Assembly: GCA_036488875.1 (NCBI GenBank)
Contig: DASXGW010000004.1
Span: 558,001-622,000 of the forward strand
Direction: 5' to 3'
Origin: Candidatus Baltobacteraceae bacterium
GTDB taxonomy: Bacteria > Vulcanimicrobiota > Vulcanimicrobiia > Vulcanimicrobiales > Vulcanimicrobiaceae
DNA: 64,000 nucleotides
Shown: positions 1 through 64,000 of the stretch, in pieces
Numbering within the stretch: the first letter of the stretch is position 1
Layout: each line of letters starts with the position of its first letter
Notes under the pieces: generated by a model
What the model was told of the DNA's origin: nothing
Databases searched by the model: none
Seen by the model: only the letters and a program-made list of their open reading frames with translations
Program-made: the position numbers and the translations under genes

Positions 1-439
1 GCGGTTCTTGCGGACCGGAAAACGAGCGTATGCGCACGGCGTCGGTGATGAGATAGTGAATCTCGCATCCCAAGCCCTCGATGGCGCGTTCCATCGCCAG
101 AACGCTGGCCCAGTAGATGTTCAGCCGGTCGATCTCGCCGACGCTGGCAGCGCCGATCGACCACGCGATTGCGTCGCCCTTTATCTGCTCGGCGATCTCG
201 GCGCGCAGATCGGGGCGCACCTGCTTGGAATCGTTGAGACCTTTGATGAGCAGCGGCTTGTCGGCCACGACGCAAGCGGCGACGACGGGTCCAGCGAGCG
301 GACCCCGACCGACTTCGTCGATCCCGCCCACCAGCGTGAATCCGCGCGCGCGTGCCGCGTATTCGAACTGGTGCAGACGATGCAGGCGCCGGCGCTCGCG
401 CTCGTAGGCGTTGCGCGTTTTGCGCTGTCTAGGCGTCAT
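1..439 (-). CDS. rnhB: Ribonuclease HII (3' end beyond window edge)
   Basis: RNase HII removes RNA from RNA/DNA hybrids and single ribonucleotides from DNA. The first 146 codons are visible, read leftwards from an ATG at 439; no stop is reached before base 1. After a basic N-terminus comes the hallmark [18 protein letters not shown] block, with the first catalytic Asp and Glu, then LNDSKQ and the later ITDAV segment holding another active-site Asp. The start overlaps the end of the rbgA gene by 11 bases, so the two are probably co-transcribed. The identification is secure; only the C-terminal part is unseen. Confidence 0.95.
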
Positions 440-1238
440 CGCCGTCCTCCGGGTTCTCCAGCGAGATTCGCCCAAACGTCCCGTCGTTGAACGCGCGCAC
501 GTACGATTGCGCCGCATTGTGGAAGTCGGCGTCGCCGCCGCGCCGCACGAAACCGCGTGCGGCGGCGAACTCGTCGAGCGTCGGAATCTTGCGCGAGCGG
601 TAGCGATCCGCCGTCCACGACTCGAACGCGCGCACCACTTCTTCGGGATCGTAGCGCTCGCGCGGGACGGCGCCGCATATCGCGAGTTTCCACTGCGACG
701 TTTTCGTCGCGATTTTCGGAACGAGAATTCCGGGTGTGTCCATCAGCTCCACGTTGGGAGGGAGGCGAAACCATTGCAACTGCCGCGTGACCCCGGCGCG
801 GTCCTCCGTCTTGGCGGCCGCGCGGCGCAAGAGCGCGTTGATGATCGACGACTTGCCCGAATTGGGAATGCCCACGATCAGCGCGCGAGAGACGCCTTTA
901 CGGGCTTTTGCGAGCGCGAGTATGGCGGTGCGCACGCGGCCCGCGTTCTGCGGCGACCGGCCGTCGATGGCAATCGCGGTGAGACCGTCGCGTTCGAACC
1001 GATCGATCCACGCCGTGGTGACGTGCGGATCGGCCAAGTCGTGCCGGTCGAGCACGAGCAGACGGGCTCGTCTGCCTACGAGGCGATCGAGTGCGGGGTT
1101 GCGCCCACTACGTGGTACCCGCGCGTCGACGACTTCCACCACGATGTCGATGAGCGCCAGATATTCGGCGATCTTGCGCATCGCTCGCGCCATGTGGCCC
1201 GGATACCACTGGATGACGCGCTCCGCACCGCCTGTCAC
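429..1238 (-). CDS. rbgA: Ribosome biogenesis GTPase YlqF/RbgA
   Basis: RbgA is a circularly permuted GTPase needed for late assembly of the 50S subunit. The 269-residue protein starts with the family signature [12 protein letters not shown] (9-20). In permuted order it has the G4 region near 64-67, G1 GIPNSGKSS (123-131), the G2 Thr at 151 and G3 DTPG (167-170). The G4 site, normally NKxD, reads DRHD here (64-67), so the guanine-specificity Asn and Lys are both missing. Its ATG overlaps the stop of the upstream signal peptidase gene by four bases. Assignment rests on the intact G1/G3 and N-terminal signature. Confidence 0.9.
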
Positions 1239-1744
1239 AGCGCGCCTACGCTCGATAGCGGCCAGAGACCGGCCATGGCGCGACCCATGAGATGGTCGTC
1301 GGCAATCGGTCCGAAGACGCGCGAATCCTCGCTAACCGCGCGGTTGTCGCCGAGCACGAAGACTGACCCCGGCGGTACCGTGACCTCGGCGAAGCTCCGA
1401 TTGTCGGAATAGCGTACGTACGGCTCGAGCAGCGGCGAGCCGTTGAGAACCACCGTGCCGCGATCGACGCGCACGCGGTCGCCGGGCAGCCCGATGACGC
1501 GTTTGATGAAGAGGCCGCGCGCGTCGCCGTCGCGGCGAAACGCGACGATGTCTTGTCGTCGCGGGACGCCGACGCGGTACGCAAACGTGTTGATCAGCAC
1601 GTATTCACCCGGCGCGATGTGCGGCTCCATCGACATGCCCGACACTTGGCGCGGCGCCATGAAGAACGCCGCTGCCAGCAGCGCGAGAACTGCAAGCTGC
1701 AGCGTTATACGTGCGAGCGAGCGCCATTGCAGCAAGGCAGACAC
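1235..1744 (-). CDS. lepB: Signal peptidase I, short paralog
   Basis: Type I signal peptidase that cleaves signal peptides of exported proteins at the membrane. It has 169 residues, at the short end for the family. One N-terminal transmembrane helix (about 13-30) is followed by the catalytic box SGMSMEP with nucleophile Ser38, and the general base lies in FIKRVIGLPGD (Lys81). The C-terminal box GDNRAVSEDSR is present. This is the third of three consecutive lepB genes and the most divergent. It lacks the roughly 40-residue N-terminal extension of the other two and ends in a four-base overlap with rbgA. Confidence 0.93.
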   Translation of the reverse strand: MSALLQWRSLARITLQLAVLALLAAAFFMAPRQVSGMSMEPHIAPGEYVLINTFAYRVGVPRRQDIVAFRRDGDARGLFIKRVIGLPGDRVRVDRGTVVLNGSPLLEPYVRYSDNRSFAEVTVPPGSVFVLGDNRAVSEDSRVFGPIADDHLMGRAMAGLWPLSSVGAL

Positions 1745-1762
1745 AGGCGCTCTAGTTCGTGA

Positions 1763-2503
1763 CTATAAGACGCGTGCCTGGGATGGCGGCCAGAAGATGA
1801 GAAACGCGCGACCCGTAAAGCCGCCGGTTTCGCCTTTGCGGGGACCGGTCGTGAATCCGCCGCCGTCCTGCGCGAAACCCCAAATGTGCGAATCTTCCGA
1901 ATCGTTGCGGTTGTCGCCGAACATGATATAGCAGTGCGGCGGAATGGTGTTGGGCGCCGTCCACATCGATTTCGGCGGGATATTGGCCGACGCCGAATCC
2001 AAGCGCTGCCAACCGGCGCCGTAGCTCACGTAAATCCCGTAGTTGCGCACGGCCATTTCGTATACCGGACGATGGTCGGGAGTGATGTACGGCTCGCGCA
2101 GTGCGGCGCCGTTGACGTAGACGGTTCCCATCTGGACACTAAGCGTGTCCCCCGGCCGCCCGACGACCCGCTTGATGAAGTCGTCGGGCGTCGGAATCGG
2201 CGGTGGAAAGACGACGATGTCGCCTTCGTTGGGATGATGAAAGCGGTATTCGAACTTGTCGACGAGCAGTACGTCGTGGATCTGCAGGGTCGGCAGCATC
2301 GATCCCGACGGTATGTAGTAGGTTCGCGCGACGAACGTGATCAGCACCCACGCGGCGATGCCGGCCACGATAAACGGATCGAGAAACTCGCGTGCGATCG
2401 CCGTGCTTTGACCGCTCGACCGCGCCACCACCGGGCGCAGGGAGAGAACGATGCGCGCAACGACGATTGCGGCGACGATGGCCAGGAGCTCGGAAGGCGT
2501 CAT
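1763..2503 (-). CDS. lepB: Signal peptidase I, second paralog
   Basis: Type I signal peptidase of 246 residues. The chosen ATG at 2503 overlaps the stop codon of the preceding lepB (ATGA) and begins MTPSELLAIV, matching the N-terminus of the upstream paralog; a longer start at 2533 would lie inside that gene. It has two hydrophobic N-terminal segments, then IPSGSMLPTL with the nucleophile Ser, the general-base Lys in FIKRVVGRPGD, and a GDNRNDSEDS box. A glycine-rich insert near the C-terminus (FAQDGGGFTTG) is absent from its neighbour. It is likely translated from the same mRNA as the other two peptidases. Confidence 0.93.
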   Translation of the reverse strand: MTPSELLAIVAAIVVARIVLSLRPVVARSSGQSTAIAREFLDPFIVAGIAAWVLITFVARTYYIPSGSMLPTLQIHDVLLVDKFEYRFHHPNEGDIVVFPPPIPTPDDFIKRVVGRPGDTLSVQMGTVYVNGAALREPYITPDHRPVYEMAVRNYGIYVSYGAGWQRLDSASANIPPKSMWTAPNTIPPHCYIMFGDNRNDSEDSHIWGFAQDGGGFTTGPRKGETGGFTGRAFLIFWPPSQARVL

Positions 2504-3192
2504 TTCAGGACGCGCATCCGGTTGAACGGCCAAAGAATGAGAAAAGCGCGACCCGTCATGTTCTTGCCTTGTGCGAAGCCCCAGACGTGCGAATCGTCCG
2601 AGTAGTTGCGATTATCGCCGAGCATGAAATAGAAACCGTCGGGAATCCGGTTTGGCGCTTGCCACAAGCGTCGCGGCGGAACGTCGGCGGTTTTGGGATC
2701 GAGCGGCTGGCCGTCGACGTAAATCTCGTAGTTCTTGATCTCCAGATCGTATTTCGGCTGCTGATTCTCGTACGGCTCCGTAAGCGCGTTTCCATTCCGG
2801 TAGACGATACCGTCGGAAATGCCGATGGTGTCACCGGGGACGCCGACGACGCGCTTGACGAACGCGTTGCCTTCGGAGGGCACCGGCGGCATGAACACGG
2901 CAACGTCGCCCGGGTGCGGGTGACCGAAGCGGTAGGCCATTTGGTCGACGAGCAGCACGTCGTGAACCGTCAACGTCGGAATCATGGAAATCGACGGAAT
3001 GTAGTACGTTCGTATGACGAACGCAATGAGCAGGAGCGCGGCGAGACCCGCCACGATAAGCGCGTCGAGATACTCGCGTACGACGGCGACGGCCGAGCCG
3101 TGCGGGCCGGCGCCGCGAAAAGGTTTGCTCGAGAGCGCGAAGCGCGCGACCGCAAAAACGCCGAGAAGTCCGAGTAACTGCAGCGGTGTCAG
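2500..3192 (-). CDS. lepB: Signal peptidase I, first paralog, probable CTG start
   Basis: Type I signal peptidase with the Ser box IPSISMIPTL, Lys box FVKRVVGVPGD and GDNRNYSDDS. The first standard start in frame is a GTG at 3054. However, clear homology to the next lepB (LTPLQLLGLLG against MTPSELLAIVA) continues upstream to a CTG at 3192, only six bases after the in-frame rplS stop. No ATG, GTG or TTG lies between 3192 and 3054. I therefore place the start at CTG 3192 (230 residues), probably by translational coupling to rplS. A start at 3054 would cut off the first 46 residues, including the first hydrophobic segment. Confidence 0.8.
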   Translation of the reverse strand: MTPLQLLGLLGVFAVARFALSSKPFRGAGPHGSAVAVVREYLDALIVAGLAALLLIAFVIRTYYIPSISMIPTLTVHDVLLVDQMAYRFGHPHPGDVAVFMPPVPSEGNAFVKRVVGVPGDTIGISDGIVYRNGNALTEPYENQQPKYDLEIKNYEIYVDGQPLDPKTADVPPRRLWQAPNRIPDGFYFMLGDNRNYSDDSHVWGFAQGKNMTGRAFLILWPFNRMRVLK

Positions 3193-3198
3193 GGCAGG

Positions 3199-3549
3199 CT
3201 ACTTGACAACCTTCTTTTCCCTGATCCGCGCGGCTTTGCCGACTTTCTCGCTCAAGTAGTAGAGCCGGCTGCGGCGCACGTGGCCCCGCTTTCCGACTTC
3301 GATCTTTTCCACGCGCGGGCTGTGCACGAGGAACGTCTTCTCGACGCCGACGCCGTGCGCGACGCGACGAACGGTGATCGACTCGCGAGCGCCGCCGCCC
3401 TTGTGCACGATCACGACGCCTTCGAACATCTGCACGCGTTCTTTGCCGCCCTCGACGACTTTCGAGTAGACCTTCACGGTGTCACCCGTGCGGAATTGCG
3501 GAACTCCGTCCTTGAGCTGATCGCGATTGAGGGCGTCGATGACGTTCAT
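3199..3549 (-). CDS. rplS: 50S ribosomal protein L19
   Basis: Ribosomal protein L19, located at the 30S-50S interface. Its 116 residues are the usual length. The conserved FRTGDTVKVYSKVVEG segment and the basic GKRGHVRRSRLYYL tail are both present. It lies downstream of trmD on the same strand, the classical trmD-rplS order, but a strong hairpin with a U-run sits between them (3578-3599). The TAG stop is followed after six bases by the candidate CTG start of lepB. Confidence 0.97.
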   Translation of the reverse strand: MNVIDALNRDQLKDGVPQFRTGDTVKVYSKVVEGGKERVQMFEGVVIVHKGGGARESITVRRVAHGVGVEKTFLVHSPRVEKIEVGKRGHVRRSRLYYLSEKVGKAARIREKKVVK

Positions 3550-3577
3550 GGCACTCTTCTATAGTAGAGGCGTAGGG

Positions 3578-3599
3578 AAAAAATGGGGGCTAGCCCCCA
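3578..3599 (-). terminator. Intrinsic terminator or attenuator between trmD and rplS
   Basis: A perfect palindrome (TGGGGGC/GCCCCCA, 3584-3599) is directly followed, on the minus strand, by six T residues (3578-3583). It lies between the trmD stop and the rplS start, so transcripts entering from trmD should terminate or be attenuated here. Rho-independent geometry is clear; whether it is a full or partial terminator cannot be told from sequence. Confidence 0.7.
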
Positions 3600-3615
3600 A
3601 AACCAAGGTATGTTA

Positions 3616-4320
3616 TCACGGGCGTTCCTCGGCGTGCAAGGCTGAGTCCGACAGGGCTCGCCGGGCGGCGGTCCGCCGCCGGGACTCCTCGCGGCGCCAC
3701 TCGGCGATCTTGGCGTGGTCGCCGGAGAGAAGCACCTCGGGGACGGCCACGCCGCGAAAGACCGGTGGGCGGGTGAAGCTGGGATAGTCGAGTTGCCCGG
3801 CGGTGAAGGACTCGCTGGCGAGGGATTCCGGGCGAATCGCCCCGGCCAGCAGCCGCACCGTCGCGTCGACGATCGCCAGCGCCGGTATCTCGCCGCCCGT
3901 TAAGACGAACTCGCCCAGGCTGATTTCCTCGATCGGGTAGAGCGACCCGAGGCGATCGTCGATCCCCTCGTAGTGGCCGCAGATCACGATGAGGCGGTCG
4001 AGGCCGGCGAACCGCTCGACCTCCGGCTGGTTCAGCGGCTTTCCTCCGGGACTGGTAACGGCGATGACGCGGCGCTCGCCGGCCGGCGCTTCGGCGAGGA
4101 CGCGATCGAGGGCGCGGGCGATCGGCTCGAGCCGCAGAACCATTCCCGCTCCTCCGCCGAAGGGCGAATCGTCCGCCCGCTCCTTGCCGGTCAGCTCGTC
4201 GAGCAGATGGTGGTAGCGCACCTCGACGATGCCGGCGTCGACGGCGCGTCCCACGATCGACAGGCCGACGAACGGTGCGAAGACCTCCGGGAAGAGCGTG
4301 ACCAGGTCGATCGTGAACAT
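3616..4320 (-). CDS. trmD: tRNA (guanine-N1-)-methyltransferase
   Basis: TrmD methylates G37 next to the anticodon of certain tRNAs using S-adenosylmethionine and prevents frameshifting. The 234-residue protein has the SPOUT knot motifs: SPGGKPL (about 90-96), GHYEGID (115-121) and SLGEFVLTGGE (134-144). It starts at an ATG only nine bases from the divergent GTG of the TPR gene, so promoters for both must lie in or very near the coding ends. RimM and S16 genes, often linked to trmD, are absent here. Confidence 0.97.
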   Translation of the reverse strand: MFTIDLVTLFPEVFAPFVGLSIVGRAVDAGIVEVRYHHLLDELTGKERADDSPFGGGAGMVLRLEPIARALDRVLAEAPAGERRVIAVTSPGGKPLNQPEVERFAGLDRLIVICGHYEGIDDRLGSLYPIEEISLGEFVLTGGEIPALAIVDATVRLLAGAIRPESLASESFTAGQLDYPSFTRPPVFRGVAVPEVLLSGDHAKIAEWRREESRRRTAARRALSDSALHAEERP

Positions 4321-4329
4321 CAGGCCACC

Positions 4330-4812
4330 GTGTTCCGTTTGTTTGCGTTCCTGTCATCCCGCGCGAAGCCAAAGCGCGCGGCACCCAATGCCTTGGGCGC
4401 GCTGGATCGCGGCGATTTCGTTGCGGCGGAGCCGCTGCTCACGCGCGAAATCGAGGATGCGCCGCACGCGCGTCAGCGGGCGTTCTACCTGAACAAGCGC
4501 GGCGTCGCGCGCATCAATCTCGGGCGGCGCGACGACGCGCGCGCCGACTTCGAAAGCGCGCTCGAGTGCGTGCGGCGCTACGCGCCGGCGCTGACCAACA
4601 TCGGAAACCTGCTGCTCGAAGAGGGGCGCGTCGACGAAGCCATTTCCGCCTACTGCGACGCGATCGCGTCCGACCACGAATACGCCGTTGCCTACGTGAA
4701 CCTGGGCTCCGCCTACAAAAGGGCCGGCCGGCTTGACGAAGCCGTTCGCGCATTACGTACGGGCCTGAGAATGGAGGGTCGCAAACGCTCTCGGCCAAGG
4801 GAACGGCTATGA
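4330..4812 (+). CDS. Tetratricopeptide repeat protein
   Basis: A 160-residue protein made almost entirely of TPR-type helical hairpins, for example NLGSAYKRAGRLDEAVRALR near the C-terminus and NIGNLLLEEGRVDEAISAY before it. Such proteins bind partner proteins; no enzymatic domain is seen. GTG at 4330 is the first start that avoids overlap with trmD. Residues 8-19 are encoded by a repeat-like sequence (4351-4386), so the extreme N-terminus may be a late addition. The stop overlaps the next ATG (ATGA), suggesting a shared function with the Clp-N-like protein. Confidence 0.75.
   Translation: MFRLFAFLSSRAKPKRAAPNALGALDRGDFVAAEPLLTREIEDAPHARQRAFYLNKRGVARINLGRRDDARADFESALECVRRYAPALTNIGNLLLEEGRVDEAISAYCDAIASDHEYAVAYVNLGSAYKRAGRLDEAVRALRTGLRMEGRKRSRPRERL
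4351..4386. repeat. REP-like palindromic element inside a coding region
   Basis: The stretch begins CTGTCATCCCGCGCG and ends CGCGCGGCACCC, with the arms CCGCGCG and CGCGCGG able to form a hairpin. The TGTCATCC head is shared with the elements at 14011 and 44991. It is read through in frame by the TPR protein gene. Confidence 0.45.
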
Positions 4813-5312
4813 GCAGCGAGCAGCTCGATCAAGTTCCACTCTCCGAAGACCTTCTCGTCGTCATGCGCAACTCGGGCCGCTACGCGCAGCAGCTGCGCGA
4901 GCCGTTCATCACTGCGCGCGCGCTGCTCTTGGCGCTGCTCGACGACCAGCACGTCGGAGCGACGCTTGCCGGCGTGGTTCCACGTGAGAAGCTTCTCGAG
5001 CTGGAGCCGGTTGAGGATGCGCGCACCACGGCGGCGCGCCTCCCGGAAACCGGTTTGGCGGGGAACGAAAAATCCGCGATGCCGCGCTACGACACGCTGG
5101 CGTTCAAGCTCCCCGAAGGTACGGCCAGCGTGTGGCTCAGCCGCGAAGCGTTCAATATTTTCGTCGAAGGGGCCAATCGCGCCGAAGAGGGTTACTACCC
5201 CAAGCACTTAGCATTCGGCTTAGCGGCCGAAGCGTTGCGCACGCCAGGCGTGCTCGCCGCGCTGCGCGTCGAGCCGGGAAAAGTTACCGACGCACTTTTC
5301 CAGCTGGGCTAA
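4809..5312 (+). CDS. Stand-alone Clp N-domain-like protein
   Basis: A 167-residue protein with two segments resembling the paired helical repeats of the ClpA/ClpC N-terminal domain: ITARALLLALLDDQHVGATL (about 37-56) and a later block with PKHLAFGLAAEALRTPGVL. No AAA+ ATPase domain follows. Clp N-domains bind substrates or adaptors, so this could be an adaptor-like or substrate-binding protein; that is inference. It is translationally coupled to the TPR protein by an ATGA overlap. The family match is by eye and moderate. Confidence 0.55.
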   Translation: MSSEQLDQVPLSEDLLVVMRNSGRYAQQLREPFITARALLLALLDDQHVGATLAGVVPREKLLELEPVEDARTTAARLPETGLAGNEKSAMPRYDTLAFKLPEGTASVWLSREAFNIFVEGANRAEEGYYPKHLAFGLAAEALRTPGVLAALRVEPGKVTDALFQLG

Positions 5313-5324
5313 GAGTCGCCGAAG

Positions 5325-5801
5325 TTACTTCGATTTGCCGATCGCTTCTACCGCGGTGATCTCTTCCAGATACTCGAAGAGCTGCGGCAGCGTAATCTTC
5401 TCGAGCGCGGTCTTCTCGTTGATGCGGTTCTCGTCTTCGCCGTCGTCGCGAATGTAGCAGCGCGTCTCCACGCCCCCCTCGTTCTCGCTAATGAACGACA
5501 CGGCAAACCCGCGTCCCGGCATCTCGTCGTAGATGCGCATCGTCTGCGGATTGAGGATCTCGATCGAATGCGCTTGATTGTACGCGTCGAAAATCAAGAT
5601 CTTGAGATGCTCGAAGTTCGTGACCTCGATGAGCCCGACGACGAAGACGTTCTTCGTAGAGAAGAATTCGTGACCGCGCGTGTTGCGGCTGGAAATTTCA
5701 TAAAACACCCGATGTGCGACGAATCGGTTGAGGATCTTGCGTAGCGTCGCCAGCGAGGCCAGCGTCTCGGTACGGTTGCCGCGGGTGTAAATGATCTTCA
5801 A
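5325..5801 (-). CDS. Conserved-looking protein of unknown function
   Basis: A 158-residue soluble protein with mixed beta/alpha character and no membrane segment or signal peptide. I do not recognise the family. The middle (about 50-85) has alternating hydrophobic residues typical of beta strands, and the C-terminus is an acidic helix ending in a basic tail. It faces the Clp-N-like gene tail to tail (12-base gap) and is divergent from the tatA-like gene. Codon use matches the neighbours, so it is probably a real gene. Confidence 0.7.
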   Translation of the reverse strand: MKIIYTRGNRTETLASLATLRKILNRFVAHRVFYEISSRNTRGHEFFSTKNVFVVGLIEVTNFEHLKILIFDAYNQAHSIEILNPQTMRIYDEMPGRGFAVSFISENEGGVETRCYIRDDGEDENRINEKTALEKITLPQLFEYLEEITAVEAIGKSK

Positions 5802-5878
5802 AGCGGATTGGCCAGCTTGGCTGGACGTAGAGGGTTGCCCTGCTAGGCGGCGCTTCCGCGGGGAGGAAGAGTAGAGCT

Positions 5879-6106
5879 GTGTTTTCAGTGCCCGATATTC
5901 TGGTCGTCTCCGTGCTGGCGCTCTTGCTGTTCGGGCCGGACCGGCTGCCTGGGATCATGCGGCAGGCCGGCCGGTTCATGCGCGAGATTCAGAACACCTC
6001 GCAATCCTTCGTGGCTGAGATGGAGCGTGCGGCCGATGTCTCCGAGGAGACGCGCGCACCCGAGCCGGCGCCTACTCACCCGCCAGACGGTGCCAAAGCG
6101 CCATGA
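5879..6106 (+). CDS. Twin-arginine translocase subunit TatA/TatB-like
   Basis: A 75-residue protein with one N-terminal membrane helix ending in LLLFGPDRLPG, the Phe-Gly/Pro hinge of TatA/TatB proteins, then an amphipathic helix and a charged, proline-rich tail. These subunits form the pore and receptor for folded proteins carrying twin-arginine signals. The GTG start at 5879 has a good GGGAGG Shine-Dalgarno eight bases upstream. No tatC is nearby. Its 3' end overlaps the convergent transglycosylase gene by 35 bases. Confidence 0.85.
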   Translation: MFSVPDILVVSVLALLLFGPDRLPGIMRQAGRFMREIQNTSQSFVAEMERAADVSEETRAPEPAPTHPPDGAKAP

Positions 6107-6569
6107 CGCGCGCAACGTACGCGATCGTCTCGGGATAGGGCGGAACGCCGCGGTAGCGATCGACCGCTGCCGTTCCGGCGTTATAGGCGGCGAGCGCGAG
6201 GCGATAGCGCGTTTCGCGATCGCGGCCGGCGAAGCGGTCGAGTAAGATGCGCAGATGGTAGGCGGCGCCCGCGATGTTTTGCAGCGGATCGTCAGGATCG
6301 ACGCCCAATCCGTTCGCCGTTTGCGGCATTAGCTGCCCGAGGCCGCGCGCTCCCGCGCTCGATACGGCACCGGGATTCCAGCGCGATTCGACTGCGATCA
6401 GCGCGACCAGGAGCCGAGCGTCGATGCGCTCGCGATCGGATTGCGCGATGGTTGCGCTTGCAAGGGTCGCCGCGGTACCTGCGTGCAGGTTGGGATTGAA
6501 GTATTGCAGCGCGCGAGCGTAAAGCACGATGACCGCGGAGTGCGCGGTCATCATGAGTATCGCTTTCAC
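6072..6569 (-). CDS. Lytic transglycosylase, SLT domain
   Basis: Cleaves the glycan strands of peptidoglycan. The 165-residue protein has an N-terminal membrane anchor or signal (about 4-20) followed by a compact SLT fold: ALIAVESRWNP with the catalytic Glu, GARGLGQLMPQTA, and AAYNAGTAAVDRY. It is single-domain, shorter than Slt70 or MltC. The start is GTG 6569, or ATG 6554 a few codons in. It converges on the Tat gene with overlapping 3' ends. Confidence 0.9.
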   Translation of the reverse strand: MKAILMMTAHSAVIVLYARALQYFNPNLHAGTAATLASATIAQSDRERIDARLLVALIAVESRWNPGAVSSAGARGLGQLMPQTANGLGVDPDDPLQNIAGAAYHLRILLDRFAGRDRETRYRLALAAYNAGTAAVDRYRGVPPYPETIAYVARVMALWHRLAGE

Positions 6570-6606
6570 ATGGGAGCTAGTGCCCGCGCGGCGCGCGGAC
6601 GCGCCT

Positions 6607-6858
6607 TTAGATGTTCAGGTTTTCGCGCAGCTCGGCGATGCGCTGCGATACCATCGAGCGCACCTGATTATTGATCTTCTCGCGCTGTTCGTCGGGCAGC
6701 CGCTTGTAGACGAGATAGCCGGCGGCCGAAACCAGCCCGCCGAGAAAACCGACCAGCAGCGCCTTTCCGACTTCGCCCGACGCGTCGTCGTCTTGCCTTG
6801 GCGGTTGGCCGCTGCCGAAAGCGCCCTGGTATCCGTTTGCGCCCGTGTTGGAGTTCAT
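6607..6858 (-). CDS. Small YtxH-like membrane protein
   Basis: An 83-residue protein with a Gly/Asn/Gln-rich N-terminus, a single glycine-rich membrane segment (ALLVGFLGGLVSAAGYLVY) and a charged coiled C-terminal helix, the layout of YtxH/gas-vesicle-type small membrane proteins. ATG 6858 is chosen because AAGGAG stands eight bases upstream. It occupies the place downstream of prp where rpmA (L27) would be expected. Function unknown. Confidence 0.7.
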   Translation of the reverse strand: MNSNTGANGYQGAFGSGQPPRQDDDASGEVGKALLVGFLGGLVSAAGYLVYKRLPDEQREKINNQVRSMVSQRIAELRENLNI

Positions 6859-6877
6859 TGGGTGCTCCTTTGCCCTG

Positions 6878-7237
6878 TTAATACCACGCCGGAGGCCGCG
6901 GTGTTGCACGCCGGTCATGTTCGCGTGTGAGCCGGACTTGTTCGGGATACTGTTCGGCGATCCGTTCTATCGACAACTCGGCCGTGGTCACGATCGCGCG
7001 AAGCGCCGCGTCGTCGCGAGCGTTCTCGGGCCACCGCAGGTGCAACTCGCCCGGTTCCTGGTTGGCGTCGAGCGGGATGTCCGCGTAGGTCTCGAGCCCC
7101 AGGCGCAGCGCCTGCAAGATCGCCGAAACGGCCGCACAGACGATGTCGTTGCCGTATTCCCCGAAATCGGCGTGGCCGTGCGCAAAAACAGAGGACAGCC
7201 TCTCCTGGCTGTCCCTGTAAAACGTGACGTCTACCAC
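6878..7237 (-). CDS. prp: Ribosomal-processing cysteine protease Prp
   Basis: Prp removes an N-terminal extension from ribosomal protein L27 in Firmicutes and relatives. The 119-residue protein shows both catalytic elements: His22 in HGHA and Cys34 in DIVCAAVSA. It follows rplU by eight bases on the same strand and starts with GTG. In the usual rplU-prp-rpmA order the L27 substrate gene comes next, but here it is absent and a YtxH-like gene follows instead. Confidence 0.88.
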   Translation of the reverse strand: MVDVTFYRDSQERLSSVFAHGHADFGEYGNDIVCAAVSAILQALRLGLETYADIPLDANQEPGELHLRWPENARDDAALRAIVTTAELSIERIAEQYPEQVRLTREHDRRATPRPPAWY

Positions 7238-7245
7238 GAGGGCCC

Positions 7246-7560
7246 CTACGGGAGCGTGATCTTGGTGATTTTGACTTCCGCGAAGCGCTGGCGATGGCCG
7301 TTGAGCTTGCGAACGCGCTTCTTCGGCTTGTAGCGGAAGACGAGAATCTTCTTATCCTGCCCGTGGCGCAACACCGTGCCGGTCACCGTGGCGCCGTCGA
7401 GCACTGGGGCCCCGACCTTCACGTCGGAACCGGCTCCGGCGAGCACGACCTTCTCGAAAGTGACGTCCGAACCAACCTCGCTGGTAAGCAGGTCGCAGCG
7501 GATGACGTCTCCCTCGGCGACTCTCAATTGCTTGCCGCCGGTCTCGATGATCGCGTACAT
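7246..7560 (-). CDS. rplU: 50S ribosomal protein L21
   Basis: Ribosomal protein L21 (104 residues) begins with the conserved MYAIIETGGKQLRV and carries the C-terminal RPKKRVRKLNGHRQ-like basic segment that contacts 23S rRNA. First gene of the rplU-prp unit, with a strong promoter whose -10 element lies nine bases before the ATG. Confidence 0.97.
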   Translation of the reverse strand: MYAIIETGGKQLRVAEGDVIRCDLLTSEVGSDVTFEKVVLAGAGSDVKVGAPVLDGATVTGTVLRHGQDKKILVFRYKPKKRVRKLNGHRQRFAEVKITKITLP

Positions 7561-7569
7561 GACTACGGT

Positions 7570-7598
7570 ACGATAGCAGGCTGGCCTGGCCGTGTCAA
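7570..7598 (-). promoter_or_regulatory. rplU promoter, near-leaderless
   Basis: On the minus strand TTGACA (7593-7598) is separated by 17 bases from TATCGT (7570-7575). The ATG of rplU follows nine bases after the -10, so transcription should start within a few bases of the start codon. No Shine-Dalgarno fits in that space. Confidence 0.7.
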
Positions 7599-7643
7599 CG
7601 ACGATACTGCCTGCTTGACGATCCGGGGCGAGGGTGGTAGAAC

Positions 7644-7672
7644 TAGAGTAGTCTATAAAATAGAGTAGTCTA
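7644..7672 (+). promoter_or_regulatory. Twin 12-bp operator-like repeats around a -10 element
   Basis: TAGAGTAGTCTA occurs twice (7644-7655 and 7661-7672), 17 bases apart, each copy with TAGA/TCTA inverted ends. A TATAAA -10-like element (7654-7659) lies between and partly inside them. The promoter faces the operon that encodes the winged-helix regulator at 8463-8741, so autoregulation is a natural inference. Confidence 0.55.
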
Positions 7673-7684
7673 GAAAGGCTTGTT

Positions 7685-7876
7685 ATGGTCTACCACGATT
7701 ACAGTGGCCCCGGAAACGTCTGCACCGGAAAGCTCTTTTGGATCTGGGGAATCTACGCCGTCGTCATGTTATGGCTGTGGAACGGCTTGACGGCTGCCGG
7801 GCTTCCCGCCTTCGCGATTTGGGCGCTCGCCGGCGTCGCCGGAACGCTGGTGCTCCTTGCGACGCGGGAGATTTAG
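7685..7876 (+). CDS. Small two-helix membrane protein
   Basis: A 63-residue protein with two predicted membrane helices (about 17-35 and 40-60) and no known motif. The start has AAAGG six bases upstream. It is the first gene of a five-gene operon with another membrane protein, a winged-helix regulator and an ABC exporter; only one base separates its stop from the next start. Possibly an accessory membrane subunit, but nothing in the sequence proves this. Confidence 0.65.
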   Translation: MVYHDYSGPGNVCTGKLFWIWGIYAVVMLWLWNGLTAAGLPAFAIWALAGVAGTLVLLATREI

Positions 7877-7877
7877 C

Positions 7878-8459
7878 GTGGACGAACAGATCAGCACCGA
7901 GCAGGCGCGCGACCACATCGAGATGGTCCAGCGCATCATCGCAGAGTCGTCGCAGCGGCTCTGCGGGGGCGGCGAGTTCTTCGTCGTGTGGGGCGCGTTC
8001 TCGGGACTCATTACCGTGTGGGGCCATCTCGTCGCGACCCGAAATCTGCCTCAGTCCTCAATGTGGGCGGGGGCGGCGTTGTTGCTTGCGTGCATCGCGT
8101 TCTCGATCGTACGCGGCCGTGCACTGCGCAACTCGGAAGTTCGCAGATCGCTGCTGCAGCGCGAGTTTTTGAACGTGCTGTGGCTGACGGTGGGCTTGGC
8201 ATTCGTCGTCGATATTGCCGCGTTCAACATCTTCCCAGGGCTGGCTTCGGCGGCGATTTGGAGCTTTGCCGAAGCGATCGTGCTCTTTTATATCGGTTTG
8301 CACGGCAATCGGCGCGCCCAAGTCTGCGGAATCGCGGTCGTGGTTTCGCTGGTCGTCGCGAACTTCGTCCAGCCGCATCTCAGCGCGTACGTGCTGGCCG
8401 CCGGAATGATCGCCGGCTACTGCGGTTTCGGCATCGCCGAATTGGTGACGGCCGAATAG
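7878..8459 (+). CDS. Integral membrane protein of unknown function
   Basis: A 193-residue protein with a short cytoplasmic helix (DEQISTEQARDHIEMVQRII) followed by about six hydrophobic segments. GTG 7878 starts just after the stop of the preceding gene. I do not recognise the family; similar small six-helix proteins are often paired with PadR/HTH_34-type regulators, which fits the next gene. It probably acts in the same membrane or export module. Confidence 0.65.
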   Translation: MDEQISTEQARDHIEMVQRIIAESSQRLCGGGEFFVVWGAFSGLITVWGHLVATRNLPQSSMWAGAALLLACIAFSIVRGRALRNSEVRRSLLQREFLNVLWLTVGLAFVVDIAAFNIFPGLASAAIWSFAEAIVLFYIGLHGNRRAQVCGIAVVVSLVVANFVQPHLSAYVLAAGMIAGYCGFGIAELVTAE

Positions 8460-8462
8460 CTC

Positions 8463-8741
8463 GTGGACGACTTACTGTTGTCGAAGATACGTTTGGGCAT
8501 CATCGCCCAGCTCTTGACGTCGGATTGGATCGCGTTCTCCGAGCTGCAGCGTTCGCTCGACGTGACGCAGGGCAACCTCGGCGCGCATCTCGGCAAGCTC
8601 GTCGACGCGGGCTACGTCGACGAAGAGAAAACGTTCGTCAATCGTAAGCCGCTCACCCGATATCGCTTGACACAAAAAGGACGCGGCGCATTCGTCGCTC
8701 ACGTCCAACAATTGCAGTCCCTGTTGAAAGAGACGTCGTAA
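8463..8741 (+). CDS. Winged-helix transcriptional regulator (HTH_34 type)
   Basis: A 92-residue single-domain DNA-binding protein. A helix-turn-helix (ELQRSLDVTQGNLGAHLGKL, about 27-46) is followed by a wing (KPLTRYRLTQKGRGAF), as in the PF13601 family that often acts as a repressor dimer. It is co-transcribed with two membrane proteins and an ABC exporter. The twin palindromic repeats at the operon promoter (7644-7672) are its likely binding sites. Confidence 0.8.
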   Translation: MDDLLLSKIRLGIIAQLLTSDWIAFSELQRSLDVTQGNLGAHLGKLVDAGYVDEEKTFVNRKPLTRYRLTQKGRGAFVAHVQQLQSLLKETS

Positions 8742-8742
8742 C

Positions 8743-9564
8743 ATGATTCTGAGTTTGAAGGACGTGCGCAAGTCGTACGGTGCGACGCGCGCGCTCGACG
8801 GAGTATCCCTGGAGGTCGATTCCGGTGAAATCGTTGCGGTTCTCGGGCCCAACGGCGCCGGCAAGACGACGGCGATAGAAGTCGCGATCGGTCTGCGCGC
8901 GCCCGACGCCGGAGACGTGCGGCTGTTCGACCGCTCGCCGCGCGATCCGCAGACGCGTTTGCGGCTCGGCGTGACGCCGCAAGACAGCGGCTTTCCCGAC
9001 GCGCTCTCCGTGGAAGAGATCGTGCGCTTCGGCGCCACGCACTACCCGCGTCCCGCGAAGCCCGCGGACGTCATGAAGGCCTTTGGATTAGAGGCGCTGT
9101 CGCAGCGCCGCGCGGGTGCGCTGTCGGGCGGTGAATCGCGACGGCTGGCCGTCGCTCTCGCCTTCGTCGGCAATCCCGATCTCGTCGTCCTCGACGAGCC
9201 GACGACCGGGCTCGACGTCGAGTCGCGGCGCCGTTTGTGGGAGGTCGTTCGCGAATACGCGAGCGGCCATTCGGTGCTCTTTACGACGCACTATTTGGAA
9301 GAAGCGCAGGCGCTCGCGACGCGCGTCGTCGTCGTCGACGCGGGACGCGTGCTCTTCGACGGTTCGTCCGAAGATCTGCGCCGGCGTTTCGGCGCGCGCC
9401 GCTTGAGCTACGCGGGCCGCGACGGCGACGTCGCGGTGACGATCGACGACACCGACGAATACGTGCGAAAGCTCGTGCGCGATGGAATCGCGTTTTCGAA
9501 CTTGGAAATCGTCCCGCCCACGCTCGAAGAAGCGTTTCTTACCGTGACCGGAGGTAACAAGTGA
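8743..9564 (+). CDS. ABC transporter ATP-binding protein
   Basis: ATPase subunit of an ABC-2-type exporter, 273 residues. Walker A GPNGAGKT (35-42), signature LSGGE (127-131), Walker B LVVLDEP (147-153) and the downstream switch His (TTHYLEEA) are all intact, so it should be active. The roughly 60-residue C-terminal tail is typical of the drug/lipid exporter (DrrA-like) branch. Its stop overlaps the permease start (GTGA). The exported substrate cannot be inferred. Confidence 0.93.
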   Translation: MILSLKDVRKSYGATRALDGVSLEVDSGEIVAVLGPNGAGKTTAIEVAIGLRAPDAGDVRLFDRSPRDPQTRLRLGVTPQDSGFPDALSVEEIVRFGATHYPRPAKPADVMKAFGLEALSQRRAGALSGGESRRLAVALAFVGNPDLVVLDEPTTGLDVESRRRLWEVVREYASGHSVLFTTHYLEEAQALATRVVVVDAGRVLFDGSSEDLRRRFGARRLSYAGRDGDVAVTIDDTDEYVRKLVRDGIAFSNLEIVPPTLEEAFLTVTGGNK

Positions 9565-10304
9565 GCACGCTGCTGTTGACGCGCGCCCACGCGCGCATCG
9601 CGCTACTCGATCTGTTCCGTTCGCCGGGCTACGTCGTGCCGACGGTCGCCTTTCCGGCGCTGTTTTTCGCGCTGTTCGACTTGCAGTACGCACGAACGCA
9701 AGCGCCGGTCGCCGACGCGACCACGCTCGCGTTCATGGCGTTTGCGGTGTCGGGCGTCTGCCTCTATCAGTTCGGCGTCGGTATTGCGGCCGAACGCGGC
9801 CGTCCGTGGGAGCGCTATTTGCGCACCCTTCCGGCCTCGATCGCGGTACGCTTCGGGGCGCGAATCGTCTCGGCGCTCGTTTTTGCGGTGCTGGCCGCCG
9901 GATGCGTCGCGGTCTTTTCGCACTTCACGACACCGATCGATCTCGACGCGCAGCAATGGCTGCAGGCCGCCGCGTTCGTCATCGCCGGCGGCGTTCCGTT
10001 CGTCTTGATCGGCATCACGATCGGGTATTGGGTGTCGGCGCGCGCGGCCGTTCCCGTGGCAACGGCATTGAACTTGCTGCTTGCCTACGCCGGCGGCCTT
10101 TGGTTGCCACCGCAGTATCTGCCGCACGCCGTCCAACAACTCTCGCCGTATTTGCCCACGCGTCAGTTTGCCGATCTCTTGTGGAGCGTTTCGAGCGGAA
10201 GCGGCGCCGCGCACGCGCTCGCCGGTCTAGCGATCTATACCGCAATCTTTGCGGCGATCGCCGCGATCGGCTATCGCCGCGACGAACGCAAGCGCTACGC
10301 CTAG
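9561..10304 (+). CDS. ABC-2 type transporter permease
   Basis: A 247-residue membrane protein with about six transmembrane helices and the ABC-2 permease layout: an N-terminal amphipathic helix before TM1, and the WLPPQYLPHAVQQLSPYLPT loop before the last helices. It starts with GTG in a four-base overlap with the ATPase gene and completes a half-transporter pair that would dimerise. Its end overlaps the convergent acylase gene by four bases. Confidence 0.88.
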   Translation: MSTLLLTRAHARIALLDLFRSPGYVVPTVAFPALFFALFDLQYARTQAPVADATTLAFMAFAVSGVCLYQFGVGIAAERGRPWERYLRTLPASIAVRFGARIVSALVFAVLAAGCVAVFSHFTTPIDLDAQQWLQAAAFVIAGGVPFVLIGITIGYWVSARAAVPVATALNLLLAYAGGLWLPPQYLPHAVQQLSPYLPTRQFADLLWSVSSGSGAAHALAGLAIYTAIFAAIAAIGYRRDERKRYA

Positions 10305-12445
10305 GGTGTCAGCGTCTCGCGGTCGACGGCGGTGCGCTGCACCGCCGCGTCGGAAAACGGCAGCGGCCACAGCCGTCCGGCGATCCACGCAGCAGCTTGA
10401 TCGGTATAATGTCCCGAGCCCGGCTCGCCGGACTCGCCTTGCGGCAGCGTGATTCCGCCCGCGTCCCAGTTCCCGACGTCCCACACCGCGCGAAAACTCT
10501 GCGAGTACCCCGCGTATTGCACGTGCACCGTGAGCGAGTCGCCGTAGCCCGGCAGCGTTATGCCGTTGAGAAACTCGATCCCCAGCGCGGAGAGTTTGTG
10601 TTTCACGGGAACGGCGCCGGCGACGTCCCACGTGGGCGCGGGCCACGCGACGTTTGCGCGTACGCTCCGCGGGGAGTGCGCGACGTTGTCGAGCACCGCC
10701 GGCATGCGGCCCTTCATGCCGTGCGTGAGGGCGACGCGTAACGATTGCGCGGCGGTCGCCGCCGAGGAATCGCCGGTCATTTCGCCATTCCATTGCAGCA
10801 GCGCGCCGGCCAAGTCCGGATCGACGGCGCGTAGAGCCGGTGCCGCGCTTCGAGCCAGCTCGAGTTCGGGAAGCGATAGTGCGTCCATCTGCATGCGCGT
10901 GAAATAGGCGACGTCGTAGAGTTTGCGCGCGCGCAGCAGCTGCGCGATGCGGTACGCACGATACGGCCCGGCGAACTGCGGGCTCAAACGCAGCGGATAG
11001 CCGGGACCGTACACTTTATTGTTGGCCGACCAGACGACGCCGTTCCGCGAGGGCGCGACGTGCGGCATGAGCTCCCACGCAACCGGCGGATACGAGCGGG
11101 TTAGGTCCGACGGCGGATGAAACCGGGTTGCCCAGAGCGGATCGTCGGGAATCGGTCCGGCCATGTGGTACGCGACGCGGCCCGACGAGTCGGCCAAGAC
11201 GAAGTTGTGCGTAGGACCCTCCCACGCGCGCAACGCCGAAAGGGCAGCCTCGATCGACGGAGCGTCGTTGAGCTCGTAAAACGCGGTGCCCGGAAACGAT
11301 GGATGGTCGTACGCGCGCCAGCGGACGAGCACGAATCGGCCGTCGCCGGTCGTCACGCCAAACTCGCGTGCGGTGCTGTAGAATTTGCGCTGGACGCTCC
11401 CACCGAATCGAACCGCGAACGTTTCGGTGCGCCACCCGGCCGCGTCGAGCTGCTTAGGCGGAGCGAAGACCGATAGCGACGCCGTGGTTCCGTCGGTCAT
11501 GCCCCACGCGAGGTGCTCGTTGTGGCCCAGCAGTACGCCCGGTTCTCCCGGCAAGGTCGCGCCGGCGGCGTGAATTTGCGGCGAATGCAGATCGACGAGA
11601 TACCAAATCCCCGGAATGGAAAGGCCAAGATGAGGATCGTTCGCGAGCAGCGCGCGTCCGGTGGCGCTGCGTTGCGCGCCGGCCGCCCAGTTGTTGCTTC
11701 CTACCGGCGCTCGCGCGTCGGCCAGTATCGAAAGCAGCGACGGACGTTGAGGGCACGGTTTCCCCGGCGCCATCCCTTCCAAGCCTTGCGTCACCGGCGC
11801 GTCGTAACACGGATCGGTCAGCGGAAAAAGCGCGGCGAGCAGTTTCGCGCCGCCTTTTCGGTACGCGGCGTCGCGAGGTGCGATCGCGTTCCAGTCGTCG
11901 ATAAGGTCGAGCACTTCAGCCATACCGATCGCCAGCGAATCCGCGGGCGTCCACGGCTTTGGCTTATATGCGAGCAAACGGAACTCCACCGGTAAGGGCT
12001 CGCGCCGGATCGCGGCATTGACGCCGTCCGTAAACGCGACGACGATCGAGCGCGACCGCAAATCCATGCGCTGCCATTGAGCGCCCGTGATAAAGCGCAC
12101 CGGTACGGAACGCTCGTCTTCATCGGTCGCAAGCGCCGTACGCCCGAAGACTTCGGCGAGATCGCCTTCGACGAAGCGACGGAGCAGGTCCATTTGAAAC
12201 AGGCGGTCCGACGCTTCGACGTATCCCTGCGCAAAAAAGAGATCGTGCGCGTTGGCGGCGATGATGTGGGGAACGCCGCGATTGTCGCGCAGAACGTTCA
12301 CCGTGCCGCGCAAGGGCAATCCGCTGACGACGCCGGTATACCGTGCGTGCGCGCGCATGCCGAAAGCGAGATTGACGACTTGCGCCAAGATCGCGACGGC
12401 GACGATCAGCAGCACGACCGCCGCAGTGCGGAGAGCGATTTTCAT
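10301..12445 (-). CDS. Penicillin acylase family hydrolase
   Basis: N-terminal nucleophile (Ntn) amidohydrolase of the penicillin G acylase / AHL acylase family, which hydrolyses amide bonds of N-acyl compounds after self-cleavage. The 714-residue precursor has a hydrophobic N-terminal helix (about 8-29, export signal or anchor), the alpha-chain motif GYVEASDRLFQMDLLRR, and the processing site with nucleophile Ser250 in VGSNNWA. LANDPHL follows about 20 residues later, as in the family. The substrate is unknown; quorum-signal or antibiotic acylase activity is possible. Confidence 0.9.
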   Translation of the reverse strand: MKIALRTAAVVLLIVAVAILAQVVNLAFGMRAHARYTGVVSGLPLRGTVNVLRDNRGVPHIIAANAHDLFFAQGYVEASDRLFQMDLLRRFVEGDLAEVFGRTALATDEDERSVPVRFITGAQWQRMDLRSRSIVVAFTDGVNAAIRREPLPVEFRLLAYKPKPWTPADSLAIGMAEVLDLIDDWNAIAPRDAAYRKGGAKLLAALFPLTDPCYDAPVTQGLEGMAPGKPCPQRPSLLSILADARAPVGSNNWAAGAQRSATGRALLANDPHLGLSIPGIWYLVDLHSPQIHAAGATLPGEPGVLLGHNEHLAWGMTDGTTASLSVFAPPKQLDAAGWRTETFAVRFGGSVQRKFYSTAREFGVTTGDGRFVLVRWRAYDHPSFPGTAFYELNDAPSIEAALSALRAWEGPTHNFVLADSSGRVAYHMAGPIPDDPLWATRFHPPSDLTRSYPPVAWELMPHVAPSRNGVVWSANNKVYGPGYPLRLSPQFAGPYRAYRIAQLLRARKLYDVAYFTRMQMDALSLPELELARSAAPALRAVDPDLAGALLQWNGEMTGDSSAATAAQSLRVALTHGMKGRMPAVLDNVAHSPRSVRANVAWPAPTWDVAGAVPVKHKLSALGIEFLNGITLPGYGDSLTVHVQYAGYSQSFRAVWDVGNWDAGGITLPQGESGEPGSGHYTDQAAAWIAGRLWPLPFSDAAVQRTAVDRETLTP

Positions 12446-12454
12446 CCCGGGCGC

Positions 12455-12757
12455 TTACGCGTCGACGTAGACGTCGTCGCCTTCAATCGTTACCGGAAAC
12501 GTCATCAACGGGATGACGGCGGGAAGCGTCAGCGCGTCGCCCGTGCGAACGTCGAAAGTCGCGCCGTGCCGCGGGCAGACGACGGTTTCCCCTTCGAGCG
12601 TTCCTTGATCGAGCGGACCGCCGTCGTGCGTGCACACGTCTTCGATCGCGTAGATCGTTCCGTTGGCGTTGCAAAGCAGAAGCTCGATGCCGTCGGCGAC
12701 GACGCGAAGCGTCGTTCCCGGAGCGACGTTGGCGGTCTTGGCTACCTTTCTACGCAT
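12455..12757 (-). CDS. Rieske [2Fe-2S] ferredoxin
   Basis: A 100-residue soluble Rieske protein with both cluster-binding boxes: C42-T-H44 followed by DGGPL, and C61-P-R-H64 followed by GATFD. Such small Rieske proteins pass electrons to oxygenases or act with nitrite reductase. No oxygenase is adjacent; the neighbours are a penicillin acylase and a phospholipase C-like protein. The redox partner is unknown. Confidence 0.93.
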   Translation of the reverse strand: MRRKVAKTANVAPGTTLRVVADGIELLLCNANGTIYAIEDVCTHDGGPLDQGTLEGETVVCPRHGATFDVRTGDALTLPAVIPLMTFPVTIEGDDVYVDA

Positions 12758-12793
12758 GACCCGCGCTTCGTCGATGGCCGCGGCGGGGCCCGC

Positions 12794-14107
12794 TTACTCG
12801 TCGGGCACGCGTCCCGAGGGACGCGCCGTCAGGAAATACGTCGGCGGCGTGGGTGCGGGAATCTCGTGAAACGTCAGCGGCACTTGCGTGTAGTCGAATC
12901 CGTCCTGCATGCTCGCCGCGCGCGCGTCCGAATAACCGTCGGCAACCGATCCCAGCGCCGGCAGATCGAACGTCTCTTCCACGAACTTCAGGACGCTGCC
13001 GAACTCGTATTGCGTGTGAACGACGCTTCCCGGCCGTACGTACGGCGAGATCACGATGCACGGCACGCGAATGCCGAGACCTTTGAAATCGAGTTGCGGC
13101 GGCGGCACGTGATCGTACCATCCGCCGAAATCGTCCCACAGGACGAAGATCGTCGTGCTGTTCCAGTACTTGCTCTGACCGACCGCGTTGACGACGGCAG
13201 AAACCCACGACGGCCCGAGCGACGTGCCGCTGCCGCCGTGATCGGACCATTGCCAATCGGGCACGACCCACGTCACGCCGGCGAGCCGGCCCTTTGCGAC
13301 GTCGCTCAAAATCGAAGACGACGGGGTGATGACGTTGTGCCAATCCGGTCCGTAGCGAACGCTCTTGACCGATCCGAACGGCGACCACGCGCCTTGAATC
13401 CAATCGTCGATCGCCGGGGCGTAATACTTCCAAGAAATGCCGGCGGCATCGAGCGTATCGGCCAGCGTGCGCAATCGCACCAGGCACGGGAACGGGCCGT
13501 TACTCTTATAGATGCCTTTGGAGTTGAGCGTCGGCGTGGTCGTGCCCGCGGGCGCGTCGCAGTCCCACGGAGCTTGCGACGGAAAGTCCACGAGCGCCTT
13601 GGTGGGCGCGATATTGGTCGTCGACGCGATGAGCTCGATGTGCGCCGCCCAGCTTTCACCGTGTTCAGTGGGAAACATGTGGTCGGCCAGCTCGAACTGT
13701 TCGGCCATTTTCCAGTACGGCGCGCTTTGCGTGCGGCTCACGTAGCCGTACGCGTAGCGGCCGGCCGTGCCGCCGTTGGACGGATTTAAGTTGAACCCGT
13801 CCATCTTGCCGTTGTCGTAGCTGCGGACGCTGTCGCCGTAGGTGTTGTCGATATCGGGTCCGGCGAGCGACACTTCGTGCAGTTTCACGCGCCGGCCGTT
13901 GCTCATCCGGCCGTATCCTAACGTGTCGGCGTTGGGGAACCCGTAAAACATGTTATCGAGCGTCCGGTTTTCCTGAACGATGATGACCACGTGCTGAATC
14001 GGCGTCACAGCCCTGTCATCCTGAGCCCCGAAGGGCAGGGCGCCTCGCATGTTAGGCGACGAGCACGCCGCGAGCGCGACGACAAAGAAAAGAAGGAGAT
14101 AGCGCAT
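12794..14107 (-). CDS. Phospholipase C / phosphoesterase family lipoprotein
   Basis: A phosphoesterase of the bacterial phospholipase C / acid phosphatase AcpA family (PF04185). The N-terminus is a lipoprotein signal with lipobox VALAAC, so the enzyme should be anchored outside the cytoplasmic membrane. HVVIIVQENRTLDNMFYGFP is the family signature with the metal- and nucleophile-site Asn/Thr. Later come VTWVVPD and IFVLWDDFGGWYDHVPPP. ATG 14107 gives the cleanest signal peptide; a TTG lies two codons upstream. About ten residues after the lipobox are encoded by a REP-like element (14011-14040). Confidence 0.88.
   Translation of the reverse strand: MRYLLLFFVVALAACSSPNMRGALPFGAQDDRAVTPIQHVVIIVQENRTLDNMFYGFPNADTLGYGRMSNGRRVKLHEVSLAGPDIDNTYGDSVRSYDNGKMDGFNLNPSNGGTAGRYAYGYVSRTQSAPYWKMAEQFELADHMFPTEHGESWAAHIELIASTTNIAPTKALVDFPSQAPWDCDAPAGTTTPTLNSKGIYKSNGPFPCLVRLRTLADTLDAAGISWKYYAPAIDDWIQGAWSPFGSVKSVRYGPDWHNVITPSSSILSDVAKGRLAGVTWVVPDWQWSDHGGSGTSLGPSWVSAVVNAVGQSKYWNSTTIFVLWDDFGGWYDHVPPPQLDFKGLGIRVPCIVISPYVRPGSVVHTQYEFGSVLKFVEETFDLPALGSVADGYSDARAASMQDGFDYTQVPLTFHEIPAPTPPTYFLTARPSGRVPDE
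14011..14040. repeat. REP-like element read in frame by the phospholipase gene
   Basis: CCCTGTCATCCTGAGCCCCG followed by AAGGGCAGGG, with CCCTG/CAGGG ends that can pair. The TGTCATCCTGAGC core is shared with the element between pdxS and pdxT. On the minus strand it encodes ALPFGAQDDRA just behind the lipobox, a linker region that tolerates insertions. Confidence 0.5.
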
Positions 14108-14110
14108 GCT

Positions 14111-14140
14111 CAATAAGCAGTCGGCAAAGACTGCTTATTG
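14111..14140 (-). promoter_or_regulatory. Perfect 12-bp hairpin directly before the phospholipase start
   Basis: CAATAAGCAGTC (14111-14122) and GACTGCTTATTG (14129-14140) form a perfect 12-base stem with a six-base loop. On the minus strand the hairpin begins 16 bases after the sufB stop and ends three bases before the phospholipase ATG. There is no U-run after it. It could end or stabilise the sufB message, or shield the start region of the next gene. Confidence 0.6.
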
Positions 14141-14156
14141 GATTAGCGGAGGCTAT

Positions 14157-15581
14157 CTAGCCGACTGCGCCTTCCATTTCCATTTTGACGAGGCGGTTGA
14201 GTTCGACCGCGTACTCCATCGGCAGCTCCTTCACGAAGAAGTCGAAGAAGCCGTTGACGATCATGGCGGTCGCGTCGGCCTCGGACAGGCCGCGGCTCAT
14301 CGCGTAGAAGAGCTGATCCTCGCCGATCTTGCTGACGCTGGCCTCGTGCTCGACGGTCGAGCGCTGCTCGTGAATCTTCATCGTCGGCTTGGTGTCGCTC
14401 GACGACTCTTCGTCCATAATGAGCGCGTCGCAGCGCACGCGCGTCTTTGCGCCCGTCGCGCCCGAATGCACCTCGACCAAACCGCGGTAGGTCGTCTTGC
14501 CGCCGTGTGCGCTGACGCTCTTGTTCGTGACGACCGACGTCGTATTGGGTGCGACGTGAATGACTTTGGCGCCGGCGTCCTGGTGCTGTCCTTCGCCCGC
14601 GAACGCCATCGACAGAATCTCGCCGCGCGCGCCCTCGCCCATCAAATAGATCGCCGGATACTTCATCGTCAAGCGAGAGCCGATGTTGCCGTCGACCCAC
14701 TCCACGGTGGCACCCTTGTACGCGACCGCGCGCTTCGTGACGAGGTTGAAGATGTTGCGATACCAGTTTTGGATCGTCGTGTAACGGATCGACGCGCCCT
14801 CGAGCGCGATGAGCTCGACGACGGCCGAGTGCAGCGACGCCGTCGAAAATTTCGGTGCGGTGCAGCCCTCGATGTAGTGCACCTTCGCGCCCTTGTCGGC
14901 GATGATCAAGGTGCGTTCGAACTGGCCCATGTTCTCCGCGTTGATGCGGAAGTAGGCCTGCAGCGGCATCTTGACTTCGACGCCCGGCGGCACGTAGATG
15001 AACGATCCGCCCGACCACACCGCCGAGTTGAGCGAGGCGAACTTGTTGTCGCCCGGCGGAATGACGGTCGCGAAATACTTCTTGACGATCTCCGGATGTT
15101 GCTTGACGGCCGTGTCCATGTCGCAGAAGAGCACGCCTTGCGACTCGAGCTCTTTACTGACGTTGTGATAGACGACTTCCGACTCGTACTGCGCGGAGAC
15201 GCCGGCCAAAAACTTGCGCTCGGCTTCCGGGATGCCCAGCCGGTCGAACGTGCGCTTGATGTCGTCGGGAACGTCGTCCCACGAGCGTTCGGTCTTGTCG
15301 GTCGACTTCACGTAATAGTGGATGTCCGAGAAATCGATCTCGCCGAGCAGCTTGGAATCGCCCCACGCCGGCATGGGCTTGCTTGCGAAGAGCTCGTACG
15401 CTTTGAGGCGGAACTCCCGCATCCACTCCGGCTCGTCTTTCATGCTGCTGATGCGCGCGACGATTTCCGGCGTCAGGCCTTTGTCGGACTTAAAGACGTA
15501 GTTCTCCGCGTCGTGGAAGCCGTGGCGATAGTCGCCGATTAGCTCCTGGGGCGAGACGGCGGTCTCGATTTTTGTCGCCAT
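14157..15581 (-). CDS. sufB: Fe-S cluster assembly protein SufB
   Basis: SufB is the scaffold subunit of the SufBCD complex that builds [4Fe-4S] clusters. The 474-residue protein is full length and well conserved ([17 protein letters not shown] near the start, then the Gly/Ser-rich beta-helix and a C-terminal [20 protein letters not shown]). The expected partners sufC, sufD and sufS are not next to it or elsewhere in the window. Its promoter is nearly leaderless and overlaps a palindrome, suggesting control by an Fe-S-sensing repressor. Confidence 0.96.
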
Positions 15582-15589
15582 ACGTTCTG

Positions 15590-15618
15590 AGCCTACTTCC
15601 CAACCACTATATAGTCAA
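15590..15618 (-). promoter_or_regulatory. sufB promoter with overlapping palindromic operator
   Basis: Minus-strand TTGACT (15613-15618), 17-base spacer, TAGGCT (15590-15595), then eight bases to the ATG. The perfect palindrome ACTATATAGT (15606-15615) overlaps the -35, and TAGT units recur at 15612, 15621 and 15629. The GACT-ATAT-AGT core loosely resembles Rrf2/IscR-type sites; that link is inference. Confidence 0.5.
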
Positions 15619-15677
15619 GATAGTGAAGTAGTACCTTCAGAATCTTTCTTTAAAAACACATTATGGTTCTTAAGGGG

Positions 15678-15706
15678 TTTACAGGCGACCCTAGTAGCCG
15701 TATCAT
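15678..15706 (+). promoter_or_regulatory. Promoter of the speH leader transcript
   Basis: TTTACA (15678-15683), exact 17-base spacer, TATCAT (15701-15706). Transcription should begin near 15713, just at the first stem of the structured leader. Confidence 0.6.
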
Positions 15707-15712
15707 TGTTGG

Positions 15713-15928
15713 CCGGTCCCTGTGAAGAGCAGGGCCAGACGGGCTGCGGGTGGCGCAGCTCACGGTTTAAGGGAGGCACGCCCTTACGTGCCATCGCGGC
15801 GAGTCGCCCGTGCACCGCAAAAGCGCCGGCAAGAGCTCGTCGATAGGTCGGGGACGTGACTGCACCGCAGGCGCCAGCCGACGAAGTCCGGAGGTGGGAT
15901 TCCCCCAGGGTCAAGGAGACCTACGAAA
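15713..15928 (+). ncRNA. Structured 5' leader of speH, class unknown
   Basis: About 216 untranslated bases precede the speH TTG. Visible helices are a stem GGTCCCTG/CAGGGCC (15715-15736), an 8-bp stem GGGCTGCG/CGCAGCTC just after it, and GGCACG/CGTGCC (15775-15792). The loop of that last hairpin, CCCTTA, is also complementary to TAAGGG (15768-15773), giving mutually exclusive foldings. A long-range TCGTCG/CGACGA pairing is possible, and a terminal GGTC/GACC hairpin holds the AAGGA Shine-Dalgarno in its loop. I could not match it to a known riboswitch. No good open reading frame lies here, so this also accounts for the gap between sufB and speH. Confidence 0.55.
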
Positions 15929-16339
15929 TTGAAGGCACTCGGACGGCACATTGTGTGCGAATTCTCGGGCTGTGACCCGATGCTGCTTTCGGATGTCGAC
16001 GGCATCCACACCATGATGATCGCGGCCGCCAGGGCCGCCCGCGCTACCGTTATGGAAAGCGCTTTTCACCGTTTTGAGCCCCAGGGCGTTTCCGGCACCG
16101 TCATCCTGGCCGAATCGCACCTTTCCATCCATACCTGGCCTGAGAAGGGCTACGCCGCCATGGACTTCTACACGTGCGGCGACCATACCGACCCGTGGCT
16201 CGCGTGCGACCTCGCGGCCGATTCGCTGCAAGCCAAGAGCGTCCTCACCACCGAGTTCAAGCGCGGAATCGAAAAGAGCGACGGCGAGTTCTCGCACGTC
16301 GTTAGCGCGGATCGCGATCTGCGCGTTCTCACCGCTTAA
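15929..16339 (+). CDS. speH: S-adenosylmethionine decarboxylase proenzyme
   Basis: SpeH makes decarboxylated AdoMet, the aminopropyl donor for spermidine. The 136-residue proenzyme has the self-cleavage site Glu62-Ser63 (in LAESHLS), which generates the pyruvoyl group. The catalytic His68 (SIHTWPE) and Cys83 (YTCGDH) are present. It starts with TTG 15929, ten bases after an AAGGAG that sits in a small hairpin. Its partner speE lies 1.7 kb downstream behind two lipoprotein genes. The long leader suggests tight post-transcriptional control. Confidence 0.95.
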   Translation: MKALGRHIVCEFSGCDPMLLSDVDGIHTMMIAAARAARATVMESAFHRFEPQGVSGTVILAESHLSIHTWPEKGYAAMDFYTCGDHTDPWLACDLAADSLQAKSVLTTEFKRGIEKSDGEFSHVVSADRDLRVLTA

Positions 16340-16375
16340 TCGCTCTGCGGGGCGAGGCAGCGCTTTCTCAGGAAA

Positions 16376-16425
16376 ACGTACATATCGCCTGCCGGAACGT
16401 TCGGCAGGCGACGGTCGTTGTACGT
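16376..16425. terminator. Long hairpin downstream of speH
   Basis: A perfect 10-bp stem TCGCCTGCCG/CGGCAGGCGA (16385-16411) is enclosed by a second stem ACGTACA/TGTACGT (16376-16382 and 16419-16425). No U-run follows, so it is not a textbook terminator. It may stabilise the speH 3' end or act in the 5' region of the next gene. Confidence 0.45.
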
Positions 16426-16475
16426 CCAAACTGGCCTTTCCTGACCCGCTCTCTGTGAGGTGAAAGTTTTCCATT

Positions 16476-17144
16476 ATGCGCTTTTCTATGATTCGCACCG
16501 GTGTTGTCGCATCGGCTGCGGCAGTTGCACTTGCGGCATGCGGCGGATCGCACGGCGTCGTTCCATCGACAGCGTTCATGCCGTCGATGCTAAGTAAGTC
16601 GACTGCGCCGACGACCTGTCCCGCTAATCCGCCCCAGCCGGCGTGGATCTTCAAGGGATCGTGTGTGATCTCGAAGCTGCCGACGAAGGGCAGAAAGTTC
16701 ACACTCGCCGCCTACAAAGGCTTCGCCGTAACGGTGACGATACCGAAGAATACTGCTACGGGCAATCCCGCCTTCGTTCTCGTCGACGCGGTCGGCGGAA
16801 AGACCAAAGACATCGCGCCTTACAAAGGCAAGGCGTTTCCGCCAATCTCGACGAGCCGCGGCAAATCGGTGATCAACATCGAAGCCGTCAACGCATTTCC
16901 CGGTCTGAAGTTTACCGGCGGAAGCTTGATCGTGTCCGTAACCGCGCAGAAACTTCCGGGAAATACTTGCACCGTTGCGGTCATCCAGCAAAAGGGCACC
17001 AAGTTCTCTTGGTTCTCGATTCCGATTCTGCCTTCGGTAAAGGGTAACGTCATTACCGAGAAGATCGCCGGAGGCGCCGTCGGCACGTTGTTCCCGAGCG
17101 GACTACCCGCCGGGCCGCTGTTCTTCAACGCCGCCTGCAAGTAA
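16476..17144 (+). CDS. Putative lipoprotein, first of a tandem pair
   Basis: A 222-residue exported protein with a lipoprotein signal (lipobox ALAAC, about residue 21) followed by a Ser/Pro-rich linker. The folded part has repeated beta-strand-like segments with YKG and VDAVGGKTKDI motifs and ends GLPAGPLFFNAACK. I do not recognise the family. It is clearly homologous over its whole length to the next gene. Each copy has its own intrinsic terminator. Two conserved Cys (near PTTC and NAAC) may form a disulfide. Confidence 0.75.
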   Translation: MRFSMIRTGVVASAAAVALAACGGSHGVVPSTAFMPSMLSKSTAPTTCPANPPQPAWIFKGSCVISKLPTKGRKFTLAAYKGFAVTVTIPKNTATGNPAFVLVDAVGGKTKDIAPYKGKAFPPISTSRGKSVINIEAVNAFPGLKFTGGSLIVSVTAQKLPGNTCTVAVIQQKGTKFSWFSIPILPSVKGNVITEKIAGGAVGTLFPSGLPAGPLFFNAACK

Positions 17145-17169
17145 CGCGCCGCTCGTAAGCGTAACAAGC

Positions 17170-17201
17170 AAAACCCCGCTTGACCGGCGGGGTTTTTCTT
17201 T
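17170..17201 (+). terminator. Intrinsic terminator of the first lipoprotein gene
   Basis: AACCCCGC pairs with GCGGGGTT around a seven-base loop, followed by TTTTTCTTTTT. The A-run on the other side makes it bidirectional in principle. Confidence 0.85.
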
Positions 17202-17241
17202 TTGGCACGCAAGATAGTCCGCCCAAATTCCGGAGGGCAGC

Positions 17242-17910
17242 ATGAGTCTTTCTACAGTTCGCAACGTCGCCGCAGCCGTCGGTGCGGCAATCCTCTTCGC
17301 TGCGTGCGGCGGACACGGCGTGATTCCGTCGCAGAGCGGCGCGCCCGGTTTTAACGCCGTGACTCCCGAGGCGACGGGGCCGTGCTACACGCACGCGGTT
17401 CAACCCGCGTGGATTTTCGAAGGCTCGTGCAACGTCAAAAAGCTGCCGCCAAAGGGCCTATCCCTCACGCTGGCGCCATATAAAGGCATCACCGTAACCG
17501 TCGCGATGCCCAAGAACAACTCCAAGGGAAATCCGAGCCTCGCGCTCGTCGACGCCGTTGGTGGCAAGGCTAAAGACATCAAGCCCTTCAAAGGCAAGGC
17601 ATTCCCGGCGCTTCCCAAGACCGCCGGTAAATCGGTGATCTACATCGAGGCGGTCAACCCGTTCGCTGGTCTGAAGTTCACCGGCGGAAACCTGATCGTA
17701 ATGGTCAAAGCGAAGAAGCTCCCCGGCAAAACGTGCGGCGTCGCGATCCTGCGACAAAACGGCAAGAAGTTCTCGTGGTTCTCGATTCCAATCCGGCCCA
17801 CGGTAAGCGGTAACACCATCAACGAAAAAATTTCGGGAGGTGCCGTGGGCACGTTGTTCCCGAACGGACTCCCGGCCGGCCCCCTATACTTCAACGCCGC
17901 CTGCAAGTAG
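17242..17910 (+). CDS. Putative lipoprotein, second of a tandem pair
   Basis: A 222-residue paralog of the preceding gene, with lipobox FAAC, the same PAWIFEGSC/NVKKLPPKG region, the VDAVGGKAKDIKPFKGKAFP block and the same C-terminal GLPAGPLYFNAACK. Most differences are conservative, pointing to a tandem duplication followed by divergence. A GGAGG-like Shine-Dalgarno precedes the ATG. The role is unknown; the location outside the membrane is inferred from the signal. Confidence 0.75.
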   Translation: MSLSTVRNVAAAVGAAILFAACGGHGVIPSQSGAPGFNAVTPEATGPCYTHAVQPAWIFEGSCNVKKLPPKGLSLTLAPYKGITVTVAMPKNNSKGNPSLALVDAVGGKAKDIKPFKGKAFPALPKTAGKSVIYIEAVNPFAGLKFTGGNLIVMVKAKKLPGKTCGVAILRQNGKKFSWFSIPIRPTVSGNTINEKISGGAVGTLFPNGLPAGPLYFNAACK

Positions 17911-17930
17911 CGGCGCAGCGATAACATGCG

Positions 17931-17958
17931 AAAACCCCGTCTCACCGGCGGGGTTTTT
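17931..17958 (+). terminator. Intrinsic terminator of the second lipoprotein gene
   Basis: AAAACCCCG pairs with CGGGGTTTTT around a short loop, near identical to the terminator of the first copy, supporting duplication of the whole unit. Confidence 0.85.
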
Positions 17959-17998
17959 CATAGGTGGCCGACGTTTTTCGTCTAATCTGAGCGCTCCC

Positions 17999-18885
17999 AT
18001 GCCCAAGACCGAGCACTGGCAGTGGTACGTCGAAGAGTCGGCGCCCACGGAGCAGCATCATCACGCGATCGATCGCGTCTATTACGCGGGCCGTTCGGAG
18101 TTTCAGCAAGTTGCCGTCATCGGAACGCCGGTGTTCGGCAAGATGCTCGTTCTCGACGGCGACACGCAGAGTTCTCAGGGCGACGAAAAGATCTATCACG
18201 AGAGTCTCGTCCACCCGGCGCTCGCGGGTGCCGCCGATCGCGGCGACGTGCTGATTCTCGGCGGCGGCGAGGGTGCGACCTTGCGCGAAGTCCTGCGCTG
18301 CTCGGACGTCAAGCGCTGCACGATGGTCGACATCGACGGCCTCGTCGTCGAGCTCTCCAAGCAGCATCTGCCGGAGTGGTCCGACGGGGCGTTCGACGAT
18401 CCGCGCGCGAGGGTGATCGTGGGCGACGCGCTGGCCTTCATGCGCGACGACAAGGATCGCTATGGCACCGTCATCTCGGATCTCACCGAACCGCTGGAAG
18501 ACTCGCCGAGCAACGTCCTTTTCAACGAGGACGTCTTCAAGCTCATCAAGTCGCGGCTGGCCGACGGCGGCGTGTACGTGCTGCAAGCCAGCACGGCCTC
18601 GTTCCACAACTACTCGCTGCACTGTAAGATGGCGCGGACGTTGCGGCGTCACTACGAGCACGTGACGTCGTTCTTCACCTACGTTCCGGCGTTCGATACC
18701 GACTGGGCGTTCCTGGCCTGCAGCGACCGCGTCGACCTCGCCGCGCTCGATGCGCCGGCCGTCGACGCCTACGTGCGCGGGCTGCGTGGTCAGAACTTTT
18801 TCTACGACGCGATCACGCATCGGCGGCTCTTCTCGCTGCCGCTGTACTTACGCCGCGCGCTTGCGGCAGCGGGAGATACGTTCTG

Positions 18886-18886
<1 letters not shown>
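17999..18886 (+). CDS. speE: Polyamine aminopropyltransferase (spermidine synthase)
   Basis: Transfers the aminopropyl group of decarboxylated AdoMet to putrescine (or agmatine/cadaverine in some lineages) to make spermidine and methylthioadenosine. It has 295 residues. LVLDGDTQSSQGDEKIYHE, LGGGEGATLREVLR (nucleotide-binding glycine motif) and VDIDG are as in the family, and GDALAFM carries the catalytic-loop Asp. ATG 17999 is chosen as it starts the typical short beta hairpin (HWQWYVE). It works with SpeH upstream, the decarboxylase at 46.6 kb and MtnP at 54.6 kb. Confidence 0.95.
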
Positions 18887-19709
<823 letters not shown>

Positions 19710-19713
<4 letters not shown>

Positions 19714-20171
19714 GCATCGATTACAGCCAGGCGCCGCACGCCTGGGAAAAAGAGAAGGGTAACTTCGTCGGCCTCCTCGACCTCAAACTCGAGAGCATGG
19801 AGCACGGCAAGGCGGTCATGCGCATGCCGTTCCGCCCGGAGATCACCAACGGCACGGGCGCGGTTCACGGCGGCGCGATCGTCAGCCTCTGCGATACCGT
19901 GTTCTACTGCGCGCTCGCGTCGATCTTCGGCCGCGAGCAAGATACGACGACGGCGTCGCTGCAGTGCAATTTTCTGCGTCCGGCCTTGCCGCCGCACGAT
20001 CTCATCGCCGAAGCGCGCGTGTTAAAAGCCGGCCGGCGAATCGTCTACGGCGAAGTCTACGTGCGCAGCGGTGAAAAGATCGTCGCGCACGCGACCTTAA
20101 ACTTTCTCAACAGCTACGACAACGAGCGCCCGGCGGGCAGTCATTCCAAATGGCCCACAGCACCGAAGTGA
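19710..20171 (+). CDS. Hotdog-fold acyl-CoA thioesterase (PaaI-like)
   Basis: A 153-residue single hotdog-domain thioesterase with the PaaI signature TGAVHGGAIVSLCDT, the helix and catalytic-acid region, and a typical beta-sheet end. It probably hydrolyses a CoA thioester linked to the adjacent dienoyl-CoA reductase-like enzyme. ATG 19710 overlaps the SDR stop; the gene end overlaps gcvT by 22 bases. Confidence 0.88.
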
Positions 20172-21265
20172 CGCTTAAGCGGACCGCGTTGTACGACGAG
20201 CACGTCGGCGCGGGGGCGCGCTGCGTGCCGTTTGCCGGCTTCGAAATGCCCGTGCAGTACGCCGGCATTCTGAAGGAACACGACGCCGTTCGCCACCGGG
20301 CCGGCCTGTTCGATCTTTCGCACATGGGCCAGTTCTATCTGTACGGCGACGACGTGGCGGCGTGGGCGGATACGCTGACGATCAACGCGGTCGAAACGAT
20401 GAAACCGCTGCAGGCGCGCTACAACATCTTTTGCAACGAGCGCGGCGGCGCTCACGACGACACGATTTTCTACCGTCTCGACGGGCGCTGGCTGCTCGTC
20501 GTCAACGGCGCCAATGCCGACAAGATGTGGGCGCATCTGCAGGCGCATCTGCCGTCGTCGGGCGTTCGGCTCGAGAGCCGCCACGGCAGTGCGGCGCTCA
20601 TCGCGATTCAAGGGCCGAAATCGGTTGCGATCCTGCAGCCGCACGTCGCCGGTCTGGACTTGGCGTCGATGAAGTATTATTTCTGCGCGGAAAGCCAGGT
20701 CGAGGGCGTTCCGGCAGTGATCGCACGCACCGGTTATACCGGCGAGGACGGATTCGAGCTCTTCGTCGACGGTCCGCAAGCGCCCGAACTCTGGAGCCGT
20801 TTGCTGCGCGAGCATCGAGCGGATGGATTGGAGCCGTGCGGGCTGGGCGCGCGCGACGTGCTGCGCTTGGAAGCCGGCATGCCGCTGTACGGTCACGAGC
20901 TGACCGAAGAGATCACGCCGGTGCAAGCCGGTCAAACGTGGGCGCTCAAGTTGAACAAGCCGCAGTTCGTCGGTAAAGAAGCGCTGGCCGAACAGCTCGC
21001 GGCGGACACGTACGCGAGAATCGTCGGCGCGATCATGGAAGGTCGCGCTCCGGCGCGCGAAGGGTATCGCGTCTTTTTCGACGGCGCCGATGCCGGCGAA
21101 GTGCGCAGCGGTTCGCTCGCGCCCTCGGTTGAAAGCAAACCGATTCTGACGGCGCTGGTCTCGCCGCGCGCGGCCGCGCCCGGTACCAAGCTGCAAGTCG
21201 AGATCCGCGGCACCAAGCACGATGCGACCGTCGTGCCGCTGCCGTTCTACAAACGTCAAAAGTAA
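20150..21265 (+). CDS. gcvT: Glycine cleavage system T protein (aminomethyltransferase)
   Basis: Transfers the methylene unit from aminomethyl-lipoyl GcvH to tetrahydrofolate, releasing ammonia. The 371-residue protein has AGFEMPVQY, the folate-site FDLSHMGQ, YTGEDGFELF and a C-terminal barrel. It heads a complete four-gene glycine cleavage set in the order gcvT-gcvH-gcvPA-gcvPB; dihydrolipoamide dehydrogenase is not included. I saw no glycine riboswitch upstream; the gene sits inside a continuous operon. Confidence 0.97.
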   Translation: MAHSTEVTLKRTALYDEHVGAGARCVPFAGFEMPVQYAGILKEHDAVRHRAGLFDLSHMGQFYLYGDDVAAWADTLTINAVETMKPLQARYNIFCNERGGAHDDTIFYRLDGRWLLVVNGANADKMWAHLQAHLPSSGVRLESRHGSAALIAIQGPKSVAILQPHVAGLDLASMKYYFCAESQVEGVPAVIARTGYTGEDGFELFVDGPQAPELWSRLLREHRADGLEPCGLGARDVLRLEAGMPLYGHELTEEITPVQAGQTWALKLNKPQFVGKEALAEQLAADTYARIVGAIMEGRAPAREGYRVFFDGADAGEVRSGSLAPSVESKPILTALVSPRAAAPGTKLQVEIRGTKHDATVVPLPFYKRQK

Positions 21266-21277
21266 GGAGATCCAAGC

Positions 21278-21658
21278 GTGGCGGTGCCCGGAAACCTGTT
21301 GTACAGCAAAGAGCACGAATGGGTGCAGATCGACGGCGATACGGCGACGATCGGCATCACGGATTACGCGCAGAACTCCCTCGGCGATATCGTCTACGTC
21401 GAGCTGCCGAAGGTCGGCGCCAAGATCGAGCAGTTTGGAAACGTCGGCGTCATCGAGTCGGTCAAGGCCGTCTCCGATCTCTTCACGCCGATCTCGGGCG
21501 AAGTTCTGGAAGTCAATTCGTTTCTCGACAACGATCCGGCCGCGGTGAACAAGGATCCCTACGGCCAAGGATGGCTGCTCAAAGTGCGCGTCGGCAATAC
21601 TGCCGATACCGGAAACTTGCTCTCTCCCGCCGACTACGAGAAAATCGCGACGGATTAA
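21278..21658 (+). CDS. gcvH: Glycine cleavage system H protein
   Basis: Lipoyl carrier that shuttles the aminomethyl group between the P, T and L proteins. Its 126 residues are the normal length. The lipoylated Lys63 lies in ESVKAVSDL. The start is GTG with AAGGAG seven bases upstream. Confidence 0.97.
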   Translation: MAVPGNLLYSKEHEWVQIDGDTATIGITDYAQNSLGDIVYVELPKVGAKIEQFGNVGVIESVKAVSDLFTPISGEVLEVNSFLDNDPAAVNKDPYGQGWLLKVRVGNTADTGNLLSPADYEKIATD

Positions 21659-21661
21659 ACC

Positions 21662-23023
21662 GTGTATACACCGCACACCGAAGCCGATATTGCGGCGATG
21701 CTCGAAGCGATCGGCGTTGGATCGCTCGACGACTTACTCCGCGTTCCCGACGCCGTCGCGCTCAAAGACCGGCTCGACGTCGTTCCGGCACTGCCCGAAT
21801 ACGGAATCGCGAAGCGCTTCGAGCACTTCGCGAGCAAAAACTCGGCCGCCGGCCTTCGCTCGTTCCTGGGCGGGGGCGCCTACCGTCATTACGCGCCGCC
21901 CGCGATCGCGGCGCTCGCAATGCGCGGCGAGTTCCTGACCGCGTATACGCCGTACCAAGCCGAGGTTTCGCAAGGCTATCTGCAAGCGATCTACGAGTGG
22001 CAAACGTACATTTGCCTGCTCACCGGCATGGATATCGCGAACGCATCAGTCTACGACGGCGCGACCGCGCTAGCCGAAGGCGCGATCATGGCGCTCAACG
22101 AGACCGGGCGCAAGAAGATTCTCGTTTCGTCGGCGGTTCATCCGAACTATCGCGCGGTACTCAAGACGTATTGCGACGGCCTCGACGTCTCGGTCGATGA
22201 AGTTCCGTTCACCGGCGACGGCACGACCGATCTCGCGGCCATAGAAAAAGCGGTAGCGAGCAACGCATACGCGGCTGTCGCGCTGCAGTCGCCGAACTTC
22301 TTCGGCAACGTTGACGTGTTGTCGCGTCCCGTGCTCGACGCCGTCGTCGCCGCCGAAACGATTCCGATTGCGGTCGTCGCCGAAGCGCTGTCGCTGGCCG
22401 CCTTGGCGGCGCCGGCATCGTGGGGTGCGGAGATCGTCGTCGGCGAAGCGCAGAGCTTCGGCGTTCCAGTCGCCTACGGCGGCCCGTACGCCGGCTTCAT
22501 CGCCTCCACGGCGGCGCACATGCGCCGGATTCCCGGGCGTCTGGTCGGCAAGACGGTGGACAACTCCGGCCGTACCGCGTACGTGCTCACGCTGCAGGCG
22601 CGCGAACAACACATCCGGCGCGAGCGCGCGACGTCGAACATCTGCACGAACCAAGCGCACTGCGCGCTGATCGCGACGATCTATCTCGCGTTGATGGGCA
22701 AGACCGGTCTGCGCGACGTTGCAGCGCTCAACCTGGAGCGCTCGCGCGAGCTCGCCACGGCCGTCTCGTCGATCGAGGGCGTCGATCTGAAGTTTACCGC
22801 GCCGTTCTTCAACGAGTTCGTCGCCGACGTCCACCGCGACGCGGCCGGCGTTCTCGCGCAGCTTCAAGGGCGGGGAATTCTTGGAGGCATCGAACTCGGG
22901 CGCTTCTATCCCGAGCTCAAAAACTGCTTGTTGATGACGGCTACGGAGCTGACCAGCTCCGGCGATATCGCCGCGTTGGCGGCCGCGCTGCAAGAAATCG
23001 TCGGGGTTCCCGCTCATGCTTGA
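21662..23023 (+). CDS. gcvPA: Glycine dehydrogenase (decarboxylating) subunit 1
   Basis: N-terminal half of the split P protein (GcvPA/GcvPB type, as in Firmicutes). The 453 residues include YTPYQAEVSQGYLQAIYEWQ and the structural half of the PLP site, but no PLP lysine, as expected for this subunit. GTG start, three bases after gcvH; the end overlaps gcvPB by eight bases, consistent with equal synthesis of the two subunits. Confidence 0.96.
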   Translation: MYTPHTEADIAAMLEAIGVGSLDDLLRVPDAVALKDRLDVVPALPEYGIAKRFEHFASKNSAAGLRSFLGGGAYRHYAPPAIAALAMRGEFLTAYTPYQAEVSQGYLQAIYEWQTYICLLTGMDIANASVYDGATALAEGAIMALNETGRKKILVSSAVHPNYRAVLKTYCDGLDVSVDEVPFTGDGTTDLAAIEKAVASNAYAAVALQSPNFFGNVDVLSRPVLDAVVAAETIPIAVVAEALSLAALAAPASWGAEIVVGEAQSFGVPVAYGGPYAGFIASTAAHMRRIPGRLVGKTVDNSGRTAYVLTLQAREQHIRRERATSNICTNQAHCALIATIYLALMGKTGLRDVAALNLERSRELATAVSSIEGVDLKFTAPFFNEFVADVHRDAAGVLAQLQGRGILGGIELGRFYPELKNCLLMTATELTSSGDIAALAAALQEIVGVPAHA

Positions 23024-24503
23024 TACCTCGCAGTCGCCGCTGATTTTCGAGCTCGGCCAAGAGGGCCGCGCGAACCGCTACGTCGACGCCGGACCGCCGC
23101 TCGAAACGTTCCTTCCGAAAGCGGCCTTGCGCGACGATCTTCCGCTGCCCGACAACAGCGAACTCGACGTGGTCCGGCATTTCACCAAGTTGTCGCACCG
23201 GACGTTCGGCATCGATCTCGGCTTCTATCCGCTCGGCTCGTGCACGATGAAGTACAACCCGCGCGTGAACGACGCCATGGCGAGCAAACGTGAGTTCGCC
23301 GAGCTGCATCCGTACGCGCCCGACGAGCTTGCGCAGGGCGCGCTGCAAGTGATGTGGGAGCTCGAGCGGACGCTCAGCTCGCTTTTCGGGATGGCGGCGT
23401 TTTCCCTCAATCCTTCGGCTGGAGCGCATGCCGAACTCGCCGCGCTGTTGATCGCCAAGAAGTACTTCAAGGATCGCGGCGAGACGGTTCGCGATAAAGT
23501 CATCGTTCCCGACACCGCTCACGGAACCAATCCGGCGTCGGCGGCGATGTGCGGCTTCAAAGTCATCTCGCTGCCCAGCGACGCGCGCGGCCGCGTCAGC
23601 GTGGACGAAATCAAGAAGGTCCTTGGACCGGACACGGCCGTCTGCATGATGACCAATCCGAACACGCTGGGCCTGTTCGAAGACCACGTGCACGAGATCA
23701 CCGCCGCGGTTCACGCCGCCGGCGGCTTGATGTACTACGACGGCGCCAACGCCAACGCGATCATGGGCAACGTACGTCCCGGCGACATGGGTTTCGATCT
23801 CATGCACCTCAACACGCACAAGACGTTCACCATTCCGCACGGCGGCGGCGGCGCGGGTCATGGCCCCGTCGGCGTGGCCGCGCATCTGGTCGAGTATTTA
23901 CCGACGCCCATAGTCACGGCGACGTCGAAAGAAAACGGCGACGCCAACGCCGCGCCCAGCGATCGCATGACGTTTCGGCTCGATTTCAACCGGCCCAAGT
24001 CGATCGGACCGATGCGCTCGTTCTGGTCGAACTTCGCGCACGCCGTGCGCGCGCTGGCCTATATTTACGCCAACGGCGCGGAAGGGCTCAAGCGCGTCTC
24101 GCAGCTCGCGGTGCTCAATGCGAACTATCTGCGCGTGCGAATCGCCGAGTTCTTGGAGACGCCTTATCCGGAGATCTGCCGTCACGAGTTCGTCTGTTCG
24201 GCGCAGCAGCTCAAACGCGATACCGGCGTCAAAGCGCTCGACATCGCCAAAGCGCTGCTCGACCGCGGCTACATGGCGCCCACGATGTACTTTCCGCTCA
24301 TCGTTCCGGAGTGCTTGATGATCGAGCCGACCGAGACGGAGTCGAAGGAGACCCTCGACACGTTCGTCGAGGCGATGCGCGAGATCGTCGCGCAAGCAAA
24401 GAGCGATCCGCAAGCGCTGCTCGACGCTCCGGTCAATACCGTCGTCGGCCGCGTCGACGAAACGCGTGCCGCGCGTCAGCCCGACTTGCGGTGGAAGCCC
24501 TAA
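23016..24503 (+). CDS. gcvPB: Glycine dehydrogenase (decarboxylating) subunit 2
   Basis: C-terminal, PLP-carrying half of the split P protein, 495 residues. The PLP-binding Lys269 is in NTHKTFTIPHGGGG. FYPLGSCTMKYNP and DTAHGTNPASA match the family. It decarboxylates glycine and loads the remaining aminomethyl group onto GcvH. Last gene of the operon; the next gene is convergent with an eight-base gap. Confidence 0.97.
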   Translation: MLDTSQSPLIFELGQEGRANRYVDAGPPLETFLPKAALRDDLPLPDNSELDVVRHFTKLSHRTFGIDLGFYPLGSCTMKYNPRVNDAMASKREFAELHPYAPDELAQGALQVMWELERTLSSLFGMAAFSLNPSAGAHAELAALLIAKKYFKDRGETVRDKVIVPDTAHGTNPASAAMCGFKVISLPSDARGRVSVDEIKKVLGPDTAVCMMTNPNTLGLFEDHVHEITAAVHAAGGLMYYDGANANAIMGNVRPGDMGFDLMHLNTHKTFTIPHGGGGAGHGPVGVAAHLVEYLPTPIVTATSKENGDANAAPSDRMTFRLDFNRPKSIGPMRSFWSNFAHAVRALAYIYANGAEGLKRVSQLAVLNANYLRVRIAEFLETPYPEICRHEFVCSAQQLKRDTGVKALDIAKALLDRGYMAPTMYFPLIVPECLMIEPTETESKETLDTFVEAMREIVAQAKSDPQALLDAPVNTVVGRVDETRAARQPDLRWKP

Positions 24504-24511
24504 CGAAGTAG

Positions 24512-25054
24512 CTATTCGCCGGGTTCGAGGTCGGCGAAGGCTTCGGCGACGTCGAAACGCAGCCACGGGACTGCTGCGTGCTCGAAGAAGTCGGTCGACG
24601 AAAACTCCGTGGCTCCGTTGCGATCGTACGCGACGATGCGCCGCTCTTCGGGCAGCACGTCGAGCACGAGGAGCGCGCCGCCGTCCAGATAGGCTTGCAC
24701 CTTCCAAAGCACGTTCTTCATCCGATCGCTCGGCGAGCGGACTTCGATCGCGACATCGGGCGCAAAGGGAGGCTCTTGCTGCTGCTCTTGCGCAAGCGGG
24801 CGCCAGCGTTCGTACGAGACGAACGCAATGTCGGGGACGAGCGACGTCCGCTTTCCCTTACGCTCGTCCAGCGCGAAACGCCACTCAGTGCCCCAGGTTC
24901 CGCGGCCTTTACCTAGGCGGCGGACGATTCCGCACAGCGCCCACTGCACCACGGCGTGGCGGTGCTTTGGGCTCACCTTGGGAACGGGCCGTCCTGCGAG
25001 CCATTCGACGTAGGGCTTTTTGTCGTCGGAAATGCGAAGCGCCATGTCACGCAT
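24512..25054 (-). CDS. Uma2-family putative nuclease
   Basis: A 180-residue protein of the Uma2/DUF820 family, which has a PD-(D/E)XK nuclease fold and is common in Cyanobacteria and related phyla. The core PDVAIEVRSPSDR (Asp, Glu and a basic/polar residue of the active site) and the upstream PDIAFVS are present. The biological role of the family is poorly known. The start is ATG 25054 or 25045. It follows topoisomerase IB on the same strand with a six-base gap. Confidence 0.82.
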   Translation of the reverse strand: MRDMALRISDDKKPYVEWLAGRPVPKVSPKHRHAVVQWALCGIVRRLGKGRGTWGTEWRFALDERKGKRTSLVPDIAFVSYERWRPLAQEQQQEPPFAPDVAIEVRSPSDRMKNVLWKVQAYLDGGALLVLDVLPEERRIVAYDRNGATEFSSTDFFEHAAVPWLRFDVAEAFADLEPGE

Positions 25055-25060
25055 AGCTTA

Positions 25061-26161
25061 TCACGCCGCTGCGGGCTTGCGTCTAGACCGCTGCGCGACC
25101 GAACGCTTCAGCAGACGCTCCAAACGCTTCGGATGGCTGCGCCGCTTGAGCAGTTGAATTACGAAACGCTCCTCCGCTCGCAATCCACGCGTGCTCGGCC
25201 TTGACGCCGCGGTTTGTTCGAGCTTGCCGGCATCCATGTACGCGGCCAGCACTTCGGGATGAACGTAACATTTGCGACAGACGGCAGCCGTGTTGCCAAG
25301 ATGCCGTGCCACGTCGCGCACGGCCTCTAAGACGTTGCGCTTGCGATCGGTAACCGTCGCGGCTTCGTCCATCTGCGAGAGCGCGACCGCGCAGCGTACG
25401 GTGCCCATCCACGTCCGGAAATCCTTAGCCGTGAAATCGCCGCCGGAGATCTCGCGGATGTACTCGTTGACTTCGTTCGATCCGACGCGATGCACATCGC
25501 CGTCGTCGCCGACGTAATCGAACAGCCGTTGATCGGGCAGTTCCTGGCACGCGCGAACGATTTTGGCAAGCCGGTGATCGATGACGCGCACGTCGTGTGC
25601 CACGCCGCTCTTGCCGCGAAAGCGAAACGTCAGTTTGCTGCCGTGAACCCATGCGTGACGGTTGCGTAAAGTCGTCAGACCGAACGACTGATTCGCGCGC
25701 GCGTACTCGTCGTTGCCGACCCGCACGGCGGTGATCTCCAGCAGCGCCACGACCGCCGCCAGGACCTTTTCTCGATCGAGGTCCTTGCGCCGTAAATCGG
25801 CGGCGACGCGCCGGCGAATGCGCGGCAGCGCCGCCGCGAAATCGAGCATGCGGGCGTATTTGTTTTCGTCGCGGACCTCGCGCCAGCGCTGATGGTAGCG
25901 GTACTGCTTGCGGCGCCGCGCGTCTCGGCCGGTCGCCTGAATGTGACCGCGCGGGTCGGGGCAGATCCACACGTCCTCGTAGGCCGGCGGAACGGCGAGG
26001 CTTCGGATCCGGGCGAGAACCGCAGGGTCGCGCACCGGCCGCCCGTCGGGGCCCACGTACGTGAAGTGCCGCCCGCGCCGTAGCCGCCGGATGCCGGGGG
26101 CGTCGTCGCTGACGTATCGGAGGCCGTTCTCACGGGCAGTACAAGCAAGCGGCTGGATCAC
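25061..26161 (-). CDS. DNA topoisomerase IB
   Basis: A bacterial type IB topoisomerase (poxvirus/eukaryal type) that relaxes supercoils through a 3'-phosphotyrosine. In the 366-residue protein the catalytic Tyr299 is in CRKCYVHPEVL. The catalytic Arg lies in AVRVGNDEY (about 147), the Lys in FRGKSG, and the second Arg region is KDFRTWMGT. The extended basic C-terminus is typical. Start is GTG 26161; no better start lies upstream. These enzymes are scattered in bacteria and often transferred. Confidence 0.93.
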   Translation of the reverse strand: MIQPLACTARENGLRYVSDDAPGIRRLRRGRHFTYVGPDGRPVRDPAVLARIRSLAVPPAYEDVWICPDPRGHIQATGRDARRRKQYRYHQRWREVRDENKYARMLDFAAALPRIRRRVAADLRRKDLDREKVLAAVVALLEITAVRVGNDEYARANQSFGLTTLRNRHAWVHGSKLTFRFRGKSGVAHDVRVIDHRLAKIVRACQELPDQRLFDYVGDDGDVHRVGSNEVNEYIREISGGDFTAKDFRTWMGTVRCAVALSQMDEAATVTDRKRNVLEAVRDVARHLGNTAAVCRKCYVHPEVLAAYMDAGKLEQTAASRPSTRGLRAEERFVIQLLKRRSHPKRLERLLKRSVAQRSRRKPAAA

Positions 26162-26207
26162 GTTAAAAGGCTTACCCTTTTTGCAGGCTCTTCTTGGGCC
26201 CGGAGGC

Positions 26208-26246
26208 TATAATGGGAGTAATCGGGGGGCACGGCAACGAGCCCCC
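26208..26246 (+). promoter_or_regulatory. Nudix promoter -10 and leader hairpin
   Basis: A perfect TATAAT (26208-26213) is followed by a hairpin GGGGGC/GCCCCC (26225-26246) in the short leader before the Nudix ATG at 26276. The -35 is not convincing. Confidence 0.45.
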
Positions 26247-26275
26247 TTCCACGTCCTCCAGCACGGGTTGATGAC

Positions 26276-26749
26276 ATGCGGATCAAGTACGAAGTGTCAG
26301 CGGGCGGGCTGCTCTTACGTCGTCGCGATTCGACTTTCGACGCGCTTTTGATCGGGCGCGGCGAGCCTCCACGCGTTTGGACCCTGCCGAAGGGGCACGT
26401 CGAAGCTCGTGAATCCAACGAGCAAGCGGGACTGCGTGAAGTTCGCGAAGAGACGGGCTGCTGGGGCGAGATCGTCACCCGGCTCAACGAGATCTCGTAT
26501 TGGTTTTACGTAGGTAAAGCCAAGCACCGCAAGTCGGTGACGTTCTTCCTGATGCGTTATCTGTCGGGCGATCCGGCCAATCACGACCATGAGGTCGACG
26601 ACGCGCGCTGGTTCGATCTCGCGCAGGCCCGCAAGACGCTCAAGTACGTCAACGAGAAGCGCCTCATCGACATGGCCCTCGAGTACATTGCTGCCAATCC
26701 GGCCGCGTTCGGCGAAGAGCCCGCGGTAGCAGCGCAAAAGACGTCTTGA
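26276..26749 (+). CDS. Nudix hydrolase
   Basis: A 157-residue Nudix hydrolase with the full box GHVEARESNEQAGLREVREETG (about 40-61), so active. TLPKGHVE and the C-terminal W-F segments resemble diadenosine polyphosphate hydrolases (Ap4A/Ap6A type), but the substrate is uncertain. It is translationally coupled to scpA through a TTGA overlap. Confidence 0.9.
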   Translation: MRIKYEVSAGGLLLRRRDSTFDALLIGRGEPPRVWTLPKGHVEARESNEQAGLREVREETGCWGEIVTRLNEISYWFYVGKAKHRKSVTFFLMRYLSGDPANHDHEVDDARWFDLAQARKTLKYVNEKRLIDMALEYIAANPAAFGEEPAVAAQKTS

Positions 26750-27528
26750 ACCAGACCGAGTCCGCCGAAACCCTGGCGCCGGTCGACCAGGGTGGCTGCC
26801 GCGTGCAGCTCGACGTTTTCGACGGGCCGCTCGACCTGCTGTTGAGCCTGATCAAAGAACAGCAGCTCGACATCGCGACCGTCCCGCTGGCCAGCGTTGC
26901 CGAACAGTACCTCGATTACGTCCGGATGATGGAAGCACTCGACGTCGAGGTCGCGGCCGAGTATCTCGTAATTGCGGCAACGCTCGTGTACTTGAAGAGC
27001 AAAGCGTTGCTGCCGCCCATTCCGCAAGAGTTCCTCGACGAAGAGGCCGAGACGCCCGAAGAGGTCGAGGAGCGTCTGCGCCGGCGCTTGATCGCTTACT
27101 CGAAGTATCGCGAACTGGGCGAACAACTGCGCTCGCGGCAAGAGGAGTCGAGCGGCTTCTTTTACCGCGAGTCCGGCGACCCGGCGGGCGAGATCGTGCA
27201 GCGGTACGACATCGATCCGGAGAAGCTCAAGCGCGCGTTCCTGGCGATGCTCAGCCAGGCTCGCCCGGAGAAGCGGTCGATCGCGCGCGAGCGCGTTTCA
27301 CTGATCGCGTCGATGGATTACATCGTGCGCAGCGTCAAGGAGCACGGAGAAGTGTTCTTCTCGGCGCTCTGTCACGAACTCGGAATGACGCGTGAGGTCG
27401 TAATCGTCACGTTCCTGGCGATATTGGAGCTGATTCGCCGGCACCGCATCGATTTCGATCAGCCCGAGCTCTTCGACGACATTCGTTTGTTCGCTTACAC
27501 CCGCAAAACCGAAGGAGTACCGCAATAG
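26746..27528 (+). CDS. scpA: Segregation and condensation protein A
   Basis: Kleisin subunit of the SMC-ScpAB condensin that compacts and segregates the chromosome. The 260-residue protein has the family start VFDGPLDLLLSLIKEQQLDI and a C-terminal winged helix. TTG start overlapping the Nudix stop. The acidic middle (EFLDEEAETPEEVEERL) is the flexible linker. Followed directly by scpB. Confidence 0.95.
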   Translation: MNQTESAETLAPVDQGGCRVQLDVFDGPLDLLLSLIKEQQLDIATVPLASVAEQYLDYVRMMEALDVEVAAEYLVIAATLVYLKSKALLPPIPQEFLDEEAETPEEVEERLRRRLIAYSKYRELGEQLRSRQEESSGFFYRESGDPAGEIVQRYDIDPEKLKRAFLAMLSQARPEKRSIARERVSLIASMDYIVRSVKEHGEVFFSALCHELGMTREVVIVTFLAILELIRRHRIDFDQPELFDDIRLFAYTRKTEGVPQ

Positions 27529-27542
27529 AAAGCCCGGAACTC

Positions 27543-28106
27543 TTGGAGAGCCCCGAACTCCTCGAAGACGCCGTTCTGCGCTTGACCGCTCCAGTCGAGG
27601 CACTGCTCTTCGTCGCGGGCGAGCCGCTCTCGATCAAGCAGATCGCAAAGCTCGTGCGCGCGACCGAAGTCGAAGTCGCCGCGACGTTGCAGCGCATCGA
27701 GACCGATTATGCCGAACGCGGCGTTGTGCTGCGCGAAGTTGCCGGCGGTTACCGTTTCGCCACGTCGCCGCTGGCACGGGCCGCGGTCGAAGCCTATCTC
27801 TTACCGCCGAAAACGACGCTCTCGACGCCGGCGATGGAAGCGCTCGCGATCGTGGCGCACATGCAGCCGGTGACCAAGAGCGAGATCGAGTCGATTCGCG
27901 GCGTGAACTCCGACAGCGTCGTCAACACGCTTCTTGACAGAAATTTGATCGCGGAAGCCGGGCGAAAAGACGTAGTCGGCCGTCCGATGCAGTATAAGAC
28001 GACCGGATTCTTTCTCGAGTCGTTCGGACTGCGCTCGCTCGACGAGCTGCCGCAGCTCGAGCTCGACCCGGGTCAACCCCTCGAACTCAATCTTGTAGCG
28101 GAATGA
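27543..28106 (+). CDS. scpB: Segregation and condensation protein B
   Basis: Winged-helix partner of ScpA; dimers bind the kleisin and regulate SMC ATPase. The 187-residue protein has VEALLFVAGEPLSIKQIAKL at the start and MEALAIVAHMQPVTKSEIESIRGVNSD in the second winged helix. It uses a TTG start 14 bases after scpA. The end overlaps the methyltransferase start (ATGA). Confidence 0.95.
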   Translation: MESPELLEDAVLRLTAPVEALLFVAGEPLSIKQIAKLVRATEVEVAATLQRIETDYAERGVVLREVAGGYRFATSPLARAAVEAYLLPPKTTLSTPAMEALAIVAHMQPVTKSEIESIRGVNSDSVVNTLLDRNLIAEAGRKDVVGRPMQYKTTGFFLESFGLRSLDELPQLELDPGQPLELNLVAE

Positions 28107-28849
28107 TGACGACTTTCGATGCTCTCGCCGCGCATTACGATGCAGGCCGAACCGGCTATTCCACCGAGCTGTACAACGCACTGGTCGGGTTTGGTTTATC
28201 GCCGCGCCAGCACATTCTCGACGTGGGCTGCGGCACCGGCTTAGCGAGCCGCCCATTGATTGAAAACGCGGTACGCGTCACCGGCGTCGACGTCTCCGCG
28301 CCGATGCTCGCCAAGGCGCGCGAGCGTTATCCGTCGGCGACGTGGGTGGAAGGATCGGCCGAAGCGCTGCCGTTCGAGCCGGGCACGTTCGACGCGGCGA
28401 TTAGCGCGCAGGCGTTCCATCACGTCGATCGCGCGAAAGCCATTGCCGAGATCGTGCGCGTGCTTAAACCGGGCGGCCTGGTAGCCGTTTGGTGGAAGGT
28501 GCTGCTGGATCAAGATCCGGTCGCGCAGCTGCGCGCCCGCGTGGCCAAAGAGATGGGCGTCGAACCGCCGCAATCCGGTTTGAAAGGCGGCTTTAAAGAG
28601 TTTTACGCCGGCGCCGTGACGACGCCAATGGTGCGCGTCATTCCGTGGCAGACCGCGCTTTCGTTGGAGCAGTATTTGAACTACGAGCGGTCGCGTAAGA
28701 TCGTTGCCGACACGTTGGGGTCGCGCTCCGATCGCTACGTCCACGAACTCGATCGCCGCCTCCGCGAGATGCTCGGCGAGCAGCCGAAGTATCTGGCGCT
28801 GTCCTACGTACAGTACCTTTACGTCGCACGGACGCCCTCGGCGCAGTAA
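28103..28849 (+). CDS. Class I SAM-dependent methyltransferase
   Basis: A 248-residue methyltransferase with motif I ILDVGCGTGLASR (about 39-51), VTGVDVSAPML, and FDAAISAQAFHHVDRAKAI, as in the Methyltransf_11 small-molecule family. The substrate is not predictable. Coupled to scpB by an ATGA overlap and followed by nfo after six bases. Confidence 0.88.
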   Translation: MMTTFDALAAHYDAGRTGYSTELYNALVGFGLSPRQHILDVGCGTGLASRPLIENAVRVTGVDVSAPMLAKARERYPSATWVEGSAEALPFEPGTFDAAISAQAFHHVDRAKAIAEIVRVLKPGGLVAVWWKVLLDQDPVAQLRARVAKEMGVEPPQSGLKGGFKEFYAGAVTTPMVRVIPWQTALSLEQYLNYERSRKIVADTLGSRSDRYVHELDRRLREMLGEQPKYLALSYVQYLYVARTPSAQ

Positions 28850-28855
28850 CGTTTC

Positions 28856-29701
28856 GTGCGCATCGGTCTTCACGTGCGCGTGGGCGGCGGTTATGCAAAA
28901 GCGGTCGAACACGCGAAGAACGTGGGCGCGACGGCGCTGCAGATCTTTTCGTCCAATCCGCGCAGCTACCGTCCCAGCGCGATCGATCCCGTCGCGCTCG
29001 AGTCGTTCGCAACGCTGCGGCGCGACGCAGGGCTGGATCCGTGCGTCATTCACACGCCGTATCTCATCAACCTCGCCAGCGAAGATCCCAAGATCTACGA
29101 AGGGTCGCTGCGCCTGCTGCGCGCCGACCTCGAGTTTGCGGCTCGCGGAGGCATTCGGTTCGTCAACACGCATCTCGGTTCGTACGGCACGCGCGACCGT
29201 AACGAAGGCTTCGTCGCGATCTGTCGCGCGCTCGAAGCCGCGCTCGAGGAGGTCGCGCCCAATGTGTTCTTGATCCTCGAAAATTCCGCCGGTGCAGGTC
29301 AGCTCGCGGGCGGAACGATCGACGAGCTGGGGACGTTAGTCAAAACCGTCGGCCATCCGCAGCTCGGCGTATGCCTCGATACCGCACACGCGTGGGCGGC
29401 CGGCTACGCGATAAATACGACGGCCGGCGTGAACGATTTCGTCGATAAAGTTGAGGCGGCAATCGGCGTCGATCGCGTACTGGTGTTCCATTTCAACGAT
29501 ACCGAAGTGGAGCTTGGTGCGAGCCGGGACCGCCACTGGCATATTGGCGAAGGGAAGATCGGCTTCGAAGGATTCCGCGCGCTGCTCGCGCGGCGCGAGT
29601 TGCGCGACCGCACCGCCATCTTAGAGACGCCGGGCAGCGACGCCGACGATCTGCGCAACATGCAGACGATTTTGGCGATCGCGAAGGGCGCGGCGGCCTA
29701 A
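28856..29701 (+). CDS. nfo: Endonuclease IV (AP endonuclease)
   Basis: Cleaves DNA 5' of abasic sites in base excision repair. The 281-residue TIM barrel has IGLHVRVGGG, IHTPYLINLAS, NTHLGSY, LENSAGAG, CLDTAHAWAAGY and HFNDTEVELGASRDRHWHIGEG. The trinuclear zinc ligands (His, Glu, Asp) are all present. GTG start. Confidence 0.95.
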   Translation: MRIGLHVRVGGGYAKAVEHAKNVGATALQIFSSNPRSYRPSAIDPVALESFATLRRDAGLDPCVIHTPYLINLASEDPKIYEGSLRLLRADLEFAARGGIRFVNTHLGSYGTRDRNEGFVAICRALEAALEEVAPNVFLILENSAGAGQLAGGTIDELGTLVKTVGHPQLGVCLDTAHAWAAGYAINTTAGVNDFVDKVEAAIGVDRVLVFHFNDTEVELGASRDRHWHIGEGKIGFEGFRALLARRELRDRTAILETPGSDADDLRNMQTILAIAKGAAA

Positions 29702-29714
29702 GTCCCCGCCAGGT

Positions 29715-29852
29715 TTAACGAATGTGGAGATTCGGCAGCCGCACGTCGGAGACGTTGAACAGGGCCGAATCGGCGCGCTGTACGCGCAGTCGAAGATTGA
29801 CGTCGGTGATATCGGCGACCAGCGGCGTCGTGCGGAGGGGATCGCGGAACAT
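29715..29852 (-). CDS. Putative 45-residue protein
   Basis: A short open frame whose ATG (29852) is preceded by a GAGG at nine bases and by a consensus-like minus-strand promoter (TTGACA-17-TACGAT, 29893-29921). The product is polar, with alternating hydrophobic residues (ADITDVNLRLRV) and no known motif. It converges on nfo. Evidence is the promoter and context, not homology. Confidence 0.4.
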   Translation of the reverse strand: MFRDPLRTTPLVADITDVNLRLRVQRADSALFNVSDVRLPNLHIR

Positions 29853-29892
29853 CGTTCTGGGCCTCGTAGCGGGATGTAAGTAACCTGTAAGT

Positions 29893-29943
29893 ATCGTACA
29901 GCGGTTACGGTAACTTGTCAAGTCATTTTGCTGGTGCTATTGT
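29893..29943. promoter_or_regulatory. Face-to-face promoters sharing one -35 region
   Basis: Plus strand: TTGTCA (29915-29920), 17 bases, TATTGT (29938-29943), nine bases before the CGNR gene ATG. Minus strand: TTGACA (29916-29921), 17 bases, TACGAT (29893-29898). The two -35 boxes lie on the same ACTTGTCAAGT palindrome, so the promoters should compete, and a regulator bound there would affect both. Confidence 0.6.
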
Positions 29944-29952
29944 AGAGGGGCG

Positions 29953-30495
29953 ATGTCCCTATCCGAATCCGACGAAGCTCCCGGTCGCCTCGATCTACTG
30001 CGGCGCTTCGTCAATACGCTCGAGCTGCCGGATGGGCCCGACGCCCTGGCGACGCCGGGCGAGGCGTCGGCATGGTGCCGCGACGCGGGCCTTGCGCCTG
30101 TGGCGAACCGCGAAGATTGCGATCGGTTGCGCGCTTTCCGCGAAGCGCTGCGCGACGCGCTCTTTGCCAACAATGGCGAGTTCGATGCCGCGCAAGCGTG
30201 GAAAGAACTCGAGCCGTTCGCGCGCGGAACGAGCGTGGCGATCGCGATCGAAGGCAACGCTCCGGTGCTGCGCCCGCAGGGCAGCGGTTCTACTGCAACC
30301 ATCGGCGCGTTGCTGGCTATCGTGTACGATGCGATCTCCGACGGAACGTGGAGCCGCCTGCGCGCCTGTCGCAAGTCGACGTGCCGGTTCGCGTATTACG
30401 ACCGTTCGAAGAACGCTTCACGCGCGTGGTGCAGTATGACGACTTGCGGTAACCGGGAGAAAGCTCAACGTCGCCGGCAGCGCGAGCACCGGTGA
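29953..30495 (+). CDS. CGNR zinc-finger transcriptional regulator
   Basis: A 180-residue protein with an N-terminal ABATE-type helical ligand-sensing region and a C-terminal CGNR zinc finger. Cys139, Cys144, Cys160 and Cys165 (CGNR) bind zinc, followed by an Arg-rich helix. CGNR proteins are presumed stress-responsive DNA-binding regulators. The gene is near-leaderless and shares a GTGA overlap with dinB, so regulator and polymerase are made together. ACTTGTCAAGT in its own promoter is a candidate operator. Confidence 0.85.
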   Translation: MSLSESDEAPGRLDLLRRFVNTLELPDGPDALATPGEASAWCRDAGLAPVANREDCDRLRAFREALRDALFANNGEFDAAQAWKELEPFARGTSVAIAIEGNAPVLRPQGSGSTATIGALLAIVYDAISDGTWSRLRACRKSTCRFAYYDRSKNASRAWCSMTTCGNREKAQRRRQREHR

Positions 30496-31532
30496 TCGCG
30501 CATTTCGACGTCGACGCCTTCTACGCCAGCGTCGCGATTCGCGACGCTCCGCATCTGCGCGGTAAACCGGTGGCGATCGCCGGGTCGAGCCGCCGCGCCG
30601 TCGTGCTTACCGCGTCGTACGAGGCGCGCCCATTCGGCGTGCGTTCCGCGATGCCGCTATACAAGGCGCGGATGGCGTGTCCCGAGCTCGTCGTCGTGCG
30701 CCCGGACATGGCGAAATATAAAGCCGAATCGCGCGCCATCTTCGAGATATTGGAACGTCGCGGCGATCCGGTCGAAGGTTTGTCGCTCGACGAAGCATTC
30801 GTCGACGTAGGCGACGTTTCGATCGAGGCGGCGACGGAACGCGCGGTCGAGCTGCGGCGCGAGATCTTCGATACGACGGGTTTGACGGTGAGCGCCGGCG
30901 TGGCGACCGGTAAGATGATCGCGAAGATCGCATCGGACGCGTGCAAGCCCGACGGCTTGCTGGCCATTGTGCCTGGAGAAGAAGCGGCGTTTTTGGCGCC
31001 GCTGCCGGTCGGGCGGCTGTGGGGTATCGGTCCGAAGACGCAGCGGCGCTTGCTGGCGTTCAACGTCACGACCATCGGCGAGATTGCGGCGCTCGACGAC
31101 GCGCGGCTGCGCGAGCTGTTCGGCTCGTGGGGCGACGAAGTGCGCGAGCTGGCGCGCGGCATCGATCGCCGGCGCGTGGAGACAGATCGCGAAACGAAAT
31201 CGATCTCGACCGAAGAGACCTTCGAGTTCGACGTGAGCGACGAAGAGCGGCTGGTGGAAATTCTGCGCGAACACGCTCGCGAACTCGCCGAGAAGCTGGT
31301 CCGCGAAAATCTCAGCGCAAAGACGGTCGGAATCAAGATCAAACGCGCCGACTTTACGGTTCTCGGACGGCAAACGCACTTAGAGCAGCCGACGCGAGAA
31401 GCGCGTCAAATCTTTCACGCAGCCGTTCACTGTCTGCGCCGCAGCGGACTCGAAGGTGCGGCCGTGCGTCTGTTGGGTACGCGCGTCGCCTCGCTGGTCG
31501 ACGGGGAGCCCTTACAGGCGTCGCTATTCTAG
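30492..31532 (+). CDS. dinB: DNA polymerase IV (Y family)
   Basis: Translesion polymerase that copies damaged DNA with low fidelity. The 346-residue protein has HFDVDAFYASV at the start (metal-binding Asp), SYEARPFGVRSAMP, GLSLDEAFVDV (catalytic Asp/Glu, about 97-107), the helix-hairpin-helix region GIGPKTQRRLL and a little-finger domain. It ends QASLF, resembling the beta-clamp-binding motif (QLxLF). GTG start within the CGNR gene end. Confidence 0.95.
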   Translation: MIAHFDVDAFYASVAIRDAPHLRGKPVAIAGSSRRAVVLTASYEARPFGVRSAMPLYKARMACPELVVVRPDMAKYKAESRAIFEILERRGDPVEGLSLDEAFVDVGDVSIEAATERAVELRREIFDTTGLTVSAGVATGKMIAKIASDACKPDGLLAIVPGEEAAFLAPLPVGRLWGIGPKTQRRLLAFNVTTIGEIAALDDARLRELFGSWGDEVRELARGIDRRRVETDRETKSISTEETFEFDVSDEERLVEILREHARELAEKLVRENLSAKTVGIKIKRADFTVLGRQTHLEQPTREARQIFHAAVHCLRRSGLEGAAVRLLGTRVASLVDGEPLQASLF

Positions 31533-32482
31533 ACGTGTTCGGCTTCCCAGCAGAAGTCGGCGGCACTCGACTGCGTTGCGTGGGAGACCAATCGCGTGCC
31601 GCCGCTGGAGAGCGGCGCCGCCATCAGCACCGAGCCGCGACGCGCGCGAATGTTGCCGCGCGGTAAGAGTTCGCGTGCGCCGTGGGGCGGCAGCCAGCCA
31701 ACGATGCGGCGTAGATCTCCGGCGGCAGCGCGTAGGAGTCCGGGAACGACCGATGCGGCCAGATCGTCCGCAAAGCCAAACTCGGAGAGATAGTAGGCGT
31801 CGCGGTGGGGGATTCGACCTCCTAAGACGTAGGCTCCGATCCCGCGCCCGTGCCGCACGGTCAAATGAAACGGTTGTCCGCCGCTACGCTCCAGCTGCAG
31901 GTCTAAGCGTGCGCGTACCCACTCCCATACCAGCGGCGTGCGCTCGAAACGAACGTGCCCGCGCGATGCTAGATCGAAGCAGCGGCGAACGGCGCCCCAG
32001 TCCTTCTCGATCAACGGTACGACCGCTAGCCGTTTGGAGGGCAGCGCGTCGGCTCGCAAGACGATTTCGCGCGACGGCAGCTTTCTAAATCCGATTGCTG
32101 CGTAGAACTGGGGACGGATGTCGGAGAAGAGGTAGGCTACATCGTAGCCTTCGTTGCGCGCGCGATCGAGAACGGCGGCAATCATCGCCGTGGCGTATCC
32201 GCGCCCGCGAAGCGCCTCCGGCGTAAAGACCGCGCCCAATCCAACGGCGCGTAACCGTCGCGAGCCGTCGAGGATCGTACGGTCGTACTCCTTGAGCGAC
32301 GCCAGCAGCGTTCGATTCTCGTACAACCCGACCGTCCGATAGTGCTTTCGCCCGAATCGGCTGCGCGCGATGCCGAGCCATCTCGCGACGTACGCATCGA
32401 GATCGCCGCCTCCCCACAACGGAGCGGTTTGCGGCATAACGAGGCGCGCGTACGCTTCAGGCGCGATGGTTCGTAACTGCAC
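31529..32482 (-). CDS. GNAT N-acetyltransferase (Eis-like layout)
   Basis: A 317-residue protein with a GNAT domain in its first half (GLGAVFTPEALRGRGYATAMI is the acetyl-CoA loop with RGRGYA) and a second, degenerate GNAT-like or sterol-carrier-like half, similar in layout to Eis-type acetyltransferases. The target is unknown. GTG start. It overlaps dinB by four bases at the 3' end and the AddB-like gene by 26 bases at the 5' end. Confidence 0.8.
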   Translation of the reverse strand: MQLRTIAPEAYARLVMPQTAPLWGGGDLDAYVARWLGIARSRFGRKHYRTVGLYENRTLLASLKEYDRTILDGSRRLRAVGLGAVFTPEALRGRGYATAMIAAVLDRARNEGYDVAYLFSDIRPQFYAAIGFRKLPSREIVLRADALPSKRLAVVPLIEKDWGAVRRCFDLASRGHVRFERTPLVWEWVRARLDLQLERSGGQPFHLTVRHGRGIGAYVLGGRIPHRDAYYLSEFGFADDLAASVVPGLLRAAAGDLRRIVGWLPPHGARELLPRGNIRARRGSVLMAAPLSSGGTRLVSHATQSSAADFCWEAEHV

Positions 32483-34610
32483 GCAGCTCTTCGAGAAACT
32501 CGGGTGCGGTGGTCCCGCGGGTTACGCCGCCGGAGGCCGTCACGACGGCGCCGGCGCGCGCTCTGCGCAAGGCGTAGATAAACGCACGCCGCTCGCGTTC
32601 GTTGTAGCCTTCGCGGGCTTTGGTGCGCGCGACGTAATACGTAAACTTTGCCGTGCGCGACGCGCGGCATTCGCCGACGTTCTCCTTGGGAACCATGCCC
32701 AAACGTTGGCTGAACAGGAAGGCGTCGGGAACGTACCAGCGCGGAAACGTTCCGGCCCCGGCGCCCACGACGGCGACGTAGTCGAACTCCCTCCCGCGCG
32801 CGGCTTCGACGCTGAGTAGTGAGACGAAGCCGTCCGATTCGGTCGCCTCGCAGGATTCGAGCTCGGTGCTCGCACGCTGTTCGGCGTACGCCAACACGTC
32901 GCCGAGCTTCGCGTCGGGATGTTCTTCTAGAAACGCGTTCAATCTCGCCAGCAGCCGTCGCAGGACGAGCTGCTGCGCGCGCGCGCTCGCGGAATCGTCA
33001 TCGCCGTCGACCGCCAGCGCGTCTTGCCACACCGCGCGGGCGAACGTCTCAAACGATGCGGCGCGTGCGTGCTCGATCCATTTCGCGCGCTGCTCGCGAA
33101 ACTTCACCAATCGCTTGCGTGCGATGTCGCCGAGCGCGGCGTCCTGCTCGCCGCGCACGACGTTCCAGCCCAGCCGCAGATCGCGCTTGGGATCCCACCG
33201 GCTTTTGCGCGCCGTCGGGACCGGTTCGTCGTCGACCGTAAACAGCGGCGCTTGAGGACTGGGCGGTTCGCTGCACAGAATCGCGAGCGACGCGTCCGAA
33301 AGGCCGAGTGCCGCGCTCGAGAGCGTGCGCAACATCCAGTCGTGCCGGAACGCATCGTAGACGTTCCATAGGAGCGCCAGAGCGTCGAGCGCGCGACGGT
33401 CGGAAAAAACGTTGGCGTCGCCGCCGGTCGCCACCGAAACGCCGCGCTCGAGCAGCGCGCGTTCGTAGAATTCGGCGTCGCGTATCGAGCGAAGCAGAAC
33501 CGCGACGCGATGCGGCGGCGTTCCCGCGTCGAGCCACGCTTTCACGCGATCGGCAACGAACGCCGCTTCTTCGCGTTCGGACTTTGCGCGGTGCAGCGTT
33601 AGCGTGCTCGCCGCGTCGCGCGGCACGGAGATGCGCTCGTGGCTGCCCGAGATGCGGCGGCAAACCGCGTCGATGACGTCGGGCGAGCGCCGCTGTAGCG
33701 TCAGCTCGACGCGCGTAGCGGCGCGTTCGAACGCCGCCTCGGGCGGCGTCACGCGTACCGCGGCGATGGCCGAAGACGGATCGCCGCACAACGTCACGCC
33801 GTCGAGCGTCTCACCGTAGATCGCCGTCAGCAGTGCGAGCTCGGCGGTCGTGAGATCCTCGGCGTTGTCCACGAACGCAACGGGGTGCTTGGCGCGCAGA
33901 TCGGACGCCAGTGCGGGATGGCCGTGCAGCCGGTCGATCGCGGCGCAGACCGCGTCGCGTCCGGTCATTAGTCCGGTCGTCGCAACGAGCTGGACATACG
34001 ACTCGTACAGCTTGGCGAGAATCTTCGCCAGGTCGACCTCGCGCCGGTGCTGCCGCCGCAGCTCGTTGGGCGTGACGTCGAGCGAGTCGTGATACGTTTG
34101 TTTGGTGGCCGCCAGGAGCGCTGGGCTCGCCAGGTTCGGCGGTTTGGCGTAGAACTCGGTTGCGCCGCCGAGCGATCGCGCGAGAAAATCGGCGGGAGAA
34201 ATGCGCGCGTCGCGCAGCTTACGGATCAAGCGAAATGCCGACTCGACGAATCGCTCGGGCGATCGCAGGCCGGGGACTTCAGGATCGAGTTGTTCGGCCG
34301 CAAACTCTTCCCACTCGAGTTGGAAGAGCGGCTCGCAGGCCCGTTCGAAGAGCAGCGATGCTTCGACGTCGTCGATCCGGCGCACGTGGTCGCCGCACGC
34401 CTCCAGCGTTTCGAACGCAAAGGCGTCCAAGCGCCGCTCGCCGGTGAAGACTAGCGGCTCCGACGGAGCGAGCTCGCGGCGCGCTCGCTCGATCCGCGCG
34501 TTCAACGCGTGCGTCTTTCCCGTGCCCGGCAAGCCGAGAATCGCGAGGCACCGGTCGAACGGTGTGTCGACTGCGATGCGCTGCTCGTCGTCGATGTCGA
34601 TGGCGATCAC
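32457..34610 (-). CDS. AddB-like UvrD-family motor protein
   Basis: A 717-residue protein related to UvrD/AddB. Walker A GLPGTGKT (26-33) is intact, but the Walker B region reads FVDNAED, lacking the DE pair of active helicases. GDPSSAI and the C-terminal YVARTKAREGY segment mark the second motor domain. No nuclease domain is attached; that function is in the neighbouring gene, whose stop overlaps this GTG start (GTGA). The pair looks like an AddB-type subunit encoded by two genes. A nearby addA is not seen. Confidence 0.75.
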   Translation of the reverse strand: MIAIDIDDEQRIAVDTPFDRCLAILGLPGTGKTHALNARIERARRELAPSEPLVFTGERRLDAFAFETLEACGDHVRRIDDVEASLLFERACEPLFQLEWEEFAAEQLDPEVPGLRSPERFVESAFRLIRKLRDARISPADFLARSLGGATEFYAKPPNLASPALLAATKQTYHDSLDVTPNELRRQHRREVDLAKILAKLYESYVQLVATTGLMTGRDAVCAAIDRLHGHPALASDLRAKHPVAFVDNAEDLTTAELALLTAIYGETLDGVTLCGDPSSAIAAVRVTPPEAAFERAATRVELTLQRRSPDVIDAVCRRISGSHERISVPRDAASTLTLHRAKSEREEAAFVADRVKAWLDAGTPPHRVAVLLRSIRDAEFYERALLERGVSVATGGDANVFSDRRALDALALLWNVYDAFRHDWMLRTLSSAALGLSDASLAILCSEPPSPQAPLFTVDDEPVPTARKSRWDPKRDLRLGWNVVRGEQDAALGDIARKRLVKFREQRAKWIEHARAASFETFARAVWQDALAVDGDDDSASARAQQLVLRRLLARLNAFLEEHPDAKLGDVLAYAEQRASTELESCEATESDGFVSLLSVEAARGREFDYVAVVGAGAGTFPRWYVPDAFLFSQRLGMVPKENVGECRASRTAKFTYYVARTKAREGYNERERRAFIYALRRARAGAVVTASGGVTRGTTAPEFLEELRAVTNHRA

Positions 34611-35869
34611 CGTCCGAAGCGCTCGCGTTCCGGCGGCGGCTTTTGCGCGCACGCCGCGGCGTAGGCGCAAAACGTGCACGCTTCGGGATCGTCCGTTGCG
34701 TCAAAAGTGCGGGCGCGTCCCGAGGCCAGATCGGAACTAACGTCGATCATTCGGGAGCGCGCGCGTTCCAAATCTTGTATGACGGCGGGATCGATCTCCA
34801 CGACCACCGGCCGAACGTCGAGCCGGGCGTCTTTGAGGGGCACGAGCGTCAGCCGCCCCACGCGATCGCCCTCGGCCGTGCGCGCCCAGTAATAAAAGGG
34901 AAGTTGAACGTCGGAGAACTTTCGGATTTTTTCGCGGTACTCCGCGGCCGTCGTTGCGATGCTGCCGGTCTTATAGTCGACGACGGCGACCGTTCCGGTG
35001 CGCTCGTCGCGATCGAGGCGGTCGATGAAACCGACGAACTTTTGATCGCCCAGCTCGACGTTTGCCGGAACCTCGCGTCCGATCACGGCAAACGGCGCCC
35101 GCTTGGCTTCGGCGAGAAGCCAGTCGACGTAACGCTGCGCGGTACGCTGCGCGCGGCGGACCTGCAGCTCGAACGCGACGCGTGTCTCGAAGCCGTCGCG
35201 ATGGCGCTCGAATGCCCAGTTGACGTATTCTCGAATGCGCGCGCGCATGGCGTCTTCGTCGCCCGCGTTCGGCCGCGCGAACTCGCCGTGAAAATCTTCG
35301 AGCGCGCTGTGAAAGGCGGTGCCGTACGCCGACGCGGCCGAACCGCGATCTTCCACCGCTCCGCAGGCGTACCGGTAAAACCACTTGCGCGCGCATTCGC
35401 CGTACGCGTTGAGCGCCGACGCGCTGAAATGCTGCTGCCGCGCGAAGACCGGCCCCGGCGATTCGGCGTCGACTGCCTCAGACAACGCCACCGCGCTATC
35501 GTGCCGAGCTGCAGCGTCAGGCTGAGCGGGTCGAAGCGCATCGGCGATGCCGAATCCTTGCGCGATCGCGCCTTCCAGAGGTTCGTCCTCTAGTTCGGCG
35601 GCGCGTTCGGTGAGTCGCCGCAGCCGCCCGGCAAATGCTAAGAGCGTGTCGCGATCGGCGGTGGGCACGGCGAGGCGCTGCGCGTCGATCGCCTCGAGGA
35701 GGTCGACGCCGCGCGACGCGAGCGTTGCGTACGCCGCCCCGACATCGTGATCGACGCCGGAGTACGGCGAGCGCACGAGCTGTTCGAGCTCGATTTTGTC
35801 GCCGGTTCTGCACCAGCGTACGGCTGAAGAAAGGAACGCGCGGCGTTCGGCGACGTCGAGGACCACCAC
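34607..35869 (-). CDS. RecB-like PD-(D/E)XK nuclease with Fe-S cysteines
   Basis: A PDDEXK_1 (RecB/AddB-type) nuclease. SASALNAYGECARKWFYRY starts the nuclease domain; VGFIDRLDRD and VAVVDYKTG hold the catalytic Asp, Asp and Lys; QLPFYYWA follows. One Cys (ECARK) and the C-terminal CTFCAYAAAC (Cx2Cx5C) match the four cluster ligands of AddB. GTG 35869 is chosen because longer starts run into the divergent ubiX. It should work with the downstream AddB-like motor on broken DNA ends. Confidence 0.82.
   Translation of the reverse strand: MVVLDVAERRAFLSSAVRWCRTGDKIELEQLVRSPYSGVDHDVGAAYATLASRGVDLLEAIDAQRLAVPTADRDTLLAFAGRLRRLTERAAELEDEPLEGAIAQGFGIADALRPAQPDAAARHDSAVALSEAVDAESPGPVFARQQHFSASALNAYGECARKWFYRYACGAVEDRGSAASAYGTAFHSALEDFHGEFARPNAGDEDAMRARIREYVNWAFERHRDGFETRVAFELQVRRAQRTAQRYVDWLLAEAKRAPFAVIGREVPANVELGDQKFVGFIDRLDRDERTGTVAVVDYKTGSIATTAAEYREKIRKFSDVQLPFYYWARTAEGDRVGRLTLVPLKDARLDVRPVVVEIDPAVIQDLERARSRMIDVSSDLASGRARTFDATDDPEACTFCAYAAACAQKPPPERERFGR
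35515..35539. repeat. REP-like fragment inside the nuclease gene
   Basis: CGTCAGGCTGAGCGGGTCGA followed by AGCGC resembles the CTGAGC...GTCGAAG part of the element at 44991. It is translated in frame as part of a low-complexity linker ahead of the nuclease domain. Confidence 0.4.
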
Positions 35870-35921
35870 AGCACCACTTTGCTCCCAGGCGGACCTTGAC
35901 CCTGTGTACAACTGTGGGCGG

Positions 35922-36488
35922 ATGCGAAGGATCATCGTCGGGATCAGCGGAGCGAGCGGCAGCGCTTACGGTTACATGGCGCTGCAGGCGCTGCGCGCGA
36001 TCGGCGGTGTCGAAACGCATCTCGTCCTCACTCCCTCTGCACGGCGGACGATCGAGCTCGAAACCGAGATGAGCGGCGACGATTTCGAAGCGCTCGCCGA
36101 CGTGATCTATCGCGACGACGACTTGGCCGCGGCGATCTCGAGCGGCTCGTTTCTCACCGACGGCATGCTCGTGATTCCGTGCTCGATGAAGAGCGCGAGT
36201 GCGATCGCCCACTCGATGAACGGCAACCTCTTGGTGCGCGCCGCCGACGTGTGCTTAAAGGAAAAGCGCCGGCTAGTGCTCATCGTGCGCGAGACGCCGC
36301 TGCATCTGGGACATCTGCGCACGCTTGCGCTGCTCGCCGAAATCGGCGCCGTCATCCTGCCGCCGATTCCCGCCATGTACGCCAACCCGCAGACCGTCGA
36401 CGACATCGTCGCGCATACGGTGGGCAAGGCGCTCGATCAGTTCGGAATTGCCAACGAGCTCTTCAAACGCTGGCGTACGCCGGATTAG
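35922..36488 (+). CDS. ubiX: Flavin prenyltransferase UbiX
   Basis: Makes prenylated FMN, the cofactor of UbiD decarboxylases, from FMN and dimethylallyl phosphate. The 188-residue protein has GISGASGSAYG (7-17), SGSFLTDGMLVIPCSMKS and RETPLHLGHLRTL, as expected. The ATG is fixed by this N-terminus. No ubiD gene lies in the window. It leads into dacB after nine bases, probably co-transcribed. Confidence 0.95.
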   Translation: MRRIIVGISGASGSAYGYMALQALRAIGGVETHLVLTPSARRTIELETEMSGDDFEALADVIYRDDDLAAAISSGSFLTDGMLVIPCSMKSASAIAHSMNGNLLVRAADVCLKEKRRLVLIVRETPLHLGHLRTLALLAEIGAVILPPIPAMYANPQTVDDIVAHTVGKALDQFGIANELFKRWRTPD

Positions 36489-36497
36489 GAGGCCCTC

Positions 36498-38003
36498 GTG
36501 ATCATTGCTGCCGCCGCGCTAGCGGCTGCCGTCCAAGCGGCCTTTCACACGCCCCGTCTTCGCCATTCGATCGTGGCGGCCGAAGTTTACGATCTCGATA
36601 CGCATCGCGTGCTCTACGCGCATAACGAGCAGACGCTTATGGTGCCGGCTTCGACGACGAAGCTTTTGACCGAGGGGACGAGCCTCGCGCTGCTCGGACC
36701 AAACTTCCGCTACACGACGCCGGTCTATCGCACGGGCCCGGTGGACACGGGCGGCGTACTTCACGGCGACTTGGTTCTGGTTGCCAGCGGCGATCCAAAT
36801 CTGTCGCAACGAATTCAGCCCAATGGGACGCTCGCGTTCGAAAATGAAGATCACGCGTACGACGGATCGCCGGGAACCAAGGCGGTGCCGGGCGATCCGC
36901 TCGCAGTCTTGCGTGAGCTGGCGATTCAGGTCGTAAAATCCGGAATCAAATCGATCGACGGGCGAGTGCTCGTCGACGCATCGCTCTTTCCAGATCAGGG
37001 GCCCGAAGGCGGGACGGGGTGCATCGTCTCGCCGATCGTTGTGAACGACAACGTCGTCGACGTCATCGTGACGCCCGGGAAGAACCCCGGCGATCCGGTC
37101 GCCATCGCCGTGTCGCCGCAAACCGCGTACGTGACCTTCGTTAATAAAGCGATCACGGCGGGGTCGAAGGCCGACGCGACCATCGACATGAGCGACGACG
37201 TTACCGGTGCCGACGGCCGGCACACCGTTACGATCAAGGGCGTACAGCCTGCCGGTCCGAGCATTCTCTACGCGTACCGCGTGCCCGAGCCAAAGCGGTT
37301 TGCGCAGGATGCCTTTGCGAAAGCCTTGCAGGATGCAGGCGTATCGATGCAGCCGGAATCACCGGCTACCGCGACGGCCGAAGCCTCTCCGCTGCCGTAC
37401 GGGACCCAGACCCTCGTCGCGCAGCACGTCTCGCCGCCGCTTTCCGAAGATACCTACATCACGCTCAAGGTGAGTGACAATCTGCACGCCGCGCTCCTAC
37501 CCTTTATGTGGGCGGTGTATCTCGCGCACGCCAAGAGCGATTATCTGCGCGCCGGTTTCGCCCGCGAACGCTCGATGCTTCGCGGCGCCGGACTCGATCT
37601 GGGAAGCGCTGCGCAGCAAGACGGTGAAGGCGCGTTCGCGTACTTTACATCGGATTTCATGGTGCACTATCTCGCGTGGGCGCACAAGCAATCGTGGTAT
37701 CCGATGCTCTACCGCGGCTTGCCGATCATGGGCGTCGACGGTACGCTGGTCGACATTCAAAAACACTCGCCGGCCCGCGGCAAAGTGCACGCCAAGACCG
37801 GAACCAACGGCGGCACCGATTGGCTCAACGACGGAAGCGTGGTCGAAAAAGGCCTCGCGGGATACATGACAACGCGCAACGGTCACCACGTGGCGTTCGC
37901 GTTCTATCTGAGCGCTATGCTGGGCCCGCACGACGAAGAGACGACCGCCGTGGCTGGTCAAATCTTGGGGGCGATGGCGAGCGCTACGTACACATCGCTC
38001 TAA
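36498..38003 (+). CDS. dacB: D-alanyl-D-alanine carboxypeptidase, PBP4 type
   Basis: Peptidase S13 (DacB/PBP4) that trims or cleaves peptidoglycan cross-links. The 501-residue protein has a short hydrophobic N-terminus (likely signal), SxxK with Ser52 and Lys55 (ASTTK), the large S13 insert, SDN (VSDNLHA) and KTG (HAKTGTN). All catalytic motifs are intact. GTG start. The end overlaps the convergent ligase gene by four bases. Confidence 0.93.
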   Translation: MIIAAAALAAAVQAAFHTPRLRHSIVAAEVYDLDTHRVLYAHNEQTLMVPASTTKLLTEGTSLALLGPNFRYTTPVYRTGPVDTGGVLHGDLVLVASGDPNLSQRIQPNGTLAFENEDHAYDGSPGTKAVPGDPLAVLRELAIQVVKSGIKSIDGRVLVDASLFPDQGPEGGTGCIVSPIVVNDNVVDVIVTPGKNPGDPVAIAVSPQTAYVTFVNKAITAGSKADATIDMSDDVTGADGRHTVTIKGVQPAGPSILYAYRVPEPKRFAQDAFAKALQDAGVSMQPESPATATAEASPLPYGTQTLVAQHVSPPLSEDTYITLKVSDNLHAALLPFMWAVYLAHAKSDYLRAGFARERSMLRGAGLDLGSAAQQDGEGAFAYFTSDFMVHYLAWAHKQSWYPMLYRGLPIMGVDGTLVDIQKHSPARGKVHAKTGTNGGTDWLNDGSVVEKGLAGYMTTRNGHHVAFAFYLSAMLGPHDEETTAVAGQILGAMASATYTSL

Positions 38004-39448
38004 AGCATCGTCCTTAGCGCGGGTTTGTCGAGTTTGCCCATCGCGTTGCGCGGGAGTTGTTCGACGACGCGAATCTCCTTCGGAATCTTGAAGCTTGCGA
38101 GCCGCTCGCCCAGCCATGCATCGAGCGCGGCCGTATCCACGTTGCCTTCGGCTTCGATAAACGCGATAGGCAGCTTGCCGCGCGCCGCGTCCGGTTTGCC
38201 GACGACCGCGCACGCGCGCACGCCGTCGTACGTTTCGATCGTCGTTTCGACTTCACGCGGATAGACGTTGAAGCCGCCGGTGATGATCAGCTCTTTGATC
38301 CGCCCGACGATTTTATAAGCGTCGTTCTGGGCATCGTACGCTGCGATGTCGCCGCTGCGATACCATCGCGTGCCGTCGTCGTCGGTGGAAAACGCCGCCG
38401 CCGTCGCTTCGGGGCGCTTCCAATATCCGGAGAAAACGTTAGGCCCGCTAACGAGCAGCTCGCCGAGTTCGCCGTCGATGCGCACGCTCACGCCCGGGAA
38501 CGGAATGCCGACGCTGCCCGCGACGCGCGGCCCGGCGTACCGGTTGCCGAGCGCGAAGCCGAACTCGGTCGCGCCGTACCGTTCGAGAATCGACGCGCCG
38601 AAGAGCGACGCAAAATCCGCGTGGGTCTGCTCCGATAGCGCCGCCGATCCCGAGACGTACAACCGTAACGGCGGCGGGGGCTGCGCGCCGGTCTCGCGCA
38701 AGCGTTCGATCAGGCGCACGTACATCGTCGGAACTCCGAAGAACATCGTGACGTCGCCGCGGCTCAACCGTTCCAGTACGTCGCCGGCATCGAAACGCTC
38801 GCGCAGCAGCACGCGGCCGCCGGCGGCCAGCGACGACGTCAGTCCCGCAATCAAGCCGTGGACGTGAAACAGCGGCAGCGTGACGAGCAGCACGTCGCTC
38901 GATTCCCAGCGCCACGCGGCTCGCAGCTGCGACACGATGGCCGCGAGATTGCGATGCGAGAGCACCGCACCTTTCGAAGCGCCGGTGGTGCCGCTCGTAT
39001 AGACGATCAGCGCCGGATCTTCGGGATTCGGCCGATGCGGCACGTCGAGCGGTCGCACGTGCCCGTCGCGCGCGCACGTCTCGACCTCCGCCATGTCGAT
39101 CGCGCGCGTGCCGGTTTCGATCTCGGCTAAAAACGGCGCGGACGCCGACGAGCAGACGATCAACGACGGCGCGCTGTCGCCGAGCAGATGCGCGAGATCG
39201 TTTGCACGGTAGAGCACGTTGGCGGGCACCGCGATCGCACCCAGACGGAGCGCGGCAAGGTAGGCGTAGACGAATCCGTGGCGATTTTCGCTGTAGATCG
39301 CGACCCGATCGCCGGCCCGTACGCCGATCTCGGCAAAACGGGCGGCAACGCGTAAGGCTCCGTCGTGAAGCTCGCGGTGCGTCAGGTCGTCGAGTGCGTG
39401 GGCCCGAGCGCGATCGGCAAGCGCACCGTCGAAGAGATCGAGCAACAT
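38000..39448 (-). CDS. Acyl-CoA synthetase (AMP-forming), MatB-like
   Basis: A 482-residue adenylate-forming ligase with the P-loop YTSGTTGASKGAVLSH, ERYGATEFG, YRSGDIA and GRIKELIITGGFNVYPREVE, and the C-terminal catalytic Lys in PRNAMGKLDK. The short N-terminus and overall pattern resemble malonyl/methylmalonyl-CoA synthetases, but the acid substrate is not certain. It starts directly after the stop of the nucleotidyltransferase gene, as part of an ispE-NTase-ligase unit. Confidence 0.87.
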   Translation of the reverse strand: MLLDLFDGALADRARAHALDDLTHRELHDGALRVAARFAEIGVRAGDRVAIYSENRHGFVYAYLAALRLGAIAVPANVLYRANDLAHLLGDSAPSLIVCSSASAPFLAEIETGTRAIDMAEVETCARDGHVRPLDVPHRPNPEDPALIVYTSGTTGASKGAVLSHRNLAAIVSQLRAAWRWESSDVLLVTLPLFHVHGLIAGLTSSLAAGGRVLLRERFDAGDVLERLSRGDVTMFFGVPTMYVRLIERLRETGAQPPPPLRLYVSGSAALSEQTHADFASLFGASILERYGATEFGFALGNRYAGPRVAGSVGIPFPGVSVRIDGELGELLVSGPNVFSGYWKRPEATAAAFSTDDDGTRWYRSGDIAAYDAQNDAYKIVGRIKELIITGGFNVYPREVETTIETYDGVRACAVVGKPDAARGKLPIAFIEAEGNVDTAALDAWLGERLASFKIPKEIRVVEQLPRNAMGKLDKPALRTML

Positions 39449-40213
39449 CTATGGGTTGCGCGCGTTCACGAGCGCTTCGGCGAGCGCAATGTCGGTGACG
39501 CGGTCCACGTTCACTCCGGTTTCCGCAAACGGCGATACCAGCGCGCGCACCGGCGCGCCGAGAATCTTGGTGGCACGGGCCTCGGCTTGCGCGACGGTCA
39601 TCTGCCGCACCGCGAACCGCAGCAGCACGTCCCAGCCGAATAGCGACGCAAGCCGAATCGGACGTTTGCGCGCCGCGCCGAGGCGTTCGATGAAGCGCTC
39701 GAGCAGCGGAAGCGCGCGCGGCTTCATCGCGACGATGCCGCCGCCGCAGAACGTTCCGTCGCGCATACGCGCCCACGTGTGCGGCACTTGCGGAAAGCTC
39801 GCCACGTGCACGTTGCGCTCCACGCAGCCGTACACGACGTCGGCGTTCAGCGCGCTCGTACGCGCGGCGAAGTCATCGATTGCCGGTACGCTGAGGATGG
39901 GAAGATCCGATGCGACGATCAGCACGTCGGCGTCGGGGTCAAACCCCGACAATCCGCTGCGCAAGCTGTCGGTGATGCGCCGTCCGTCCGGGCGGAGTTC
40001 GTCGGCGGCGGCCAGATCGGCGCGGCCGCGAACCTCCGGGGGCGCCACGACGACGATGCGACCGATCGAACCCGACGCGCGCAGTGGTTCGAGCACGCGC
40101 GCGACCAGCGTCTTGCCGGCGATCTCCACGAACGCTTTATTGGGAGCGCCGGGCTGCTGCTGCGCGACCGCGTCGACCGGGCCGCCCGCCAAAACGACGG
40201 CGTCGTACGTCAC
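39449..40213 (-). CDS. MobA-like NTP transferase
   Basis: A 254-residue Rossmann-type nucleotidyltransferase with VVLAGGP at the N-terminus, NKAFVEIAGKTLVARVLEPL and IVASDLPILS (metal-binding Asp). It belongs to the MobA-like NTP_transf_3 group. It is not a typical IspD, although it lies next to ispE. GTG 40213 shares one base with the ispE stop (TAGTG), so the two are coupled. Substrate unknown. Confidence 0.8.
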   Translation of the reverse strand: MTYDAVVLAGGPVDAVAQQQPGAPNKAFVEIAGKTLVARVLEPLRASGSIGRIVVVAPPEVRGRADLAAADELRPDGRRITDSLRSGLSGFDPDADVLIVASDLPILSVPAIDDFAARTSALNADVVYGCVERNVHVASFPQVPHTWARMRDGTFCGGGIVAMKPRALPLLERFIERLGAARKRPIRLASLFGWDVLLRFAVRQMTVAQAEARATKILGAPVRALVSPFAETGVNVDRVTDIALAEALVNARNP

Positions 40214-41079
40214 TAAGGACGCCAGGCGGGCGTCGCCGCAAAGGCGGTGACGAAGCGCCGGTACGTTGCGTCGAGCGCGAGCGCGCGATCGACCTCCGCG
40301 ATGTGCGCCGGATCCGGCGCAATTGTAAAAACGCACGAGCCGGAGCCCGCCAGCAGCGCGTTCCCGGCGCCCGCGGCACGCAACGCGTCCAAGGTGATGC
40401 GAACCTCGGGCACCAGCGCGGCGATGGCGTCTTGAAAGTCGTTGCGCATCAGGGATTCGACCGTGCCGAATTCGGCGCGCTGCAGCGCTTCGACCATGCG
40501 AAGCGAGACGGACTCGTTCCGCGGCCGAATCGTACGTTCGCGCTTATCGAGTTCGGCGTACGCGACGGCCGTGGAGACGCCGGCCGGCGGTTTGACGACC
40601 AACGCGTGCCAAGCCGGCAGCGCACCGACCGCGGTGACTCGCTCGCCGGTGCCCTCGACCAACGCGCCGGTTCCCGCGAGAAAGAAGGGGACGTCCGAGC
40701 CCAACGAGCGCGCGACGGCCACCCAATCGCACGCCGGTACCGGTCCGAACGCGCCATCGGCCGCAGCGCGCAGTACCGCGCCGGCATCGCTCGAGCCGCC
40801 GCCGAGTCCGGCTTCCGACGGAATGCGTTTGCGCAGGCGCAGCGCGGCGTTGGGCTCCAGCCCGAGTGCGCGCAGCGCGCGCACCGCCAAGTTCCGCTCG
40901 TTGCCGAGATCGCCCCGGTCGCACTCGAACGAAAAGGCCGCTGCGGGCTCGATCGCCAGTTCGTCGGCCAAGGCGAGGGGCACCATGACGCTGCGGACGC
41001 CGTGGTATCCGTCGTCGCGGCGCGCGAGCACCTCGAGCGTCAGATTGATCTTCGCGGGGGCAAACAGGACTTGGGCCAC
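40213..41079 (-). CDS. ispE: 4-(cytidine 5'-diphospho)-2-C-methyl-D-erythritol kinase
   Basis: GHMP kinase of the MEP isoprenoid pathway. The 288-residue protein has APAKINLTLEV at the start and the ATP-binding SEAGLGGGSSDAG (88-100). First gene of a three-gene minus-strand unit and divergent from the glycosidase gene. Other MEP genes are not in the window. Confidence 0.95.
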   Translation of the reverse strand: MAQVLFAPAKINLTLEVLARRDDGYHGVRSVMVPLALADELAIEPAAAFSFECDRGDLGNERNLAVRALRALGLEPNAALRLRKRIPSEAGLGGGSSDAGAVLRAAADGAFGPVPACDWVAVARSLGSDVPFFLAGTGALVEGTGERVTAVGALPAWHALVVKPPAGVSTAVAYAELDKRERTIRPRNESVSLRMVEALQRAEFGTVESLMRNDFQDAIAALVPEVRITLDALRAAGAGNALLAGSGSCVFTIAPDPAHIAEVDRALALDATYRRFVTAFAATPAWRP

Positions 41080-41150
41080 GCTCCCTTGGTTTGGCGCGCC
41101 GACAGAAGGCGCCTCCGGTTCGCGCGACGCATGAGGAACGCTAAGAACAG

Positions 41151-43610
41151 ATGGGCTCGATTAGCTACGACGCACAGCACAACGAATTTTGCGCGTACGT
41201 CCTGCACGAATCGCAGACACCGTACGGACTGCTGCTTGGCAACTTTAAGTCATACGCGCAATCGACCGCCAAAGGCGGCGTGCGCGGCTTATGGGACGCC
41301 GACACCGACCAAATCATTTTCGGAACGCATCACATCGCGTATCGGCTGCGCGACGAGAAAGCCCACGGCACGCTTTTCCCGCATCAAATCCAGCGCGAGC
41401 TGACGTTTCTTCCGTACGCGCAGATCTCCGAGTTCACGCTGGAGAACCGCCTGCACGTCACCGAAGCGTTCTACGTGCCGCACGGCCCGTCGTTCGATCG
41501 CTCGGTGGCGTTCGTCGTCGACGTCACGCTCTACAACCCCGGGGCGCAAGAGCTCGAAGTCGCACTCTTTCCGTGGGCGATGCTCGTCGGTCAGCGCTTC
41601 TACGGCGAACCCGAGCACCAAGTGCGCGCGTGGAACGATGGCCGGTTCATCTGCTCGAAGAACTTGGAAACCGGCAGCGAGCGGTGGTGGGGCGGCTCGC
41701 GCCAACCCGCCGCGGTCGAGTTGTCGCTGCGCGAGCAAGTGCTGCTCGAGTACATGCGTTCGGCGACGCTGTTGCCCGACGAGTCGGTGCAGCACTTCGG
41801 CGACGTCACGCCGGAGCTGGCCGAGCTGGTGAGCCGGCGTATCTTCGGCGCTTTCGAATACGCGATCAAGGTGGCGCCCGGCGCGCGCGAGTCGCTGCGT
41901 CTGGCGGTGGTCTACCATAAGGACGGCACCGAGAAGAGCCGGCCCGTTCTCGAGGCGCTCCTCAAGGATCCGCGCGCGCTGCACGACACGCAGCGATACT
42001 TCGCCGAGCGCCTCGCCGACGCGCGCTTCATGACGCCGTCGCCGGAAATCAGCCGCGGAGTTGCGTGGGCGAAAGCCAACATGCTGCGCATCGTCAAGGA
42101 GTATCCGCACGGCTGGGGATCGACCAACTCGCCGCCGTCGGACATTTTGGTGTCGCGCGACACGTCGTGGTTCGTGCACGGCTTCGATTATTTTTGGCCC
42201 GAGTTCAGCCGCGACGCGCTCGAAGTCTTCAATAACGCCATCGACGAGAACGGTCTGATGATCGAGTACATTCGCGGCGTCAGCGGCTACAAAACGGCTT
42301 ACGACCTGAACATCAACGACGACACGCCGCTGCATCTCATCGCGATGCTGCACTACTACAACGCGACGCTCGACGACGCATGGGTGCGCGACCGCCTGCA
42401 GCTCGTGGTCAAGCTGACCGACTACATGCTCACGCAGCGCGACGATCAGGGGCTGATCTTCTGCCGCGCGAAGGGCGTCGACATGTACGGCATCTCGTCG
42501 TGGCGGAATATCATTCCCTACTACACGCTCGACGGCGCCGTCACCGAGATCAACGCCGAAGCGGTGTTCGCGCTCGACGCCGCCGCGATGCTCTGCGCCG
42601 TCGCGGGCGACAACGACCATTGGGAAAAGTACAGCGCCGAAGCGCAAAGCATGCGCGAAGCGATGATGGACTATCTCTTCAACGACGACACGGGCGCGTT
42701 CGTCCTGAACTACGATCAGGATCGCAACTACCAGGACAACTTTACGGCCGACGAAATTTTTCCGGTGCTCTTCAACGTCGCCGACTCACCGCAGCGCAAA
42801 GCGATTCTGGACCGGCTGCTCGAGGCCGACTTCGTCACACCCGTCGGATTGCGCACGATCTCGACCGCGGACGCCTGGTACTTTCCGTCGTACGGGTTCG
42901 GTTTGCTCGGCGGCATCTGGCCCGACTTGACCTTATGGTTCGCGCTCGCGCTGGCACGCAACGATCGCATCGATCAAGCGGTCAAGTTTCTCGCGGTCGT
43001 CTACGCGGCGATGGAAGGCGGCAGTCCGCGCAACACCGTCCCCGGCGAGTTCGGCGAATGGTTCGACGGCGGATCGCTTTCCAACCGCGGAATGTATCTC
43101 TCGCCTTGGACCGGCGCGAAGTACTTATGGTGCGTCGCCGAAACGGTGGGCGGTCTCGACGGCTATCGCACCAGCGGGCGCCCGCACCTGACGCCGTTGC
43201 GCCCAAAAGACTGGCAATGGGTCGCGGCGGCGCGCGTGCACTGGGGCGGCAAGCGCTGCACGTACGTCATCGATCTGCGCAACAGTACGATCTACGGCAA
43301 CATGCCGGAGCTCTCGGCGGAAGAGCCGTTCGAGTGCGTGTACGCGGGCCGCGACGTTAGCGACGAGGTGACGACGTCGCCCGTGGAAGTCGGGGCGATC
43401 GCGTTTGAAGACGAGCAGGGCGCGATCCGAATTTTTCTCTGCAATCACCTCGATAAGGCGCGCAACGTCCTGGTGGAGTTCCGAGGGCACACGGCTCGCG
43501 TGGACATGGCCCCGGGCGACCTGCTCCAACTCAACCTTTCCGGCCGGCCGACGGACCGGCGGGCAAGAGCGGCCAAGCTCGATGTAGTGCCTGCGGCAGC
43601 CCGCGTCTAA
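41151..43610 (+). CDS. Six-hairpin glycoside hydrolase
   Basis: An 819-residue protein with an N-terminal beta-sandwich (about 1-290), an (alpha/alpha)6 barrel (about 300-690) and a small C-terminal beta domain. SRDTSWFVHGFDYFWPEF and PGEFGEWFDGGSLSNRGMYLSPW have the acidic and aromatic residues usual for such barrels. It resembles glycogen-debranching or GH94/GH63-like enzymes, but I cannot fix the family. No signal peptide, so it is cytoplasmic and may act on a stored glucan or oligosaccharide. Confidence 0.75.
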   Translation: MGSISYDAQHNEFCAYVLHESQTPYGLLLGNFKSYAQSTAKGGVRGLWDADTDQIIFGTHHIAYRLRDEKAHGTLFPHQIQRELTFLPYAQISEFTLENRLHVTEAFYVPHGPSFDRSVAFVVDVTLYNPGAQELEVALFPWAMLVGQRFYGEPEHQVRAWNDGRFICSKNLETGSERWWGGSRQPAAVELSLREQVLLEYMRSATLLPDESVQHFGDVTPELAELVSRRIFGAFEYAIKVAPGARESLRLAVVYHKDGTEKSRPVLEALLKDPRALHDTQRYFAERLADARFMTPSPEISRGVAWAKANMLRIVKEYPHGWGSTNSPPSDILVSRDTSWFVHGFDYFWPEFSRDALEVFNNAIDENGLMIEYIRGVSGYKTAYDLNINDDTPLHLIAMLHYYNATLDDAWVRDRLQLVVKLTDYMLTQRDDQGLIFCRAKGVDMYGISSWRNIIPYYTLDGAVTEINAEAVFALDAAAMLCAVAGDNDHWEKYSAEAQSMREAMMDYLFNDDTGAFVLNYDQDRNYQDNFTADEIFPVLFNVADSPQRKAILDRLLEADFVTPVGLRTISTADAWYFPSYGFGLLGGIWPDLTLWFALALARNDRIDQAVKFLAVVYAAMEGGSPRNTVPGEFGEWFDGGSLSNRGMYLSPWTGAKYLWCVAETVGGLDGYRTSGRPHLTPLRPKDWQWVAAARVHWGGKRCTYVIDLRNSTIYGNMPELSAEEPFECVYAGRDVSDEVTTSPVEVGAIAFEDEQGAIRIFLCNHLDKARNVLVEFRGHTARVDMAPGDLLQLNLSGRPTDRRARAAKLDVVPAAARV

Positions 43611-43623
43611 TAACCACCGGCTC

Positions 43624-44058
43624 ATGCTCGACCCGACCAATCGTTTTGCGACCCTCGTCCTCGCCGCGGGCGCCGTCGTGCTGCTCGCCGCTATCGGCAT
43701 CGGCCAGCGCATGGGCGACCGGGTTCTCGGCCAGGCGACCGAGCATGCTCTGCCCTCGATTCAAGCGGTGGTGACGCCCGAGCCGTACGCATCTTCGGGT
43801 CCTTACGGGCCCGACTGGAAGCGCTCGGAAACGCTCTCGGCGGCTTCGGATCCACGCTTTCCGGATCCGCGGATACCGCCGCAGCCGCTGCCGACGCTGC
43901 CGCCGACGCCTAAGCCGACCGCGACCGCCACGCCCACGATCAACCCCAACGTCCCGATCTGGCGGCAGAAGCCGCTGCCGACCGCCACCCCGTATCAGCC
44001 GCCGACCGAGGGACCGACCGAGTCTCCCTCGAGCTCCCCGTCACCGTCCCCATTGTAA
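43624..44058 (+). CDS. Membrane-anchored proline/threonine-rich protein
   Basis: A 144-residue protein with one N-terminal membrane helix (about 8-26) and a long Pro/Thr/Ser-rich tail (PTPKPTATATPT, PSSSPSPSP) of low complexity, expected to be unstructured outside the membrane. No domain is recognised. It follows the glycosidase by 13 bases and may be co-transcribed. Confidence 0.65.
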   Translation: MLDPTNRFATLVLAAGAVVLLAAIGIGQRMGDRVLGQATEHALPSIQAVVTPEPYASSGPYGPDWKRSETLSAASDPRFPDPRIPPQPLPTLPPTPKPTATATPTINPNVPIWRQKPLPTATPYQPPTEGPTESPSSSPSPSPL

Positions 44059-44061
44059 TTA

Positions 44062-44091
44062 TTGGCGGGCGGCAATATCGCCTGATACGAT
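44062..44091 (+). promoter_or_regulatory. pdxS promoter, probably leaderless
   Basis: TTGGCG (44062-44067), 18 bases, TACGAT (44086-44091). The pdxS ATG begins at 44098, where transcription itself would be expected to start. Confidence 0.55.
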
Positions 44092-44097
44092 AGGGAC

Positions 44098-44988
44098 ATG
44101 GAAAATACCGGAACGCTTACGGTCAAGCGCGGACTCGCGCAGATGCTCAAGGGCGGCGTGATCATGGACGTCGTCACCCCCGAACACGCGGTTATCGCCC
44201 AGGAAGCCGGCGCCGTTGCCGTGATGGCGCTCGAGCGCATTCCGGCCGACATTCGCGCGGCCGGCGGCGTCGCGCGGATGAGCAATCTCGAACTGATCCG
44301 CGGCATTATGGACGCCGTCACCATTCCCGTGATGGCCAAAGTGCGCATCGGTCACTTCGCCGAAGCGCAAGTGCTGCAAGAGCTGGGCATCGACTACATC
44401 GACGAGTCCGAAGTGCTCACGCCGGCCGACGACAAGTACCACGTCGACAAGCTCGCGTTCAAGACGCCGTTCGTCTGCGGTGCGCGCGATCTCGGCGAAG
44501 CGCTGCGCCGAATCGCCGAGGGCGCCGCGATGATTCGCAGCAAGGGCGAAGCCGGCAGCGGCAACATCGTCGAGGCCGTGCGCCACATGCGCGCGATCGG
44601 CGATGCAATTCGCGAACTGACCGTCGTCCCGAAGGAAGAGCTCGTGGCGCGCGCGCGCGACCTGGGCGCCCCGCTCGAGCTGGTGCAAGACGTTGCAAAG
44701 GAAGGCAAGCTCCCGGTCGTGCTGTTCTGTGCGGGCGGCGTTTCGACGCCGGCCGACGCGGCGCTCATGATGCAGCTCGGCGCGGAAGGCATCTTCGTCG
44801 GCAGCGGGATCTTCAAGTCGAACGATCCCAAGCGTTTCGCCAAAGCGATCGTCGACGCGACGACCCACTTCGCCGACGCGAAGGTCGTCATGGACGCGAG
44901 CCGTTCGCTCGGCGCCGCCGAAGCGATGGCCGGACTCGACGTGCGATCGCTCGACGAATCGCAGCTAATGGCGTCGCGAGGGAACTAG
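44098..44988 (+). CDS. pdxS: Pyridoxal 5'-phosphate synthase subunit PdxS
   Basis: Builds PLP from ribose 5-phosphate, glyceraldehyde 3-phosphate and ammonia supplied by PdxT. The 296-residue barrel is highly conserved: [33 protein letters not shown] with the active-site Lys, and the phosphate loop GEAGSGN. Followed by pdxT after a REP-like sequence. Confidence 0.97.
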
Positions 44989-44990
44989 GT

Positions 44991-45035
44991 GTCATCCTGA
45001 GCGTAGCGAGCGAAAGCGAGCGAAGTCGAAGGGCC
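44991..45035. repeat. REP-like element at the pdxS-pdxT junction
   Basis: GTCATCCTGAGCGTAGCGAG and the following bases to GTCGAAGGGCC form an imperfect palindrome-rich element with three GCGAGCGAA-like units. It fills the whole pdxS-pdxT gap and replaces the place where a pdxT start codon should be. Confidence 0.6.
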
Positions 45036-45635
45036 GTTGTCGGCGTTTTAGCGCTGCAGGGCGACGTCGACGAACACGCCGCCGCGCTCGCGCGCGCCGG
45101 TGCGACGGCAATCCCGGTGAAGACGCTCGACGATTTGCGCCGCGTCGACGCGCTGGTCGTTCCCGGCGGCGAATCGACGACGGTGATGAAGCTGCTCGAC
45201 CGCTTCGGACTCGTCGATCCGATCGTCGGCCGCGTGCGCGCCGGCATGCCGTTCTGGGGCACGTGCATGGGCATGATCGTCGCCGCACACGACGTGGCGG
45301 ATCTCGAGCAGCCGACGCTCGATCTCATCGACGTCACGGTGCGGCGTAACGCCTTCGGCCGCCAGAACGAATCGGCGGAAGTCGATCTCGACGTGCCCGC
45401 GTTGGGTGAGCCGCCGTTTCCCGCGATTTTCATTCGTGCCCCGTGGATCGAACGTGTCGGGCCGCAGGTCGAACTGCTTGCCGAGCGAGGCGGCCACGGC
45501 GTGATGGTGCGTCAGCGTAACGTGCTTGGAACGTCGTTTCACCCCGAGCTGACGAGCGATCCGCGCGTGCACCAATACTTTCTGAGGATGGTAGAAGAAG
45601 CGCTTTTGCGAGGGAAGGACTGCCCCGCCGCTTAA
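44997..45635 (+). CDS. pdxT: Pyridoxal 5'-phosphate synthase glutaminase PdxT, non-standard start
   Basis: Glutaminase that feeds ammonia to PdxS. The family N-terminus VVGVLALQGDVDEHAAAL begins at 45036, PGGEST follows, and the catalytic Cys is in FWGTCMGM; the C-terminal FHPEL supplies His and Glu. No ATG, GTG or TTG in frame precedes the conserved N-terminus. The first standard start (GTG 45117) would remove 27 conserved residues. The only near-start upstream is CTG 44997 inside the REP-like element, taken here provisionally. The protein itself looks functional. Confidence 0.85.
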   Translation: MSVASESERSRRAVVGVLALQGDVDEHAAALARAGATAIPVKTLDDLRRVDALVVPGGESTTVMKLLDRFGLVDPIVGRVRAGMPFWGTCMGMIVAAHDVADLEQPTLDLIDVTVRRNAFGRQNESAEVDLDVPALGEPPFPAIFIRAPWIERVGPQVELLAERGGHGVMVRQRNVLGTSFHPELTSDPRVHQYFLRMVEEALLRGKDCPAA

Positions 45636-45640
45636 CTCTT

Positions 45641-45943
45641 GTGCCCAAGATGACTTCGCAGGCCGATACTGTGCCCGAAGCTCAAACGGGGTTTCAGGGC
45701 CAGATCCCCGCGGTAGAGCCGCTGCTCACCGAGGTGATAGCCACGCTCTCGCTGGCCGCCCACGCATATCTCACGGAATCCGACGCGCAGCAACCGGATC
45801 GCGCCTCGGCGGAAGTCGCCATCGACGTTGCAACCTCAGCCTTCGAACGAGTCAAAGACAGGTTGCGGCCCGAACAACGGTTAGCAATAACGCAAATGCT
45901 AACCGAGACGCGAATGACGTTTGTACGAAAGCGAGGCATGTAG
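45641..45943 (+). CDS. Small protein, weak DUF1844-like pattern
   Basis: A 100-residue helical protein. LLTEVIATLSLAAHAYL, then a helix with AEVAIDVATSAFERVKDRL and ITQMLTETRMTFV, resemble the spacing of DUF1844 proteins, but the match is weak. GTG start five bases after pdxT. Its stop codon lies in the loop of a 12-bp hairpin. Confidence 0.6.
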   Translation: MPKMTSQADTVPEAQTGFQGQIPAVEPLLTEVIATLSLAAHAYLTESDAQQPDRASAEVAIDVATSAFERVKDRLRPEQRLAITQMLTETRMTFVRKRGM

Positions 45944-45956
45944 ATGCCTCGCTTTC
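45927..45956 (+). terminator. Perfect 12-bp hairpin spanning a stop codon
   Basis: GAAAGCGAGGCA (45927-45938) and TGCCTCGCTTTC (45945-45956) are perfect complements around the loop TGTAGA, which contains the TAG stop of the preceding gene. Only a weak T stretch follows, so it may be a terminator or an mRNA end stabiliser. Confidence 0.6.
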
Positions 45957-45984
45957 TGAATCGCACCGCTAGAGAGTTTTGTGC

Positions 45985-46518
45985 ATGAGCGACGTTCTCG
46001 TCCTGAACTTCACTTACGAAGCGCTGAATATCACGAGCTTCCAGCGAGCCGTGAAGATGATCTTTTCGGGCAAAGCCGAGCTGCTGCACGGCCGCGATCG
46101 CGTGCTGGCCTCGACGACGTACGAAATGCGGATGCCCTCGATCATCCGCATGCTGTATTACATCCGCCGTCCGATGCAAAAGGTGGCGCTGACGAAGAAG
46201 AACGTGTTGATTCGCGACGACCACACCTGTCAATACTGCGGCCTTCACGGGGAGCGGTTGATGACCGTCGACCACGTCGTGCCCAAGAGCCGCGGCGGTG
46301 CTTCGACCTGGGAGAATCTCGTCTGCGCCTGCATGCGGTGCAATAACCGTAAGAACAACCGTACGCCCGACGAGGCGAACATGTCGCTGCAGCGCAAGCC
46401 GCGGCAGCCGAAGTACATTCCGTGGATTCAAATCAAGCGCAATACGTTGCCCGACGAATGGGGCAAGTTCTTGTTCCTCTATAACGTCTCGATCGACGAG
46501 CGCGTGGAGAAGACCTAG
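45985..46518 (+). CDS. HNH endonuclease domain protein
   Basis: A 177-residue protein. The N-terminal part (VLNFTYEALNITSFQRAVKMI) is typical of a widespread bacterial HNH family. The HNH core has C82-x2-C85, DHVVPKSRGG (D96-H97) and N111 followed by CACMRCNNRK. The ATG at 45985 fits this N-terminus. These chromosomal HNH proteins are common in Terrabacteria; their role is not well defined and they are not mobile endonucleases. Confidence 0.9.
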   Translation: MSDVLVLNFTYEALNITSFQRAVKMIFSGKAELLHGRDRVLASTTYEMRMPSIIRMLYYIRRPMQKVALTKKNVLIRDDHTCQYCGLHGERLMTVDHVVPKSRGGASTWENLVCACMRCNNRKNNRTPDEANMSLQRKPRQPKYIPWIQIKRNTLPDEWGKFLFLYNVSIDERVEKT

Positions 46519-46567
46519 CCGCCGAGCAGGAAAAGCGGCGCGTCCTGGGGATTTCCTTCGTCTCTCA

Positions 46568-48061
46568 ATGCCGCTAGATCAGAATAAGACGCCGTATTTC
46601 CAAGCGCTGCTCGATTACGTCGATTCGGGCGTGCAGCCGTTCCATACGCCGGGCCACATTCAGGGCGTCGGAATGGACCTCGCCTTCCGCGAGTTCGTGG
46701 GCGACAACATCTGCGCGATCGACCTCACCCCGATGCCGGGCATCGACGACCTGCTGCAGCCGTTGGAATCGATTCGCGAAGCGCAAGAGCTGGCCGCCGA
46801 GGCGTGGGGTGCCGATCACACGTTCTTTCTGATCAACGGCTCGACCAGCGGCAATCAGTGCATGATGATGACCGCGGTGAACCCCGGCGACAAGATCGCC
46901 GTGCCGCGCAACTCGCACAAATCGATGCTGGGCGGCTTGGTGATGAGCGGCGCCGCGCCGATCTACATGCAGCCCGAAGTCGACGAAGAGCTGCACATGG
47001 ATCACTGCGTGACGCCGGAGACCGTCGCGCGGACGTTACGAGAGCATCCCGACGTCGTCGCCGTCTACCTCGTCTCGCCGACGTATTACGGCGTCGCAGC
47101 CGATCTCGCGTCGATCGAACGGATCGTTCACGATGCGGGGAAGCTGCTGCTCGTGGACGAGGCCTGGGGACCGCACTTTCACTTTCATCCCGCGCTGCCG
47201 CTCTCGGCCACCGCTGCGGGCGCCGATTTGTGCATCAACTCGACGCACAAGATGCTCTCGGCGTTTTCCCAGTGCGCGATGCTGCATCAAAAAGGCGATC
47301 GCGTTCGGCTCGACCGTCTGAAGGCGGTTCTCAAGATGTTCCTTTCGACGTCGCCGAATCTGCCGATGGTGGCGTCCCTCGACGTCGCGCGCAAGCAGAT
47401 GGCCACCGAAGGTGCGGCGCTGCTGTCGCGTACGATCGAGCTCGCCGAGGAGACCCGGCGGCGACTCAATCGCATCGAGGGGCTCTACTGCATGGGCGAG
47501 GAGCTGCAAGGCCGCAATGGCGTCTTCGATCTCGATCCCACCAAGGTTGCGATTACGGTGAAGGGTTTGGGCTATACCGGCTACGAGGCGTCCGAGCTGC
47601 TGCGGCACCGCTACAACATCCAAGTCGAGCTGGCCGATCTCTTCAACGTCGTCGCGCTTTTTACGATCGGAACGACGCACGAGGCGGCCGATAAACTGGT
47701 GACGGCGTTTGAGGAAATGGCCCGCGACGATCGGCCCGTCGACATGTACGCCCCGTCGGGCATCCTGGAAGTACGCCTCAATCGGGGCAGCTACCAGTTG
47801 CCGAAGATACCGCCGATTCGCATGCTGCCGCGCGACGCGTTTCTGGCGCCGGCCGAGTTCGTCAAGTTTAAGGAATCCAAAGGGCGCATCTGCGCGGAAA
47901 CGATCTCACCGTATCCGCCGGGCATTCCCGTGATCGCGCCCGGGGAAGAGATCACGCAAGACTTGCTCGACTATCTTCATCTCGAGCTCAAGGCCGGCGT
48001 GCGCATTCAGGGTCCTTACGACGACGAACTCAAAGTCATCCGAGTCGTCAAAGAGTCGTAA
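46568..48061 (+). CDS. speA: Orn/Lys/Arg decarboxylase, probable arginine decarboxylase
   Basis: A PLP-dependent fold-I decarboxylase (SpeA/YaaO type) of 497 residues. The PLP Lys228 is in INSTHKMLSA; PFHTPGHIQG, NGSTSGNQ and VDEAWGPHFHFH match the family. With SpeH, SpeE and MtnP in the window, arginine decarboxylase giving agmatine for polyamines is most likely; lysine decarboxylation is the alternative. ATG 46568 begins the family N-terminus; longer starts run into the HNH gene. Confidence 0.88.
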   Translation: MPLDQNKTPYFQALLDYVDSGVQPFHTPGHIQGVGMDLAFREFVGDNICAIDLTPMPGIDDLLQPLESIREAQELAAEAWGADHTFFLINGSTSGNQCMMMTAVNPGDKIAVPRNSHKSMLGGLVMSGAAPIYMQPEVDEELHMDHCVTPETVARTLREHPDVVAVYLVSPTYYGVAADLASIERIVHDAGKLLLVDEAWGPHFHFHPALPLSATAAGADLCINSTHKMLSAFSQCAMLHQKGDRVRLDRLKAVLKMFLSTSPNLPMVASLDVARKQMATEGAALLSRTIELAEETRRRLNRIEGLYCMGEELQGRNGVFDLDPTKVAITVKGLGYTGYEASELLRHRYNIQVELADLFNVVALFTIGTTHEAADKLVTAFEEMARDDRPVDMYAPSGILEVRLNRGSYQLPKIPPIRMLPRDAFLAPAEFVKFKESKGRICAETISPYPPGIPVIAPGEEITQDLLDYLHLELKAGVRIQGPYDDELKVIRVVKES

Positions 48062-48229
48062 CTACGGCGGCGTCGGCGGATCGCTCGCCGGAAACGAATC
48101 CGCGTCGGTTTTGTCGGTTTCGCCAAGGCGCTCGTCTTTTTTGACCCGCTCTTTTTCGGCTAACTGCCGTTGGCGCTCCATCTCGGCGTTCTTCCGTTCG
48201 GTCTCTCGCTGGACATCTCGATCGCGCAT
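48062..48229 (-). CDS. Small charged protein with FPASDPP tail
   Basis: A 55-residue, highly charged protein ending ADSFPASDPPTPP. The FPASDPP tail is a recurrent signature of small uncharacterised bacterial proteins, which supports this as a real gene. The rest is a single long helix (QRETERKNAEMERQ). ATG 48229 is chosen; a GTG at 48250 is possible. It converges on the decarboxylase gene with no gap. Confidence 0.6.
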   Translation of the reverse strand: MRDRDVQRETERKNAEMERQRQLAEKERVKKDERLGETDKTDADSFPASDPPTPP

Positions 48230-48348
48230 GACACGGTGTTTACCCAGCACCTGCGCGCCCCCACTCGGGGTGCCCCTGTTCGCGGCAGGGACTTATGCGC
48301 AAAGCGGATAAGGCCAGCAAAACTACCTCAGGGAAGTGAGGGTCAGTA

Positions 48349-49902
48349 TTGGCGGTCAGAGCCACATCCGTTAACCCGAGTTGGGAACTCTCCCAACTCC
48401 TGGACATCTTCCCCCTCGCAATCCGGCAAGCGCTCGTCCGTCTCGGCAACATCGAAGATATCATCGAAGTCGTACTCGACCTTGGGCGTCCGCCCGAGGC
48501 CCGTTTCGAGCATGACTTTACGTATCTCACCGACACGCCGGTGACGCACGAAGACATCGCACACGTCTGCTCGCGCATCTCGCCGTTTGGTGCGGATAAC
48601 CGCGCGGGCATCGAGCAAACGCTTCACCGTATCAGCGCGATTCGCAATCGCACCGGTAAGATCGTGGGCTTGACGTGTCGCGTCGGCCGGGCCGTTTACG
48701 GAACGATCGACATTCTGCTCGACGTACTGCGCGGCGGCAAGTCGATCTGTCTGCTCGGACGTCCGGGCGTCGGCAAAACGACCATGCTGCGCGAGTGTGC
48801 GCGCGTGCTTTCCGAAGATCGCAAACGCGTGGTCATCGTCGATACGTCCAACGAGATTGCCGGCGACAGCGATATTCCGCATCCGGGTATCGGCTTGGCG
48901 CGACGCATGCAGGTCGCCGATCCGGCGCTGCAGCACGCGGTCATGATCGAAGCGGTCGAAAACCACATGCCCGAGGTCGTCGTCATCGACGAAATCGGCA
49001 CCGAGGCCGAAGCCGCAGCCGCCCGTACCATCGCCGAACGCGGCGTCACGCTCATCGGCACGGCGCACGGCCAGACCTTGGAAAACCTGCTGATGAACCC
49101 GACCCTCTCGGACCTGGTCGGCGGCATCAGCGCGGTCACGCTCTCGGACGAAGAAGCGCGTCGCCGCGGCACCCGCAAGACGGTGCTCGAGCGAAAAGCG
49201 CCGCCAACGTTCGACGTCGTGATCGAAATTCACGATCGCGACCGGCTGGCGATCCACAAGAACACCGCGGATGTGATCGACGCGCTGCTGCGGGGGTACC
49301 AGCCGCAGCCCGAGATCCGTCAGCGCCAGCCCAGCGGCGAAGTCACGGTCGTTCAGGAAGCCGACACCGAGTCGATGCCGCAGCTTCACGACGCCTACGA
49401 GCACGAACACGAAGCCGACGAGCGCGAACGGCCGATCTCGATCTTCCCGTACGGCGTCTCCCGCAACAAGATCGAGCGGGCGATACACAATCTGCGCGTC
49501 AACGCGGCGATCGCCCGGAACTGGGACGAAGCCGACGTCGTCTTGACGCTCAAGACGCTCGAGCGCAAGCAGCAGCCCAAGCTCAAGCAGATCGCCGCCG
49601 ACAACGTTCCGCTGTACTCGATCAAGACGAACACCACGACCCAGATTCAATCCGCACTTCGCGACGTCTTCAACCTCGGCTCGATCGATCAGGAAGAGAT
49701 CGGTCTGCGCGAGGCGGAGGAGGCGATCTACCAAGTGCTGCTGACGAATCAGGCGATCGAGCTGTCGCCGCAGACGTCGTACGTACGGCGAATGCAGCAC
49801 CAGTTAGCCGAGCGGTATCGTCTGCAATCGCGCAGCACGGGACTCGAGCCCAACCGTCGCGTGCGGATCTTCAAGACGTCGGAGAGCGCGGCAGCTACCT
49901 AA
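48349..49902 (+). CDS. Ycf45/SpoIIIAA-like AAA ATPase with R3H domain
   Basis: A 517-residue ATPase. Walker A GRPGVGKTT (137-145), Walker B VVVIDEIG (about 208-215), then a long charged linker and a C-terminal R3H nucleic-acid-binding region (TSYVRRMQHQLAERYRL). Such Ycf45/SpoIIIAA-type proteins are found in Cyanobacteria, plastids and Firmicutes; function is unclear. TTG start. The 120-base upstream gap holds a 7-bp GCGCCCC/GGGGTGC hairpin and no obvious consensus promoter. Confidence 0.85.
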   Translation: MAVRATSVNPSWELSQLLDIFPLAIRQALVRLGNIEDIIEVVLDLGRPPEARFEHDFTYLTDTPVTHEDIAHVCSRISPFGADNRAGIEQTLHRISAIRNRTGKIVGLTCRVGRAVYGTIDILLDVLRGGKSICLLGRPGVGKTTMLRECARVLSEDRKRVVIVDTSNEIAGDSDIPHPGIGLARRMQVADPALQHAVMIEAVENHMPEVVVIDEIGTEAEAAAARTIAERGVTLIGTAHGQTLENLLMNPTLSDLVGGISAVTLSDEEARRRGTRKTVLERKAPPTFDVVIEIHDRDRLAIHKNTADVIDALLRGYQPQPEIRQRQPSGEVTVVQEADTESMPQLHDAYEHEHEADERERPISIFPYGVSRNKIERAIHNLRVNAAIARNWDEADVVLTLKTLERKQQPKLKQIAADNVPLYSIKTNTTTQIQSALRDVFNLGSIDQEEIGLREAEEAIYQVLLTNQAIELSPQTSYVRRMQHQLAERYRLQSRSTGLEPNRRVRIFKTSESAAAT

Positions 49903-49903
49903 A

Positions 49904-51586
49904 GTGACGGCGTTCCGACCCGACGTCGACGACGCGTCCTTGATTCGCGATCAAGGTACGACGTCGGTCGTGCGCAACCAGCGCGCCGTGTGCAGCAGCG
50001 ATAACGCTGCCGTAACCAACGCCATGCTGCGGGTTTTGCGCGACGGCGGCAACGCCGTCGATGCCGCCATCACGGGCTGCTTGATGCAGGGGACGGTCGA
50101 GCCGTTCATGACCAACCATGCGGGATTGGTTACGGCGCTCGTTTACGAAGCGAAAACCGGAACGGTTTACGCGCTCGACTCGCAGGGCACGATGCCGCAC
50201 GACCTTCCGCCGTTCAAGCCGATCGTCGGCATCAACAACGCCTTCGCGTCGCCGGGCCACGAGCCGTCCGCGTGCATTCCGGGATTTATGCCGGGGCTCA
50301 AGGCACTCTACGAGCGATTCGGCTCCAAACCGTGGGCGTCGCTCGTCGAGGAATCGATTTATTGGGCCGAGGAGGGCCACTACATCTCGACCTTTGAGCA
50401 CACCGCGACCATGTACGGCTGGGAGCTGTACACGTATTTTCCCGAAGGACGCGCGCTCTTCGCGCCCGACGGTTTCGCGCGTCCGGTCGGCTCGCGCTTT
50501 CGCAATCCCGAGCTGGCGCAAACGCTGCGGCGCCTCGCGCAAGAAGGGCCCGACGATTTCATCACCGGCCGTTGGGCGCAGCGCTTCGTCGAACGCGCCA
50601 ACGCGATGGGCTGGAAGATCGAAGCGCATCATATGACCGACGTGCCGCCGCGCTGGAGCGATCCGGTGCGATATCCGCACGGCGGATACGACATCGTTCA
50701 GCTGCCGCTTCCGCAGCGAACCGGCGTCTTCTGCGCGCTCGTCTTAGGAATGCTCGATTTCATCGACGGTGCGTACGACGCCGCCGATTCCGCCGAAGCC
50801 GTCTACGCGATGGCGCACGCGCTGCGCATCGCGGCGCAGCAGTGCGGTTTCGTCAACGATCCGCTGATCTTCGAGACGCCGCTCGACGTGTGGCTCGATC
50901 GCAGTTTCCACGCGCATCTCGGCAACATCGTCAATCGCAGCCGTCCGAGGGTCGATCTCAGCGGACACGTCGAAAAGACGTGGGGATCGCAAAAGCTCGC
51001 AGCCGCCGGAGTTTCGATGAAGGAGAAGCAGCCCGTAGGAAGCTGCGAACTCGCGGTGGTCGACGCGGACGGAAACTGGGTGCAGATGATGAACACGCTG
51101 CAGAGCGGCGGCATTCCGGGACAAGTCGTCGACGGCGTCCCGATGGTGGGCTCGCACGCGTCGTTCGGCAACATGTCGGCGTGGATCGACACGTGGCTGG
51201 CTCCCGGCGCAAAGATGCGCTGCGTGATCGGCAACACGATCGCGATGAAGGACGGACGCCCGGTCTTTTCGTTGGGAACGCCGGGAAATCCGCATTGGAC
51301 GGTCGCACAGATGCTTGCGAATATCATCGATCGGAAGCTGGAGTACGTGCAGGCGGTGGAAGCGCCGCGGATGTTCGGGCTTGGCGACGACTTCTCGCTG
51401 ACGATCGAGTCGCGTTTGCCCGCGTCGACGCGAACGAAGCTGACCGCAATGGGCGTCCGTCTGCAGTCCGAGAACGCCTACGATTTTCACATGGGATCGT
51501 TCCAAATGGCGTGGCGCGAGCCGGACGGATCGCTGGGGGCCTGCGCCGACTTGCGTCGCGTCGGTGTCGCCGGCGGCTTCGTTTGA
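49904..51586 (+). CDS. Gamma-glutamyltransferase family protein with altered nucleophile site
   Basis: A 560-residue protein of the gamma-glutamyltranspeptidase Ntn family. GGNAVDAAITGCLMQGTVEP at the start of the fold and the domain order are typical. The autocatalytic site, normally TTH before xxVVD, reads SCE (380-382) in GSCELAVVDADGNWV. Ser380 aligns with the nucleophile Thr, so activity is possible but unproven. No signal peptide is seen, so it is cytoplasmic. GTG start two bases after the ATPase stop. Confidence 0.82.
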   Translation: MTAFRPDVDDASLIRDQGTTSVVRNQRAVCSSDNAAVTNAMLRVLRDGGNAVDAAITGCLMQGTVEPFMTNHAGLVTALVYEAKTGTVYALDSQGTMPHDLPPFKPIVGINNAFASPGHEPSACIPGFMPGLKALYERFGSKPWASLVEESIYWAEEGHYISTFEHTATMYGWELYTYFPEGRALFAPDGFARPVGSRFRNPELAQTLRRLAQEGPDDFITGRWAQRFVERANAMGWKIEAHHMTDVPPRWSDPVRYPHGGYDIVQLPLPQRTGVFCALVLGMLDFIDGAYDAADSAEAVYAMAHALRIAAQQCGFVNDPLIFETPLDVWLDRSFHAHLGNIVNRSRPRVDLSGHVEKTWGSQKLAAAGVSMKEKQPVGSCELAVVDADGNWVQMMNTLQSGGIPGQVVDGVPMVGSHASFGNMSAWIDTWLAPGAKMRCVIGNTIAMKDGRPVFSLGTPGNPHWTVAQMLANIIDRKLEYVQAVEAPRMFGLGDDFSLTIESRLPASTRTKLTAMGVRLQSENAYDFHMGSFQMAWREPDGSLGACADLRRVGVAGGFV

Positions 51587-51616
51587 GACCGTTCGCCGGA
51601 CTTATTGCTGCCGGCC

Positions 51617-52315
51617 TTAGGCGAAGGTTACGGTGCCGTCGTCGCTGACGAGGAACCGCGTGTCGTAGGCCGTGAACTCGCCGTTGACCGAGAGACGGCT
51701 GTGGACGTTGACGCGGTGCGCCGGCGGTTTTCCGGCCTGCTTTACCAGTCCGCCGTAGAAGAGCTTTAGCAGCGGCGTCTGCCCCGGCTGCGGCCGGTCG
51801 ATGCGATGCTTTTGGACGAGCATGTCGACGATCTTGTCCTGAACCGCTTTGGGAAGCAGCCGGTACGCGTCGTCGGTTTGTTTGGCCATTTCTTGATTCT
51901 GCATCTTGCGCCGGTCCTGCGGCTCGTCTTCTTCGTTGACGTAGCGGCAGAGGCGATCCCAGTTGTCGGCCGCGATGCCGGTAAACTCGCCCATGTAGCG
52001 GTTCCACGTGCGCCCGTGGTGCGTCACTTGATCGTTGCGCACGTGCCGCACGCGCACGGGCATTTTGTGATCGTGAATGCGCAGCACGAGATTGTATTCC
52101 GCCGACGCAATCTTGTCGGGCAAAAGGAACTGGATTCCGTTGGGTGAGAGCTCGATGCCGATTCCCGGCTTCATGTCCGGTTTCTCAACCGTTCCGGCTT
52201 GCCACCACAAATGAAACGTCCCGGTGCGGCGTTTATATTGCCGGCGGTCGCCCGCACGTCCGAGAAACCACTCCACCATGTCCCCTAAGATCGATCCACC
52301 GGATGCTTCAGGCAT
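51617..52315 (-). CDS. PilZ-like domain protein
   Basis: A 232-residue protein whose first half resembles a PilZ domain: a basic RRQYKRR stretch (an RxxxR motif) and, after some strands, ELSPNGIQF in place of (D/N)xSxxG. PilZ domains bind cyclic di-GMP. The second half, after an acidic-basic helix (EDEPQDRRKMQNQEM), is not recognised. Assignment is by motif only, and the Glu at the D/N position is a deviation. Confidence 0.6.
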   Translation of the reverse strand: MPEASGGSILGDMVEWFLGRAGDRRQYKRRTGTFHLWWQAGTVEKPDMKPGIGIELSPNGIQFLLPDKIASAEYNLVLRIHDHKMPVRVRHVRNDQVTHHGRTWNRYMGEFTGIAADNWDRLCRYVNEEDEPQDRRKMQNQEMAKQTDDAYRLLPKAVQDKIVDMLVQKHRIDRPQPGQTPLLKLFYGGLVKQAGKPPAHRVNVHSRLSVNGEFTAYDTRFLVSDDGTVTFA

Positions 52316-52350
52316 GGGCGCGCGCCTCGTGGAAGAATGAGCAACGATAC

Positions 52351-52941
52351 ATGTTCGTCACCATCGAGGGGATTGAGGGAAGCGGCAAGAGCACCCTGCT
52401 CGCCGGACTTTCCGAGCGGCTGCGCGGCCGGCAGCTCGTCGTCACCCGCGAGCCCGGCGGGACGCCCCTTGGCGACAAGATCCGCTCGATCTTCCTGGAT
52501 CGCGCGATCGCCATCGACGCACTGACCGAAGCGATGCTCGTCAACGCCGCGCGATCCGCGCACGTGATCGACGTCATTGCCCCGGCATTGGCCGGCGGCA
52601 AGCTCGTTCTGTGCGATCGTTTCGTCGACTCCACGCTGGCGTACCAAGGCTACGGCCGCGGCTTGGATCTGCCGATGCTGCGCGAACTGTGCGCCATCGC
52701 GACCGCCGGTCTCGAGCCCGACGTCACGCTATTGCTCGACTTGCCCGTGGCGGTATCGCGCGAGCGAACGCGAGCGCGGCATCCCGAACTCGACCGCATG
52801 GAATCTGAGGATGACGGATTTCACGAGCGCGTGCGGCACGGTTTCTTAGAGCTGGCGCGCGGGTCGAATCGTTATCTGGTCCTCGACGCTACCCTGGACG
52901 GCGCGACCTTGATCGATCGCGCCGCCGAGGCCATTGCATGA
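52351..52941 (+). CDS. tmk: Thymidylate kinase
   Basis: Phosphorylates dTMP to dTDP. The 196-residue protein has the P-loop EGIEGSGKST (6-15), REPGGTPLGDKIR, and DRFVDSTLAYQGYGRG (substrate and lid region). ATG 52351 fits the family start. Coupled to holB by an ATGA overlap, a common arrangement. Confidence 0.96.
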   Translation: MFVTIEGIEGSGKSTLLAGLSERLRGRQLVVTREPGGTPLGDKIRSIFLDRAIAIDALTEAMLVNAARSAHVIDVIAPALAGGKLVLCDRFVDSTLAYQGYGRGLDLPMLRELCAIATAGLEPDVTLLLDLPVAVSRERTRARHPELDRMESEDDGFHERVRHGFLELARGSNRYLVLDATLDGATLIDRAAEAIA

Positions 52942-53945
52942 GCGAGCTGACGTTCGACGTCGTCGACCTCGAAGGCCCCAAAAAATACTTTTCCGGATTG
53001 ACGCCGCAGACGCTGGGACACGCCTACCTGTTCGCCGGGCCGGCCGGCGTCGGAAAGAAGACGTTCGCGCGGCGATTAGCGCAGTCGCTGCTCTGCACGC
53101 ATCCCAAGACCGGCGTACTCGGATACGACGGAACGTGCTCGTCGTGCGCGCTGTTCGGTGCGGGCGAGAACGCGCGGCATCCGGACTTCTTCGAACACGA
53201 AGGCCAGCTCAAGATCGGCGATCGCGACGTTGCCGCCGGCTTTGCCGGTGGTGAGGATCTCACCGCGCGCGACGTCGTGCGGCAGCTCTCGATGCAGTCG
53301 TACAGCGGCGGGATGCGCGTGCTGCTCCTCGGCGACGTCGATTTCGCCAGCCCGCCCGCAGCCAACGCGCTGCTCAAGTTTCTCGAGGAGCCCCCGCGCA
53401 ACGTGATCATGCTGCTCACCACGCCGGTGCCGGGGCGATTGCTTTCGACGATCCGCTCGCGGCTCGTCGAAGTGCGCTTTGCACTGTTGCACGAGTCGCA
53501 CGTACGCGAGATTCTGCTCGGTATCGGCCGCTCGCAATCCGAGGCGGAGCTAGGAGCGGCGCTTGGAGGCGGCAGCGTGACGCAAGCCTTGGCCGCTTTG
53601 GAAGGTGAAGAAGACTCCCTGCGCGCGCAGGTCGCGCGCTGGTTCTTCGAAAGCGTCGACGGCAAGTCGCCCCAGCAAACCTGGGCTACGCGCGAAACGC
53701 TCGAAGACGGTCTGCAAACGATCAAAACGCTCGTGCGCGACTGGGCAGTGCTGAGCACGAATGGCGGGAAAGGGCTGCTGATGCGCGATTATGCCGAGAG
53801 TCTGGCGAAGCTGCCGGCGCTCGACGATCGCGCGACGGTGGCGATTCTTGCCAAGATCGGCGACGCTCAGCGGCTGGCGCGCACCAACGTCAGCCCCGCG
53901 ATGGTGAGCGAAATCGTACGGATGGCGATTACCAACGCCCCCTGA
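52938..53945 (+). CDS. holB: DNA polymerase III delta' subunit
   Basis: Clamp-loader subunit, 335 residues. GHAYLFAGPAGVGKKTFARRL holds the P-loop, followed by a zinc-binding region (CTHPKTGVLGYDGTCSSC), LLKFLEEPP and the SRLVEVRF sensor region. It follows tmk and ends in a 17-base convergent overlap with the membrane protein gene. Confidence 0.93.
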   Translation: MSELTFDVVDLEGPKKYFSGLTPQTLGHAYLFAGPAGVGKKTFARRLAQSLLCTHPKTGVLGYDGTCSSCALFGAGENARHPDFFEHEGQLKIGDRDVAAGFAGGEDLTARDVVRQLSMQSYSGGMRVLLLGDVDFASPPAANALLKFLEEPPRNVIMLLTTPVPGRLLSTIRSRLVEVRFALLHESHVREILLGIGRSQSEAELGAALGGGSVTQALAALEGEEDSLRAQVARWFFESVDGKSPQQTWATRETLEDGLQTIKTLVRDWAVLSTNGGKGLLMRDYAESLAKLPALDDRATVAILAKIGDAQRLARTNVSPAMVSEIVRMAITNAP

Positions 53946-54624
53946 ACGCGACGTCGTCGTACTGCTTTGCAAACGGAAACGCCATGTAGCTCAGAACGAT
54001 CGCTTCGTACACGGCCATAATGAGGCTGAATAAAACCTGTGAAAGATTTCCGATAACGTACGGAAGATAGGGCGGCACGACGTACCACAGCACGAAGAAC
54101 ACGACTGCTAGGAGAATAGAGCCGGGCACGTTTGCACGCACCGCGCGGATTGAGCCGGAAATCGCGAGTGACCCGGGCATCCCGCCGATTGCAGCCGCCG
54201 GCATCGTATAGATCAAAAAGAACGCCGCTACGGCTAAGAGCGCGTAACCCAAAACGCCGCCGAAGAACGAGCCGATATAACTTGCCGCCCAAACGACGAA
54301 CTGAAAGCCGATGGCCGCGAGCAGAATGCCCCCGAACTTGGCGCGCCCCTCTTCCCACGCTTCGTCGAACGAGCCCTTCCGGCCGCGCCAAATTTGACTG
54401 GCCTGTATGATGGCGATCCCGAACGCCCAGAGATAGATCAGCTGCACGATAATGCCGAAGAGGCCGGCTCCGGCGCCACCTAGGGCGTTGGTCAGCAGCG
54501 GCGCGACCGCCGCATTGACGAGAATCGCCAGGACCGCCGCCAACAGCGGACAAGCGAGAATTGACGGATGCTTAATGAGAAGCGGGATCGCTCGTACGTA
54601 CATGGCGAGATCTACGGTGGGCAT
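53929..54624 (-). CDS. Integral membrane protein, about six helices
   Basis: A 231-residue hydrophobic protein with five to six membrane segments and a cytoplasmic loop (RGRKGSFDEAWEEGRAKFG) resembling proteins of the YIP1/DUF975/DUF4013 type. ATG 54624 is chosen; a GTG at 54642, one base after the mtnP stop, is also possible and would couple the genes. Function unknown. Confidence 0.65.
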   Translation of the reverse strand: MPTVDLAMYVRAIPLLIKHPSILACPLLAAVLAILVNAAVAPLLTNALGGAGAGLFGIIVQLIYLWAFGIAIIQASQIWRGRKGSFDEAWEEGRAKFGGILLAAIGFQFVVWAASYIGSFFGGVLGYALLAVAAFFLIYTMPAAAIGGMPGSLAISGSIRAVRANVPGSILLAVVFFVLWYVVPPYLPYVIGNLSQVLFSLIMAVYEAIVLSYMAFPFAKQYDDVAFRGRW

Positions 54625-54643
54625 TTGCCGCTTGAACGACACG

Positions 54644-55435
54644 CTATAACCTCGCGGTGTCGAGCGCGTGCCGGCAACTGCAATCCGCGCCGACCGGAAC
54701 GCCTGCAACGATCGTGCCGATTGCCTCTTTGACGCGCGCGTTGTTCTTGTTGAAGATCTCGATCACTTCAACGTGCGAGACCGGCGGCATGCCCTCGAGT
54801 CCGACGTCGTAATCGGTGATGAGCGAAATGTTGACGTAGCACATTTCGAGTTCGCGTGCCAGGTAGCACTCGGGATATTGGGTCATGTTGATGACTTCCC
54901 AACCCTGGTCTTGAAACCACTTCGACTCCGCGCGCGTCGAGAAGCGGGGTCCTTGGATGACGACGACGGTTCCGCGCTCGTGCGTCTCGATACCGAGCGA
55001 GCGCAGGGCCGAAATCGCAATCGGGCGCAGGGTCGGGCAATACGGATCGGCGACGCTGACGTGCGTCGTACGCGGTCCGTCGTAGAACGTGTCCACGCGT
55101 CCCGACGTGCGATCGACGAACTGGTCGCAGACGACCATCGAGCCGGGTTTATAGCCGGCTTTGAGCGACCCCGAGGCCGTCGGACCGACGATCCATTTCA
55201 CGCCGAGCGACTTCATTGCGTACATATTCGCACGATAGTTGATTTTGTGCGGAGGGAACCGATGATCGCGTCCATGTCGCGGCAGAAAAGCGATGCGTCG
55301 CCCGGCGATCTCGCCGAGGTGTACCGTATCGCTCGGCAAACCGTAGGGCGTCTCGATCCATTGCTCTTGCGGACGTTCCAGCAGCGAGTAGAAGCCCGAT
55401 CCTCCAAAAACTCCGATTTCGGCGCTTTGTTCCAT
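54644..55435 (-). CDS. mtnP: S-methyl-5'-thioadenosine phosphorylase
   Basis: Breaks down methylthioadenosine, the by-product of spermidine synthesis. The 263-residue protein has IGVFGGSGFYSLLE at the start (phosphate loop), LPRHGRDHRFPPHKINYRAN, GPRFSTRAESKWF and VINMTQYPE. The NMTxxPE and TDYDVG signatures favour methylthioadenosine over other purine nucleosides. It completes the polyamine module in this window. Confidence 0.93.
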   Translation of the reverse strand: MEQSAEIGVFGGSGFYSLLERPQEQWIETPYGLPSDTVHLGEIAGRRIAFLPRHGRDHRFPPHKINYRANMYAMKSLGVKWIVGPTASGSLKAGYKPGSMVVCDQFVDRTSGRVDTFYDGPRTTHVSVADPYCPTLRPIAISALRSLGIETHERGTVVVIQGPRFSTRAESKWFQDQGWEVINMTQYPECYLARELEMCYVNISLITDYDVGLEGMPPVSHVEVIEIFNKNNARVKEAIGTIVAGVPVGADCSCRHALDTARL

Positions 55436-55486
55436 CGCGCGGCTCTTTCGAGGTGCGGCGCGGGTCCCCTCGAAGTTTTACGCGGG

Positions 55487-57106
55487 ATGAGGTATGCCGT
55501 ATTTGTTGCACTGTCGCTCGCGCTGCTGACCGGATGCACGCGCACCGCGTCGACGGGAGCGGGTGGGCGTCATCCCTGGACCGTCCCGCACGTGCTGCGC
55601 ATCGCCGATCTTTCCGATCCCGATCATCTCAATCCGTATCTCTCGGAGATGGACGTCACCTACGACGTCTCGTCGCTGATCTATTCGTATCTCGTCGTCG
55701 CCGACGATCGTGGACGCCTCATCGGCGATCTCGCGTCGACCGTACCGAGCCTAACCAACGGCGGGATCTCGCGCGACGGGCGAACGTACGTGTATCGTTT
55801 ACGTCGCGGCGTGCTGTGGCACGACGGCGCAGCGTTTACGTCCAAGGACGTCGTCGCTTCCTGGCACGCGGTGATCGATCCGCACAATAATACCTTCGAA
55901 CACGAAGGCTACGACCGCGTCGCTTCGATTGATGCTCCCGATGCTTACACGGTCGTGGTGCATTTGCGCGATCGCTATCCTCCTTTCGTTTCGCGCTTCT
56001 TCGCGCCGCTGCAAGAGGGCGGAAAACCAATTCTGCCCGCGCACGTGCTCGGGAGCGAAGGGAGTTTCAACACCGGAACGCTCTCCGCCCATCCCGTCGG
56101 AACGGGACCGTTTGAGTTCGTTTCGTGGGAGCGCAGCGACCGCATCGTGCTAAAACGCTTCGATCGCTACTTTAGGGGGCGCCCGAAGCTCGAGCGCATC
56201 GAGCTGCGCTTCATTCCTACCGACCAGACGATAGCCAACGAACTGCAAGCGCACCGGCTCGATCTGATCGTCGCGCCTCAAACCTCGCTGCTCTCGACGT
56301 ACAAAGCCGTACCGGGGGTCTTCGTGAGTACCGCCCCGTGGAACACTCAAGCCGCGCTGATCATCAACGCGAGCAAACCTGCGTTGCACGACCTTGCGGT
56401 GCGCGAAGCGATTGCGGATAGCGTTCCCTATGACGACATCCTTCGCGACGTTACCTTTGGTTTGTACGAACAGGCGCGCAATGTCGTCGCTCCTACCTCG
56501 ATCGGTTACGAAGTGTTACCGCTGCGTCGCCAAGACCTTTCAGCCGCAAACCACGTTTTAGACGCGCGGGGGTGGCGCCGAGGGTCCGACGGAATCAGAG
56601 CTCGCGACGGCGTGCGGCTCGAGATCACCGTAGCGACGATCGCCGGCTTCACCAACGCACAGCGCGCGCTGCTTTTGCTTCAGGCGGCGCTGCACGAAAC
56701 CGGCGTGGCGCTGGCCATCAAGAACTATCCCTACCGCACGATCTTCGCGCCCGACGGGCCGGTCTACGGCGGAACCTATGACACGGCGTTCTACAGCAAC
56801 ACGATCAATTGGGATCCCGACATCTCGAACTTCGTCGGCTGCGATCGTTGGTACCCCAAGGGACAAAACATTTATCGTTTCTGCGACCCGCGACTTGACG
56901 CTTTGGAGCTCGCGGGACTGCGGAGCGACGATCCGGCGGTTCGCGCGCCGGTTTACCGAAGAGCTAACCTGTTGATGTGGAACGACGTCCCCTATATTCC
57001 GGTGTATGAGGGCAGACGTTTGATCGTGCGATCGGATGATTTACGCAACTACCGCCCGAACACGACGGCCACACCGTGGTGGAACGCTTGGGAGTGGGAT
57101 ATATAA
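55487..57106 (+). CDS. ABC transporter peptide-binding lipoprotein (SBP family 5)
   Basis: An extracellular solute-binding protein for peptides or related ligands, 539 residues. It has a lipoprotein signal with lipobox LLTGC, the family-5 signature region LWHDGAAFTSKDVVASW and the second lobe. ATG 55487 gives the correct signal peptide. No permease or ATPase genes are adjacent. The last 100 bases (57007-57106) recur at 61371-61470, so the C-terminus here was probably restored by the inserted island; the original end is the distal copy. Confidence 0.9.
   Translation: MRYAVFVALSLALLTGCTRTASTGAGGRHPWTVPHVLRIADLSDPDHLNPYLSEMDVTYDVSSLIYSYLVVADDRGRLIGDLASTVPSLTNGGISRDGRTYVYRLRRGVLWHDGAAFTSKDVVASWHAVIDPHNNTFEHEGYDRVASIDAPDAYTVVVHLRDRYPPFVSRFFAPLQEGGKPILPAHVLGSEGSFNTGTLSAHPVGTGPFEFVSWERSDRIVLKRFDRYFRGRPKLERIELRFIPTDQTIANELQAHRLDLIVAPQTSLLSTYKAVPGVFVSTAPWNTQAALIINASKPALHDLAVREAIADSVPYDDILRDVTFGLYEQARNVVAPTSIGYEVLPLRRQDLSAANHVLDARGWRRGSDGIRARDGVRLEITVATIAGFTNAQRALLLLQAALHETGVALAIKNYPYRTIFAPDGPVYGGTYDTAFYSNTINWDPDISNFVGCDRWYPKGQNIYRFCDPRLDALELAGLRSDDPAVRAPVYRRANLLMWNDVPYIPVYEGRRLIVRSDDLRNYRPNTTATPWWNAWEWDI
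57007..57106 (+). repeat. Left copy of 100-bp direct repeat bounding the island
   Basis: Encodes the last 32 codons of the peptide-binding protein plus its stop. It matches 61371-61470 at 92 of 100 positions, with 46 identical bases in a row. Seven of the eight differences, including the TAA/TAG stop, are synonymous; one changes Thr to Met. Confidence 0.9.
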
Positions 57107-57175
57107 GGGTAACGTGTGCTGCCGTCCCCGTTTTTCGCTATTAGTGGGATACGAGAAATTGATAAGTAGGAGAGC

Positions 57176-57204
57176 AAAAATCGCCCAAAAAGACGCGATT
57201 TTTT
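57176..57204 (+). terminator. Intrinsic terminator at the left end of the island
   Basis: AAAAATCGC (57176-57184) pairs with GCGATTTTT (57195-57203), with T-runs on both strands. It closes the peptide-binding protein transcript and could stop transcription from either side. The remaining bases to 57374 hold no gene that I can support. Confidence 0.65.
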
Positions 57205-57374
57205 ATTGCGGAAAGAGAGCCGGGGGAACCGATCCAGACGCGGGTGTGGGGCGTCGGCTAGCTACCACCCCGGCCACCCTATTAGTGCCGAAAAACCGTT
57301 TTGGGACACCCAGCAAAAGGTCCCTTTTTAGAAGCCCGTCAGCCATTTGTGAGCGAGATACTTAGTTCAGAGAG

Positions 57375-58457
57375 CTACAGACCAGCCGCAATAGCCTTCA
57401 GTTCCTTGATGTGTTGCATAGCCATATTTTGCATGTATATTTTCATGAACATGCCTTCTGAAGGAAGGATGCACTCCGGACTGTCGAGGTTTCCTTCGAA
57501 GCTTCCACCGAGATCAGGGCCGTTTATAAGCTCGTTGACGATATATTCGTAAACCACGTTGCGCGCATTGTCGTCGTTGGCTTTGGGGTGCGTGTGCCAA
57601 AGAATTCTGCGATCCTTCATCTCCTGGGGGTTTTTGATTAACTCCTCATATCGACCGAGTATCGCCTGCATGCGCTCATTTGGCGGCCAGATCGAAGCGA
57701 TCACTGACAAGATCGTGTCGCCCTCATTATTTATCACCGAGTCTTCTGTCAGGCTTCTGGTGGCGAAGTAGTATCCGAGGAATGACGCCAACTCCCAAAA
57801 TACAATTTTATCTTGTTTCCAAATATCGGCATAAGGGCCAAACGTTCCAGGAGCGACAACTGCGTAAACGACCGACGCTACGGCATCGCTCAGGGCAAGA
57901 ACGTACGCTTTTAGTCCGCGAACCTTCCAAATGGGGTCCCCATCACTCGTGACCCGAGTGCCAGCGTCGCGAAGGGCCGTGCAAATGCTCAAGACCGCTT
58001 GCTGGCCCTCCTCTAACTCCAATGAATAAGTCTTGAGTAGGTCCTCAATCCCCTGCTGTTCTTCATTGATCGCAGGTATATGAGGGCTCGAAGACGCTAC
58101 TTTGCGGGCCTCATTTGCGTACGCGAGGCCGGTCTCAAGCGCCGTAATAGCCTTTCTAAACCAACCCGTGTGATAGTTTGATTGCGCGGCCATGGTATAC
58201 ATACTCAAACCGTCTGCTGTATTGAGCAGAAAGCCCTGCGTATCTCCAGTCGCTTTTAGGTAATCTCCACGCTTTGAGTAAAGTTCGTACAATGCTGTTG
58301 ACATAGTAGTGATCTCCGGGCTGGCCCTGTGTGGTGACTTTTCCATGGCCTCGCTAAGACGCTGTTCAGCCTCCTCGAACTCCGCATCAGTCGGCGGCGG
58401 CTCAAGTTGAGTAGCCTTATCGGAGCCTCCCCCAAGGAGCTTCTTCAAAAAGCCCAT
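57375..58457 (-). CDS. Island protein of unknown function
   Basis: A 360-residue protein with a basic, glycine-rich N-terminus (MGFLKKLLGGG), an acidic linker (TDAEFEEAEQRLSEAME) and a long mainly helical body with TPR-like helix pairs (YHTGWFRKAITALETGLAYA). No catalytic motif or membrane helix is evident and I do not know the family. It is divergent from the defence operon and more AT-rich than host genes. It could be an unrelated passenger or a further defence component. Confidence 0.7.
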   Translation of the reverse strand: MGFLKKLLGGGSDKATQLEPPPTDAEFEEAEQRLSEAMEKSPHRASPEITTMSTALYELYSKRGDYLKATGDTQGFLLNTADGLSMYTMAAQSNYHTGWFRKAITALETGLAYANEARKVASSSPHIPAINEEQQGIEDLLKTYSLELEEGQQAVLSICTALRDAGTRVTSDGDPIWKVRGLKAYVLALSDAVASVVYAVVAPGTFGPYADIWKQDKIVFWELASFLGYYFATRSLTEDSVINNEGDTILSVIASIWPPNERMQAILGRYEELIKNPQEMKDRRILWHTHPKANDDNARNVVYEYIVNELINGPDLGGSFEGNLDSPECILPSEGMFMKIYMQNMAMQHIKELKAIAAGL

Positions 58458-58555
58458 ATCGTTAATTCCATCTAACCGTCATTTGCTTAGCCCCGGAAGC
58501 CGGTACCATCAGTTCGACACTTATTTGTCGAATCCATGAAATAAGCGGTTCCGGT

Positions 58556-59160
58556 TTGGTCAGCCGTCAACATGCTCTGTGTGGGCCATTGGTCTCAATC
58601 CGCCCTCAGCATTCTTCGCCATATCGGCACTACCCGCACCCATTAACTTGCTATACTGATTCCAAGAGGACCCTTACCTATGGCCGCGCCACACCAACGA
58701 CGCCAGCAGCCCAGTCTAATGCTCAGGGCGGCATTATCGCAGACACTATCGCCATCATTCTGCTGCTAGTTGCGGCGCCTTATCTGAGTGGCAGCGGCGA
58801 CTACCATGGTGGCTACCATCACTACGGATTCCGCTATCATGGTGGTTGTGAACACCACGAGCACTTGCAATGGGTCACGTTTTTGTCGTCGGGGCTCGCT
58901 GCGTATCGGTTCTACTTCTACCGAATCTAGCATTGCGAAATGGCGACCGCGGGCCCATGCCGGCCACCTAGCCGCGCTGGCCAATCATCTCCTTCGGAGC
59001 TACGGGCCGCAGATCGCTAGGATTGCCGAAACTCTACTGGAGCGCCAGACGCTCAGTGGCGAAGAGGTGGGCGCAATGGTCCCCAAGCTCGCCAAAGGGC
59101 GGTCGCTTGAGTGTCCCGCTGCATCCACCGCCAACGGCGCGCCGCAACGGCTCTAGGCTT
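58556..59160 (+). pseudogene. Degenerate stretch with gene remnants
   Basis: No intact gene is convincing in this gap (58458-59299). A Shine-Dalgarno AAGAGGA and ATG (58680) lead into a 29-codon frame. A membrane-helix-like frame (IIADTIAIILLLVAAPYL, then a His/Gly-rich tail) runs in another phase from there to 58930, suggesting a frameshifted small membrane protein. Near 58950-59110 another frame encodes LAALANHLLRSYGPQIARIA and then LLERQTLSGEEV, resembling the C-terminal end of FtsH/M41 peptidases. A 7-bp hairpin TTCGACA/TGTCGAA lies at 58513-58532. Confidence 0.4.
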
Positions 59161-59299
59161 CGGCTAGCTACCGGCCAAGGGACGACGTCATCGCGCATCG
59201 AACATCTGTTCGAGCGGCGTTGAATGCCAACCATATGGCACCCGCGTCAGCCATCATAGAGCCGTACAAACACCGATTTGACCGAGGAGGTCGGCCTAG

Positions 59300-60214
59300 A
59301 TGGCAATTCCCGAAAAGCAGTTGGAAACGTGGGCGAACGTCGGCGCTGAGAAAGCCGCCGAAAGCACTTACGCGTCGATCAAAGCGGCAACCGACGCGGC
59401 AAAATCGACGGCGCTCAAAGAGTTTTCTTACGACGTATATCTGCAAGGGTCGTATCGTAACTCAACGAGCATTTACGGTGACATGGACGTAGATGTTGTC
59501 GTCGAGGCAACGGACTTTTTCTATAAAGACGTTGACGACCTCACGGAGTCTCAAAAGGCTGAGTTTGAACGTCAGTTTCCCGGGTCGCCTTCGCATTCGT
59601 TCAACGACTTTCGCAGCGCCGTAGAACGGACTCTAACGGACTACTACGGGTCAAGCCTCATAACATTGCGAAATAAGTGCATCCAGGTAACTGGAAAATC
59701 TGGTCGCCTTGATGCTGATGTAGTGCCCTGCGTTCGATATCGTGATTTCCGAAAGGATGAGTCAGCGCGTCTTCCGACGCCAAAGGAAGGCATCACGTTT
59801 TGGACTCGTAATGCCGCCCGTCAAGTTATCAACTACCCCAGGCAGCACTACGATAATGGGGTCGTAATGAACAAGAACACTAGTTATCGTTTTAAACCAA
59901 CCGTCCGCATTTTCAAGAATCTTCGTAATCACTGCTCCGCCAATAATCTTATTGCAGATGGCGTTGCTCCGTCGTATTTTGTTTCGTGCCTGATCTACAA
60001 CGCACCGACCGATTTATTCAAACCCCGGCACGAGGATACGGTCGTAGCAGTTCTCAAATGGATGAATGGATTGACGGACGAGCAATGGGGCAAACTCGTT
60101 GCACAATGTGGGCTTCTCTGGCTCTGTCGCGACAAGCCGGACTACTGGCCCATAGCCAACGCTAAGGCATTTAAGACGGCTGCCATCAAGGCGTGGAATG
60201 ATTGGGGCAAATGA
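59300..60214 (+). CDS. CD-NTase (cGAS/DncV-like nucleotidyltransferase)
   Basis: Expected to make a cyclic oligonucleotide alarm signal upon phage infection. The 304-residue protein has the nucleotidyltransferase motif QGSYRNST (Gly50, Ser51), a metal-binding acidic cluster GDMDVDV (Asp61, Asp63, Asp65) and a third acidic site DADVVP (Asp138/Asp140). A helical C-terminal half follows (KPTVRIFKNLRN). A GAGGAGG Shine-Dalgarno lies nine bases before the ATG. It is the first gene of a three-gene operon and overlaps the effector gene by ATGA. The exact CD-NTase clade and product cannot be told by eye. Confidence 0.9.
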   Translation: MAIPEKQLETWANVGAEKAAESTYASIKAATDAAKSTALKEFSYDVYLQGSYRNSTSIYGDMDVDVVVEATDFFYKDVDDLTESQKAEFERQFPGSPSHSFNDFRSAVERTLTDYYGSSLITLRNKCIQVTGKSGRLDADVVPCVRYRDFRKDESARLPTPKEGITFWTRNAARQVINYPRQHYDNGVVMNKNTSYRFKPTVRIFKNLRNHCSANNLIADGVAPSYFVSCLIYNAPTDLFKPRHEDTVVAVLKWMNGLTDEQWGKLVAQCGLLWLCRDKPDYWPIANAKAFKTAAIKAWNDWGK

Positions 60215-60837
60215 TTAGCCGCTTTTATCCCTATTCTACCGATTCAAACGAACGTGACACCTTGGCGTACGTCTTTGCGGTCATCGCTGTGGCTCTCGCT
60301 TATCTCCTGTACAAGATCGTAGAGGCGTTCCATTTTCAAATGCCGTGGTGGATGTCGTTGCCGACCCCTATGCCGATCTATCTGTTCTTGCGCGGCTTAT
60401 TTTCGAATTGTATTTGGCGCTGGGGATTGCTACGAAGGTTTGGCATCGTCAAAATCCCGTATCTGGGTGGCCAATACCACGGCCACCTTTGGACCAGCCA
60501 TGACGACCACGAAGAGAGCTATAAGTGTGATTTTACGATTACCCAGACCTGGACGAAGATCATTATTCGCGGCCAGTTTCCGCAATCGCATTCGTTTAAC
60601 GGTGTTACCGGAATCAGCGTCTTGGATACCGACGTGCCGCGTCTAGTTTACGAATATTGGAATGAACCGGCAAGCGCTGCGATTGGATCAATGCACGCTC
60701 ATCGCGGCACCATCTGGTTTGACATAAGGTCGAAGGACTCAAAGGTCCATCTTGACGGCGAATACTACACTGGGCGTGGCCGCGCAACGAGTGGGCGTAT
60801 TGAGATTGTCCGCAAACGACACGAGCTAACCTCATGA
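60211..60837 (+). CDS. Cap15-like CBASS effector (2TM plus beta-barrel)
   Basis: Predicted membrane-disrupting effector of the S-2TMbeta/Cap15 family, triggered by the nucleotide made by the upstream enzyme. In the 208-residue protein two membrane helices (about 17-40 and 52-68) are followed by a beta-rich domain with the family pattern IPYLGGQYHGHLWTSHDD, DFTITQTWTKIII, LVYEYWNEP and HAHRGTIWF. ATG 60211 overlaps the CD-NTase stop. The pairing of CD-NTase and Cap15 is a known CBASS arrangement; the link of this gene to it is by motif and context. Confidence 0.85.
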   Translation: MISRFYPYSTDSNERDTLAYVFAVIAVALAYLLYKIVEAFHFQMPWWMSLPTPMPIYLFLRGLFSNCIWRWGLLRRFGIVKIPYLGGQYHGHLWTSHDDHEESYKCDFTITQTWTKIIIRGQFPQSHSFNGVTGISVLDTDVPRLVYEYWNEPASAAIGSMHAHRGTIWFDIRSKDSKVHLDGEYYTGRGRATSGRIEIVRKRHELTS

Positions 60838-61340
60838 ACCATTCCCTGCAAACGGAACGGCTAGACTTACGCCTTGTTCAAATGGGGGATGCTCAAAATA
60901 TTTTTCAGTTGCATCAGGACCCTGAGGTCGCACAATCCGTCTACTTCCAACCGGCTGACGTTGGTAAGGTCAGCACACTTCTTTACTTACGCAAGATTCT
61001 ATTTGTCAGAGGGCAAGCTGTTCTTTGGGTGCTCCTAGACCGGAGCGGAGCATTTGTTGGATTCGTTGATCTTCCGATGGATAAAGACAAGGCGAAGGGC
61101 GAGGTTCATTTCATCATCGCTAAGCCGTATCGGAATCGCGGTTACCTTACCGAAGCCTTGAAGGCGGTGTTTGCTTTTGCCAAGGAATCTCTCGGCCTTC
61201 AGCAGATTGAAGGCTGTTGCTTCGTTGAAAATGATCGCGCAGCCCACGTCTTTGAAAAACTTGGCTTCCAATACCTCGGCATCGTTCCAAAAACACCTGA
61301 AAACGAGCACGATCTCAAAACGTACATTTTGGACCTCTGA
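60834..61340 (+). CDS. GNAT acetyltransferase, third gene of the CBASS operon
   Basis: A 168-residue RimJ/RimL-type acetyltransferase: ETERLDLRL-like start (QTERLDLRLV), acetyl-CoA loop region KPYRNRGYLTEALK (about 96-109), CFVENDRAAHVFEKLGF. It is joined to the effector gene by an ATGA overlap, so it belongs to the same mRNA. It could modify the effector, the CD-NTase or a host target, or be a passenger; no known CBASS type that I recall includes it. Followed after 30 bases by the right direct repeat. Confidence 0.88.
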   Translation: MNHSLQTERLDLRLVQMGDAQNIFQLHQDPEVAQSVYFQPADVGKVSTLLYLRKILFVRGQAVLWVLLDRSGAFVGFVDLPMDKDKAKGEVHFIIAKPYRNRGYLTEALKAVFAFAKESLGLQQIEGCCFVENDRAAHVFEKLGFQYLGIVPKTPENEHDLKTYILDL

Positions 61341-61370
61341 TGCAGACCGTTGCGATGCTCTGCGCCAATT

Positions 61371-61470
61371 TGAGGGCAGGCGTTTGATCGTGCGATCGGA
61401 TGATTTACGCAACTACCGCCCGAACATGACGGCAACACCTTGGTGGAACGCATGGGAGTGGGACATTTAG
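61371..61470 (+). repeat. Right copy of the direct repeat; original gene 3' end
   Basis: Encodes an orphan C-terminus (EGRRLIVRSDDLRNYRPN and onwards) of the peptide-binding protein, with stop TAG. The TAG overlaps by one base the GTG of the downstream gene (TAGTG), the coupling style of this genome. This points to the right copy as the native end of the interrupted gene, with the left copy brought in by the island. Confidence 0.85.
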
Positions 61471-61979
61471 TGAACAGGTTTATTGCAATAATTTTCGCGG
61501 CAGCGTTCGCGGCTCTTTCGGCGGCGCCGGCACCGGCGGCTACGCGGCATCATTCCATTGCCGAGTACGCGTATTTGATCGGCACCTGGCAGTGCGTCGC
61601 GCACGCTCCGCGACTCAAGGCGCCGGTAACGTATCAAACGAGTTTTCACTGGAAGTATCCGTCCAAGTCCGTCATCGATCAGTACATCTCGACGCCGCGC
61701 GGCCAGGCGAACTTCATGCTGACCTACGTCCCGGCAAGCGACTCGTTCGAAGGCGTGTTCACCGGCAGCGACGGCAGCATGGGATTTTGGTACAATCCCG
61801 GCCCGGTTGGCGAGGGATGGACCGAGTACGGCTTCGACGTGGCCGATCGCGCGACGCCCAATACGCGGGCAATTTTTTACGGCGTGACGCCGACGCACTA
61901 CGCGTTTCACTTTTGGGCCATCAAGGGTAAGCAGGACCCCGGACGCAAGATCGAAGACGACACCTGCAACAAAGTCTAG
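61470..61979 (+). CDS. Exported protein, DUF1579-like
   Basis: A 169-residue protein with a clear signal peptide (NRFIAIIFAAAFAALSAAPAPAA) and a small beta-rich domain starting LIGTWQCVAH, as in lipocalin-like DUF1579 proteins. GTG 61470 overlaps the stop of the original peptide-binding protein end, so its expression was once coupled to that gene and is now cut off from it by the island. Function unknown. Confidence 0.7.
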   Translation: MNRFIAIIFAAAFAALSAAPAPAATRHHSIAEYAYLIGTWQCVAHAPRLKAPVTYQTSFHWKYPSKSVIDQYISTPRGQANFMLTYVPASDSFEGVFTGSDGSMGFWYNPGPVGEGWTEYGFDVADRATPNTRAIFYGVTPTHYAFHFWAIKGKQDPGRKIEDDTCNKV

Positions 61980-62002
61980 AAAGAATCGGTAGGTAGGCTG
62001 TG

Positions 62003-62605
62003 ATGAAAACGCGATTTGTTGCCGCCCTGGCGGCGGTGGTAGTGCTCGCCGCGTGCGGACACCGCCACGTGAGCTCACAGAACGCCGGCGGAAACGCGGC
62101 GTCAAATGCGAGCGGCTCCGTCGTCGTCAATGCCGGCACCACGTATTACGGTAAGCTGGACAAGGCGATCGGCACGAAGGTCAGTCACGACGGCGACACT
62201 TTCACCCTGACGCACACCGATACGTTTTTTCATAAGAATCCCGCGCTCGACGGTGCCGTGATCGACGCGCACGTCGAGAACGTGCGCGCGGCCGGCCCGA
62301 TGCGCAATCCGGCGATGACGATCGTCTTCGACGACATTCGCTTGCCGGACGGGACGAAGGAACCGGTAAACGCTTCGATCGTTTCGTGGAAAGAGTTCGA
62401 TCCAAAGACGCACCATTTGCGTACGATCGGCATGATGTTCGGCGGTGCGATCGCCGGCCATATGACGCATCGCAAGCACGGCGGCCTGATGGGTGCGGCG
62501 GGCGGCTACGCCTTATCGCAGACGCTGAAGACCGACGTGCAAGTGCCGGCCGGCACGGTCGTCGAGCTGCGTCTAAACCAAGCGGTAACGAAGTCTAGCG
62601 GTTAA
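62003..62605 (+). CDS. Putative lipoprotein
   Basis: A 200-residue exported protein with lipobox VLAAC, an Asn/Ala/Ser-rich linker and a globular part ending in a glycine-rich segment (GGAIAGHMTHRKHGGLMGAAGG) similar to glycine-zipper regions of outer-membrane lipoproteins, then VPAGTVVELRLNQ. ATG 62003 is chosen over the GTG one codon upstream. Function unknown. It overlaps the nuclease gene by four bases at the 3' ends. Confidence 0.7.
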   Translation: MKTRFVAALAAVVVLAACGHRHVSSQNAGGNAASNASGSVVVNAGTTYYGKLDKAIGTKVSHDGDTFTLTHTDTFFHKNPALDGAVIDAHVENVRAAGPMRNPAMTIVFDDIRLPDGTKEPVNASIVSWKEFDPKTHHLRTIGMMFGGAIAGHMTHRKHGGLMGAAGGYALSQTLKTDVQVPAGTVVELRLNQAVTKSSG

Positions 62606-63132
62606 CGGTTGAAATCTGAGGGCTTCAAGTCGTCGAGAAACTTCTTGAAGCGCTGCATCTCGTTGTCGTTGGCCGGCTTCTTTTCCGCGGTCGCCTCCTC
62701 GAGGACGATCTTGTCGGAGACGAAGATCGGCGCTTGCACGCGCAAGGCAAGCGCGATGCCGTCGGACGGGCGCGCGTCGATTTCTTGAAGGTCGCCGTTG
62801 GTCCGCACGACCAGCTTTGCGAAGAACGTCGAGTCCTTGATGTCGTGAATGACGACTTGCTCGAGGTTAGCGTTGAGCGTCTCGAGGATGTTACGCATGA
62901 GATCGTGCGATAGCGGCCGAGGTACCGGTGCGCCTTCCAACGCCAGTGCGATTGCGGTTGCCTCGAACGGACCGATGAGGATGGGCAGATAGTGCGATCC
63001 GTCCATGTCCTTGAGAATGACCACGGGGTCGTGTGTCAAGAGGTCGATCCCCAGTTTGTCGACCTTCATCTGCCGCATGTCAGCGTTATCCGACGCGTCC
63101 GCCACCGGTGCCTCCAAGAGCGTTGTACCCAT
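62602..63132 (-). CDS. Bifunctional nuclease family protein (DUF151)
   Basis: A 176-residue protein of the BFN/DUF151 family, found in Actinobacteria, Thermotogae and plants, reported to have DNase and RNase activity. LPILIGPFEATAIALALEG, RPLSHDLMRNILETLNA, FFAKLVV and DARPSDGIALALRVQAPIFV are all clear. The C-terminus (DNEMQRFKKFLDDLKPSDF) is typical. Divergent from ychF. Confidence 0.92.
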   Translation of the reverse strand: MGTTLLEAPVADASDNADMRQMKVDKLGIDLLTHDPVVILKDMDGSHYLPILIGPFEATAIALALEGAPVPRPLSHDLMRNILETLNANLEQVVIHDIKDSTFFAKLVVRTNGDLQEIDARPSDGIALALRVQAPIFVSDKIVLEEATAEKKPANDNEMQRFKKFLDDLKPSDFNR

Positions 63133-63180
63133 GCTTGGTAGGTCCGTCCGAATGGCCGGCCGAACGGGTGGCGGTTCTTT

Positions 63181-64000
63181 ATGGCACTCTCATGCGGCAT
63201 CGTCGGCTTGCCCAACGTCGGCAAGTCGACCATCTTCAACGCGCTCACGCGCTCCGCGCAGGCTCTCGCCGCAAACTATCCGTTTGCAACCATCGAGCCT
63301 AACGTTGGTGAGGTGGCGGTGCCCGATGCGCGTTTGCACGTGCTCCAGGAGCTCGTCGCAGGCCAGCGCGTCGTCCCTGCGACGGTGCGCTTCGTCGACA
63401 TAGCAGGACTCGTGCGCGGCGCAAGCTCGGGCCAGGGGCTCGGAAACGCCTTTCTCAGTCATATTCGCGAAACCGACGCGATCGCGATGGTGGTGCGCTG
63501 CTTCGAAGACGAAAACGTCACGCACGTCGAGACGCATCCCGATCCCAAGCGCGACGTCGAGATCGTCAACATCGAGCTGGCACTTGCCGACCTTGCCACG
63601 ATGCAGAAACGCCTTCAAAAGATCGAGCGCGAAGCGCGCGTGAACCCGAAGCTGCGCGAGAGCCTGGGCGCCGCGGAGCGGCTGGTCGCCTCGCTCGAGG
63701 CCGGCACCCCGGCGCGAACCTTTCCGGAAGGAAGCGTCGAGGCTGCGGTGGCCGCGGAGTCGTTCTTGCTGACCGCCAAGCCGTTGCTCTACGTCGCCAA
63801 CGTCGACGAGGCGCAGATCGGGCGCCCCGGGCCGTTGGCGCAGGCGCTTGAGGCCATCGGCCGCGTGGAACGAAGCCGGGTCGTCGTACTCAGCGGCAAG
63901 GTGGAGGCCGAGCTGGCCGGACTGTCCGAGGAGGAGGCTATCGAGTACCGCGCCGAGCTGGGCCTCGAGCGCAGCGGCCTCGACGAGCTCGCGGCGACGG
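63181..64000 (+). CDS. ychF: Ribosome-binding ATPase YchF (3' end beyond window)
   Basis: Obg-family P-loop NTPase with ATP preference. The first 273 codons are visible. G1 GLPNVGKST (9-17), YPFATIEPNVG (G2), VDIAGLVRGAS (G3) and YVANVDE, with NxxE in place of NKxD, the YchF hallmark. The C-terminal TGS domain is beyond the edge. ATG 63181 is the first codon of the family start. Confidence 0.96.
   Translation, partial: MALSCGIVGLPNVGKSTIFNALTRSAQALAANYPFATIEPNVGEVAVPDARLHVLQELVAGQRVVPATVRFVDIAGLVRGASSGQGLGNAFLSHIRETDAIAMVVRCFEDENVTHVETHPDPKRDVEIVNIELALADLATMQKRLQKIEREARVNPKLRESLGAAERLVASLEAGTPARTFPEGSVEAAVAAESFLLTAKPLLYVANVDEAQIGRPGPLAQALEAIGRVERSRVVVLSGKVEAELAGLSEEEAIEYRAELGLERSGLDELAAT

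Follow-up and report, generated by a model that had tools for sequence, protein, structure and literature searches.

The SAM-II and preQ1 riboswitches are H-type pseudoknots that lie in short leaders and control translation. Amongst genes for polyamine synthesis, one bacterial class of spermidine riboswitch was described in 2023; it is a variant derived from the SAM-I riboswitch and is associated with speD, speE, and speB, among others, and further polyamine riboswitches are expected (PMC10853860). Candidate leader elements have also been described at other polyamine-related genes as the odc1 and potE motifs, which belong to ornithine decarboxylase and potE genes and not to AdoMet decarboxylase, and of which odc1 was described with a uORF (PMC8632094). 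AdoMet decarboxylase is absent from the main text of two published genome-wide searches for new bacterial RNAs (PMC11109978, PMC8632094). In the open-access literature, no paper was found with both “Eremiobacterota” and “riboswitch”, although such an absence is no proof of novelty.

The window analyzed here, a stretch of 64,000 nucleotides, encodes an AdoMet decarboxylase (speH, PF02675, E = 3.8e-40) at 15929–16339 on the forward strand, as are the promoter and leader elements given below. Its start at the TTG codon at 15929 was confirmed, and so was the promoter of the preliminary description, TTTACA-17-TATCAT, at 15678–15706. Transcription of speH probably begins just after this promoter, and with a predicted start near 15713 the leader would be approximately 216 nt long, also as described before, within the upstream region 15707–15928 that ends with the Shine-Dalgarno (SD) sequence AAGGAGA (15913–15919). 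A promoter occurs at the matching place in 77 of 82 leaders from the same family (f1), and 30 of 37 speH loci outside f1 have TTTACA-N15-18-TANNNT 78–214 nt upstream. Retention of so distant a promoter in nearly all relatives argues, indirectly, against transcription starting close to 15929, which had been named beforehand as a refutation. The earlier statement that other strong promoters of the window give near-leaderless transcripts has a slim basis, since there are only two equally strong promoters elsewhere in the window and one of them is 9 bp from the next ORF. In most of the f1 relatives (e.g., L005, L006, and L016), TTTACA and TATNAT are separated by a strongly G-rich stretch that contains two runs of G (GGGGGGG...AGGGGG); the window copy lacks this feature, which could be a regulator site or a trait of promoters in those genomes.

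Comparison amongst relatives provided the evidence for structure in the leader, because folding energy was uninformative (z = -0.19 against dinucleotide shuffles) and was rejected as evidence. Compensatory changes, which had been named beforehand as the test, are clearly present. In a MAFFT alignment made blind to structure from 30 sequences, pairing holds in 97.7% of the cells, and double changes occur in 15 of 37 pairs, compared with 6 expected by shuffling (15 was reached in 0 of 500 shuffles) and a maximum of 7 with slid partners. In an alignment of 82 copies, double changes occur in 26 of the 37 pairs, although this alignment was fitted to the model and thus leans towards it, and many of the relatives are close, such that the counts are not independent events and the effective number of sequences is approximately 11. 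Unsupervised covariation recovered the main pairs and, at about 11 effective sequences, gave no convincing further contact. Covariation far above the controls argues for a cis-regulatory role of the leader, as does the first pseudoknot stem (S1), which is kept by compensatory changes. A chance origin of the RNA was excluded by the shuffles, the slid controls, and matches outside of the sample from which the model was built.

The fold begins with a 5' stem domain (P1, 15713–15766) that varies in sequence and length, has at least 7 bp in 74 of 77 leaders, and is missing from the sister family f2. It is followed by an H-type pseudoknot (15771–15792). Its stem S1 has three pairs (GGG 15771–15773 with CCC 15781–15783) and is paired in 76 of 77 distinct sequences, in four through compensatory change, while stem S2 (GGCACG 15775–15780 with CGTGCC 15787–15792) is paired in 99.6% of the cells with double changes in four of six pairs; the first loop of the pseudoknot is one or two bases. 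The preliminary description had noted a CCCTTA loop complementary to an adjacent TAAGGG. The two are indeed complementary and adjacent, but of the six bases only GGG:CCC, which is S1, is kept across relatives. Two arms come next. In the arm P3–P4 (15797–15842), double changes occur in six of seven pairs of P3 (15797–15803 with 15836–15842) and in five of seven pairs of P4 (15806–15813 with 15823–15830), and the loop contains a conserved unpaired AAGAG (15831–15835). The arm P5–P7 (15847–15882) comprises P5 (15847–15853 with 15874–15882), P6 (15855–15857 with 15871–15873), and the hairpin P7 (15860–15863 with 15867–15870). Whole helices have been replaced with the pairing kept, namely P5–P6 in L030, L112, and L120 and S2 in L108. 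In addition to AAGAG, the unpaired bases AUCG after the pseudoknot and GAUAGG between the arms are kept in most of f1. The small hairpin around the SD, noted previously, is present in the window copy, but a hairpin of at least 4 bp at this place occurs in only 45 of 82 relatives, and with such inconsistent conservation it was dropped as the candidate switch.

Amongst 4227 Rfam families, no credible match to the leader was found at E ≤ 10, lax thresholds included, and diverged relatives of the leader had no match at E ≤ 1. The SAM-I model (RF00162) likewise did not match the leader at E ≤ 10; within the phylum its hits are confined to f14–f16, on contigs other than those of speH, with none in f1. 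The speH leader RNA is not the known SAM-I-derived spermidine riboswitch. Both are leader RNAs at spermidine synthesis genes including speD, with polyamine feedback as the likely role, but the spermidine riboswitch has a SAM-I aptamer (PMC10853860), whereas the speH leader has a pseudoknot and two arms, and control of speH would act on translation. Riboswitch classes can diverge, and the known spermidine riboswitch, itself a SAM-I variant, also precedes speD, such that the leader could be a strongly diverged member of a described class missed by present models. We consider this very unlikely given the lack of Rfam matches even for the diverged relatives, an architecture that differs from SAM-I, and the absence of SAM-I from f1. 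With the odc1 and potE motifs the leader shares its status as a candidate element at a polyamine-related gene, and with SAM-II and preQ1 it shares the H-type pseudoknot and, as proposed here, control of translation. Unlike in those two classes, the pseudoknot is one of several domains without an Rfam match, and it ends approximately 120 nt before the SD and therefore cannot hide the SD directly.

By BLASTN the leader was found in 33 of 60 related genomes, all of f1. A covariance model (R1) built from 30 relatives matched 87 of 149 genomes of the phylum, 85 of them in f1 and two in f2, and the RNA is almost always present as one copy per genome. The two f2 matches (62 and 53 bits) are from sequences outside of the training set. 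In the window's own genome there is a single copy with 159 bits, and the runner-up scored 18.7 bits. A pattern scan of 84,980 species returned 41 contigs, 39 of which carry the leader RNA; most are labeled Eremiobacterota, Eremiobacteria, Vulcanimicrobiota, or “bacterium”, with two labeled Rhodospirillales and one UBP12. An Eremiobacterota/Vulcanimicrobiota genome is accordingly the most likely source of the window. Beyond the phylum, the comparison extended to sampled Bacteroidota and Pseudomonadota and to a small number of plasmid and phage records, and R1 matched none of 200 Pseudomonadota. The aligned leaders have long, near-invariant blocks from the pseudoknot through the SD, and the promoter is kept as well. 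Mean identity to the window copy is 86% for the leader core and 73% for the speH coding sequence, with the core higher in 75 of 76 comparisons. A core more conserved than the coding sequence, together with the retention of a distant promoter, favors a cis-regulatory role.

Each of the 82 copies examined is immediately followed by speH, and none lies at another gene; the downstream speH was found by tblastn for 81, and the remaining copy is truncated at the edge of a contig, where the region of the start codon can still be seen. The leader is absent from 14 f1 genomes; in 12 of these speH gave no hit either, one (G031) has only a speH fragment, and the other is G102. The retention of the leader across f1 and in two out-of-sample f2 genomes, its exclusive association with speH in the copies examined, and the frequent absence of speH where the leader is absent are consistent with cis-regulation of speH, as are the lack of a terminator-like site in the leader and the presence of a spermidine synthase ORF downstream (17840–18886). 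Since the leader has no terminator-like site, translation is the likely step of control. A compact, structured RNA with its own promoter could instead act chiefly in trans, as a small RNA that is transcribed from the speH promoter and released by processing of the leader. This is highly improbable, as the RNA never occurs away from speH, has no terminator before the gene, and is conserved onwards through the SD into the start codon.

Several other features of the speH loci were observed. Between speH and the spermidine synthase ORF are two adjacent, similar ORFs of 222 aa (16476–17144 and 17242–17910), which are tandem paralogues with lipoprotein-like N termini. In genome G108, an additional speH lies at the end of a contig, with its leader cut off. 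Genome G019 has two speH genes (L121 and L122), each preceded by the leader RNA, although the assembly is listed at 7% contamination and the two may derive from different organisms.

The most widely conserved part of the leader, missing from the preliminary description, is a terminal hairpin (15890–15903, GGAGGUGGGA), GGAG-GUGGGA-UUCC, with an SD mimic in the 5' arm and an anti-SD in the 3' arm (YUCC amongst relatives). Outside of f1, 37 speH leaders were compared (35 from other families and two from f2), and GGAGGU[GC] was found 34–83 nt before the speH start in 32 of them, compared with 0.7 expected from shuffled sequence. In the other families, the leaders have neither pseudoknot nor arms and keep the terminal hairpin. 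A hairpin of the form GGAG-(6-7 nt)-YUYC occurs in 107 of 112 leaders, compared with 21 expected (maximum 32) when the downstream arm is shuffled. In 15 whole genomes, the copy at speH accounts for 12 of 17 matches to GGAGGTGGGA-N0-2-YTCC; the remaining five are dispersed and could be due to chance, and a reversed-pattern control gave three. GGAGGTG is absent upstream of speH in 14 Bacteroidota, and amongst six plasmid or phage speD loci it is found only in Leptospira, where it is positioned as an ordinary SD. Viral contigs also gave matches in a pattern scan; none of the matching contigs has a speH relative. In 72 of 81 family leaders, the real SD is a possible pairing partner of the 3' arm, but this alternative pairing is weak evidence because any pyrimidine-rich stretch pairs with an SD. 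The phylum-wide hairpin and the capacity of its 3' arm to pair with the SD nevertheless fit a cis-regulatory role. A reading of UGGGA as a T-loop was dropped, as its fifth base varies outside of f1.

Different leader arrangements were also observed. In f16, the SD of speH is inside a strong hairpin, GCAAAUCACUCC-GGGAAU-GGAGAUUUGC, which in L174, L175, and L200 adjoins the GGAGGUG hairpin as a visible SD-hiding element. Bacteroidota-group genomes (L328, L329, L330, L332, and L326) have a different conserved speH leader, CCUACCCUUCGCUC...AAGGAGGGUAGCC before the ATG, in which CUACCCU is complementary to the SD region AGGGUAG. Another leader, GGUUAGGACCUCUUUGGACUAACUUUCCCCC...UUAAAGGGGGAC, lies upstream of speD on an Anoxybacillus plasmid (L177); it may form a hairpin, contains a stretch that resembles an anti-SD, AACUUUCCCCC, and is unrelated to the leader RNA of the window.

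The terminal hairpin is open to two further explanations. GGAGGUG is a 7-nt match to the 16S anti-SD, fixed amid varying surroundings, and the real SD of speH is often weaker, such that the leader could be unregulated and act as a ribosome standby site or mRNA stabilizer that sets a constant, high expression of speH. The match refers to the canonical anti-SD sequence, since the 16S tail of the window's genome was not found when sought as an exact 16-mer. This explanation is doubtful enough that we give it little weight. The motif is 34–83 nt upstream with no start codon nearby and is usually paired in its own hairpin, its preference for speH (12 of the 17 genome-wide matches) is unlike a general translation enhancer, and the covarying fold would be left unexplained. 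Alternatively, SpeH or another RNA-binding protein may recognize GGAG-GUGGGA-YUCC, in f1 together with the pseudoknot fold, and repress translation. A single hairpin with a near-fixed loop, found phylum-wide in very different 5' contexts and only on the mRNA of the enzyme itself, is typical of an autogenous site, and the link to speH alone, with no transporter or other pathway gene, is also expected of autoregulation. However, the pseudoknot and two covarying arms of f1 exceed the usual needs of a protein site, and AdoMet decarboxylase has, to our knowledge, no RNA-binding domain. Protein binding is thus an unlikely, though not negligible, explanation.

A structured, cis-acting leader of speH is well supported by sequence conservation, covariation, the exclusive link to speH, and the absence of a terminator-like site. 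This part of the preliminary interpretation as a riboswitch or other cis-RNA holds, whereas binding of a small molecule, and the choice of ligand, are suggested by the downstream gene. As expected of riboswitches in general, the leader has a conserved, covarying structure in the 5' UTR of a metabolic gene. On balance, we lean towards an undescribed cis-regulatory leader RNA of speH, most likely a riboswitch that acts on translation and responds to a ligand of the SAM/polyamine pathway. The leader would fold into the 5' stem domain, the pseudoknot, the arms P3–P4 and P5–P7, and the terminal hairpin, followed by the SD, and the folded part would sense a compound of the SAM/polyamine pathway, for which spermidine may be the first candidate, then SAM or decarboxylated SAM. 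Ligand binding would decide the partner of the UUCC arm. Paired with GGAG of the hairpin, UUCC would leave the SD free; paired with the real SD, it would block it. A ligand-dependent choice between the two YUCC pairings would be the simplest switch, and we infer this choice, its direction, and its ligand.

Against such a switch, the GUGGGA loop is nearly fixed, although an anti-anti-SD would not need a fixed loop. Moreover, since nothing but the terminal hairpin is retained in other families, their sensor cannot be the pseudoknot and arms, and some families (e.g., f10, L193) have little more than this hairpin. A more specific and tentative possibility, which we hold with less confidence than doubt, is that the RNA forms a riboswitch class with a fold of its own, whose ligand is decarboxylated SAM or else spermidine, sensed independently of SAM-I, and that a single family added it to a GGAGGUG switch hairpin of speH that is older and phylum-wide.

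The speH leader RNA matches no known family and is probably an uncharacterized switch of polyamine synthesis in a little-studied phylum, Eremiobacterota/Vulcanimicrobiota, for which metagenomes are the main source of knowledge. It is a well-supported candidate with a fold unrelated to that of the SAM-I-derived spermidine riboswitch, and in every copy examined it precedes the gene of the enzyme by which SAM is committed to polyamine synthesis. Experiments could start from a precisely delimited RNA, a few candidate ligands, and specified mutations. The modular pattern, in which an old hairpin is combined with 5' domains that differ between families, would also illustrate how a new sensor is acquired by a leader.
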